Shown: positions 1 to 35,772 of the stretch, one piece after another | Numbering within the stretch: position 1 is the first letter of the stretch | Layout: the number at the start of each line of letters is the position of its first letter | Source of the DNA: Rhodospirillaceae bacterium | Lineage (GTDB): Bacteria > Pseudomonadota > Alphaproteobacteria > GCA-2731375 | NCBI GenBank assembly: GCA_018667855.1 | Contig: JABIRL010000175.1 | Coordinates: 1 to 35,772 of the forward strand | DNA length: 35,772 nucleotides | Direction: 5' to 3' | The notes under the pieces: generated by a model | What the model was told of the DNA's origin: nothing | The model's database searches: none | The model's input: only the letters and a program-made list of their open reading frames with translations | Program-made: the position numbers and the translations under genes

Positions 1-72
1 CCTGCCGTCGAAGGTAAAGGATAACGGGCGGCTCCGGTCGATCAAACCGCCGCCGGGCAGACGATAACTCAC
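1..72 (-). CDS. soxA: Sarcosine oxidase alpha subunit, N-terminal fragment (cut by window edge)
   Basis: Only the first 24 codons lie in the window. Reading the minus strand from a GTG at 72 gives a peptide that starts MSYRLPGGGLIDRSRPLSF and continues into TFDGR, the usual N-terminus of the alpha subunit of heterotetrameric sarcosine oxidase (a segment that leads into the 2Fe-2S/dinucleotide-binding region). The GTG overlaps the soxD stop codon by the GTGA arrangement, so the two are translationally coupled. The family oxidises sarcosine to glycine and passes the methyl group to tetrahydrofolate. The remainder of soxA, and soxG if present, should follow to the left of position 1. Confidence 0.85.
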   Translation of the reverse strand, partial: MSYRLPGGGLIDRSRPLSFTFDGR

Positions 73-338
73 GATCCACCCTCCGCCACGTCTCGGCAGC
101 CGTTGACCGCATGGCTGACCACATCGCGGCTGACCCGCAGCCAGCGCCGGCAACCATGGACGTGCTGCCATAGTTCCTCGTGGCCGCCTTTGGGGTTGTC
201 ACGCAGATAAAGGTATTCGATCCAGGTTTCGTCGTTGGATTCTTCAGGGACGGCTGGCCGGGAACCCTTGGCATCGCCGCCATAGCTGAATTCGCTTTCG
301 GCGCGTGGGCCGCAGTGGGGGCAGGGGATCAGGAACAT
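69..338 (-). CDS. soxD: Sarcosine oxidase delta subunit
   Basis: This 89-residue protein is the small zinc-binding subunit of heterotetrameric sarcosine oxidase. The start chosen is the ATG at 338, giving MFLIPCPHCGPR, which is where the family begins; an upstream in-frame ATG at 386 would add 16 residues that run back into soxB. The zinc ligands known in the family are visible: Cys6 and Cys9 in CPHCG, and the His and Cys of the HVHGCRRW motif in the C-terminal half. The YLYLRDNPKG segment is also typical. It lies 10 bases after soxB and overlaps soxA, matching the usual soxB-soxD-soxA order. The protein is cytoplasmic. Confidence 0.93.
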   Translation of the reverse strand: MFLIPCPHCGPRAESEFSYGGDAKGSRPAVPEESNDETWIEYLYLRDNPKGGHEELWQHVHGCRRWLRVSRDVVSHAVNGCRDVAEGGS

Positions 339-348
339 CGCATCACCC

Positions 349-1605
349 CTAATGCAGCCACGGATAGGGGCCGGCGCCCCTTTCATCCAGTACCCGGCCG
401 GTGTGAAAACGGTCCAGGTTCAAATCCGCATTCAGTGCATGGGGCTGTCCCGTTGCCATCGTGTGGGCGAAGACCCAGCCCGAGGCTGGCGTCGCCTTGA
501 AACCGCCGTAACACCAGCCCCCATTCAGGAACAGGCCCGGCACCGGCGTGGTGCCGATGATCGGGCTGCCGTCCATGGTCATGTCCATGATGCCGCCCCA
601 GGTCCGCAGAATTCGCAAGCGGCTGAATTGGGGGAACAACGCCACCAGGCAGGCCGCCACATGCTCGATGATGGCCAGATTGCCCCGCTGGGCATAGGAA
701 TTGTAGCCGTCGATATCGCCGCCCATGACCAGCTCGCCCTTGTCCGACTGGCTGACGTACAGGTGCGCCGCGCCGAATGTGATGACGGTATCCAGGCATG
801 GTTTTACCGGTTCGCTGACCATGGCCTGCAATACGTGCGACTCGATCGGCAGGCGCACGTCCGCCATGGCCGCCAGCTGGCTGGAATGGCCCGCCACCGC
901 CAACCCGACCCGGCGGCAGGCGATATAGCCCCGGCTGGTCTCCAGCCCCGCGACGCCGCGCTGATCCCGGCGGATGCCGGTAACCTCGCAGTTCTGGATG
1001 ATGTCCACGCCGCGCCGGTCCGCCGCCCTGGCATAGCCCCAGGCGACCGCATCATGGCGCGCCGTGCCGCCGCGCCGCTGCAACAAGCCGCCTTCGACGG
1101 GGAAACGGGCTGTTTTCGATATATCCAATTCCGGGCAGAAGGCCGCGACGTCGTCGCGGTTCAGCAACTCGGCATCGACGCCGTTCAAGCGCATGGCATT
1201 GCCCCGGCGGCGGAAGGTTTCCAACTGGCCCTTGGAATGGGCCAGATTAAGCACCCCCCGTTGCGAGAACATGACGTTGAAGTTCAGGTCCTGACTTAGG
1301 CCTTCCCACAGCTTCATGCCGTGTTCATAAAATTTCGCGTTGGCGTCGAGCAGATAGTTGGAGCGCACGATGGTGGTATTCCGCCCCGTATTGCCGCCCC
1401 CGATCCAACCCTTTTCCAGTACCGCGATGTTGGTGAAGCCGTGGTTCTTGGCTAGATAATAGGCGCTGGCCAGGCCGTGGCCGCCGCCGCCCACGATGAT
1501 GGCGTCATATTCGGCCTTTGGTTCTGGGTCGCGCCAGGCCGGCTTCCAGCCCTTATGGCCGCCCAAGCCATGACGGAACAGGTTAGCCAGGGAGTACGAG
1601 CTCAC
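349..1605 (-). CDS. soxB: Sarcosine oxidase beta subunit
   Basis: This 418-residue flavoprotein subunit carries the site where sarcosine is oxidised. A dinucleotide-binding loop (IIVGGGGHG, about residues 37-44) binds FAD. The RRGGTARHDAVAW segment holds His184, which aligns with the histidine that carries covalent FMN in characterised beta subunits. The N-terminal LFRHGLGGHKGWKPAWRDPEPK stretch is diagnostic of this subunit rather than of the monomeric sarcosine oxidase. Length is normal for the family (about 405-420). The start is a GTG at 1605, eight bases after the FAD-linked oxidase stop, so the two genes are probably cotranscribed. No strong Shine-Dalgarno sequence is visible at the GTG. 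Confidence 0.93.
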   Translation of the reverse strand: MSSYSLANLFRHGLGGHKGWKPAWRDPEPKAEYDAIIVGGGGHGLASAYYLAKNHGFTNIAVLEKGWIGGGNTGRNTTIVRSNYLLDANAKFYEHGMKLWEGLSQDLNFNVMFSQRGVLNLAHSKGQLETFRRRGNAMRLNGVDAELLNRDDVAAFCPELDISKTARFPVEGGLLQRRGGTARHDAVAWGYARAADRRGVDIIQNCEVTGIRRDQRGVAGLETSRGYIACRRVGLAVAGHSSQLAAMADVRLPIESHVLQAMVSEPVKPCLDTVITFGAAHLYVSQSDKGELVMGGDIDGYNSYAQRGNLAIIEHVAACLVALFPQFSRLRILRTWGGIMDMTMDGSPIIGTTPVPGLFLNGGWCYGGFKATPASGWVFAHTMATGQPHALNADLNLDRFHTGRVLDERGAGPYPWLH

Positions 1606-1613
1606 TTAACGGC

Positions 1614-2993
1614 TCACGAAAAGATCTTGCCGGGATTGAGGATATTGTTGGGGTCCATCATGCCCTTCAACTGCTTCATCAAGGCGATTTCCGCCGGGCT
1701 GCGGGAGACCTCCAGATAATCCTTTTTCAATAGGCCGATGCCGTGTTCGGCAGAGACGGAGCCGCCCCGGCTGGCCAGGGGGTGATAGACCGAGTCGTTG
1801 ACCAGCTTTTTGGCATTGTCACCCGCTTCGCCGACCGCATAGACGATATGTAGATTGCCATCGCCAAGATGACCAAATACGGCTCGCTTGCGTTCAGGCC
1901 ATTCAGCCACGATTGGCACATCGATCTCATCCAGATAGTCCGGCATGGAGGCGATGGGCAGACCCACATCGAACCCGATGGTGGGGCCCCAGGTACGCAG
2001 ACTTTCCACATCATCCCGCAAGGCCCACATGGCCTGACGCTCGCCCTCGGATTTGGCGATCACCGCATCAACCATCAGGCCATCATCCATGGCCGCCGCC
2101 AGCATATTCTCAAACCGCTCGCCGTCGGTGTCCGGTTCGCCTCCCATCACTTCCATAAGGACATAAAAAGGATACTCGTCCGACAAAGGTTGCGCGGCGC
2201 CGTCACGGGAGGTCACCAGCTTGAAATAGTCCTGCCACATCACCTCGAATGCCGAGAGGCACCCGCCCGAGCGGCCATTGCAGAAATTCAACAGCTTTGG
2301 CAGCTTTTCGAAGCTATCCAGGGCCAGATACGCCGTCTGCTGGCTGGCCGGTTTCGGGCGCAGGCGCAGCACCAGGCGCGTCACCACACCCAAGGTGCCC
2401 TCACTGCCGATGAACATATGCTTCAGGTTATAGCCAGCGTTGTCCTTGATGATCTTGCCCAGGGCACTCAGCACCGTGCCGTCCGCCTGTACTGCTTCCA
2501 GGCCCAACACCATGTCCCGCGCCATGCCGTAGCGTACGACGCGGTTGCCGCCCGCGTTGGTGGAAATGTTGCCGCCCAGGGTGGCCGAACCGCGCCCGCC
2601 CAGATCCAGGGGAAAGAAAAATCCGGCTTCCTCGGCTGCTTCCTGCACGGTTTGCAGGGTGACGCCGGTTTGAACCGTCATGGTGGACGATGCGGGATCG
2701 ATCTCCTCAATCTCGCGCATGCGTTCCAGGCTTAGAATAACCTCGTCTTCGCCGGCGATATTGCCATCGACCAGGCCGGTTAAACCGCCATGGCTGACCA
2801 CGGCCTGGCCATTGTCGTTGCATAATTTAAGAACAGCCGAGACTTCCTCGGTGTTGGCTGGCCGCACCAGTACCTTGGCATCCAAGGTCTTGTCGGGATT
2901 TCGGTAGCCGGCCGACCGTCCCGATAATTCTTCCTTCAGGATCAGACCACGGTCGCCCACGATGTCCCGCAATTGCGCAATGAAATCAGCCAT
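1614..2993 (-). CDS. FAD-linked oxidase, D-2-hydroxyacid dehydrogenase type (GlcD/D-LDH family)
   Basis: The 459-residue protein has the two-domain layout of FAD-linked oxidases of the vanillyl-alcohol oxidase superfamily. The N-terminal PCMH FAD-binding fold shows SHGGLTGLVDG near residue 67 and the pyrophosphate-binding GGRGSATLGGNISTNAGG loop. The C-terminal substrate/cap domain shows GHLGDGNLH, in which the histidines bind the active-site metal, and ends with SAEHGIGLLKK and NPNNILNPGKIF-like motifs. Relatives oxidise D-lactate, D-2-hydroxyglutarate or glycolate; the substrate cannot be settled here. It is the first gene of the sarcosine oxidase run, which hints at a shared catabolic role but does not prove one. 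A weak hairpin (arms atcgcca/tggcgat, 3057-3077) lies upstream at the end of the next gene. Confidence 0.88.
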   Translation of the reverse strand: MADFIAQLRDIVGDRGLILKEELSGRSAGYRNPDKTLDAKVLVRPANTEEVSAVLKLCNDNGQAVVSHGGLTGLVDGNIAGEDEVILSLERMREIEEIDPASSTMTVQTGVTLQTVQEAAEEAGFFFPLDLGGRGSATLGGNISTNAGGNRVVRYGMARDMVLGLEAVQADGTVLSALGKIIKDNAGYNLKHMFIGSEGTLGVVTRLVLRLRPKPASQQTAYLALDSFEKLPKLLNFCNGRSGGCLSAFEVMWQDYFKLVTSRDGAAQPLSDEYPFYVLMEVMGGEPDTDGERFENMLAAAMDDGLMVDAVIAKSEGERQAMWALRDDVESLRTWGPTIGFDVGLPIASMPDYLDEIDVPIVAEWPERKRAVFGHLGDGNLHIVYAVGEAGDNAKKLVNDSVYHPLASRGGSVSAEHGIGLLKKDYLEVSRSPAEIALMKQLKGMMDPNNILNPGKIFS

Positions 2994-3076
2994 GACGTAA
3001 CGATAATCCCCAAAACAAATGAACGTTCCAGAGACAGTTTACGCTGGCTGACGGCAATCGCCAATAACCCTGGCGA

Positions 3077-3340
3077 TTAACCGCCGCCGATACGTGGTTT
3101 ACCGGTTTCGCTGGGTCCGAAGGCTTTGATCAGGACGGCGCTGCTTTCCTCCGCCAGCGCGACGCTATCGGTCAGCATGGCCATTATTTTAACATCATTG
3201 GCCAGAACTCTGCGGGCTTCCGGTCGATCATCATCGACAATCAATGCGGCGCGTTTGACAAGGTCGCTGCGCACCATGGCCAGCACATCCTCCAGACGGT
3301 GGCCGTCGGGATTATCGTCGGTTGCCAGAAAATGGGTCAT
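3077..3340 (-). CDS. Small conserved-looking protein of unknown function
   Basis: The 87-residue protein begins at an ATG at 3340 preceded by a good GGGAG ribosome-binding site. It is acidic to neutral and largely helical in appearance, with no signal peptide or membrane segment, and ends in a Gly-rich tail. Middle residues read as an amphipathic helix (RLEDVLAMVRSDLVKRAALI). I do not recognise the family. It lies 61 bases after the lipoprotein hydrolase on the same strand; that spacer holds a perfect 12-bp palindrome (atgaccggtcat, 3367-3378) that could be a protein-binding site for this gene's own promoter. A longer open frame continues to 3616 but overlaps the hydrolase and is not believable. 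Confidence 0.6.
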   Translation of the reverse strand: MTHFLATDDNPDGHRLEDVLAMVRSDLVKRAALIVDDDRPEARRVLANDVKIMAMLTDSVALAEESSAVLIKAFGPSETGKPRIGGG

Positions 3341-3401
3341 TATCTCTATCTCCCACCGATCACATGATGACCGGTCATATCCCATCGGGGTTAATAAGCG
3401 C

Positions 3402-4370
3402 TTACCGATCCTGCAACGTACCCGATGGCAGCGGCGCGTCGTGATCCTGGATCCAGGCCGCGATGTCTCGCCAGACGACTTCCGCCTGCAGATCCCTGAG
3501 CAACATGTGCCAGCCCTCGGGATAGAGCGCGAAACTCGGCGCCGTCGGTAGGCGTCGTACAGTGTCATGTACCGGTCCGGCGGGGACGATTTCATCGCGT
3601 TTGCCGTACAGCACAAGGGTGGGCTGCTTCAGATCCGGCGCCGCGTCATAGGCACGGCCCATAAGCTGGGTTACGCCATAGACCGCATCAATGCGGGTAT
3701 GGCGGATCACCAGTTTGTCCCGGCCCAGGGCGCGGAGCATGGGAATATTGTCGGTGGCCCGGCGGCGAAAGCCGCTTCCCGTGTCGGTGTTCCACGGCAT
3801 GACATGCGTGGACAACCACAGGCTGAAGCGCAACATGGGATGCATGGACTTGCCGCCCCACAGACCGGGCGCCACCAGGATGACGCCGGCGACTTCGTTT
3901 GCGGGCAGTTCCGACATGGCCAGCACGGCGACGGCCGCGCCCATGCTTTCGCCCAATACATACAGGGGCCGGTCGGGGTGACGCTTCGCGATCAAGTCCA
4001 AAATCGCGCGGGCGTCCGCCGCCATGGCCGCCGATCCGCCCCAGATCCGGGCCTGGGGCGAGGCGCCGAAACCACGTTGATCATAGGAATAGGTCGTGAT
4101 GCCGTGCCCCGCCCACCAGACGGCCGGCTCGTCGAAATAGTTGCTGTACATGTTGAAGCCATGCAGGGCGAGCATTACCGCATTTTCCTTACCCTTGGCC
4201 GGCCAGATTCTAAGCGGTAGTTTCCTGCCGTCCTCGGTCACGAAGTTGCCGCTCTCGATTATCGGCGCCATCAAGTCGGGGCGGAATTCCTGCACCCGCG
4301 GACTACAGGCGCCAAGCAAGACAAGAGCACACAAAAGAGTGGCGAATGCCGTAAGATGGCGGGAAATCAT
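3402..4370 (-). CDS. Lipoprotein alpha/beta hydrolase (monoglyceride-lipase-like)
   Basis: The protein has 322 residues from the ATG at 4370. It opens with a lipoprotein signal peptide: MISRH, a hydrophobic core, and a lipobox LGAC with Cys22 as the lipidation site, so it is probably membrane-anchored and periplasm-facing. The body is a serine hydrolase of the Hydrolase_4 (monoacylglycerol lipase) type: an LALHGF oxyanion motif, nucleophile elbow GESMG, an Asp in YGKRDEIVP, and the catalytic His in EGWHML. A lipid or ester substrate is likely but unproven. The open frame continues upstream to 5216 antisense to the nitroreductase; the lipobox decides the start. No Shine-Dalgarno is visible before this ATG because the 21-base gap to the divergent gene carries that gene's own site. 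Confidence 0.85.
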   Translation of the reverse strand: MISRHLTAFATLLCALVLLGACSPRVQEFRPDLMAPIIESGNFVTEDGRKLPLRIWPAKGKENAVMLALHGFNMYSNYFDEPAVWWAGHGITTYSYDQRGFGASPQARIWGGSAAMAADARAILDLIAKRHPDRPLYVLGESMGAAVAVLAMSELPANEVAGVILVAPGLWGGKSMHPMLRFSLWLSTHVMPWNTDTGSGFRRRATDNIPMLRALGRDKLVIRHTRIDAVYGVTQLMGRAYDAAPDLKQPTLVLYGKRDEIVPAGPVHDTVRRLPTAPSFALYPEGWHMLLRDLQAEVVWRDIAAWIQDHDAPLPSGTLQDR

Positions 4371-4391
4371 TGATCGGGAGGTAAAGTCGAT

Positions 4392-5234
4392 ATGAGCAAA
4401 CTGTCGGAACTTGCGGCACAGCGTTTCGGGATGGCATTGGATGTCGCGGAGGTGGCGGAAGATGCTCCGGGCGCGGAGGTCCTTGCCGCGCTGCTGTCCC
4501 ATCGCACCCACCGGCGGTTTCTCGATACGCCCGTGGCGGAGGATACCCTGAACCTGTTGTACGCCTGCGCCTTGTCGGCGCCGGCCAAATCCGATTTGCA
4601 ACAGGTCGCCATTATCCGGGTGCGCGATGCGGCCAAGCGCCAGGCGATCGCCGATTTGATGCCCGATATGGCTTGGATTGGCACCTGTCCCGTGTTTTTG
4701 CTGTTTTGCGGCGATAGCCGGCGCATTCGCAGATTGTGCGAGTTGCGCGGTCACACCTTCGCGAACAATCATCTGGACGCCTTTCTGAACGCGGCGGCGG
4801 ATACGGCCCTGGTCATGCAAAATTTCATCACCGCAGCCCAGGCCGCCGGCCTGGGCTGTTGCCCGATCTCGGTGGTGCGCAACCACATAAACGCCATCGC
4901 CGAAATCACGGCCTTGCCAGAGCATGTATTCCCGGTTGCCGGCATGTGCCTCGGTCATCCTTCCCACGCCGGTTTCGTCTCGACCCGGTTGCCGCCGGAA
5001 ATGATCGTACATGACGATCAATATGACGATAGCCAGCTGCCCACGCAAATTGATGCCTATGACCAGCGGCGCAACGGCATTTATACAATTCCACCGGAAA
5101 AGTACCGGATGACGGCGGAACATGGCAGTCCTGATTTCTATGGTTGGTCGGAGGATAAGACCCGGCAGGTTTCCGTGCGGGAACGTGAAGATCTGGCGGA
5201 ATATCTTCGCCGCCATGGCTTCAGCCTGGATTGA
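4392..5234 (+). CDS. Nitroreductase-family FMN oxidoreductase
   Basis: This 280-residue protein is an NAD(P)H-dependent flavin oxidoreductase of the nitroreductase superfamily, closest in style to the NfsA/FRP branch. The FMN-phosphate-binding SHRTHRRF motif sits near residues 36-43, followed by SAPAKSDLQQ, and the conserved GLGCCPISVVRN and VFPVAGMCLGHP segments bind FMN and form the dimer. The C-terminal arm (residues 225-280) is typical of the larger NfsA-like members. Substrates of the family include nitroaromatics, quinones and free flavins; the physiological one is unknown. A strong GGGAGGT ribosome-binding site ends 10 bases before the ATG. It is divergent from the lipoprotein hydrolase with only 21 bases between the start codons. 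Confidence 0.88.
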   Translation: MSKLSELAAQRFGMALDVAEVAEDAPGAEVLAALLSHRTHRRFLDTPVAEDTLNLLYACALSAPAKSDLQQVAIIRVRDAAKRQAIADLMPDMAWIGTCPVFLLFCGDSRRIRRLCELRGHTFANNHLDAFLNAAADTALVMQNFITAAQAAGLGCCPISVVRNHINAIAEITALPEHVFPVAGMCLGHPSHAGFVSTRLPPEMIVHDDQYDDSQLPTQIDAYDQRRNGIYTIPPEKYRMTAEHGSPDFYGWSEDKTRQVSVREREDLAEYLRRHGFSLD

Positions 5235-5264
5235 CCCCGATTGATAGCGGACTGATAGCGAACG

Positions 5265-5846
5265 TCAAATCAGCTCGCGCACCCGCCGGCGAAGTGCGGG
5301 AAGAACCTCCGCGTCGAACCAGGGATTGCGTTTTTGCCAACCTACCGTGCGCCAGGACGGATGCGGCAGCGGCATGAATTCCGGCGCATGGTCGCGCCAG
5401 GCCCGCACGGTTTCGGTCAGGTTTCGAGCTCTTTTCGAGCCAAGGAAGCGTTTTTGACTGTAAGCGCCCGCCAACACGGTCATTTCAATATTGGGCAGGT
5501 GTTCCAATAACGGGGGATGCCAGGTTGGCGCGCATTCGGGCCGGGGCGGCTTATCGCCGCCCTTGGGCAGACGGCCAGGATAACAAAACCCCATGGGTAT
5601 GATGGCCACTTTATTTTGATCGTAAAACGTATCCTTGTCGATATTCAGCCAAAGTCGCAAGCGATCACCGCTGGGATCGTCCCATGGAATGCCGCTGGCA
5701 TGGACCTTGGTGCCCGGCGCCTGGCCCACGATTAACAATCGCGCCGAAACTCGTGCACGCAACACTGGTCGGGCGCCAAGGGGCAGGTGCTCTTCACACA
5801 GGCGGCACTGCCGGATTTCAGCCAGTAATTTTTCCAGATTACCCAT
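5265..5846 (-). CDS. Uracil-DNA glycosylase family protein, probable 4Fe-4S type
   Basis: The protein has 193 residues from the ATG at 5846; a TTG at 5855 would add three residues. Motif A is GQAPG (residues 40-44) and the distal motif is PHPS, the two catalytic and DNA-intercalating signatures of the UDG superfamily. Four cysteines, Cys14, Cys17, Cys87 and Cys104, have the C-x2-C ... C-x16-C pattern close to that of family 4 (4Fe-4S) enzymes, which supports both the start choice and an iron-sulfur cluster. It would remove uracil from DNA in base excision repair. The GIPWDDPSGDRLRLWL segment marks a subgroup that is widespread but little studied. It stands alone, convergent with the nitroreductase. 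Confidence 0.85.
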   Translation of the reverse strand: MGNLEKLLAEIRQCRLCEEHLPLGARPVLRARVSARLLIVGQAPGTKVHASGIPWDDPSGDRLRLWLNIDKDTFYDQNKVAIIPMGFCYPGRLPKGGDKPPRPECAPTWHPPLLEHLPNIEMTVLAGAYSQKRFLGSKRARNLTETVRAWRDHAPEFMPLPHPSWRTVGWQKRNPWFDAEVLPALRRRVRELI

Positions 5847-6018
5847 CGCCGCCAAGTTCCCGGTTCGATTTATCCCATGCCTGGGACGCCAAATTGTTAG
5901 GAAATATTAACCATACGTTAACTTCAACCCATTACTGGTAAACGAGGCCGATTTTCACCAGTTGGCGGCGAACAGTGCCGGCCGCCCTTCAATCAGTTTA
6001 GGCCGCGTTGGCATCGCT
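5847..6018. other. Divergent intergenic region with no gene
   Basis: This gap separates the minus-strand glycosylase from the plus-strand histidine kinase and must hold both promoters. It is noticeably AT-richer than its surroundings around 5895-5940. A TTG at 5962 opens the histidine kinase frame with 19 extra residues, preceded by a weak GAGG at 5944-5947. No convincing repeat, terminator or RNA gene is visible. Confidence 0.4.
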
Positions 6019-8127
6019 ATGAAAGCGAAGGGAATCGCAGCGTTGGAGACCATGCTTTTGACATTTGGTATCATGGGTGTTTTCACCCTGGTTGCCGTGT
6101 CCGTCGTGGTTTTCCTGAACCTGCGGTCTGCCACCGGATCAGGGCCTGACATCTGGCGAGACGTGGAAATCGTCGAGGCGCTGCCCATCGCGGTGGTCTA
6201 TTTTGATGCGAATGACCGTTTGCGGCAGGTCAATGATATGTTGTTGCAGTTGATGCCCACGGTGCATGGCCTCAATCACCAGAGTATTTGCCGCCTGGAT
6301 TTTTTCCGCGCGCTGTCGGAAGCGGGTATCTTTGTCGATGCGTTGGACCGTGTAGAGGAATTCCTGGCGGACGTGTCGGAGCGGTCTCGGCCGCCTCGCG
6401 TGGAGTGGGAAGTCAGCCTGACCGATGGGCGCAGTCTGCATATCTCGGAAAGAACCACCGAAAACGGCGGGCGGCTGATCGTTTGCGCTGATATCACCAC
6501 CCAGAAACAGCAAAGCTGGGCTTTGGACGAAAAATCAGAACTGTTGCATGCCTCATTGGAAAGTATTGATCAGGGCGTCGTGGTTTATGGCGCCGATGGC
6601 GGTATGTTGACCTGGAACCAGCGTTACTTCGAATTGCTTGGCGTCACTCCCGAGGTGGCCAAGGTTGGCTTGTCCGTGGAGACGATGTGTAGCTACCTGG
6701 GCGAAGCCGGCGTTTTCCAGGATAACAGCCCGGACTATATTTCCCGCCGGGCGAAAGAGATTTTGGCGTGCGAGCCGCCGCAACATGAAATGACGCGGCG
6801 CGACGGGCGGACACTGGATGTGCGGCGCAATTCAATGCCCGACGGCGGTGTCTCCATAACCATCACCGATGTGACGGCCTTGAGGCAGGATCAGGAAGAC
6901 TTGCAGCGGCGATCAACGGAGCTGGAGGAAATTTTCGCAAATCTGCACGTGGGTATCGCTTTTGCCGACGGTGAAGGCGATATCGTCGCCATGAACGAGA
7001 TGTTATTGGAGTTGCAGGGACTCGACCCCGAGCAAGTTACGCAATGCCGTAGCTTGCGTGATGTCATGCGGCTGAACGCCCAGAATGGGGAATTTGGACC
7101 CGGTGACATCGATGAACTGGTTGAAACACACATCAGTTTTGCCTTCGGCAAAATGCCGAACACATATCAGCGTATCCGACCCAATGGCCAAATTCTAGAA
7201 TTCCGCACTTTCGCCATGCCCAGCGGCGGCGTACTGGCCGTTTGTCAGGATATCACCGCGCAACAGCGATCAGAACAGGCGCTGCGGGTCGCCAAGGAGC
7301 AGGCGGAACTCGCGAACCGGGCGAAATCGGAATTCCTGGCCAATACCTCCCATGAGTTGCGTACGCCCCTGAACGCTATTATCGGCTTTTCGGAAATTCT
7401 CAGAGGTGAGCTTTTCGGGCCGCTCAGTTCGCCGAAGTATCTGGAATATTCTCAAGATATCAACGATAGCGGCCAGCATCTTTTGTCCATCATCAATGAC
7501 TTGCTTGATTTGGCCAAGGTCGAGGCCGGCCATTTCGAATTGTCTGAAGAGCATTTCCAGCTTTCCGACGCGGTAGCGGCGACATCGCGGCTGACCCGTG
7601 AGCGGGCCCACCAGGGCCGTGTAAAGGTGGTAAGCGAAATGGACCACGGTATTGATCTGATCAACGCCGATCAACGGGCCTTGAAACAGATCGTGCTCAA
7701 TTTATTGACCAATGCGATCAAATTTACGCCTGAAGGCGGCCAGGTCACCATCGGCACCAGCCCCGGCCGGGACCCTAAAACCGGTAAGGATTGTATTGAA
7801 CTATGGGTTACCGACACGGGAATTGGTATGAAGGCGGAAGATATTCCCATGGCCCTTACGCCGTTCGCGCAGCTGGAGGGTTCATTTACACGTAAGTTCG
7901 AGGGCACGGGACTGGGTTTGCCCTTGGCCCGCCATTTATGCGAGCTGCATGGCGGCAGCCTGGCGATCGAGTCCGTTCTCGGGCAAGGCACGACGGTAAC
8001 GGTGCGATTGCCGGGTGATCGTCTGCTGGGCAGCAACGACGATGCCCGCCAGGAGCTGGTCGCGGCGACCGGCCCGACGGGACCACAGGGTGAATTGTTC
8101 GAGATGGCGCAATCTGCGTCCAATTGA
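6019..8127 (+). CDS. Membrane sensor histidine kinase with three PAS domains
   Basis: The protein has 702 residues from the ATG at 6019; a TTG at 5962 would add 19. One membrane segment (about residues 13-35) is followed by three PAS-like units starting near [36 protein letters not shown] and [18 protein letters not shown] coiled linker leads to a HisKA domain with the phospho-acceptor in [16 protein letters not shown]. The ATPase domain has an N box ([13 protein letters not shown]), G1 (DTGIGM), an F-box-like FAQLEG and G2 (GTGLGL). The HisKA sequence, including LFGPL and [11 protein letters not shown], is of the PleC/DivJ type known in alphaproteobacteria to act with single-domain regulators such as DivK. 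There is no receiver domain and no response regulator gene nearby, so its partner lies elsewhere. The PAS units suggest sensing of a cytoplasmic cofactor or redox signal. Confidence 0.9.
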
Positions 8128-8150
8128 ACACCGATTAGCCGCGACATGCT

Positions 8151-8318
8151 CTAATCACCGCGAAAACGGGGTGAGCGTTTTTCAACGAACGCCCGCATTG
8201 CTTCGGCCCGATCATTGGATGCAGAACAGCTGGCGTAAGCCGCGATTTCCTTGATATCCGCGCCGGCGACAAAGGTGCGGTCACCGGCGCCCTTAATGAC
8301 AACGACCCGTATGCCTTG
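8151..8318 (-). pseudogene. Enoyl-CoA hydratase remnant with internal deletion
   Basis: The frame reads IRVVVIKGAGDRTFVAGADI, the first conserved strand and oxyanion-hole segment of a crotonase-fold enoyl-CoA hydratase, and within about a dozen residues runs into EAMRAFVEKRSPRFRGD, which matches the extreme C-terminus of the same family, before stopping at 8151. About 150 residues of the catalytic core, including the second half of the active site, are missing between the two, and the N-terminal strands before IRVVV are not recognisable. The gene has been reduced by at least one internal deletion. It lies between the histidine kinase and the thioesterase, the latter being a plausible former partner in acyl-CoA metabolism. 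Confidence 0.75.
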
Positions 8319-8416
8319 CCAGCTTGGCGTTGTATTTGATATTAGCAGGCAATCGCGGGGCTGCGAGAGTGCCGCATTATAAGCTTTGTACGCTTTGTAA
8401 AAAGGGGCGCTTGCGC

Positions 8417-8857
8417 ATGAATGACATTTCCCCAGCTGCCTCCGCCTCCGCCGGCACCTCGACCAACCAACCACCCAGTCTGCAGGTCGAGAATATTGAG
8501 CGGGGGATCGGCAGCGCCACGGCGACCTTCAATGCCGGACCGGAGCATCTGAATATCAAGGGCATGTTGCACGGCGGTATTATCGCCGGTTTGATGGATG
8601 TGATCATGGCGATAGGCGCCGGTTCTCATCCGGATCCCGCCAAGCGCCGCTTTTCTATTACCCTTAGCCTGTCCATGAATTTTATTGGTAGTGCCGGGCA
8701 GGGGCCGCTGGCTCTGCGGGCGGAAACCGTCGGCGGCGGCAAAAGGACCTGCTTCTGCGAGAGCCGTATCGAAGATGCCGTCGGTAATCTGATCGCGACG
8801 GCCCAAGGTGCCTTCAAATTGATGGATGCAGGTTCGGAGCGTGCCGCGAATTCCTAA
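8417..8857 (+). CDS. PaaI-type hotdog-fold thioesterase
   Basis: The protein has 146 residues from the ATG at 8417, with AAGGGG upstream as the ribosome-binding site; the open frame extends to 8324 but the added residues overlap the crotonase remnant and do not look like protein. The GMLHGGIIAGLMDVIM segment is the HGG motif and long central helix of the hotdog fold; the loop FSITLSLSMNFIGSA and the C-terminal VGNLIATAQGAFKLM strand complete it. Relatives hydrolyse aromatic or medium-chain acyl-CoA thioesters. Its TAA stop overlaps the TAG of the convergent methyltransferase. A small direct repeat, gctttgta twice, lies just upstream near 8384-8400. Confidence 0.82.
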   Translation: MNDISPAASASAGTSTNQPPSLQVENIERGIGSATATFNAGPEHLNIKGMLHGGIIAGLMDVIMAIGAGSHPDPAKRRFSITLSLSMNFIGSAGQGPLALRAETVGGGKRTCFCESRIEDAVGNLIATAQGAFKLMDAGSERAANS

Positions 8858-9639
8858 ACGGCCCGCGCCGTAATCACCGCCAGATTGGCCATCTGCGCCG
8901 GCGCCATGACCATTGCCGTGCGTTGGGCAATCGTGCCGGCCAGGTTGAAACGATAGCCCTGCCCCCTGGCGGCGCTTTCGTTAAAGACCCGCTGACTGGC
9001 GTGGCGCAGGAAGGCGTACTTGTACAGAAACGACATGTTCTCGACATACTCGATAGCCATGACCTCGAACCCGGTATCGCCAACAAGGGATCTGAATTCT
9101 CTACTGGTCAGGTTCAGCTTGTGAAACCGTCGCGGACCCTCGGGCATGGCGCGTTCCGCCATATTGTCCGTTACCCGGTTCTGCAGATTATCCAGGCGCA
9201 TGCTGGCGCACAGCAGGCCGCCGGGTTTTAGAATGCGGCGGGTATCCGCCATGGCCTCTTCCAGGTGGGCTTCAAGGCCGTGGTACAGGCCAAACGCCAG
9301 CACGGCGGAAAAGCTGCCATCGGGAAACGGCAGTTTGGTGATGTCGCCGGCCGCCATGGGAACTGTGGGATCCTCACCCTTGATCGCGGCCAGAACCGAG
9401 GCGATGAAATCCAGACCGATGATAGAGACGCCCCGTTCGTGATAGTGGCGCAGCACACGGCCCGCGCCACATCCCGCTTCCAGTACTGGGCCATCGGGGC
9501 GGGGGGCCTTGATGACGGCCTCCGCGTAGCGGCCGGGATAGCGATCCAGGTTGATCGCGCCGCTGTCGACGGCTACGCCATCCCAGCGGCGCTGCCAATA
9601 ATCCTGGCTGCCGCCGTGGGCGCGATAGCTAATCCGCAT
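8854..9639 (-). CDS. Class I SAM-dependent methyltransferase
   Basis: The 261-residue protein has a Rossmann-like methyltransferase core: motif I VLEAGCGAG at residues 52-60, an acidic end of strand 2 in IIGLDF, motif II-like AGDITKLPFPDGSFSAVLAFG, and motif III-like ILKPGGLL. The C-terminal third (YRFNLAGTIAQRT...) is a substrate-capping region I cannot assign. It is the last gene of the five-gene set that begins with the PEP-synthase-like kinase, and overlaps the formyltransferase-like gene by 11 bases, so it is translationally coupled. In Campylobacter phosphoramidate clusters a methyltransferase makes the O-methyl group, which fits but does not prove a similar job. The acceptor could equally be a sugar or peptide. 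Confidence 0.85.
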   Translation of the reverse strand: MRISYRAHGGSQDYWQRRWDGVAVDSGAINLDRYPGRYAEAVIKAPRPDGPVLEAGCGAGRVLRHYHERGVSIIGLDFIASVLAAIKGEDPTVPMAAGDITKLPFPDGSFSAVLAFGLYHGLEAHLEEAMADTRRILKPGGLLCASMRLDNLQNRVTDNMAERAMPEGPRRFHKLNLTSREFRSLVGDTGFEVMAIEYVENMSFLYKYAFLRHASQRVFNESAARGQGYRFNLAGTIAQRTAMVMAPAQMANLAVITARAV

Positions 9640-10357
9640 CGCGGGCTTCCAGGTTGAGAATGGCGAGATGTTTCAATAGCGGATGCACCACGTAGTAGTC
9701 GGTGCCTTCGTCGGGGACTTCAATGTGATCAAGCCGTCCGGTCTTTTGCCAGGCGGCCACAACATCCGCCATCAAGTCGGCGCGGATGGCGGAATCATAG
9801 AAATAATCGATGTCCAGGCCCGGGGGAGGTGCGGGATATCGCCGCCGCGCGACAACGGGGCCGCGGTCAATGGCCGGTACCAATTGCAGGACCGAGACGC
9901 CGCAGCCTTCCCCCGCCAGCAGGCTGTAGTAAATCGTGGTGCTGCCCCGATAGTCGGGCAGCCAACCGGAATGAGCATGCAGAAATGGCGGGCTCGCCGC
10001 CAACAGCGTCCGCCCGACCAGCTGGCCGCCGTACCCGGAATAGATTACCAAATCCGCTTCTGTGTCTTTCATCGCCCCGAGGAGGACGGGATCATTCACG
10101 CTTTCGGCTTCGATCTGCTGAATATGTTCGGTCAGCCCGACAAGGGACCGCATCACCGATATATGGGGATCAGGCAGCGCGACCGCCGTTGCCGTCTCCG
10201 GGCGTTGTGGCAGCGTTGCCTTGCCCGGTTGTGCGGCACCGGGACGGTCGAACAGGATTGCCGCCGACAGCTCGATACCACGGGCCGCCAGCGCCTGGGC
10301 ATAGGCCTGGCTGCGCGGTGTGTTCGCGGCGAGGAACAGAATATTGCTGGCGCTCAT
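9629..10357 (-). CDS. Formyltransferase-fold protein with altered catalytic motif
   Basis: The 242-residue protein resembles the catalytic domain of methionyl-tRNA formyltransferase and of sugar N-formyltransferases. The signature HSGWLPDYRGSTTIYYSLLAGE (residues 129-150) aligns with the HGSLLPKYRG block, and IDRGP with the LDTGP block that holds the catalytic Asp (Asp164). The family's catalytic triad is Asn-x-His plus Asp; here the Asn position is His127 (FLHAH), with His129 and Asp164 kept. The usual N-terminal folate-binding SLLP-type strand is weak. It may therefore transfer something other than formyl, use a different donor, or be a modified sugar formyltransferase. ATGA overlap joins it to the upstream unknown gene. 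Confidence 0.72.
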   Translation of the reverse strand: MSASNILFLAANTPRSQAYAQALAARGIELSAAILFDRPGAAQPGKATLPQRPETATAVALPDPHISVMRSLVGLTEHIQQIEAESVNDPVLLGAMKDTEADLVIYSGYGGQLVGRTLLAASPPFLHAHSGWLPDYRGSTTIYYSLLAGEGCGVSVLQLVPAIDRGPVVARRRYPAPPPGLDIDYFYDSAIRADLMADVVAAWQKTGRLDHIEVPDEGTDYYVVHPLLKHLAILNLEARDAD

Positions 10358-10902
10358 GTCGTAATGCCTTTTTCCGATATCAGGGCATCAATGAGGTTCT
10401 GTTCATTCGCCAGGTGCCAGGCGAGACGGGCCGACAAATCCGGCGTCAGGTTGGCGGTGCAGGCACAAAGGGTGTCGAGGCACTTCAGATAAACATTGAG
10501 ATGGCGTAGCGCGCGGCCTTCGTCATACAGCGTGGCAAACAGATCCGCGGCCCGCATATAAAGGGCTAGGGAATGCCGTTCAGTCTTGTCCAAGGCACGA
10601 AAGGCCTCGTCATAGCCGTTGTGCACCCGCTTGTGGATTTCGAATTTCTTGACGAAGGCTTCGGCCAAATCTTCTTCCTTCTGCAAGGCGCGCTCCAATA
10701 GATCGACGCTTAGCTGGGATTTCGGATCCGCGTCTTTTGCCGCTGCAGGTGGTGGGGGCGGTGCAGGCGCGGGCAGTCGGTCCCGGACTGTTGAACGTTG
10801 ATGGCGCCAGGCGGCGATAAAAGCCGTGCCGCCATATTCGCTGTAGAAATAACTATTCGGCGTTTCGATCAGATCGCCGGTGGCATACGGATAGCTGGTC
10901 AC
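10354..10902 (-). CDS. Unknown protein with Pro/Ala-rich linker
   Basis: The 182-residue protein is not recognised. The start is GTG at 10902, overlapping the kinase stop as GTGA. Residues 1-35 include an aromatic-rich stretch (YPYATGD, NSYFYSEYGG), then a flexible Pro/Ala linker at about residues 43-58, and then a helical domain of about 120 residues (LLERALQKEEDLAEAFV, YMRAADLFATLYDEG) with three closely spaced cysteines in the CLDTLCAC segment. No signal peptide or membrane segment is seen. Its place between two enzymes, coupled on both sides by four-base overlaps, says it belongs to the same pathway; a carrier, scaffold or accessory subunit is possible. Confidence 0.7.
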   Translation of the reverse strand: MTSYPYATGDLIETPNSYFYSEYGGTAFIAAWRHQRSTVRDRLPAPAPPPPPAAAKDADPKSQLSVDLLERALQKEEDLAEAFVKKFEIHKRVHNGYDEAFRALDKTERHSLALYMRAADLFATLYDEGRALRHLNVYLKCLDTLCACTANLTPDLSARLAWHLANEQNLIDALISEKGITT

Positions 10903-11420
10903 TTCATGATTCCGATTTTTGACAATATTTCGCCGGCGACGGCAACAGCGTCCAGGCGGGGGCCATCGTTTCGGATCACCAGGTCGGGATTTTCCGGCCT
11001 GGGAAAGGGAATATCGATGCCCACGACGTTGCCTTCGTCGCCCCGCCGGGCAGCGGCATAAAGGCCCTTGCCGTCGCGGGCTTCAAGGTCCGCCAGGGGT
11101 GCATCGACGAAGGCTTCGAAATAGCTGCTGAAACGGCTGCGGTTGGCGGCCAGGATATCGGGAAAGATGCACAGGATGCTGACCACGGCATTGATGTTCT
11201 GTTTGTCCAGCCAGGCGCTCATGGCGGTGATGCGTTCGGCGTTGATGCGGCGGCCTTCCAGGGTATAGGGTTCGGTGCCCCGGTCATGTTGAAAAATCTC
11301 CCGCACCTCGTCACCGTCGATCAAAACGGTGGCCGGGTCGTGATCCTGCCAGCGGCGATGCAGCTCGCGTGCGACGGTCGTTTTTCCGGCCCCCGACAGG
11401 CCCACCAGCCAGACAATCAT
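10899..11420 (-). CDS. CysC-like (adenylylsulfate kinase family) small-molecule kinase
   Basis: The 173-residue protein is a P-loop kinase of the APS kinase family. Walker A is GLSGAGKTT (residues 7-15), DGDEVR follows strand 2, and the C-terminal block DGKGLYAAARRGDEGNVVGIDIPFPRP matches the family's DPKGLY...GIDDPYE block. It is shorter than CysC, and the middle phosphosulfate-binding region (FVxPLGRDRQENV in CysC) is not kept. No cysN, cysD or cysH is nearby, so sulfate activation is unlikely. The same family includes the Campylobacter enzyme that phosphorylates CDP-phosphoramidate on the ribose 3'-OH; that role fits the neighbouring PEP-synthase-like gene. AAGG lies ahead of the ATG. Confidence 0.8.
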   Translation of the reverse strand: MIVWLVGLSGAGKTTVARELHRRWQDHDPATVLIDGDEVREIFQHDRGTEPYTLEGRRINAERITAMSAWLDKQNINAVVSILCIFPDILAANRSRFSSYFEAFVDAPLADLEARDGKGLYAAARRGDEGNVVGIDIPFPRPENPDLVIRNDGPRLDAVAVAGEILSKIGIMK

Positions 11421-11436
11421 GGCATACCTTTCCGGC

Positions 11437-13833
11437 TCAATCTCTCAGGCCATCGGCGGGACGAACGTGGTTTTCGGCGCAGTTGATTTCGATCGCTGTC
11501 GCCGTACACAAGCGGTCAAAAATCTGTTCGCCGCAGCCAATGGCGGCGGGAATGGCAAATTCGGTACAACGGATCGCCATGTGCGAATTGACGCCGCCAT
11601 ATTTGGTCACCAAGCCTGCGATACCATAAGCAAAGATCCAATCAAAGCCCGGGTCGGCATTTTCGATCAAGACAACGGCACCGGCCATGTTGTCGGGCAC
11701 GCGATCATGACCGCCAAGCTGTAGTCCATGGCCGCGAACGCTTTTGTGGGTAATGAAATTGGGCTCGCTCAATCGCAGGGGCACCACATGAACATCCTGG
11801 GCCTTGGCCAGAATTTGCGGCAGGCGCAGGGCCTTCGTCATATCGTGGCGTTGCCGACCTGCTTCGGCCAGGGGCTTTAAATGATGCTCCACATCGCTTT
11901 CGTTGATCTCGACCAAGGTATCGAGGATATCGCGAATTTCCAAATAGGACAGCTCGTCCCGGCTCAGCCCAACACTTTCACCCCAAGCCGCGATGCCTTC
12001 CAGGGCATCGGAAAGATTTCGGGTAAAGACGAATTTTGCATATTCCCGGGCCGCCGTCGCCTCTCGGATATAGTCAAACAGCGCCGCTGCCGTCAGGTCG
12101 AAGCCCCGATCAGATAATAACGCATCAACATTCTGAATTTGGATAGCCGTCGGCGCAAATTGAGCCGGCGCCGCCGGCGCGGTAAGAGGGGCCGTATCGG
12201 CGAAGAGGTCTTCGCGCTGATCATAACGGGGGGAAAGTATATCGTAGGAACCAGGACGCAGATGGCCATAACGTTGTAAAAAATCAACCCGTGACAATGC
12301 GCCGGCGGCAAGTTCGCGGCAATCGTCCGCCAATTCGCCGGCGACCGTGCGTACCGAAGCCATCAAGGCATCCGCCTGGGCGTTATTTAAAGCGTCGCGA
12401 TCGACCAGGGATCGCAACAGGGCCTGTGCAATGAAGGCATGCCGCGCCAGGATCGAAAAAGGTATGGTGCCAAGGGTTATGCAGTCCTCCAACAGTGCCG
12501 CCACGCCGGCCAAATCGGTGGGTTGACGGCGGGCCAGATCCTGCCTCAAATTGCTCAGCTCCTCGATTTTGGCCAGTTCCCCGGCCACGGAGGCGGCCTC
12601 GCCCCGCAACAGAGATCCGGTAAGTTCGGACAAGGCATCGCGAAATGCGGCCGTCTCGTCTTTGTTCAGGGCGCCTGGAGATTGCGCGGCCAGCCGTTCC
12701 TCGAAATCAAAAGCTAGCGCGGTTATGGCGACATCAAACTCGACTTTGTCATGCAGCTGATGATAAGCGGACAGTCGATTTAACCAGGCGTTCACCAGCT
12801 TTTCCGCGATCCCCTCATCCAGGCCGGCGGGCAAAAAGGAATGAAAACTCAGGCGCACATCGATATAGGGCTGCCCGCCCAACGAGACCAAAAGCGGCAT
12901 ACCGTTCGGTTCGCTGTAACCCATCTGGCCCCGCGCCTGGCGCCAGGCCCGATCGGTAATCAAATGACGATAAAGCGACAGGGCCAGGGGGCGGGGCGCC
13001 CGGCCGATCATCTCGGCCGGGTTCCAGTCCGGCATCTGGCCAAAGATGGAGCGGCGGCCATGGATGCCGGCCATGGGCGCGAAGCGGCTCTGCACGAAGG
13101 CCCGGATTCGGCCAATGGCTTCATCGACCCGGCCCGGCATTTCATCGTCCGGTGTTGGTTGCGCCGTCATCCGGCGAACTTGCAGAAGATGAACGCCCAG
13201 ATCCCGGTCCACGGCGAATTCTATATCCAGACCCTGACCGGGGATGGCCAACTCCAATTCCACGGTCGCGGCCAATAGAGCCTGGAAACGTGGGGACTGC
13301 ACGGCATCCAGCGCGCCGCGATGAACCACCAGGGTCCGGTTGGAATAGACGCCGCCGGAGGTCACCGTGTCGGTACGCCCGGTTTCGTCATCATAGTTGA
13401 TGACGTAATAAGGTCCGCCGGTGTTGAGATCGTGGGTGAACAGCACCCCGCTCATCAATACATCGCGGAGCATGGATTGGATCAACACCTGGTCCTCTCC
13501 GTCATCGGACGTCCGATCATAGGAGGCGATGACCTGATTGATGGCGCCGCGTAAGGCATCCGGGGTGGCTGCGATATCGCCTATGGAATCGAACCGGCCC
13601 GCCATGCTGCCAACTTCACCATCCTCGCCCTGCGCCGAGGAGCGCACGATAACCACGTCGTCGGCGAAGTGATCCTCAAGCTCCCGCAACTGGCGATCAG
13701 GGTCGATCCGCCATTCCGAGACAGTGAAATGCCGTGATCTGGGCACCTTGAATAGCGTCAAAAGAGGCGCGATCCGTATCAGGGATTCGGCTTTGGTGCC
13801 GAAGCTAAATGTCTGACCGCTGCTGGATGTCAT
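11437..13833 (-). CDS. PEP-synthase-like phosphotransferase (possible L-glutamine kinase type)
   Basis: The 798-residue protein has the layout of three-domain phosphotransferases that pass the ATP beta-phosphate through a swivelling histidine. The N-terminal ATP-grasp part shows VIVRSSAQGED (residues 61-71), GVLFTHDLNTGGPYYVINYD and LDIEFAVD...LLQVRRM. The C-terminal domain shows KYGGVNSHMAIRCTEFAIP, in which His751 is the expected phosphohistidine. It lacks the large PEP/pyruvate TIM barrel, so it is not PEP synthase; the middle (residues about 240-690) is a helical acceptor domain. This is the layout of rifampin phosphotransferase and of the Campylobacter L-glutamine kinase that starts phosphoramidate synthesis. 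The N-terminal FGTKAESLIRIAPLL and the adjacent CysC-like gene favour the latter. Substrate unproven. Confidence 0.82.
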   Translation of the reverse strand: MTSSSGQTFSFGTKAESLIRIAPLLTLFKVPRSRHFTVSEWRIDPDRQLRELEDHFADDVVIVRSSAQGEDGEVGSMAGRFDSIGDIAATPDALRGAINQVIASYDRTSDDGEDQVLIQSMLRDVLMSGVLFTHDLNTGGPYYVINYDDETGRTDTVTSGGVYSNRTLVVHRGALDAVQSPRFQALLAATVELELAIPGQGLDIEFAVDRDLGVHLLQVRRMTAQPTPDDEMPGRVDEAIGRIRAFVQSRFAPMAGIHGRRSIFGQMPDWNPAEMIGRAPRPLALSLYRHLITDRAWRQARGQMGYSEPNGMPLLVSLGGQPYIDVRLSFHSFLPAGLDEGIAEKLVNAWLNRLSAYHQLHDKVEFDVAITALAFDFEERLAAQSPGALNKDETAAFRDALSELTGSLLRGEAASVAGELAKIEELSNLRQDLARRQPTDLAGVAALLEDCITLGTIPFSILARHAFIAQALLRSLVDRDALNNAQADALMASVRTVAGELADDCRELAAGALSRVDFLQRYGHLRPGSYDILSPRYDQREDLFADTAPLTAPAAPAQFAPTAIQIQNVDALLSDRGFDLTAAALFDYIREATAAREYAKFVFTRNLSDALEGIAAWGESVGLSRDELSYLEIRDILDTLVEINESDVEHHLKPLAEAGRQRHDMTKALRLPQILAKAQDVHVVPLRLSEPNFITHKSVRGHGLQLGGHDRVPDNMAGAVVLIENADPGFDWIFAYGIAGLVTKYGGVNSHMAIRCTEFAIPAAIGCGEQIFDRLCTATAIEINCAENHVRPADGLRD

Positions 13834-13854
13834 GGCTGCAAAGATCCGCCGTTC

Positions 13855-14064
13855 CTATTTTTTGCGGACGCAGCTATCCCAAAAATCGTACCAAACCAGG
13901 CCCAGGGAAAAGGCGACGATAAACCAAAACGGCAGGCCGCCCCAAAAACCGGCGGCACCGGAAGATATGCTCTCCGCCAAGCCAATGATGAAGATCATCA
14001 GCAAAAGGGAGCCCGCCGCCCCGGATATAAGATCAATGCGTCGTTTGGACATTATCTTCGCCAT
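13855..14064 (-). CDS. Small two-helix membrane protein
   Basis: The 69-residue protein starts at the ATG at 14064 with AAGG upstream; an internal ATG gives a 65-residue alternative (MSKRRIDL). Two hydrophobic segments are clear, LLLMIFIIGLAESI and LPFWFIVAFSLGLVWYDFW, separated by a short Gly/Ser-rich loop, with basic residues at both ends (KRR, RKK) that suggest both termini face the cytoplasm. The family is not recognised. It lies 31 bases after the amidase and 21 bases before the PEP-synthase-like gene on the same strand, so it may be cotranscribed with either. Low complexity of the frame keeps some doubt. Confidence 0.62.
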   Translation of the reverse strand: MAKIMSKRRIDLISGAAGSLLLMIFIIGLAESISSGAAGFWGGLPFWFIVAFSLGLVWYDFWDSCVRKK

Positions 14065-14095
14065 CTTCGCCTTTGCAATTCTTATAAGCCGCGGC

Positions 14096-15415
14096 CTAGC
14101 TTTGATCCAGGAAATTCAACAGCCATTGTGCCGTGCGGCACAAGCGGTCGTCTTCCTCCAACCCGGCCACCAGCTGTACACCAATGGGCAGCCCGTCCGC
14201 GCCCTCCAGTATGGGCAGGGTCAGGCTCGGCAGGCCGCAGAACGTCCATAGAATGCAGAAAATAGAATCCCCGGTATGTTCCAGGCCCAAGGGGGCCTGG
14301 CCCGTTGCCGCCGGCGTCAATATGGCGTCGAAATCATGGGACAGTTCCGCGAAAAAGGACCTGGCGGCCTCTCTCGCCGCAAGAGAGTGGCCATATTCCT
14401 CATCACTGGGGTCCAGAGCATTTTGCTTCACCTCCAGAAAATATGGATTTGGCTCCCGGGCGTAAGCCTGGTCCAGATGACGGCGCAGCTCGTATTGATG
14501 AATGACCCGGTGATGGTCGATAATATTGCCTAAGGATTCCGGCAGGGGGAAGGGTTCGACCTGATCACCCAGCACCTCGCGCAACTCCGCCAACCCCTCG
14601 CGGGCATCGTCGTCCAGGCGATCTTCGAACGGTAGATCAAACCAGACGAAATTCGGCTCTAATGGCGCTTCGGCCAGGGCACCGGCGCTCAGGTTCGGCT
14701 TGGCCCTGGCATAGGTCATTCCGTCGGCGGCGTCATGGCCGCTCAGGGCATCCGTCAACATTGCCACATCTTGTAGAGTGCGCCCGAAGACACCGATCTG
14801 GTCGAGACTTTCCGACGTTTCCAGGGTCCCCGCGCGGGAGATCATGCCCTGGCTGGGTTTCAAGCCGATGACGCCGCAAAAGGATGCCGGGCGGATCACC
14901 GAGCCGCCCGTTTGACTGCCCACGGCCAAGGGGACATGGCCCGCCGCCACCGCCGCCGCCGAGCCCGAGGACGAACCCCCCGGCGTATGAGCGGGATTGT
15001 GCGGATTGGTGGTCGGGCCCGGCGAGAGAAAGGTGAACTCGGTTGTGACGTTCTTGCCCAGGATCACCGCGCCGGCTTCCCGAAGCTTGGCGACCAGCGT
15101 GGCATCGGCGAGGGGTTGGCGGCCGGCGAAGGCGGATGCACCATATTCGGTCGGCATATCCGCGGTATCGATGATGTCCTTGATGCCCACCGGAATACCG
15201 TGCAACGGCCCCATGGGTTTGCCGTTGGTGCGCGCCTCGTCTAGGGCCTTGGCCTGGGCCAGCGCGTGGGCTTCGTCCAAATGGGCCCAGGCCTTGACCA
15301 CTCCATCCGTCTGCGCGATCCGCTCGAGGCAATCACGCACCAGATCCTGCGAGGTGATTTCCCCCGCCTTGATCTTGGCGACCAGATCGGTCGCTGTTTC
15401 CAGGCTAAGGGACAT
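14096..15415 (-). CDS. Amidase signature family hydrolase
   Basis: The protein has 439 residues from the ATG at 15415 (MSLSLETATDL); an upstream ATG at 15433 would add six. It carries the Ser-cisSer-Lys triad of the amidase signature family: Lys in GIPVGIKDIID, the GGSSSGSAAAVAAG block, and the nucleophile serine in GSQTGGSVIRPASF. Length and C-terminal layout match amidases that cleave small amides or biuret/allophanate-like compounds, and also GatA; the absence of gatB/gatC beside it argues against GatA. Overlap with dctM by 11 bases places it in the TRAP operon, so it probably acts on the imported compound or one of its products. The protein is cytoplasmic. Confidence 0.88.
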   Translation of the reverse strand: MSLSLETATDLVAKIKAGEITSQDLVRDCLERIAQTDGVVKAWAHLDEAHALAQAKALDEARTNGKPMGPLHGIPVGIKDIIDTADMPTEYGASAFAGRQPLADATLVAKLREAGAVILGKNVTTEFTFLSPGPTTNPHNPAHTPGGSSSGSAAAVAAGHVPLAVGSQTGGSVIRPASFCGVIGLKPSQGMISRAGTLETSESLDQIGVFGRTLQDVAMLTDALSGHDAADGMTYARAKPNLSAGALAEAPLEPNFVWFDLPFEDRLDDDAREGLAELREVLGDQVEPFPLPESLGNIIDHHRVIHQYELRRHLDQAYAREPNPYFLEVKQNALDPSDEEYGHSLAAREAARSFFAELSHDFDAILTPAATGQAPLGLEHTGDSIFCILWTFCGLPSLTLPILEGADGLPIGVQLVAGLEEDDRLCRTAQWLLNFLDQS

Positions 15416-16772
15416 AGACGCCGAATAATGCATCGGGCAGCCACAGGGCCAGACCCTGGAATTGATACATCAGGACCATGCAAAAGATCACGATGGCCAG
15501 ATAGGGCATGATGCCCTTGAATATCTGCACCAATTCGATCTGGGATTTCAGCACGCCCTTCAGATAATAGGCGGACATGGCCATGGGCGGGGTCAGGAAC
15601 GAGGTCTGCAGGTTCAGAGCAACCAACATAGCAAAGAAATACGGATTGACCCCGAAGGTATCAAGCATGGGCAGGAAGATCGGCACGAAGATGATCAGGA
15701 TTTCGGACCATTCCAACGGCCAGCCCAACAGGAAAATGACCAGTTGCGCCAGGACCAGGAATTGCCAGGGTTCCAGATTGAAGGACAGTATCCATTCCTC
15801 GATCACCGTATGCCCGCCCAGATAAGAAAACACCGAGGCGAAGGTCCAGGAGCCGACGAACAGCCAGCACACCATGGCGGTCGCCTTGGCGCACAGGAAC
15901 ACCGATTCCTTCATTTTCTCCCAGGTGAGGGAGCGGTACATGGCGGCCAGGACCACGGCGCCCAGGGCGCCCATGGCAGCGGCCTCGGCCGGGGTCGCCA
16001 AACCGCCCAGGATCGACCCCAGCACCAGCATAATCAATACGGTCAACGGTACGAACGAGGTCAGCAGGCTCAGATAGATTTCCCGCCTGGGCGGTATATC
16101 CTCGTCCTTGGGCATCGGCGCGAGCTCGGGGTTTATTTTCGCCCGTACGACGACATAGATAATATAGAAGCCCGCCAGCATGAAACCCGGGATCACCGCC
16201 GCAGCATAAAGGCGCAAGGGCGACAGCTCGGCGATGGCGGCATAGACGATCAACATGATCGACGGCGGGATCAGAATGCCCAGGGTGCCGCCGGCGCAAA
16301 TCACGCCAGAGGCAAATGTCTTGTCATAGTTGGCCGATACCATGGCCGGAAAGGCCAATAGTCCCATCAGCGTGACCACGGCGCCGACGATGCCGGAGGC
16401 GGTGGAAAACACGGCACAGGTGATCAACGCCGCGACGGCCATGGAACCCGGCAAGTTCCGGGCCGCCAGACGCAGGGAGGTGAATAGGCGATGGACGATA
16501 TTGGCCCGCTCCACCACATAGCCCATGAACAGAAATAACGGCACCGCGACAAGGGTGTCGTTCTCCATCACCGAATAAGTGTTCTGGTTGAGCAGATAAA
16601 AAATCTGATTGTCGAACAGATCGGAAAAGAACTCGATGCGATCGGAGTCATAATAGGCGTAGTAGCCAAAGGCGACGCCCATGGCCAGCAAGGTGAAGGC
16701 GATGGGGAAGCCGAACAGCACCAGCACGATGAACAGTGACAGCATGAAGATGGCGATTTCGGGATTGGACAT
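15405..16772 (-). CDS. dctM: TRAP transporter large permease (DctM)
   Basis: The 455-residue integral membrane protein is the large subunit of a tripartite ATP-independent periplasmic transporter. It starts at the ATG at 16772 (MSNPEIAIFMLSLF), one base after the dctQ stop; a longer frame to 16817 overlaps dctQ. Typical DctM features are LFGFPIAFTLLAMG near the start, the GxLGILIPPS motif (GGTLGILIPPSIMLIVY), LATPAEAAAMGALGA and LTPPMAMSAYYLKG near the end, and about 12 hydrophobic segments. It is the ion-coupled solute channel. Sequence style agrees with the mannitol/chloroaromatic-type TRAP branch, in which the binding protein often recognises oxo-acids or aromatic acids. Confidence 0.92.
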   Translation of the reverse strand: MSNPEIAIFMLSLFIVLVLFGFPIAFTLLAMGVAFGYYAYYDSDRIEFFSDLFDNQIFYLLNQNTYSVMENDTLVAVPLFLFMGYVVERANIVHRLFTSLRLAARNLPGSMAVAALITCAVFSTASGIVGAVVTLMGLLAFPAMVSANYDKTFASGVICAGGTLGILIPPSIMLIVYAAIAELSPLRLYAAAVIPGFMLAGFYIIYVVVRAKINPELAPMPKDEDIPPRREIYLSLLTSFVPLTVLIMLVLGSILGGLATPAEAAAMGALGAVVLAAMYRSLTWEKMKESVFLCAKATAMVCWLFVGSWTFASVFSYLGGHTVIEEWILSFNLEPWQFLVLAQLVIFLLGWPLEWSEILIIFVPIFLPMLDTFGVNPYFFAMLVALNLQTSFLTPPMAMSAYYLKGVLKSQIELVQIFKGIMPYLAIVIFCMVLMYQFQGLALWLPDALFGVYVP

Positions 16773-16773
16773 C

Positions 16774-17361
16774 TTAAACGCTGCCCCCCTCGGTCGTACG
16801 GGGTTCCGTGTCATCACTCAGCAAATTCTCGGTTTCGCGGACGTCTTCATGGCGTTCGACCCAGCGGCCGGTCCTTATGGCGATGATACAACGCAGACAT
16901 TCCGACAGGCCCTGAACAATCAGCAAAGCGCCGGCCACCGGGATCAGGGTTTTAAAGAAATAGATTTGAATGCGGGCCGGGCTGTTCCAGCTGACTTCCT
17001 TGAAGCGCCATGAATCAGACGCGATCTCGGCGCCGTACCAGAACAGGGCCAGCATGCCGGGGAAGAAAAACAAAATGTAGAGAACGAAATCAATGCGCGC
17101 CTGCCAACGTACCGGGATCAGGCGATAGACCACGTCAGCCCGCACATGGCCGTCCTGCGCCAAGGCATAGGGCCCCGCCATGAGAAACAGCGCGCCATAC
17201 ATCTGCACCATCATATCGAACACCCAGACCGTGGGCGCGTTCAGGACATAGCGGACGAAAACCTCATAGGCCACCGACAGGGTCAAAATGACGATGCACC
17301 AGGCGAAGGCACGGCCGACCCATGTGTTGAAGCTTTCAATGGCGTGAATGGTGGACAGCAT
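16774..17361 (-). CDS. dctQ: TRAP transporter small permease (DctQ)
   Basis: The 195-residue protein has four membrane segments (AFAWCIVILTLSVAYEVFV, MMVQMYGALFLMAGPYALA, IDFVLYILFFFPGMLALFWYG, FFKTLIPVAGALLIVQGL), as expected for the small DctQ subunit. The start is chosen as the ATG at 17361 because GGAGGG lies just ahead of it; an ATG at 17373 would add MEGQ. The DGHVRADVVY segment is a family hallmark. It lies between the binding protein, from which it is separated by a strong hairpin, and dctM. The C-terminal 30 residues are hydrophilic and acidic. Confidence 0.9.
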   Translation of the reverse strand: MLSTIHAIESFNTWVGRAFAWCIVILTLSVAYEVFVRYVLNAPTVWVFDMMVQMYGALFLMAGPYALAQDGHVRADVVYRLIPVRWQARIDFVLYILFFFPGMLALFWYGAEIASDSWRFKEVSWNSPARIQIYFFKTLIPVAGALLIVQGLSECLRCIIAIRTGRWVERHEDVRETENLLSDDTEPRTTEGGSV

Positions 17362-17392
17362 TTGTCCCTCCATATTTCGCGAGATCGGAAAA

Positions 17393-17425
17393 GAACAGGG
17401 ACAGCCTGTGGAGCTGTCCCTGTTC
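17393..17425 (-). terminator. Intercistronic hairpin between dctP and dctQ
   Basis: A perfect 13-bp inverted repeat (gaacagggacagc, 7-base loop, gctgtccctgttc) lies in the 111-base gap downstream of dctP. On the minus strand it is followed by TTTTCC, a short U tract. It looks like a leaky intrinsic terminator or an mRNA-stabilising structure that makes the binding protein more abundant than the permease, a common arrangement in binding-protein-dependent operons. Confidence 0.75.
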
Positions 17426-17472
17426 CAGATTCAGATCAACTTCAAAGTGACCAAATCTTTCAGGCCGCCTTA

Positions 17473-18582
17473 TTAGCCGAAGTGATGGCGGTACGCCATG
17501 CTGTAATCGGGCTGGTTCAGCAGCAGATAGTTCATCACCTTCTTGGCGTAGGTCTTTTGCGAGGCGATAACCTTGGCAAAGAACGGATCTTCGGCGGAGA
17601 TCTCGTTGACGACCGTATCCCAGGCCTTCAACTGATCCTGCATGACGGAATCCGGCGTGCGGTAGACGTTGACACCGCTTTTTTCCTTCAAGCTGATCAG
17701 ATCATCGGCATAACGCAGGGTGTTGTGCCAATAGAAGTTGGAATTTTCGGCTTCCGAGGCATACCGCAGGATGGCTTGGTGTTCCTGGGGCAGGCGATCG
17801 AAAGTCTTCTTGTTGAAGGTGATTTCAAAGGCTTCCTGCGATTGATGGAAGGATGCCAGATGATAATGCTTCGAGACGTCCTGCATGCCGAAATCCTTAT
17901 CGGACGTCGGATTGTTGAATTCGGCCGCATCAATCAGGCCGGACTTCATGGCGGGCTGAATTTCGCCGCCGGGCAATTGCACGACGGACATGCCCATTTC
18001 CTGCAGCACATTGGCCGCCAGCCCAACTGTCCGATACTTCAGGCCCTTCATCTGCGAGGAATCCGTCACATGCATCTTGAACCAGCCAAGGGGCTGTGCC
18101 GGCATGGGGCTGTTGAAGAAGCTAACCAGATTGAGGCCCAGGCCGCTCATCAATTCGTTGAAAAGTTCCATGCCGCCGCCATAGTGGATCCAGCCGAGCA
18201 GTTCCTGGGCTGACCAGCCAAAGCAGGGACCCGTGCCGAACAACGAAGCAGCCTTGGATTTTGAATACCAATAGGCCGGCACATAATGGGCGCCGTCAAG
18301 CACACCGCGATGCACCGCATCCTGCATCTGCGAGGTCTTGACCACGGAGTTCACCGACAGCAGATCGATCCTCAGATCCTTGCCGGCCATGGCATGGACG
18401 CGGTCAACATAGCTTTTGGCATTCTCCAGAAAAATACCGCCGCCCCAGGCCGCCTGAACTTTCAGAACCTTGGTTTTGGCTTGGGCGATGTGAGGCGTGG
18501 CCAGCGTGCCCGCGACGGCAGCGCCGCCCGCGATGCCCGCTCCTTTGAGGAATTTACGGCGCGTGGATATGGATTTCGACAT
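17473..18582 (-). CDS. dctP: TRAP transporter periplasmic binding protein (DctP), Tat-exported
   Basis: The protein has 369 residues from the ATG at 18582, preceded by GGGAG. The N-terminus is a twin-arginine signal (STRRKFLKG, hydrophobic stretch, cleavage probably after HIAQA near residue 33), so it is exported folded. The mature part is a TRAP binding protein of the TakP / mannitol-chloroaromatic branch: LSVNSVVKTSQMQDAVHRG, GGMELFNELMSGLGL, the ligand-contacting arginine in LKYRTVG, and EFNNPTSDKDFGM. TakP-type proteins bind alpha-keto acids, often with a cation; the ligand here is unknown. It heads the dctP-dctQ-dctM-amidase operon. The frame runs upstream to 18657 but lacks the signal there. 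Confidence 0.92.
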   Translation of the reverse strand: MSKSISTRRKFLKGAGIAGGAAVAGTLATPHIAQAKTKVLKVQAAWGGGIFLENAKSYVDRVHAMAGKDLRIDLLSVNSVVKTSQMQDAVHRGVLDGAHYVPAYWYSKSKAASLFGTGPCFGWSAQELLGWIHYGGGMELFNELMSGLGLNLVSFFNSPMPAQPLGWFKMHVTDSSQMKGLKYRTVGLAANVLQEMGMSVVQLPGGEIQPAMKSGLIDAAEFNNPTSDKDFGMQDVSKHYHLASFHQSQEAFEITFNKKTFDRLPQEHQAILRYASEAENSNFYWHNTLRYADDLISLKEKSGVNVYRTPDSVMQDQLKAWDTVVNEISAEDPFFAKVIASQKTYAKKVMNYLLLNQPDYSMAYRHHFG

Positions 18583-18738
18583 AACATTCTCCCGTCTGTT
18601 ATTTTTGCTTATTTGATGAATTCGGAACTGACGTGTAACCAGGAATTCGAGGATCACACCCTGAGCATATCCCCGGATTTTCAGACGCCAGACTAGAACA
18701 ACTTCGCAATAATTTAAAGCGGTTGCTGTCGGCCGAAG
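18583..18738. promoter_or_regulatory. Intergenic region expected to hold the dctP operon promoter
   Basis: This 156-base gap lies between the downstream end of the dioxygenase gene and the start of dctP, both minus strand. The part next to dctP is AT-rich (18598-18625). I do not see a clear terminator or a promoter I can place with confidence; the assignment rests on position and base composition. Confidence 0.35.
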
Positions 18739-19596
18739 CTAAGGTTTGGGCCTTTTCAGCCGGCGCTCGGGATGCATGCTGTCCACGTGACCCATGAAGG
18801 GCGGGTGAATGGAGTAACCCATCAGTGCGCGCACCCGGGGCGATAAACTTTCAGTGATATCCCTGGGCACGGCCAGAAACATGTTTTCCTGCTGCCGGGC
18901 CCAGGGCGCGCAGTACTGCAATGTAACCGCCAGGCGGTTTACCGGCGACCGATTGCCGCCGCCGCGATGCCACAGAGTTCCCGGGAAAATCAACGCTGAT
19001 CCCGCCGGCATCACCGCGTCCACCAACAGGTCTTCCAGATTTTGGATCATCGGTTCCTCATGGGCCGGGCCGTTGCGGGGCAGGGCTATTTCCGCCTCGT
19101 CCGGCACGCCGTCGGGAGTTTGCTCGCCCCAGAGGTGGCTGCCGGGAATAAGCTGGGTTGCGCCGTTTTGATCGGTGAAAGGATCAATGGCCCAAATCAC
19201 GCTCATCCCGATGGCGGGTCGCGGCCGGGGCACGGCATAGAAGGAGTCATCGAAATGCAATGCCTGGGGTGTTTCGCCCGGATGCAGATCTATGGACAGG
19301 CCGGCGGACAGCAGATAATTCGGCGCCAGCATCTGGTCCAGAATGGCCAGGACTGCCGCATGCTCGGTCATGTCCGCGAAAATCCTGCCCCGGGCCAGCA
19401 GGCTGTAGACCCGTTCCGTCCGGTAGCCTTCGAAATCATTGCGACCGCGCAGGCCTTGTTTGTGTGCGGCCAGGGCATTCCGCACCGCCTCTCTGCCCGC
19501 CGTATCCAATAGTTCCGGCACGATGGCGAAGCCGTGACTGGCAATATTCGCCAAAATGCCGTTAGTGTCGTCCGCCTGGAAGAAATACTCTTTCAT
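18739..19596 (-). CDS. Phytanoyl-CoA dioxygenase (PhyH) family oxygenase
   Basis: The 285-residue protein is a non-haem Fe(II)/2-oxoglutarate oxygenase of the PhyH family. The metal-binding facial triad is visible as HFDDS (His-x-Asp, about residues 118-120) and the distal His in TLWHRGGGNRS, with NRLAVTLQYC following as the 2-oxoglutarate-binding strand. FTDQNGATQLIPGSHLWG is the family's typical core. Relatives hydroxylate acyl-CoA, ectoine, or small secondary metabolites; no neighbour decides the substrate. It is divergent from the glutathione transferase, with 61 bases between start codons, and no Shine-Dalgarno is evident ahead of its ATG. Confidence 0.88.
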   Translation of the reverse strand: MKEYFFQADDTNGILANIASHGFAIVPELLDTAGREAVRNALAAHKQGLRGRNDFEGYRTERVYSLLARGRIFADMTEHAAVLAILDQMLAPNYLLSAGLSIDLHPGETPQALHFDDSFYAVPRPRPAIGMSVIWAIDPFTDQNGATQLIPGSHLWGEQTPDGVPDEAEIALPRNGPAHEEPMIQNLEDLLVDAVMPAGSALIFPGTLWHRGGGNRSPVNRLAVTLQYCAPWARQQENMFLAVPRDITESLSPRVRALMGYSIHPPFMGHVDSMHPERRLKRPKP

Positions 19597-19657
19597 GAAT
19601 TGGATTATATTTTCGCCGGCCGCCGATCACAATGGGCCGAAGCAGGGGAGTCAGACG

Positions 19658-20320
19658 ATGTTGAAATTCTATTACAGTACCGCGCCCAACCCGATGAAGG
19701 TGGCCTTGTTTCTGGAGGAGGTGGGCCTTGAGTACGAGGCCATGCCCGTTGATACCCGCGCCGGCGATCAGCACGGGGAGGCTTTCAAGGCGATCAATCC
19801 AAATTCAAAAGTGCCGGTAATTGTCGACGGCGATACGACGGTCTTTGATAGCAACGCCATCCTGCTCTATCTGGCGGAAAAGACCGGCAAGTTCATGGGC
19901 GGTGACCGGGGCGATTTACTGTCCTGGCTGATGTTCATTGCCTCCGGCATCGGTCCCTATTCGGGCCAGGCCGTGCATTTCCAACATCACGCGCCCGAAA
20001 AACTGCCCTATGCCATCAATCGCTACCGTTTCGAGGCGCAGCGTCATTACGGTATCCTGGACGCCCGCCTGGCGGAGCGGCCGTATCTTTTGGGGGACGA
20101 CTATACCATCGTCGACATGGCCGCATGGGCCTGGGCCCGTCTGGTGCCGTTTGTCCTGGGCGATGACGCCTTGCCCGCCATGCCGCATCTAAGCCGCCTG
20201 GTGGACGAGATCAGCGCACGCCCCGCCGCCGAGCGCGCCATCGCCATCAAGGACCGCCATGCCTTCAAGACCGAAATGGATGAAGCGGCCCTGCGCAATA
20301 TGTTCCCCAGCAACTACTAG
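19658..20320 (+). CDS. Glutathione S-transferase family protein
   Basis: The protein has 220 residues from the ATG at 19658, where AGGGGAG sits eight bases upstream; the frame extends to 19556 but overlaps the divergent oxygenase. The N-terminal thioredoxin-like domain has FYYSTAPNPMKVALFLEE, the cis-Pro loop NSKVPVIVDGD and the glutathione-gamma-glutamyl-binding FDSNAILLYLAEK. The C-terminal all-helical domain has the LGDDYTIVDMAAWAWAR capping motif. It resembles the YfcG/Ure2-like (nu-class) group that reduces disulfides. The stop codon lies inside a perfect 14-bp tandem duplication (20307-20334). Confidence 0.88.
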   Translation: MLKFYYSTAPNPMKVALFLEEVGLEYEAMPVDTRAGDQHGEAFKAINPNSKVPVIVDGDTTVFDSNAILLYLAEKTGKFMGGDRGDLLSWLMFIASGIGPYSGQAVHFQHHAPEKLPYAINRYRFEAQRHYGILDARLAERPYLLGDDYTIVDMAAWAWARLVPFVLGDDALPAMPHLSRLVDEISARPAAERAIAIKDRHAFKTEMDEAALRNMFPSNY

Positions 20321-20334
20321 CCAGCAACTACTAG
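20307..20334. repeat. 14-bp perfect tandem duplication over the GST stop codon
   Basis: The unit ccagcaactactag occurs twice head to tail, so the stop codon of the glutathione transferase is duplicated. It probably arose by replication slippage. The protein is unaffected because the first copy already contains the stop. Confidence 0.9.
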
Positions 20335-20338
20335 ATTG

Positions 20339-22999
20339 TCAGGAAAATAGAGTCAGGACCATCTGCGGGTTCGAATTGGCGATGGACAGGGCCTGGGTGC
20401 CCAGCTGTTGTTTGATCTGCTCGCGCTGCTGTTTGGCCATCTCCTCGGCCAGATCAGCATCAACCATGGCGCCGATGGCGCCCTTGAAGGTCGTGATCAG
20501 TTTGCTGACAAACTCTTCCTGAATTTCCAGGCGTTTGGCCCCCGCTCCCCATTCGGAGAGATATCGCCCCAGGCGCTCGATGGCATTATCGATGGCGGTT
20601 ACTGCTGAACTGGCGCCCGATACCACATCGATGGAACCGAGGCCCAGATCACCGCTGCCCGTGGGATGTTTTTTGAAACGGACGGAATTGCCCAGAGTGT
20701 CGATCTGCGAGCCGAAATCATCCCGGACCGCTTCCAGGCGGGAAAGATCGTGGGACGTCGCGTTCACGGTCACCACGCCGTCTATGCCATCGCCGTCGAA
20801 GTCGCCGACCGCTATGCCGCCCGGCCCGGTACCAACCGCATTGCTGACGGCGGTCTGAAAGGTGCCATCGCCGTTTCCCATCAGAAACGAAACCGTGTTG
20901 TCGCCGCTGTTGGACGTCGCGATATCGGTGATGCCGTCGCCGTTGAAATCTCCCGCCGCGACGCCTTTTGGTGCATCGCCGACGGACACTGTGGTCGTCG
21001 AATTGAACGCCCCTCCGTATCCGTTTGGATTTCGCAAACTTATGCTGACAGTATCATCGGTTTCATTGGCGATTGCGATATCCATCAAGCCGTCGTTATT
21101 AAAATCCGCCGCAGTGATGGCGCCTGCGCCTGCTCCAATACCATGAGTATAGGAGTTCGAGGAATTGGGGTGGTTTGGCGAGGTGGTAAAACCCGGCGAA
21201 CTGTACAGTGGTATGGAGGTGGAAAATCCATTCGAATCCTGTATCAGTACGGCCGATGCCGACGTGACGGATGCCGTCAGGTCATTCCCGGTTTCACCCG
21301 GTGTCGAGGGGCTGATTACGATTGAACCTTTGATATTGGGATTGAGATCGGAACCATCGTTATTGTCCAAGATTACGGCGCCCGATATGTTCGTCGAAAC
21401 TGTTAGGTCATTCGCCGCCGCACCGGGCTCCTCGAAATGGACTATGGTATTGTTGCCCTCGGCATAGAAACTACCGGACACTGAACCGCTGAATGTTCCT
21501 TCATTGAGACTTGATCCTGTCACGGCCCCGACGAATGCCTGTGTATCGGCAATTAACCCATTGCCGATGGTAAAATCCGTTCCAGCCGTCAAGGTTACGC
21601 CACCGATGGTGAAAGTGTCTCCGTTCGAAAAACCGGTGCCTGGGATCAGCATTCTGATGTTGGAAACCGTAGTCTGAGTACCAAAGCCGGTACCGTTGTA
21701 AAAGCTATTGGTAACCGAGAGGTTGCCAGTATAGGAACCTTCCGTAACTGCCAGTCCGCCGAAGGCTCTCGAAACCGCAATTTGATCAGTCAAGAAGGAC
21801 CTTACATTTCCAGCCAGAGCTAGCACGTCCGGGTCATTTACGTCGATTTCCACGCCGACCGTCAGTGTTTTGTCGCCGATCGTGAATGTGTCACCCGCGT
21901 TGAGAAGCGTATCCGTGAACCCAAACACGATATTCGAATTTGGTGGGCCGATGAATGGCGCAACACTTCCAAGGGCACGCAGCGTCGAAGCAATGTTAAG
22001 ATCGGGATGTGCAACGACTGCGTGTGCGAAAGTTCCAGATGAATTTTCAAGCGCAGCGATTGCGTCCGGACTTCCATGGGTTGCGAATTTTTGATCTACG
22101 GAAAGGTTCCCGCTACCGTCATTTAAAAGCACTGAGACAGTATGATCATCCGGATTGGTCACCATGACATCAAGATCATCGTCACCATCGAAGTTCGCAA
22201 CAGTCAAACCGCCGATCCGGCCCGATCCGACGTTGGTCGCCGTTGCCGCCTGAAAAGTATTGTCGCCGTTGCCCTTGTAAGTCAGAACACGGCCATCTTC
22301 CGTTGAAATAACAATGTCTTCATGTCCATCGCCATCCATGTCTCCGGTCGTCATATCGCTTGCGTCTGTGCCGATGCTTGTTTCCACAGGAGATTTGAAC
22401 GTGGATTCCAAAAGAACACGTTGATTTTCAAGAATGGAAAACGTCTGCGCGCCTTTGTTCAGCACGGCCACGTCGGTTTCGTCGTCGGAGTTGAAGTCGG
22501 CGGTTACGACTTTGGTCGGCTGCGGCGTGCCCGAGGCCGAGACCGCGTGGGATGTCGCGGGGCCATAGGTGAGAGGCTGGCGGCTGACCAGGCTGACGCC
22601 ATCGAATTCGGCGCTAGTAGTGATGGTGTCGATCTGTCCGCGCAGGGCCTCAAGCGCCTGCTGAATTTTCGTGCGGCTGGATGTACCCATGCCGGGGTCG
22701 CGGGCCTGAGTCGCCTTGCCCTTCATTTCGATCAACAGATCCATGATCGAACGGCCGGCTTCGATGGTAGTTTCCAGAATGGCGCCGCTGCGTGCCAGGT
22801 CGGTCTTCACCGAATGCCAGCCGGCCACATCGCCGCGCATGCTCTGCGCGATGGAATAGCTGGCGGCATCATCCTGGGGCCCGTTGACCCTTAATCCGGT
22901 GGTGATGTGCAATTGCGTCCGCTCAAGCACACCATTGGTCTGCTGCATCATGCGCAGAGCCGTGGCCGCCGCATTATTTGTGTTGACGGAAATCGTCAT
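20339..22999 (-). CDS. Giant flagellin with FG-GAP beta-propeller insert
   Basis: The protein has 886 residues from the ATG at 22999 (MTISVNTNNAAATAL). Residues 1-140 are an alphaproteobacterial flagellin N-terminus (ITTGLRVNGPQDDAASYSIAQ, SRTKIQQALEALRGQID) and residues 785-886 the matching C-terminus (AEEMAKQQREQIKQQLGTQAL ending VLTLFS), which form the filament core. Between them lie FG-GAP/VCBS blades with calcium-loop motifs near residues 167, 220, 269, 632, 683 and 732 (for example GDFNGDGITDI), and a degenerate one near 311-345, making seven. Residues about 350-626 interrupt the degenerate blade and carry two diverged repeats beginning AGDTFTIGDKTLT and NGDTFTIGGVTLT. The propeller would stand on the filament surface. 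Most flagellins are 270-500 residues. A longer frame to 23047 crosses the promoter and is rejected. Confidence 0.9.
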   Translation of the reverse strand: MTISVNTNNAAATALRMMQQTNGVLERTQLHITTGLRVNGPQDDAASYSIAQSMRGDVAGWHSVKTDLARSGAILETTIEAGRSIMDLLIEMKGKATQARDPGMGTSSRTKIQQALEALRGQIDTITTSAEFDGVSLVSRQPLTYGPATSHAVSASGTPQPTKVVTADFNSDDETDVAVLNKGAQTFSILENQRVLLESTFKSPVETSIGTDASDMTTGDMDGDGHEDIVISTEDGRVLTYKGNGDNTFQAATATNVGSGRIGGLTVANFDGDDDLDVMVTNPDDHTVSVLLNDGSGNLSVDQKFATHGSPDAIAALENSSGTFAHAVVAHPDLNIASTLRALGSVAPFIGPPNSNIVFGFTDTLLNAGDTFTIGDKTLTVGVEIDVNDPDVLALAGNVRSFLTDQIAVSRAFGGLAVTEGSYTGNLSVTNSFYNGTGFGTQTTVSNIRMLIPGTGFSNGDTFTIGGVTLTAGTDFTIGNGLIADTQAFVGAVTGSSLNEGTFSGSVSGSFYAEGNNTIVHFEEPGAAANDLTVSTNISGAVILDNNDGSDLNPNIKGSIVISPSTPGETGNDLTASVTSASAVLIQDSNGFSTSIPLYSSPGFTTSPNHPNSSNSYTHGIGAGAGAITAADFNNDGLMDIAIANETDDTVSISLRNPNGYGGAFNSTTTVSVGDAPKGVAAGDFNGDGITDIATSNSGDNTVSFLMGNGDGTFQTAVSNAVGTGPGGIAVGDFDGDGIDGVVTVNATSHDLSRLEAVRDDFGSQIDTLGNSVRFKKHPTGSGDLGLGSIDVVSGASSAVTAIDNAIERLGRYLSEWGAGAKRLEIQEEFVSKLITTFKGAIGAMVDADLAEEMAKQQREQIKQQLGTQALSIANSNPQMVLTLFS

Positions 23000-23018
23000 G
23001 ACACAGGTTTCACACCCT

Positions 23019-23050
23019 AAATTGCACCTTGTAACAATAAGGTGCAATTT
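23019..23050. repeat. Perfect 12-bp inverted repeat at the flagellin promoter
   Basis: The arms aaattgcacctt (23019-23030) and aaggtgcaattt (23039-23050) flank an 8-base spacer. The outer arm supplies the -12 element of the sigma-54 site and the expected transcription start falls in the spacer, so the repeat acts at the DNA level, perhaps as an operator, more likely than as an mRNA hairpin. Confidence 0.75.
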
Positions 23051-23058
23051 TCATGCCA
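23043..23058 (-). promoter_or_regulatory. Sigma-54 promoter of the flagellin gene
   Basis: The minus strand reads TGGCATGAAAATTGCA, which matches the sigma-54 consensus TGGCACG-N4-TTGCA at all but one position, with the correct 11-base TGG to TTGC register. Transcription should start near 23032, leaving a leader of about 33 bases. Late flagellar genes of alphaproteobacteria such as Caulobacter use this type of promoter with an FlbD-type activator. Confidence 0.75.
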
Positions 23059-23189
23059 AATTCAGAGGTGCCTAATCGGTTGATTCCGTAGGGAAAGGTA
23101 AGGTGTTAACAGGTATGCGATGGGCAATGGGCAAATCTTGCCTAGCGGTTCATGCCGTCCGCGGAATACGCATGGCCGGGCGTTCACGA

Positions 23190-24680
23190 TCAAATCTCGT
23201 TGCGCTGGTCGTGGTCATAGTCGTCCAGGTGGTTCAGATGTTCGTCGTGGAAATAGCGGGTTATGAGGATGCGGACCGGGACGCAAAGCGCGATGAAGAA
23301 CGGAAAGAAGATGCCGACGACGCTGGACTTCACGCCCCATAGAACCACCAGGCAACCGGCTTGCATGTAGGTAAATCGGTTGCGCACATGGCGCGGCACA
23401 TGGGCGTCGGCATCATGGCCGTGGACGATCATTCCCGGCATTACCAGGGACAATGAGCGCACGAAAAAGGCGTTCCCCCACAGGGACATGAAACCCATGT
23501 AAACGAACAGACCCAACAGCACCGCCATGGGGATCATGGCAACGAAGTGCAGGGCCAGCAGCGAGGCGGCGATAGCGAGATGAATGGACAGCGCCGAAAT
23601 CCGGCTTTCGACCACCGCCAGGCTGGGCATGTCCGGATTTACCAGATCATCGATACTCAAACTTTTCAGATGATTGACGGAATGCACCGTCGCGGCCACG
23701 ATCCAGGGCAGACCGAAGAAGGAAAAACAGAGCGTGAAGAGACCGATCAACAGCAAATCCAGATGATAGCCGTGACCTTTGCGCAGGGGCGCATCACTTT
23801 CATTGATAATACGCGAGGTGATGTTCTGATCCAGGAACAGCAACGTGGCGGCGAACGTGGCGGGCAATACGCAGGTCAGCTTGATCCATAACGGCAACGC
23901 CAGGATATCCACCAGCCAAGGTCGCCCTGTCGATGTGGCGGCATAGTCCACCGGCACCGCGGGTCCTTCGATCTGTCCGCTCCACAGGGTCACGGCAAAG
24001 GTGGACATGATAATGATGGCCAGGGTCGGCGCGAAATCCGCCAGCAGCGGCGTACCCGGCAATGGCCTTTTTCCGATCCGCACCGTCCAACGCAGGCCAA
24101 AGGCGATGACGCAGGTGCCGAACGCCAGGACGGCGGCGAACCAGGCATCGGCCGGGGTCAGTTTGTCATCGAACAGACCGCCGCCGACCGTTCTGACCGC
24201 CTCAATGACAAAGATCAGAGAGACAAGGGCAGCAAAGATATCGTCCGTGAAGCGGGAGAAGAACCGCATCAGATTGGAGGCATTGGCAACCGCCAGAACG
24301 ATCAGGATGATACCGGCCCAAATACCGGTCCAGGCATAGACCGCAATGAAGCTGACGCCAAGATCCTTGCACGCGGCATAGAGCAGCGCCGTAAAGATAA
24401 CGATAGGGCCGGTGCCCCCCAAAAGAGTAATCGGCTGGGCGGAAAACAGGGCATAGGTGGTGCCGCCGATAGCCGTGGCGATCATCATCTCGATGATACC
24501 GATCTCGCCACCGGTCAGCACACTGGACAGCGCGCCAAACGCGATCGCATTGGCCAGGCAGGCAAAGAACAGATAGAAGCTGGCGCTTAAAACCTTTTGG
24601 CTGAAAATACCCGAAAAATCGCTTCGATAATGCGGCCGGCGGGTTGCTATATCCTTGGCGATGCCGTGGAATAATTTCAT
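23190..24680 (-). CDS. SLC4-type (HCO3- transporter family) anion transporter
   Basis: The 496-residue protein is an integral membrane transporter of the HCO3_cotransp family, the membrane domain of animal band 3. It begins at the ATG at 24680 (MKLFHGIAKDIATRRPHY); the frame extends to 24734. Family marks are DIATRRPHYRSDF before the first membrane helix, SAQPITLLGGTGPIVIF near residues 84-100, FLDQNITSRIIN, and GLPWIVAATVHSVNHLKSL, with about 12-14 hydrophobic segments. The eukaryotic cytoplasmic domain is absent. Bacterial members are uncommon and have been linked to bicarbonate or other anion transport; borate transport is known for the plant and yeast branch. The tail ends in a His/Asp-rich stretch (HDEHLNHLDDYDHD) that may bind metal. 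Confidence 0.88.
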   Translation of the reverse strand: MKLFHGIAKDIATRRPHYRSDFSGIFSQKVLSASFYLFFACLANAIAFGALSSVLTGGEIGIIEMMIATAIGGTTYALFSAQPITLLGGTGPIVIFTALLYAACKDLGVSFIAVYAWTGIWAGIILIVLAVANASNLMRFFSRFTDDIFAALVSLIFVIEAVRTVGGGLFDDKLTPADAWFAAVLAFGTCVIAFGLRWTVRIGKRPLPGTPLLADFAPTLAIIIMSTFAVTLWSGQIEGPAVPVDYAATSTGRPWLVDILALPLWIKLTCVLPATFAATLLFLDQNITSRIINESDAPLRKGHGYHLDLLLIGLFTLCFSFFGLPWIVAATVHSVNHLKSLSIDDLVNPDMPSLAVVESRISALSIHLAIAASLLALHFVAMIPMAVLLGLFVYMGFMSLWGNAFFVRSLSLVMPGMIVHGHDADAHVPRHVRNRFTYMQAGCLVVLWGVKSSVVGIFFPFFIALCVPVRILITRYFHDEHLNHLDDYDHDQRNEI

Positions 24681-24780
24681 AAGACTAACACCACCCGACC
24701 CACACAACACCGCACCGTTGACGGGGCCAGCCACATCAATTTGCCGAAATGTCCAGGGAAGCCTTCAGATTGGAAAACCT

Positions 24781-24942
24781 ATGGATGAAAATAGTATCGT
24801 AGAAATCCGGCTTCAGGTGAAAGAATTTGATCGTCGCTTAGCGGCCTGTGGTTGGACCCAATGTGCGGAATATGACCTTATGGAATTTTCGTCTTGCCGC
24901 CATTCGTGGCCGAATGCGGCCCCTGCCGCTATATTATTTTGA
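24781..24942 (+). CDS. Possible small protein
   Basis: An ATG at 24781 opens a 53-residue frame with a believable amphipathic start (MDENSIVEIRLQVKEFDRR) and two cysteines in the CGWTQCAEY segment. There is no good ribosome-binding site. It sits 28 bases upstream of a small membrane protein gene on the same strand and could form an operon with it. The last 15 residues look less protein-like. The frame is uncertain and may be part of an untranslated leader. Confidence 0.35.
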   Translation: MDENSIVEIRLQVKEFDRRLAACGWTQCAEYDLMEFSSCRHSWPNAAPAAILF

Positions 24943-24970
24943 AATCTAACCTACAACTTGGAGGATCTTC

Positions 24971-25204
24971 ATGAAGAGAGTGATCAGGGCGATTGCCACG
25001 AATGGATATGCCCATATTTTTCTCGGAATCGTCGTGGCGTTCAGCGGCGGTTGGGAGGTTGCCGATACGCTGTGGGAAGATATCACGAGCGGCAACATTC
25101 ACAGCGGCCACGGCGTATTTTTGATCGGGTTGTGGCATATTCTCACATCAATTGGCGAGATTATTGAATCGACCGACTACATGGTCGAGGGTTTGGACGA
25201 TTAG
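24971..25204 (+). CDS. Small two-helix membrane protein
   Basis: The 77-residue protein starts at the ATG at 24971, with a strong GGAGG five bases or so upstream. Two hydrophobic stretches (HIFLGIVVAFSGGWEV and GVFLIGLWHILTSIGEII) suggest a hairpin in the membrane, with a glycine/histidine-containing loop between them and an acidic C-terminus. I recognise no named family, although the WEVADTLWE and WHILTSIGEIIE segments look conserved. It follows the divergent SLC4-type gene; a shared role in anion or pH handling is possible but speculative. Confidence 0.72.
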   Translation: MKRVIRAIATNGYAHIFLGIVVAFSGGWEVADTLWEDITSGNIHSGHGVFLIGLWHILTSIGEIIESTDYMVEGLDD

Positions 25205-25236
25205 CCCTCGTTCCGGGACGACCGGACGGCATGATT

Positions 25237-25941
25237 TCATCGGCGAATTTGCACGCAAGTTCGAATCAGACCGTTGGAAAATGAATAGGACGCCTCGAAT
25301 TCCATGTCCTCTTGCAGCTCCGCCGTCAGGGTTTGATTTAGCCGCATTCTGGCCTTCCCATCGCCGAAGCCGGCCAGGCCAATGTCATGAAAATCGATTA
25401 GTCTCCCCAGGCGGGGGTACAACGCCTTGTAGAGGCATTCCTTCAACGAGAATACCAACGTCAGATGATGTTCGAATGAATGTCCCGTCCTTCCCCGCAG
25501 GATGGCGTTGTCGGTTTTGGTCAGCACAGCCGGTTTGATGTCGCGCGCCTGATCCGCCGGTATCAAGGCTTCGAAGTCTATCCCCAGTCCCAGATACATG
25601 GAGGCAGGTGCGACGACGGCCCCCGCCAGCCCGCCGGAATGGGTGATCGAGCCCACAAACCCATCCGGCCAAATGGGCGAGCGGTCGGAATGGACGCCGA
25701 CGTCCTTGATCGGGCAACCGGACAGGGACAAGGCCTGCCGCGCACACATGCGTCCGGCCAGAAACTCCGCCTGTCGCCTGGCCACGGCACCGGCCAGCGC
25801 CGGGGGCAGAATTATATCGTTGGTGCTAAAGTCATCCACCTGGAACGTGCGCCAGTCAAACGCCGCCTCGACGGCAATTGACGGTCCCTCGAACGGCGTG
25901 CGCCGCCACGATTCCGAGACATTCCTCAGTTCTATCTTCAC
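25237..25941 (-). CDS. 4'-phosphopantetheinyl transferase (EntD-like)
   Basis: The enzyme moves phosphopantetheine from CoA to the serine of carrier domains. The core signatures of the EntD/Sfp superfamily are present: RRQAEFLAGRMCARQAL, PIWPDGFVGSITHS, the Mg-binding LGIDFE, and FSLKECLYKAL. The start is uncertain: the frame is open to a TTG at 26076 (279 residues), but a GTG at 25941 gives 234 residues, nearer the usual EntD length. A 14-bp tandem duplication (25931-25958) lies at that point; being not a multiple of three it would have shifted any upstream frame, which favours the shorter product. It is the obvious activator of the NRPS carrier domains at 30730-35772. Confidence 0.85.
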   Translation of the reverse strand: MKIELRNVSESWRRTPFEGPSIAVEAAFDWRTFQVDDFSTNDIILPPALAGAVARRQAEFLAGRMCARQALSLSGCPIKDVGVHSDRSPIWPDGFVGSITHSGGLAGAVVAPASMYLGLGIDFEALIPADQARDIKPAVLTKTDNAILRGRTGHSFEHHLTLVFSLKECLYKALYPRLGRLIDFHDIGLAGFGDGKARMRLNQTLTAELQEDMEFEASYSFSNGLIRTCVQIRR

Positions 25942-25958
25942 TACTCTATCTTCACTAC
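25931..25958. repeat. 14-bp perfect tandem duplication at the start of the PPTase gene
   Basis: The unit tctatcttcactac occurs twice in direct succession. It lies at the GTG proposed as the start of the phosphopantetheinyl transferase. A 14-bp step changes frame, so sequence upstream is unlikely to be part of the original coding region. Confidence 0.9.
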
Positions 25959-26136
25959 GGCTCTCGTTACGTTGAATAGCTTCCGCGAACGGTAAGATGA
26001 GCCTTTCCACCGCAAAACGCCATGCCGGGCTGCCGCGGATTATCGTAACGCCGCCATTTTCAACATAGACCTTCAATTCAACTGGCGATCATGCAACAGT
26101 TACCAATGTGATGCTTGGATCTTCGGGGAATTTGCT

Positions 26137-26826
26137 TTGCCGCAGAAAGTCATCTCGTTCGTCACCATGAAGGGCGGCAGCGGGAAAAGCACGTCGGCGA
26201 TGTGTCTGGCCGCACACTGGTACAAGGCGGGTGTGCGGGTCGCTCTCGTTGACGCGGACCCGGCGGCAACCCTGGTCCGCTGGATTGAAACCGGTGACGA
26301 TTTGAACGGGTTGCGTGCCGCCGCCACGGCGCCGGAAGCTGTCGCCGAACAGATCAATACGCTGAAGGCAGATGGATTTCAGCGCATCATAATCGATACC
26401 CCCGGCTTCCGCTCCCTGGCGACGGATGATGCCATTCGCCAGTCCGACCTAGTTCTTGTTCCCATGCGGCCGTCGCCGGTAGATTTCCAAGTCGCCGCCG
26501 ACACCGTGGAGCTGATCGATCAGATCGTTGCTGAGCGGGCGACATGGGACGGTACCGTACGCTTCCTCATGAGCCAGACCACGCGCGGGAGCGTTATCGC
26601 GCGCCACATGCGGGCGCAGATGGAGGCCGCGGGCTATTATCCGCTGGCCGTGGAACTATCCAGTCGGGTTGTGTACGGCGAAGCCGCCCTGGCCGGCAGC
26701 ACGCCGAGTTTTTATCAACCGCGCGGTGGCGCGACGGTTGATATCGCGGCCTTCGTGACGGAGGTCGAGGGGCTGCTTTCGGGTACCCCAGGAACCGGTA
26801 CCGGAATTAAGAATCGAACGGGATAG
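26137..26826 (+). CDS. ParA/MinD-type ATPase
   Basis: The 229-residue protein is a small ParA-like ATPase. The deviant Walker A motif KGGSGKST is at residues 12-19, with the signature lysine that contacts the partner subunit's ATP, then LVDADPAATLVRWIETG and IIIDTPGFRSLATDDAI (Walker B). It starts at a TTG at 26137 with GGGGAA upstream. Its size and the LVRWIE...FYQPRGG features resemble chromosomally encoded ParA proteins that position protein complexes, such as ParC or PpfA relatives. No ParB or parS is seen. Five bases separate it from the DUF697-like gene, so the two probably work together. Confidence 0.87.
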   Translation: MPQKVISFVTMKGGSGKSTSAMCLAAHWYKAGVRVALVDADPAATLVRWIETGDDLNGLRAAATAPEAVAEQINTLKADGFQRIIIDTPGFRSLATDDAIRQSDLVLVPMRPSPVDFQVAADTVELIDQIVAERATWDGTVRFLMSQTTRGSVIARHMRAQMEAAGYYPLAVELSSRVVYGEAALAGSTPSFYQPRGGATVDIAAFVTEVEGLLSGTPGTGTGIKNRTG

Positions 26827-26831
26827 CCGGG

Positions 26832-27578
26832 ATGAGCAAGAAACTACCGGAGCTTCGCCGAACCAAAAGGCCGGAACCAGGCCAATCAAGGCCGGCGCCG
26901 GCAGACCCGGTGGCCGCCACGGGCAGCGGCGGGGCGGGGCAATCGCCTGCTGATCCGGACCATGCGCCGAAAGAACCGAAACCATCCCCTGCGAAGAAGC
27001 TTGCACCAGCCACGAAGGAAGGGGCGGCGACGGCGAAAACCGTGAAACCGGCCCAACCCGCCGTCGCGAAGAGTAAGACGTCCCGTCGACCGTCGGCTAC
27101 CGAATTGAAGCCCGCCGCCGAAATTGTCAAAATCACCGTCAGGACCACGAACGGCGCGGCTAGGCGGCGACGGCAAGCCAAAGGGATCGTTGCGGAATAT
27201 GCGGCCTGGTCGACGGCCTTCGGTCTGTTGCCAATACCTTTCGCGGACATGGCCGGGATTTCTGCGACCCAGGTCAGCATGGTCGCGGAATTGTCGAAGT
27301 TTTATAACGTGCCGTTTTCCAGACATTGGATTCGTACCATACTCGGCGCCATCGCGGGCGGCGTGGCGCCTTGGGGCGTGACCACCGGCGTTGTCTCCCT
27401 GCTCAAGAGCATGCCGGGTCTCGGCGTCGGCATTCGCTTGGCGGGCATGGCGGGGTTATCCAACCTGGCGACGCGCGCCCTGGGAAATTTGTTTATCAGT
27501 CATTTCGAAAACGGCGGCGATCTGTCGAATGTGGACACCGCCGCCATGAGAACGGCGCTCAACGGCGACCTGAAGTAA
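26832..27578 (+). CDS. DUF697-like membrane-associated protein with Ala/Pro/Lys-rich N-terminus
   Basis: The 248-residue protein has two parts. Residues 1 to about 115 are low-complexity and basic (Lys, Ala, Pro), like DNA- or ATPase-binding tails of ParA partners. Residues about 120-248 resemble the DUF697/YcjF C-terminal domain: VAEYAAWSTAFGLLPIPFADMAGISATQVSMV, then FSRHWIRTILGAIAGGVAP and two Gly-rich hydrophobic stretches that could insert in the membrane. The start ATG at 26832 follows CCGGG. Coupled to a ParA ATPase, it may be the cargo or membrane anchor that the ATPase positions; that is inference. Confidence 0.75.
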   Translation: MSKKLPELRRTKRPEPGQSRPAPADPVAATGSGGAGQSPADPDHAPKEPKPSPAKKLAPATKEGAATAKTVKPAQPAVAKSKTSRRPSATELKPAAEIVKITVRTTNGAARRRRQAKGIVAEYAAWSTAFGLLPIPFADMAGISATQVSMVAELSKFYNVPFSRHWIRTILGAIAGGVAPWGVTTGVVSLLKSMPGLGVGIRLAGMAGLSNLATRALGNLFISHFENGGDLSNVDTAAMRTALNGDLK

Positions 27579-27600
27579 GGCTGATGGCAACCGGTGCTGC

Positions 27601-27641
27601 TAGCGCATGTCGCGTTCAATTGAACGCGCTGCCATGCGCTA
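27601..27641. repeat. Nested palindromic element 1
   Basis: The outer arms tagcgcatg and catgcgcta enclose a perfect 18-bp palindrome, cgcgttcaattgaacgcg (27611-27628). It lies between convergent genes and could also serve as a bidirectional terminator. Together with element 2 it looks like the short interspersed palindromic repeats common in alphaproteobacteria. Confidence 0.75.
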
Positions 27642-27653
27642 AAACCTTTAAGA

Positions 27654-27705
27654 TAGAGCAACTTATCCGCGGTCAATTGAATCCAATTGATCGCGGGTTG
27701 CTCTA
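27654..27705. repeat. Nested palindromic element 2
   Basis: The outer arms tagagcaac and gttgctcta enclose an inner stem of 13 pairs with one G-T (ccgcggtcaattg against caattgatcgcgg) and a 4-base loop; a ttat bulge separates outer and inner stem on one side. The whole 52-bp unit could fold as a cruciform or RNA hairpin. It shares the caattg centre with element 1. Confidence 0.8.
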
Positions 27706-27727
27706 GTATTTCTTAGACTGTGTTCGG

Positions 27728-29704
27728 TTAAAATGTCAGTCCGAGCGCGGCGTTCTCGGCCCGGCCTTTTGATCCGGCGTATCCTTGCAGGCCAGCGTTC
27801 AAATCGAAACGCAGGCCTTCCATGACCAGGGACATGACCTGTCCGCGTTCTTCGAACAGCACGCCGATTTGCCGCAGGTACGACAGGCTCTCCTGATTGG
27901 TTTCCATGGTCCTGGTAATCGAACGGGGCGATGCGAGTTTGCGCAATAGGGCGACATCCGCGTCCTCCAACTCGTGCTCCACCAAATGCCCGGTCCGCCG
28001 GTCTTCAATCAGCCAACCCATGTCGTCCGAGATCAAGCGCAGCCGTGGCGCCCCGGCCTCGGATTCCCAGCGTGCCCGCCACCGCTCAACCGTGTCACGC
28101 AGATGCTGCATGTGGTCGGCCAAATCCACCTGATAGGGCGCATCGATATTCCGATCTCTGAAATAATAGGCCATGTTCCAGGTGACCTCCGGGGGGAAGG
28201 GATAAATCAGCTCGTGAAAATCGAGTGGGGCCAAGTCGAGTTGGTAGGCTTCGGACTCGGAAAAATACGGACTGAAACGATCAAAGCGGACGGGAAAGAC
28301 GCCGGACGGCGGTGGCAGGTGTGCCAATCGGGGGAGATTTTCCCGATACATCTCGAATATTTCCGCCGATTCTCCGGGAAAGCCCACCAGAAGATTCCAG
28401 ACGGGCTTTATGCCGGCGGCGCCACAGTCGGCGAGGAAGCGGATATTGTTAAAGGCCGTAGTACCCTTGCGCATCAGCTTCAAGGTATCCGTGGAAATGG
28501 ATTCAACACCAGGCTGCACTTCAACCACCCGCGCTTTGGCGAGAGTTTCCAACTGGGCCGGGTTAAGGTCCGCCTTCACCTCATAGAACAATGTCACATG
28601 GTCCGGAATTTCCAGGTTTGGTAACAGCTCGTCCAGATAGGATTTTGGAATGATATTGTCGACACTGGCAAATCGGCTGACCCGCTTCGCATATGTATCG
28701 ATCATCTCTTGAATGTTGCGACCGGCCAGGGACAGGCTCATTTCACGAAAACTCATGGTCGCGCCGTTCAATCCGCAAAAGGTGCAATGGGCCTTTTCAC
28801 CCCACCAGCAGCCTCGGGATGTCTCGAACAAAAGCTCAATTTCGTCGGCGCGATGATCACCGAAATGACGATCATAAGATTCCAAATAGCCATCGTAGTT
28901 CAGGGCCACATAGTCGTTCAGGGGGCGTTCGGGACCACCAACCGCAATTCCCTCCAACTGATCCTCGACCTTCGCATCACCTGGCCGCAGGGGCTTGACG
29001 TCCGCTGGCAAGGCGGTGATCGAGAGGCTGTTCGCGCGGTTAAAAATCCCGTCGATGCGTGACAGGGCGCTTTCGTCCCCCGCCTGGAAAGCGCTAAGAA
29101 ATTGCGGAAAATTGATCAGGCCATGACCGGAAAAAACATGGTCGACCCAGGGCACGTTATTCACGATCTCGATCCCCATGGTGCCTTCGCAATTGGCCCC
29201 GCCCATGACGACTTTCGCTTTGGATCCCCCTTCCTTCAGGCGCCGGGCCAAGGCAAAACTGGGGATATTCTGGAAAAACATCGACGTCAGGCCGACAATA
29301 TCCGCGTCTCCCAGACCGCGTTCCTCGATCATCTCATCCAGAATTCGAGGCAGATCCATGCGCACCGATGCCAGTTCGCGATGGTAGCGTTCCACTTGCG
29401 CCGGGCCGAAATGATGGGCGTATCGGGTGAAATATTCTTCCGTATTATCGCCGTGCTCGGGAAAGGCCGCATAGCGGAACAGCCATTCACCGAAGCCACA
29501 GGTGTGACCGGCCAGACTTTCCGAAATCCAGCTGTAAATGTCCGGGCCGACGCGGGCGCCAAAATCGTGATTCAAGTAATGGATGTCGACCGTCGCTTTG
29601 TCCTGAAAATTCTCCGCAATCACCGTTTCCAATTGATGCAAGGCGATCGATGGAATTTGCAACGACGAAAACGGCATATTGACGAGCGCGATGCGCATAA
29701 CCAT
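27728..29704 (-). CDS. B12-binding radical SAM enzyme (RiPP maturation rSAM protein 1 type)
   Basis: The 658-residue protein has an N-terminal cobalamin-binding-like domain (residues about 1-215, with VVMGGANCEGTMG) and a radical SAM barrel. The cluster cysteines are Cys299, Cys307 and Cys310 in SRGCWWGEKAHCTFCGLNG, a C-x7-C-x2-C spacing typical of the family described as ribosomal peptide maturation radical SAM protein 1 (TIGR03975) rather than the classic C-x3-C-x2-C. The barrel continues through VVEVQPGVESIS and LLVGFPGE. The C-terminal 170 residues are a wHTH/accessory-like part. Reactions in the family include C-methylation and other carbon-centred changes. It is the third gene of the NRPS operon; no precursor peptide is visible nearby. 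Confidence 0.87.
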   Translation of the reverse strand: MVMRIALVNMPFSSLQIPSIALHQLETVIAENFQDKATVDIHYLNHDFGARVGPDIYSWISESLAGHTCGFGEWLFRYAAFPEHGDNTEEYFTRYAHHFGPAQVERYHRELASVRMDLPRILDEMIEERGLGDADIVGLTSMFFQNIPSFALARRLKEGGSKAKVVMGGANCEGTMGIEIVNNVPWVDHVFSGHGLINFPQFLSAFQAGDESALSRIDGIFNRANSLSITALPADVKPLRPGDAKVEDQLEGIAVGGPERPLNDYVALNYDGYLESYDRHFGDHRADEIELLFETSRGCWWGEKAHCTFCGLNGATMSFREMSLSLAGRNIQEMIDTYAKRVSRFASVDNIIPKSYLDELLPNLEIPDHVTLFYEVKADLNPAQLETLAKARVVEVQPGVESISTDTLKLMRKGTTAFNNIRFLADCGAAGIKPVWNLLVGFPGESAEIFEMYRENLPRLAHLPPPSGVFPVRFDRFSPYFSESEAYQLDLAPLDFHELIYPFPPEVTWNMAYYFRDRNIDAPYQVDLADHMQHLRDTVERWRARWESEAGAPRLRLISDDMGWLIEDRRTGHLVEHELEDADVALLRKLASPRSITRTMETNQESLSYLRQIGVLFEERGQVMSLVMEGLRFDLNAGLQGYAGSKGRAENAALGLTF

Positions 29705-29724
29705 TGTCCCCCAGCCGTTAAGGC

Positions 29725-30723
29725 CTATTCATTGTCATTGTCATTGTCGGTTCGCCACTCGGACATCATGCGTCCCATACTGACAAGGACCTGGCGCGGA
29801 CCGGTGAACGGCCTGCGGCCATGTGCCGCCAGCATGTTGTCCAGTATCATGACGTCGCCGGCCTGCCAATCGAACACATGCGCGGCATCCGCAAAGGCCT
29901 GGCGCACGCTCTCCAGCAACGCCGCATCGATCGCCGCCCCGTCACCGAAACAGGCGTTACGCGGCAGCTCCTCTTCGCCGAAAATATCCAACAGATCCTG
30001 CTGCACGTCCGGGCCCAGGGCCGATGGGTGGAACAGATGGGCCTGATTAAACCAAACCCGCTCGCCCGTGCCCGGGTGCCGGGCCACGGCCTGACAGATT
30101 TGAGATGTCCGCAGGCGGCCGTCGGGAAGCCAGGTGAATTCGATGTCATGTTCCGTGCAATAGGCCGCGACAGCCGCCGGGTCCTCGGTTTGAAATACCA
30201 CCCGCCAGTCGAGATCAAATCCCTCGTGGTAGTTGCGAACATACCGGACCCCCCGGCGTTCAAACAGATCAAGCGTATCTTCGCCAATTGCCCGGGTTAC
30301 GGCCCGTACATCGGCGATCGGTGTTTGACCGCCAGTTGTCGGCGGGTTTAGGCAACAGAACGCCAACCGCAACGGCCAATCCCGTTGATAGGCGTTCTCG
30401 CAATGGAGCAGGATATGTTCCGAAGCCGGATACTCGGTCGCCGTCATGACGCCGTCGCCTAGTTCTGTGCGCGGGGTGGAGCGGTAGACATATGCACTGG
30501 GTTCCCCGACCACCACGTCACGAATACGTTGAAAAATCACTTCATCACGAACGCCCAGGCCGCGAAGCAGAATGGCGGGATATGTGTCTGCCAATTCCTC
30601 GATTTCACTCTGATTGGATATGCACCACGCCACCGGGTCGTCAACCATTTCGCCGGGTTCAACGGTGACAGCGAAATCCTCGCCGTCTACCTGCTTCCGA
30701 ACCATTCGTGAATTCGCAGCCAT
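29725..30723 (-). CDS. SyrP/TauD-family Fe(II)/2-oxoglutarate hydroxylase
   Basis: The 332-residue protein is a TauD-superfamily dioxygenase of the SyrP-like group that hydroxylates amino acids bound to NRPS carrier domains. The metal triad is His107, Glu109 (HCEN, with Glu in place of the more usual Asp) and His301 in AAHGRRPF, and Arg310 should bind 2-oxoglutarate. WFNQAHLFHPSALG and LPRNACFGDG are typical of this group; SyrP itself hydroxylates Asp. It lies six bases after the NRPS and 20 before the radical SAM gene, so it is in the same operon. The C-terminus ends NDNDNDNE, encoded by a hexanucleotide repeat. Confidence 0.88.
   Translation of the reverse strand: MAANSRMVRKQVDGEDFAVTVEPGEMVDDPVAWCISNQSEIEELADTYPAILLRGLGVRDEVIFQRIRDVVVGEPSAYVYRSTPRTELGDGVMTATEYPASEHILLHCENAYQRDWPLRLAFCCLNPPTTGGQTPIADVRAVTRAIGEDTLDLFERRGVRYVRNYHEGFDLDWRVVFQTEDPAAVAAYCTEHDIEFTWLPDGRLRTSQICQAVARHPGTGERVWFNQAHLFHPSALGPDVQQDLLDIFGEEELPRNACFGDGAAIDAALLESVRQAFADAAHVFDWQAGDVMILDNMLAAHGRRPFTGPRQVLVSMGRMMSEWRTDNDNDNE
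29731..29748. repeat. Hexanucleotide tandem repeat (cattgt)3
   Basis: Three copies of cattgt encode the alternating Asn-Asp tail of the SyrP/TauD-type enzyme. Unit loss or gain keeps the frame and would change tail length only. Confidence 0.85.
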
Positions 30724-30729
30724 TCTTCG

Positions 30730-33700
30730 CTATGCCTCTTGTTCGTCCCAAAGCCGTTCTATCTGCCTTGAGAGCGCGGGCAAATCACCGGAGCGCAGAA
30801 TTGTATGATGCGATCCCGGCATGGTCTTAACCGCCGTGCTGTCAAAGACACCGGCCCATCCAAGGTCGGGTGCCGCGCCCTCCCGTGGTGTGTCCGATGC
30901 GCGTATGACCGCGGCCGGACCGGGAATACGTCCAAACGAATGGTTCGCGGCGATGCGAATGTTTTCCCGTACACGATCAACCGTTGCCCCGTCGGCGCCG
31001 GCGGCTTTGGCCGCCGCTGCAATCTCCGTTTCGTCGGCGGAGTGTTCGTTTTCATGAGGTACCGGCCGAGCGGCGTCGATCAGAACGACCCTGACATCAC
31101 GCCCTTGGCGTCGCAGCTGTTCGGCGACCGCTGCCGCAATGGTCGCGCCCAGGGACCAGCCGCCAAGCAGCACTGTATCGCCATCCCCGGCAGCGGTGTC
31201 GATCGCCTGCGCATAGCCCTCCGCCAATGTTTCCAGGGAATCAAATCCCTGACCTTGTTCCACAACGTTGATGTGACGGTCGCCGTGCCAGTTTCCGGCC
31301 AATTGGTCATAGCAGTGCCCCGATCCATCGACGGCATGGAACAGGAAGGCCGCCGGGCCGGTACCATGGCGCAGGGTGCGGATCACGCAGGCATTCTGCG
31401 TCTCGCCCGACGTGAACAATCCTGCCAGACCAGCCGCCGTTGGGTTCGCGAAAACCGCGGGCAATGGAACCTTTCGATCCAGTTTCCCGGACAGCGCGGC
31501 GGCCAAGCGAACCACAAGCAGGGAATGCCCGCCCAGGACAAAGAAATTCTGATCTCGGCCCGGTCGTGCGGGCAGCGCCAGGATATCTGCGAACACATCC
31601 AGAATGACGGCTTCCAGTTCCGAACAGGGCTCAGCCCCCGCACTGGGTTCGCCCGCTGCAATTGCCTGATCCGGATGCGCGGCGGCTTTCCGTGGATCCG
31701 ATAATGCCAAGCGATCAATCTTTCCGGTCGCCGTTACGGGCATATGATCCAGCACGGTGAGGAAGGCCGGCAACATGGTTTCGGGCAAATGGATCGCCAA
31801 TGCCTCCCGTATGCTTGCTGCCTCATCATGGGCCGGTCCGGTTACCCAGGCCGCGAGTGCGGGTCTGCCCGTGGCATCGGGAACGGTTTTCGCCGCCGCC
31901 TGCCGAACGCCGGCGACGGCCTGCAGCGCGGCTTCGATTTCGTCCAATTCCATGCGCACGCCACGCACTTTGACCTGGCGGTCGTCGCGGCCGATGAATT
32001 GTATGCGGACATTGGTTCGAATGCGCGCCATATCGCCCGTGCAATAAAGCCGGCGGCCATCATCGGCGCCAGGGTCCGCGATGAAACGTTCGGCGGTGAT
32101 CGCCGGTGCACCCACATAGCCAAGGCCGACGCCGATACCGCCGACCCACAACTCGCCGACCGCGCCGGGTATGGCCGGCATGGCGTAGCGGTCCATCACC
32201 ATCGCCGTCATCCCGACGATGGGTGTGCCGATGTCCGGTGTATCGCTGCCCGCAGCGCAAACGCCGTGGGAGGCGCAGACCGTCGCTTCGCACGGCCCAT
32301 AGGCATTGAACATCCGCCGACCCGGAGCCCAGGTTTCCATCAAATCGGCCGACAACGGCTCGCCGGCCGCGACGATTGTCGTCAGCTCCGGCAGATCGAC
32401 CTGGCCCAGCGCCGCCAGGGCGGACGGCGTGATGGTTACATGACTGACCGCGCGCTCCCTCAGGCACACCGCAAGTGGTTCGCCGGCGTGCAGGGCGGAC
32501 CGGTCCGCCAGCACTAATGTGCCGCCGGCGCCGAGTGTAATGAAAACTTCCCAGACCCAGGCATCGAATGCCGGCGCGGCCAGCTGCAATACCCGGCTGC
32601 CCGGTTTTATGGACAGATCATTGCCAAGGGTTCGGATAAGGTTGGCCAGGCCGACCCGGCTCAGCAGCGCCGCTTTCGGCTCTCCCGTGGTGCCGCTCGT
32701 GAATTGAACATAGGAGGCCACGGTCCCGTCGATCCCCTCAGTCTCGATAGCAAGCAGCGTCGATCGCATTTTGTCCCGACGGGCCTGGGGAAGTGCGGGA
32801 TCGAACAACGCCAGCACCTTTTGTCCAAGGATCGCCGCCAACGCCTGCACAACGCGTTCAACCGGGTCGTCGGTATCGATGATTGATACTTTTCCCGGTC
32901 CAGGAATAATGTCCTGCGCCCGGGCCCGCAGGTCGCCGTAAGTCAAGGTGACGTCGCCGGATTCCACGGCGGGCAGGCTATCGTATTCCGCAAGCGCCCG
33001 CAGCAGTAGCAGGCTTAACTCCGGCGGTGCGTCCACCTTCGGGCCGGCCAAGGACGCGCGGTCAAGGTCTTGCGCGGCCACCGTCGGCAATCTCCTGATT
33101 GGGCAATCGCTTTGCTGGACCAAACCTTCAAGTATCATGACAAATGAACGGGTCCAGGCGGCAACAGTCTCGCTGTCCAACGACGCATAGTCGAAAATGA
33201 AGCCGCCGGTGATAGTGCCGTCTTCCTGGCCGGACAGGCTTAAGGCCAGATCAAAGGGCGCCGTAGCCACGTCAAGGGGGTAGGCTTCCGGCTGGGGCTG
33301 TTCATCTGCAACCAAATCATCAAGCTGCGGGTTGCCTTCCCGCCAGTCCAGCACTGTTTGCAACAGGGGCGTCCGGCCTTCGAAGCGTTCGGGATTAGTG
33401 GCCTCGACGATGCGCGCCAAGGGTTGATCGGCATGGCTCAACAATTCCGCCATGGTGTCCCGGATTTGTTGGAGCAGCATCTCGCCGGTTTCGCCACCGG
33501 CAATTTTAACGCGAAGCGGCAGGGTATTCAGAAAATAGCCTGCAACGTCGTCGAAACCCTCCGGGCGATCACTTACGGGAATGCCGAAAATCAGGTCCCC
33601 CGCGCCGGTCAGCCGATGCAGGAAAATAGTATAGGCGGCAACCAGCACATTCTGGATCGAACCGCCGTTCCTTCGGGCGAGGGAGGCCGCCGCATTCGTC

Positions 33701-35772
33701 AACGTCTTGTCGATGCGAAACGGCACGGAACCGCCCACGGGGCTGTGGTCACGCGTCCGCGGGCGATCAAGTGGCACCGCGAGCGGGCTGGGCGGAACCG
33801 CGAGACGTCTTTGCCAATACGCAATCTGCCCATCCGCCGTTGCTTGCATCCGCCGTTCGCGCCATTGGGCATAGGCGCGATAGTTGGCCTTGGGCGCATC
33901 GCCGAGCGTCCCACTGGTTAACAAGGCAATCAGATCGCCGAGTATCAAGCCAAGCGAGGTGTTGTCGGAGACGATATGATGCAGCGAAAGTATCAGGACG
34001 CCATCTCCGTCCGCCGTTTCCACGAAACTCAACCGACTGGTTTTTCCCCGGTCAATCCGGAATGACAGGGCCGCGTCCCCCTGCGCCGTCGCGCGCACCA
34101 GATCGTCCAGGGTTTCGTACCGGCCAACGGTTCGGTTCGTGATGGTCGGCACCCCGGCGGACAGGATTTCGACCTCCGATCCGGTATCACCGCTTGTATA
34201 TGCGGTTCGCAAGACAGGATGGCGTTCGGCCAACATCCCGAACGCGGCGCCAAGTGCTTCTTCCGCGTTCGGTAATTTCAGTTTGATTGCCGCTTGCATG
34301 ACATAGGCCGTGGCCTGCCCGCCCAGTTCATTTTCAAGCCAAAGCTGCTGCTCGCCCGGTGAAGCCTGGGGCGCCTCATCCGTCTGCAATTGTAGTTGCG
34401 GTCCCAGATCCACGGTCGATCCCGGCGCTGTGCCCGCGGCGCAATTCCCTTGCGCGATCAATGCCGCGACACCCCGGGCGGTGCGCCCGCCATGAACGAT
34501 ATCAGCGGGAACCTCCTGCCCAAGACCACGTCTCAGCCGCGCCACCAGACGGATCGCGTTCAGGGAGGTCCCGCCGGCTTCGAAAAAATCGGTATCCCCG
34601 TCCATCTCCGGTGTGTCGAGAATGGTGCGATATAGATCAAGCACCAGGGGCAGGTCCGCTGGAGCCGCCGGTTGCGCTGGAAACATTGTCAATGCCAGGC
34701 CTTGCGGCGTCGGGCTTAACGCCAGATCAGCATATTCGATGGTCTGTCCGAAGTGACGTTTCAGCCGCGCGATTAGCCTTATGGCGCCAAGCGAGGTGCC
34801 GCCGGCGGCGAAGAAATCCGTATCCGCGCCCGCGTCTTCCTCTTGCAGGACATTTCGCCAGATGGTGATCAGCGCTTCCAGCTTTTCCGGATCGGCAAGT
34901 TCCTCCTCGCCACTTTCCCGGGCTATCGATTGATCAAGCGCGACGCCTGGCCTGCCGTCCATGATGATCGCGGCGATGTCCAGCGATGCCAACGCGCCCC
35001 GGTCGACCTTGTCATTGGCGGTCAAGGGCAGGCTATCGCGAAGGACGAACCGGTCCGGCACCATATAGGGCGGTAATCGAGAGGTTAGCGCCGCGTTGCA
35101 GGCTTCAACCGTCGCCGCGCCGGTATAAAAGGCCACCAGGCGCTGATCGCCGCCGCCGCTCATGGCGACGACGGCGGCACCGCTTACGCCGTCGACCGCC
35201 TGCAATCTGGCTTCAATTTCTCCAGGCTCAATGCGGTAGCCACTGACCTTCAGTTGATTATCATTCCGGCCCAGGTATTCCAGATTTCCGTCCGCTCCCA
35301 GTCTGACAAGATCACCGGTCCGATACATCCGGCTTCCCGGGTGGTCCGTGAACGGGTCGGCGATGAAGCGGTCCGCCGTCAATCCCGCCTGGCGCCAATA
35401 TCCCCAGCTGACACCGGCCCCGCCAATATAGAGCTCTCCCACCATGCCGGCCGGTATCGGGGCGAGCTTTCGATCAAGGACATATAATTGAGTGTTCCAG
35501 ATCGCCTTGCCGATTGGCTCGCTACGCCCATCGGGGGCTGAATTTCCGAGCTTGAAAGCCGTGCATCCCACCACTGTTTCTGTGGGGCCGTATTCGTTGA
35601 AAATTGCCACCGACGGCGCCGCCTTGCGCCAGGGGGTCGTCGTGCTTTTCGTCAAGGCCTCGCCGCCGACCACGAATTTGCGGCTGCCGGTGCTTTGCTT
35701 CGCGATGGGATGCAGCTCCGCCAACAGGCCCAGATGGGCCGGGGTCAGCTTCACGAATCCGTAGTCCGCACC
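30730..35772 (-). CDS. Nonribosomal peptide synthetase, A(partial)-T-T-C-A-T-TE (5' end cut by window edge)
   Basis: Numbering from the GTG at 35754; the frame is open to the window edge, so the true start lies outside. Domains: end of an adenylation domain (to about residue 255; FNEYGPTET, YRTGDL, NDKVDR), two carrier domains in tandem (serines 321 and 397, both in a GGTSL motif), condensation (about 455-890; active site HHIVSDN, 592-598), adenylation (about 905-1350; FTSGTTGEPK, AYGPCEAT, TGKIDR), carrier (Ser1411 in GGHSL), and thioesterase (about 1457-1674; GWSLG with the nucleophile Ser1534, His1649 or 1650). The visible specificity residues read K-V-G-E-V-G-K for the first A domain (Asn/Asp-like) and D-A-W-T-V-A-A-V-C-K for the second (Phe-like). 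The thioesterase shows this is the last synthetase of its line. Confidence 0.93.
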   Translation of the reverse strand, partial: GADYGFVKLTPAHLGLLAELHPIAKQSTGSRKFVVGGEALTKSTTTPWRKAAPSVAIFNEYGPTETVVGCTAFKLGNSAPDGRSEPIGKAIWNTQLYVLDRKLAPIPAGMVGELYIGGAGVSWGYWRQAGLTADRFIADPFTDHPGSRMYRTGDLVRLGADGNLEYLGRNDNQLKVSGYRIEPGEIEARLQAVDGVSGAAVVAMSGGGDQRLVAFYTGAATVEACNAALTSRLPPYMVPDRFVLRDSLPLTANDKVDRGALASLDIAAIIMDGRPGVALDQSIARESGEEELADPEKLEALITIWRNVLQEEDAGADTDFFAAGGTSLGAIRLIARLKRHFGQTIEYADLALSPTPQGLALTMFPAQPAAPADLPLVLDLYRTILDTPEMDGDTDFFEAGGTSLNAIRLVARLRRGLGQEVPADIVHGGRTARGVAALIAQGNCAAGTAPGSTVDLGPQLQLQTDEAPQASPGEQQLWLENELGGQATAYVMQAAIKLKLPNAEEALGAAFGMLAERHPVLRTAYTSGDTGSEVEILSAGVPTITNRTVGRYETLDDLVRATAQGDAALSFRIDRGKTSRLSFVETADGDGVLILSLHHIVSDNTSLGLILGDLIALLTSGTLGDAPKANYRAYAQWRERRMQATADGQIAYWQRRLAVPPSPLAVPLDRPRTRDHSPVGGSVPFRIDKTLTNAAASLARRNGGSIQNVLVAAYTIFLHRLTGAGDLIFGIPVSDRPEGFDDVAGYFLNTLPLRVKIAGGETGEMLLQQIRDTMAELLSHADQPLARIVEATNPERFEGRTPLLQTVLDWREGNPQLDDLVADEQPQPEAYPLDVATAPFDLALSLSGQEDGTITGGFIFDYASLDSETVAAWTRSFVMILEGLVQQSDCPIRRLPTVAAQDLDRASLAGPKVDAPPELSLLLLRALAEYDSLPAVESGDVTLTYGDLRARAQDIIPGPGKVSIIDTDDPVERVVQALAAILGQKVLALFDPALPQARRDKMRSTLLAIETEGIDGTVASYVQFTSGTTGEPKAALLSRVGLANLIRTLGNDLSIKPGSRVLQLAAPAFDAWVWEVFITLGAGGTLVLADRSALHAGEPLAVCLRERAVSHVTITPSALAALGQVDLPELTTIVAAGEPLSADLMETWAPGRRMFNAYGPCEATVCASHGVCAAGSDTPDIGTPIVGMTAMVMDRYAMPAIPGAVGELWVGGIGVGLGYVGAPAITAERFIADPGADDGRRLYCTGDMARIRTNVRIQFIGRDDRQVKVRGVRMELDEIEAALQAVAGVRQAAAKTVPDATGRPALAAWVTGPAHDEAASIREALAIHLPETMLPAFLTVLDHMPVTATGKIDRLALSDPRKAAAHPDQAIAAGEPSAGAEPCSELEAVILDVFADILALPARPGRDQNFFVLGGHSLLVVRLAAALSGKLDRKVPLPAVFANPTAAGLAGLFTSGETQNACVIRTLRHGTGPAAFLFHAVDGSGHCYDQLAGNWHGDRHINVVEQGQGFDSLETLAEGYAQAIDTAAGDGDTVLLGGWSLGATIAAAVAEQLRRQGRDVRVVLIDAARPVPHENEHSADETEIAAAAKAAGADGATVDRVRENIRIAANHSFGRIPGPAAVIRASDTPREGAAPDLGWAGVFDSTAVKTMPGSHHTILRSGDLPALSRQIERLWDEQEA

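Follow-up and report, generated by a model that had tools for sequence, protein, structure and literature searches.

An FG-GAP propeller between the two cores of an alphaproteobacterial flagellin, with related flagellins in three other genomes of the class

The stretch of Rhodospirillaceae DNA analyzed here (35,772 nucleotides, hereafter the window) encodes an 886-residue protein that is a flagellin by both of its terminal cores and carries between them an FG-GAP propeller with calcium loops. Six further proteins that combine flagellin cores with FG-GAP repeats were recovered from three other genomes of the same class, and the phylogeny of the cores indicates that they do not share a single origin with the window protein. 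The reading that we favor, at somewhat better than even confidence, is that of a true flagellin whose outer region is a calcium-loop FG-GAP propeller, the heads of which would project from the filament as calcium-dependent binding modules.

The gene and its flagellin cores

The gene is an ATG-started open reading frame of 886 codons plus a stop, without interruption, at window positions 20339–22999 on the minus strand. Against Pfam, Flagellin_N (PF00669) matched residues 5–139 (E 1.9e-21; 77.0 bits against a cut-off of 26.6) and Flagellin_C (PF00700) matched residues 801–885 (E 6.3e-15; 55.7 bits against a cut-off of 23.0), defining an N-terminal core of residues 1–140 (22580–22999, minus strand) and a C-terminal core of residues 801–886 (20342–20599, minus strand). 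Both cores find their best or near-best matches among flagellins of the protein's own family of genomes, with at most 55% identity to ordinary flagellins of that family for the N-terminal core and 56% identity for the C-terminal core (taken as residues 793–886). Among the NCBIfam models, the best flagellin model scored 94.6 bits as against 37.9 for the hook-associated FlgL, both scores lying below the respective full-length cut-offs. Judged by the sequences of its two cores, the protein is a flagellin; the sequence-only reading had described its ends as ordinary flagellin, and this holds, since both cores exceed their Pfam cut-offs within one protein.

The source genome is a draft of 371 contigs, and the gene lies inside a contig of 35.8 kb. 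Five further flagellin genes are present in this genome, with open frames of 278–327 codons, and one FG-GAP_3 match was found in the whole genome outside the propeller flagellin gene. The G+C content is lower in the middle of the gene (0.51–0.52) than at both of its ends (0.55–0.61).

Upstream of the gene, a sigma-54 type promoter box (TGGCAT-N5-TTGCA; 23043–23058, minus strand) places its GG 58 bases before the ATG. No other exact match occurs in the window; allowing one mismatch raised the count to four, where 3.04 would be expected. A looser core pattern, which occurs four times over both strands of the whole window, marks a box no more than 100 bases upstream of four of the five other flagellin genes of the source genome, the flagellin gene on C15 having none of this pattern. 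The presence of a promoter box common to the sister flagellins suggests, at the level of sequence, that the gene is expressed with the flagellar system. None of the window neighbors tested was flagellar, and they include a GST, a PhyH dioxygenase, a TRAP transporter, an HCO3- transporter family protein, a 4'-phosphopantetheinyl transferase and an NRPS.

Blades, calcium loops and an orphan insert

The FG-GAP_3 profile (PF13517) matched the window protein in six stretches (E 2.8e-31; 108.4 bits against a cut-off of 26.9) and the FG-GAP profile (PF01839) in four (E 3.9e-17; 62.2 bits against a cut-off of 22.1). A separate blade profile, trained on 90 blades taken exclusively from non-flagellin FG-GAP proteins, delineated six blades, all encoded on the minus strand. 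DxDxDG-type calcium loops of canonical form occur in blade 2 (residues 206–254, positions 22238–22384, loop at residue 220), blade 5 (residues 620–669, positions 20993–21142, loop at 632) and blade 6 (residues 670–719, positions 20843–20992, loop at 684). Near-canonical loops occur in blade 1 (residues 154–194, positions 22418–22540, loop at 168), which at 7.6 bits is the weakest of the six, in blade 3 (residues 256–301, positions 22097–22234, loop at 269) and in blade 7 (residues 719–756, positions 20732–20845, loop at 733), which has three strands in the structural model. As a control, we considered the 27 other flagellin-core frames of at least 380 residues among the loci then collected: 26 had no calcium-loop motif, and the remaining one, a subtilisin flagellin, had a single such motif. 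The six clear FG-GAP blades with calcium-loop motifs that had been read directly from the sequence are therefore borne out by Pfam and by the independent blade profile. A pattern for the integrin FG-GAP/Cage motif gave no match in any of the seven FG-GAP flagellins and none in a comparison FG-GAP adhesin, so the pattern did not pass a positive control; we use 'integrin-like' as a description of the fold, the Cage motif not having been found.

The expected place of the fourth blade is the region of residues 302–619. By eye, residues 303–334 resemble the first two strands of a blade without its calcium loop, and residues 584–615 resemble the last two. We annotate the former as the putative first half of a degenerate blade 4 (21998–22093, minus strand), reached by a strand-linker profile and with its calcium loop lost, and the latter as its putative second half (21155–21250, minus strand), near which there is a weak profile match. 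The linker profile runs from blade 3 into residues 288–315 at 6.9 bits, and this makes the degenerate blade proposed earlier plausible. In contrast, a split-blade model joining about 303–334 to 584–615 scored 7.9 bits, and 14 of 200 shuffles (mean 4.0, sd 2.6 bits) did at least as well, so that the score is not significant. A loop-like stretch at residues 545–551, within the insert described below and unmarked by the blade profile, is a rival candidate for the blade 4 loop. On this evidence we grade the seventh, degenerate blade of the window protein as likely, short of proof.

Between blades 3 and 5 lies an orphan insert of about 250 residues (approximately residues 335–583; 21251–21997, minus strand), which was absent from the earlier reading of the gene and is modeled with low confidence. 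It contains an internal duplication (E 6e-9), residues 371–382 and 462–473 being alike. Searched as residues 335–600, it had no PHROGs match up to E 1 and no significant Pfam match (best E 0.12), and marginal matches were found in 3 of 375 other genomes of the class (best E 6.5e-4). If our reading of blade 4 is right, the insert lies inside that blade.

Structural modeling and fold comparison

We modeled residues 131–800 with AlphaFold, using an alignment with 14 FG-GAP rows from related loci. An alignment of the full-length protein was dropped for folding because it was shifted by one blade, and fragment rows covered chiefly blades 5–7. The alignment on residues 131–800 is in register except at blade 4, where the fourth blades of the homologs are aligned with parts of the insert, so that the model may have filled the blade 4 slot with the wrong residues; homologs with a better fourth blade and other cuts of the sequence left this misalignment unrepaired. 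The resulting model has a mean pLDDT of 59.4 and a pTM of 0.57, with pLDDT mostly at 80–95 over blades 1–3 and 5–7 (spots down to 63) and mostly below 50 over the insert. A short model strand at residues 149–152, just before blade 1, is a candidate closing strand of blade 7; combined with a three-stranded blade 7, it gives, in the model, the pattern expected of a ring closed by strand exchange.

A Foldseek search against the PDB returned CRTAC1 first (E 8.8e-8), followed by KICSTOR chains, BBSome propellers, aldos-2-ulose dehydratase and LGI1, with chains of DDB1 and the SF3B complex interspersed. Integrin alpha IIb is in the list at E 1.2e-4 over 164 columns, and the lectin PVL stands at rank 49. 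The propellers of CRTAC1, KICSTOR and LGI1 match the window model over blades on both sides of the insert, whereas PVL matches over 166 alignment columns only; identities of these four to the window propeller range from 6 to 21%, and to our knowledge none of them is part of a filament.

For calibration, a non-flagellin protein with seven loops (L056) was folded from the same kind of alignment and yielded a pLDDT of 82.7, a pTM of 0.85 and 28 strands. Target-normalised TM scores of the window model and of this control were 0.74 and 0.78 against 9kzc_B and 0.71 and 0.72 against 4v0n_D, both of them seven-bladed folds, and 0.47 and 0.49 against 9etn_A, whereas the corresponding rmsd values were 9.9 and 4.2, 10.7 and 4.4, and 9.2 and 4.9. 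The match to integrin alpha covered 161–164 columns for the window model as against about 460 for the control. The closeness of the TM scores to those of the seven-loop control means that the model favors a seven-fold geometry for the window propeller, a reading weakened by an rmsd about twice that of the control and by the short integrin alpha match. The integrin-type seven-bladed propeller postulated from the sequence hence stands in part: the TM scores and the seven-bladed relatives described below speak for it, and the rmsd and the extent of the integrin match speak against it.

FG-GAP flagellins in other genomes

Further FG-GAP flagellins came to light when the C-terminal part of the window protein was searched against 385 genomes of the class. 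In total, we count seven in four genomes: one each in the source genome, G067 and G235, and four in G132, where three lie in tandem with one base shared at each junction and the fourth is cut by a contig end. All six relatives matched both FG-GAP_3 and Flagellin_N in Pfam, and five also matched Flagellin_C, the sixth being the copy cut by the contig end. A search for proteins that hold flagellin cores together with FG-GAP repeats had been suggested as a check on the architecture, and the genomes of the class yielded six more such proteins in three other genomes. By the blade profile, each of these six has seven blades, one of them with an additional, uncounted blade fragment at -1.9 bits, and each has seven calcium loops when the near-canonical ones are counted.

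A profile built from an alignment of six FG-GAP flagellins gave full-length matches above 730 bits in at least four of the 385 class genomes (the source genome, G067, G132 and G235); these are the genomes from which the profile was built, and no new genome was added. In 398 genomes of the phylum, the source genome alone had a full-length match above 730 bits among the matches listed. Three candidates were scored per genome in both the class and the phylum searches, so these genome counts are lower bounds. Several other full-length matches were rejected: in the class, that of G392 is a subtilisin flagellin rather than an FG-GAP one, and those of G197 and G379 showed no FG-GAP repeats, with motif counts of 0; in the phylum, that of G649 likewise showed no FG-GAP repeats. 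The 14 other genomes of the window's family, mostly drafts, yielded no FG-GAP flagellin; the family of G132 was sampled by two genomes and that of G067 by one.

Beyond these genomes, a whole-protein search of the named genome collection gave 71 loci, none with a flagellin core in a frame of at least 380 residues, and the same kind of search of viral contigs gave no loci. The six-protein alignment matched at least 14 loci in the viral contigs, over query residues 136–773 only. Among plasmids, 227 records match the G067 flagellin, none of them with a single place covering 80% of it.

The G067 gene adjoins genes for an ABC transporter, an HlyD protein and a 1386-residue FG-GAP/cadherin/RTX adhesin-like protein. 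We considered the latter as a donor of the propeller and rejected it: its similarity to the flagellin propeller is distant, at only 28 bits, so it is best regarded as a neighbor and not an evident donor. The slot between the flagellin cores is occupied by a PD40 propeller in another G235 protein and by a subtilisin domain in G228 and G392, which supports the view that the outer region of flagellins is a site that takes up whole folds.

Phylogeny of the flagellin cores

We reconstructed a core tree from 64 rows and ran a constrained-topology test on 61. A branch with support of 100 splits the tree into 46 and 18 rows. The larger group of 46 contains the window protein, without any closer supported group for it, together with the plain flagellins of its own family of genomes. 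The remaining FG-GAP flagellins are in the group of 18, where those from G132 and G235 lie with plain flagellins from these two genomes. When the six FG-GAP rows were constrained to one clade, the log-likelihood dropped by 147 (p-AU 2e-59). The core phylogeny thus rejects a single origin of the FG-GAP flagellins, which implies that they arose at least twice or that the propeller was transferred twice, into different flagellins. The fewest changes on the core tree are three, and a single clade of the G067 and G132/G235 proteins was not rejected (p-AU 0.13). The recurrence and the core phylogeny together suggest repeated insertion of a closed propeller between flagellin cores. The branch leading to the cores of the window protein is long (1.04, where the median end branch is 0.12), and by the tree program's own warning such branches may be misplaced; its length could reflect relaxed constraint.

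Discussion

Large flagellins with outer domains such as D2/D3 and others hold, between the same two cores, an outer region of another fold. The excerpted text of Eckhard et al. 2017 (PMC5595980) reports 61 domains in flagellin variable regions, with FG-GAP not among the top ten inserted domains in its Table 1. The same excerpt describes flagellinolysin, in which a folded functional domain likewise lies between two flagellin cores and is scattered across lineages; its insert is a gluzincin protease with an HExxH motif, whereas the window protein carries an FG-GAP propeller without HExxH. Bacterial FG-GAP/VCBS and integrin alpha propellers, as described in the excerpted text of Chouhan et al. 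2011 (PMC3192720), likewise consist of repeats of about 50 residues with DxDxDG loops, seven per ring. The window propeller differs from them in lying inside a flagellin, in its degenerate blade and large insert, and in that the Cage motif was not found. The string 'flagell' is absent from the main text of that study of bacterial integrin-type propellers. In a literature search, no title or abstract opening among the matches listed named an FG-GAP flagellin, and PMC6943638 and PMC7018530 had no match to the terms searched. We rate the FG-GAP flagellin as a new case among flagellins with inserted domains, of a known kind comparable to flagellinolysin.

A chain has to be unfolded to pass the flagellar export channel, and binding is a common job of such propellers, as in integrins and lectins. 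In the reading that we favor, the subunit would be exported unfolded through the channel, low free calcium in the cell would keep the propeller unfolded, and the loops would fill outside, leading to folding. The cores would assemble together with the cell's plain flagellins, leaving propeller heads to stand out along part or the whole of the filament. Such a fold would suit the slot between the core halves, as its chain ends lie side by side and leave the cores undisturbed. Most likely the heads would bind glycans, particles or other cells, and the filament would thereby act as a multivalent fiber for adhesion or capture that depends on calcium; the adhesive or capture role is proposed because binding is common among such propellers. 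Calcium binding, filament display and an adhesive role of the window protein are what we infer from its architecture.

The main competing explanation, possible though clearly less probable to our minds, is that the propeller is an outer domain that has no ligand and acts by its bulk, thickening, stiffening or masking the filament or varying its surface against phages or grazers. D2/D3 domains can thicken, stiffen or mask the filament, the class sample has many long flagellin frames whose middle parts differ greatly, and the occurrence of another propeller and of an enzyme in the same slot elsewhere in the class fits free swapping of outer domains; yet seven blades and seven calcium loops are kept in all six relatives, which is more order than mere bulk needs. 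We consider it unlikely that the gene is instead decaying or was never assembled, that is, a recent insertion that has since lost blade 4 and several calcium loops to decay and gives no working subunit. The long core branch, the failure to find the gene in 14 relatives, the degenerate blade 4 and the orphan insert would all fit such a history, but the 886-codon frame is open, both cores score over the Pfam cut-offs, the promoter box is present, and clean seven-blade versions exist in other genomes.

Two further possibilities carry little weight. Aldos-2-ulose dehydratase is among the fold matches, and the propeller might on that account be an enzyme of this sort; the chance of this seems slim, as no enzyme family was matched in Pfam or NCBIfam up to E 1 and the protein has no HExxH motif. 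An assembly artefact joining a flagellin gene to a separate FG-GAP gene, which the sequence-only reading had named as one refuting case, could be suspected from the fragmented draft and the mid-gene dip in G+C, but is very unlikely and close to negligible: the same architecture recurs in three other assemblies, in three tandem copies in one of them, both cores match flagellins of their own family best or nearly so, the gene sits inside a 35.8 kb contig, and a single other FG-GAP match was found in the genome.

Returning to the calcium-dependent binding filament, we put forward, more tentatively and at less than even confidence, a broader proposal: that flagella have been turned at least twice independently into calcium-switched receptor fibers, with the flagellin core, whose slot also takes a PD40 (TolB-like) propeller and a subtilisin domain, serving as a general display scaffold in the class. 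Propellers would be favored in this role by chain ends that meet and by calcium-dependent folding, which would delay the fold until the subunit is outside.

Flagella are usually viewed as organs of propulsion with incidental stickiness. A recurrent flagellin with a receptor-type propeller, if the reading is true, would mean a dedicated, dense array of binding heads on filaments. It would raise the question of how a domain that folds with calcium gets through the flagellar channel, and it would be a naturally occurring case of proteins displayed on a polymer. Since the design recurs in different flagellin lineages, that question could be tested in several organisms.

Genomic context of the FG-GAP flagellins

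In G132, a genome of the same class, three FG-GAP flagellin genes stand in tandem (locus L129, 974-6500), with one base common to neighbouring genes at each junction. A fourth copy, on locus L185, continues past the end of contig C16. The FG-GAP flagellin of G067, also a genome of this class, is directly adjoined by genes for an adhesin-like protein of 1386 aa with FG-GAP, cadherin and RTX repeats, for HlyD and for an ABC transporter (L188, 302-11237). Elsewhere in the window, we identified a 4'-phosphopantetheinyl transferase gene (25237-26076) and a large NRPS gene (30730-35754), with radical SAM and TauD genes lying between them; together, this group looks like a natural-product cluster.

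Other flagellin variants

Alongside a separate FG-GAP flagellin, G235 encodes a flagellin frame with PD40, TolB-like propeller repeats in place of FG-GAP (L186, 3111-4820; 5' end lost at the contig end). Very long flagellin frames were recovered from G163 (1594 codons; L134, 2876-7657) and G314 (1618 codons; L138), and a search of the former for the FG-GAP motif found none. Finally, two 728-codon flagellin frames, in G228 (L146, 1295-3478; PF00082, E 4e-46) and G392 (L178, 408-2591; PF00082, E 1.5e-47), carry a subtilisin-type protease as their variable region. Asp, His and Ser motifs were recognized by eye in the protease region of both, which we regard as a second type of flagellin with putative proteolytic activity.
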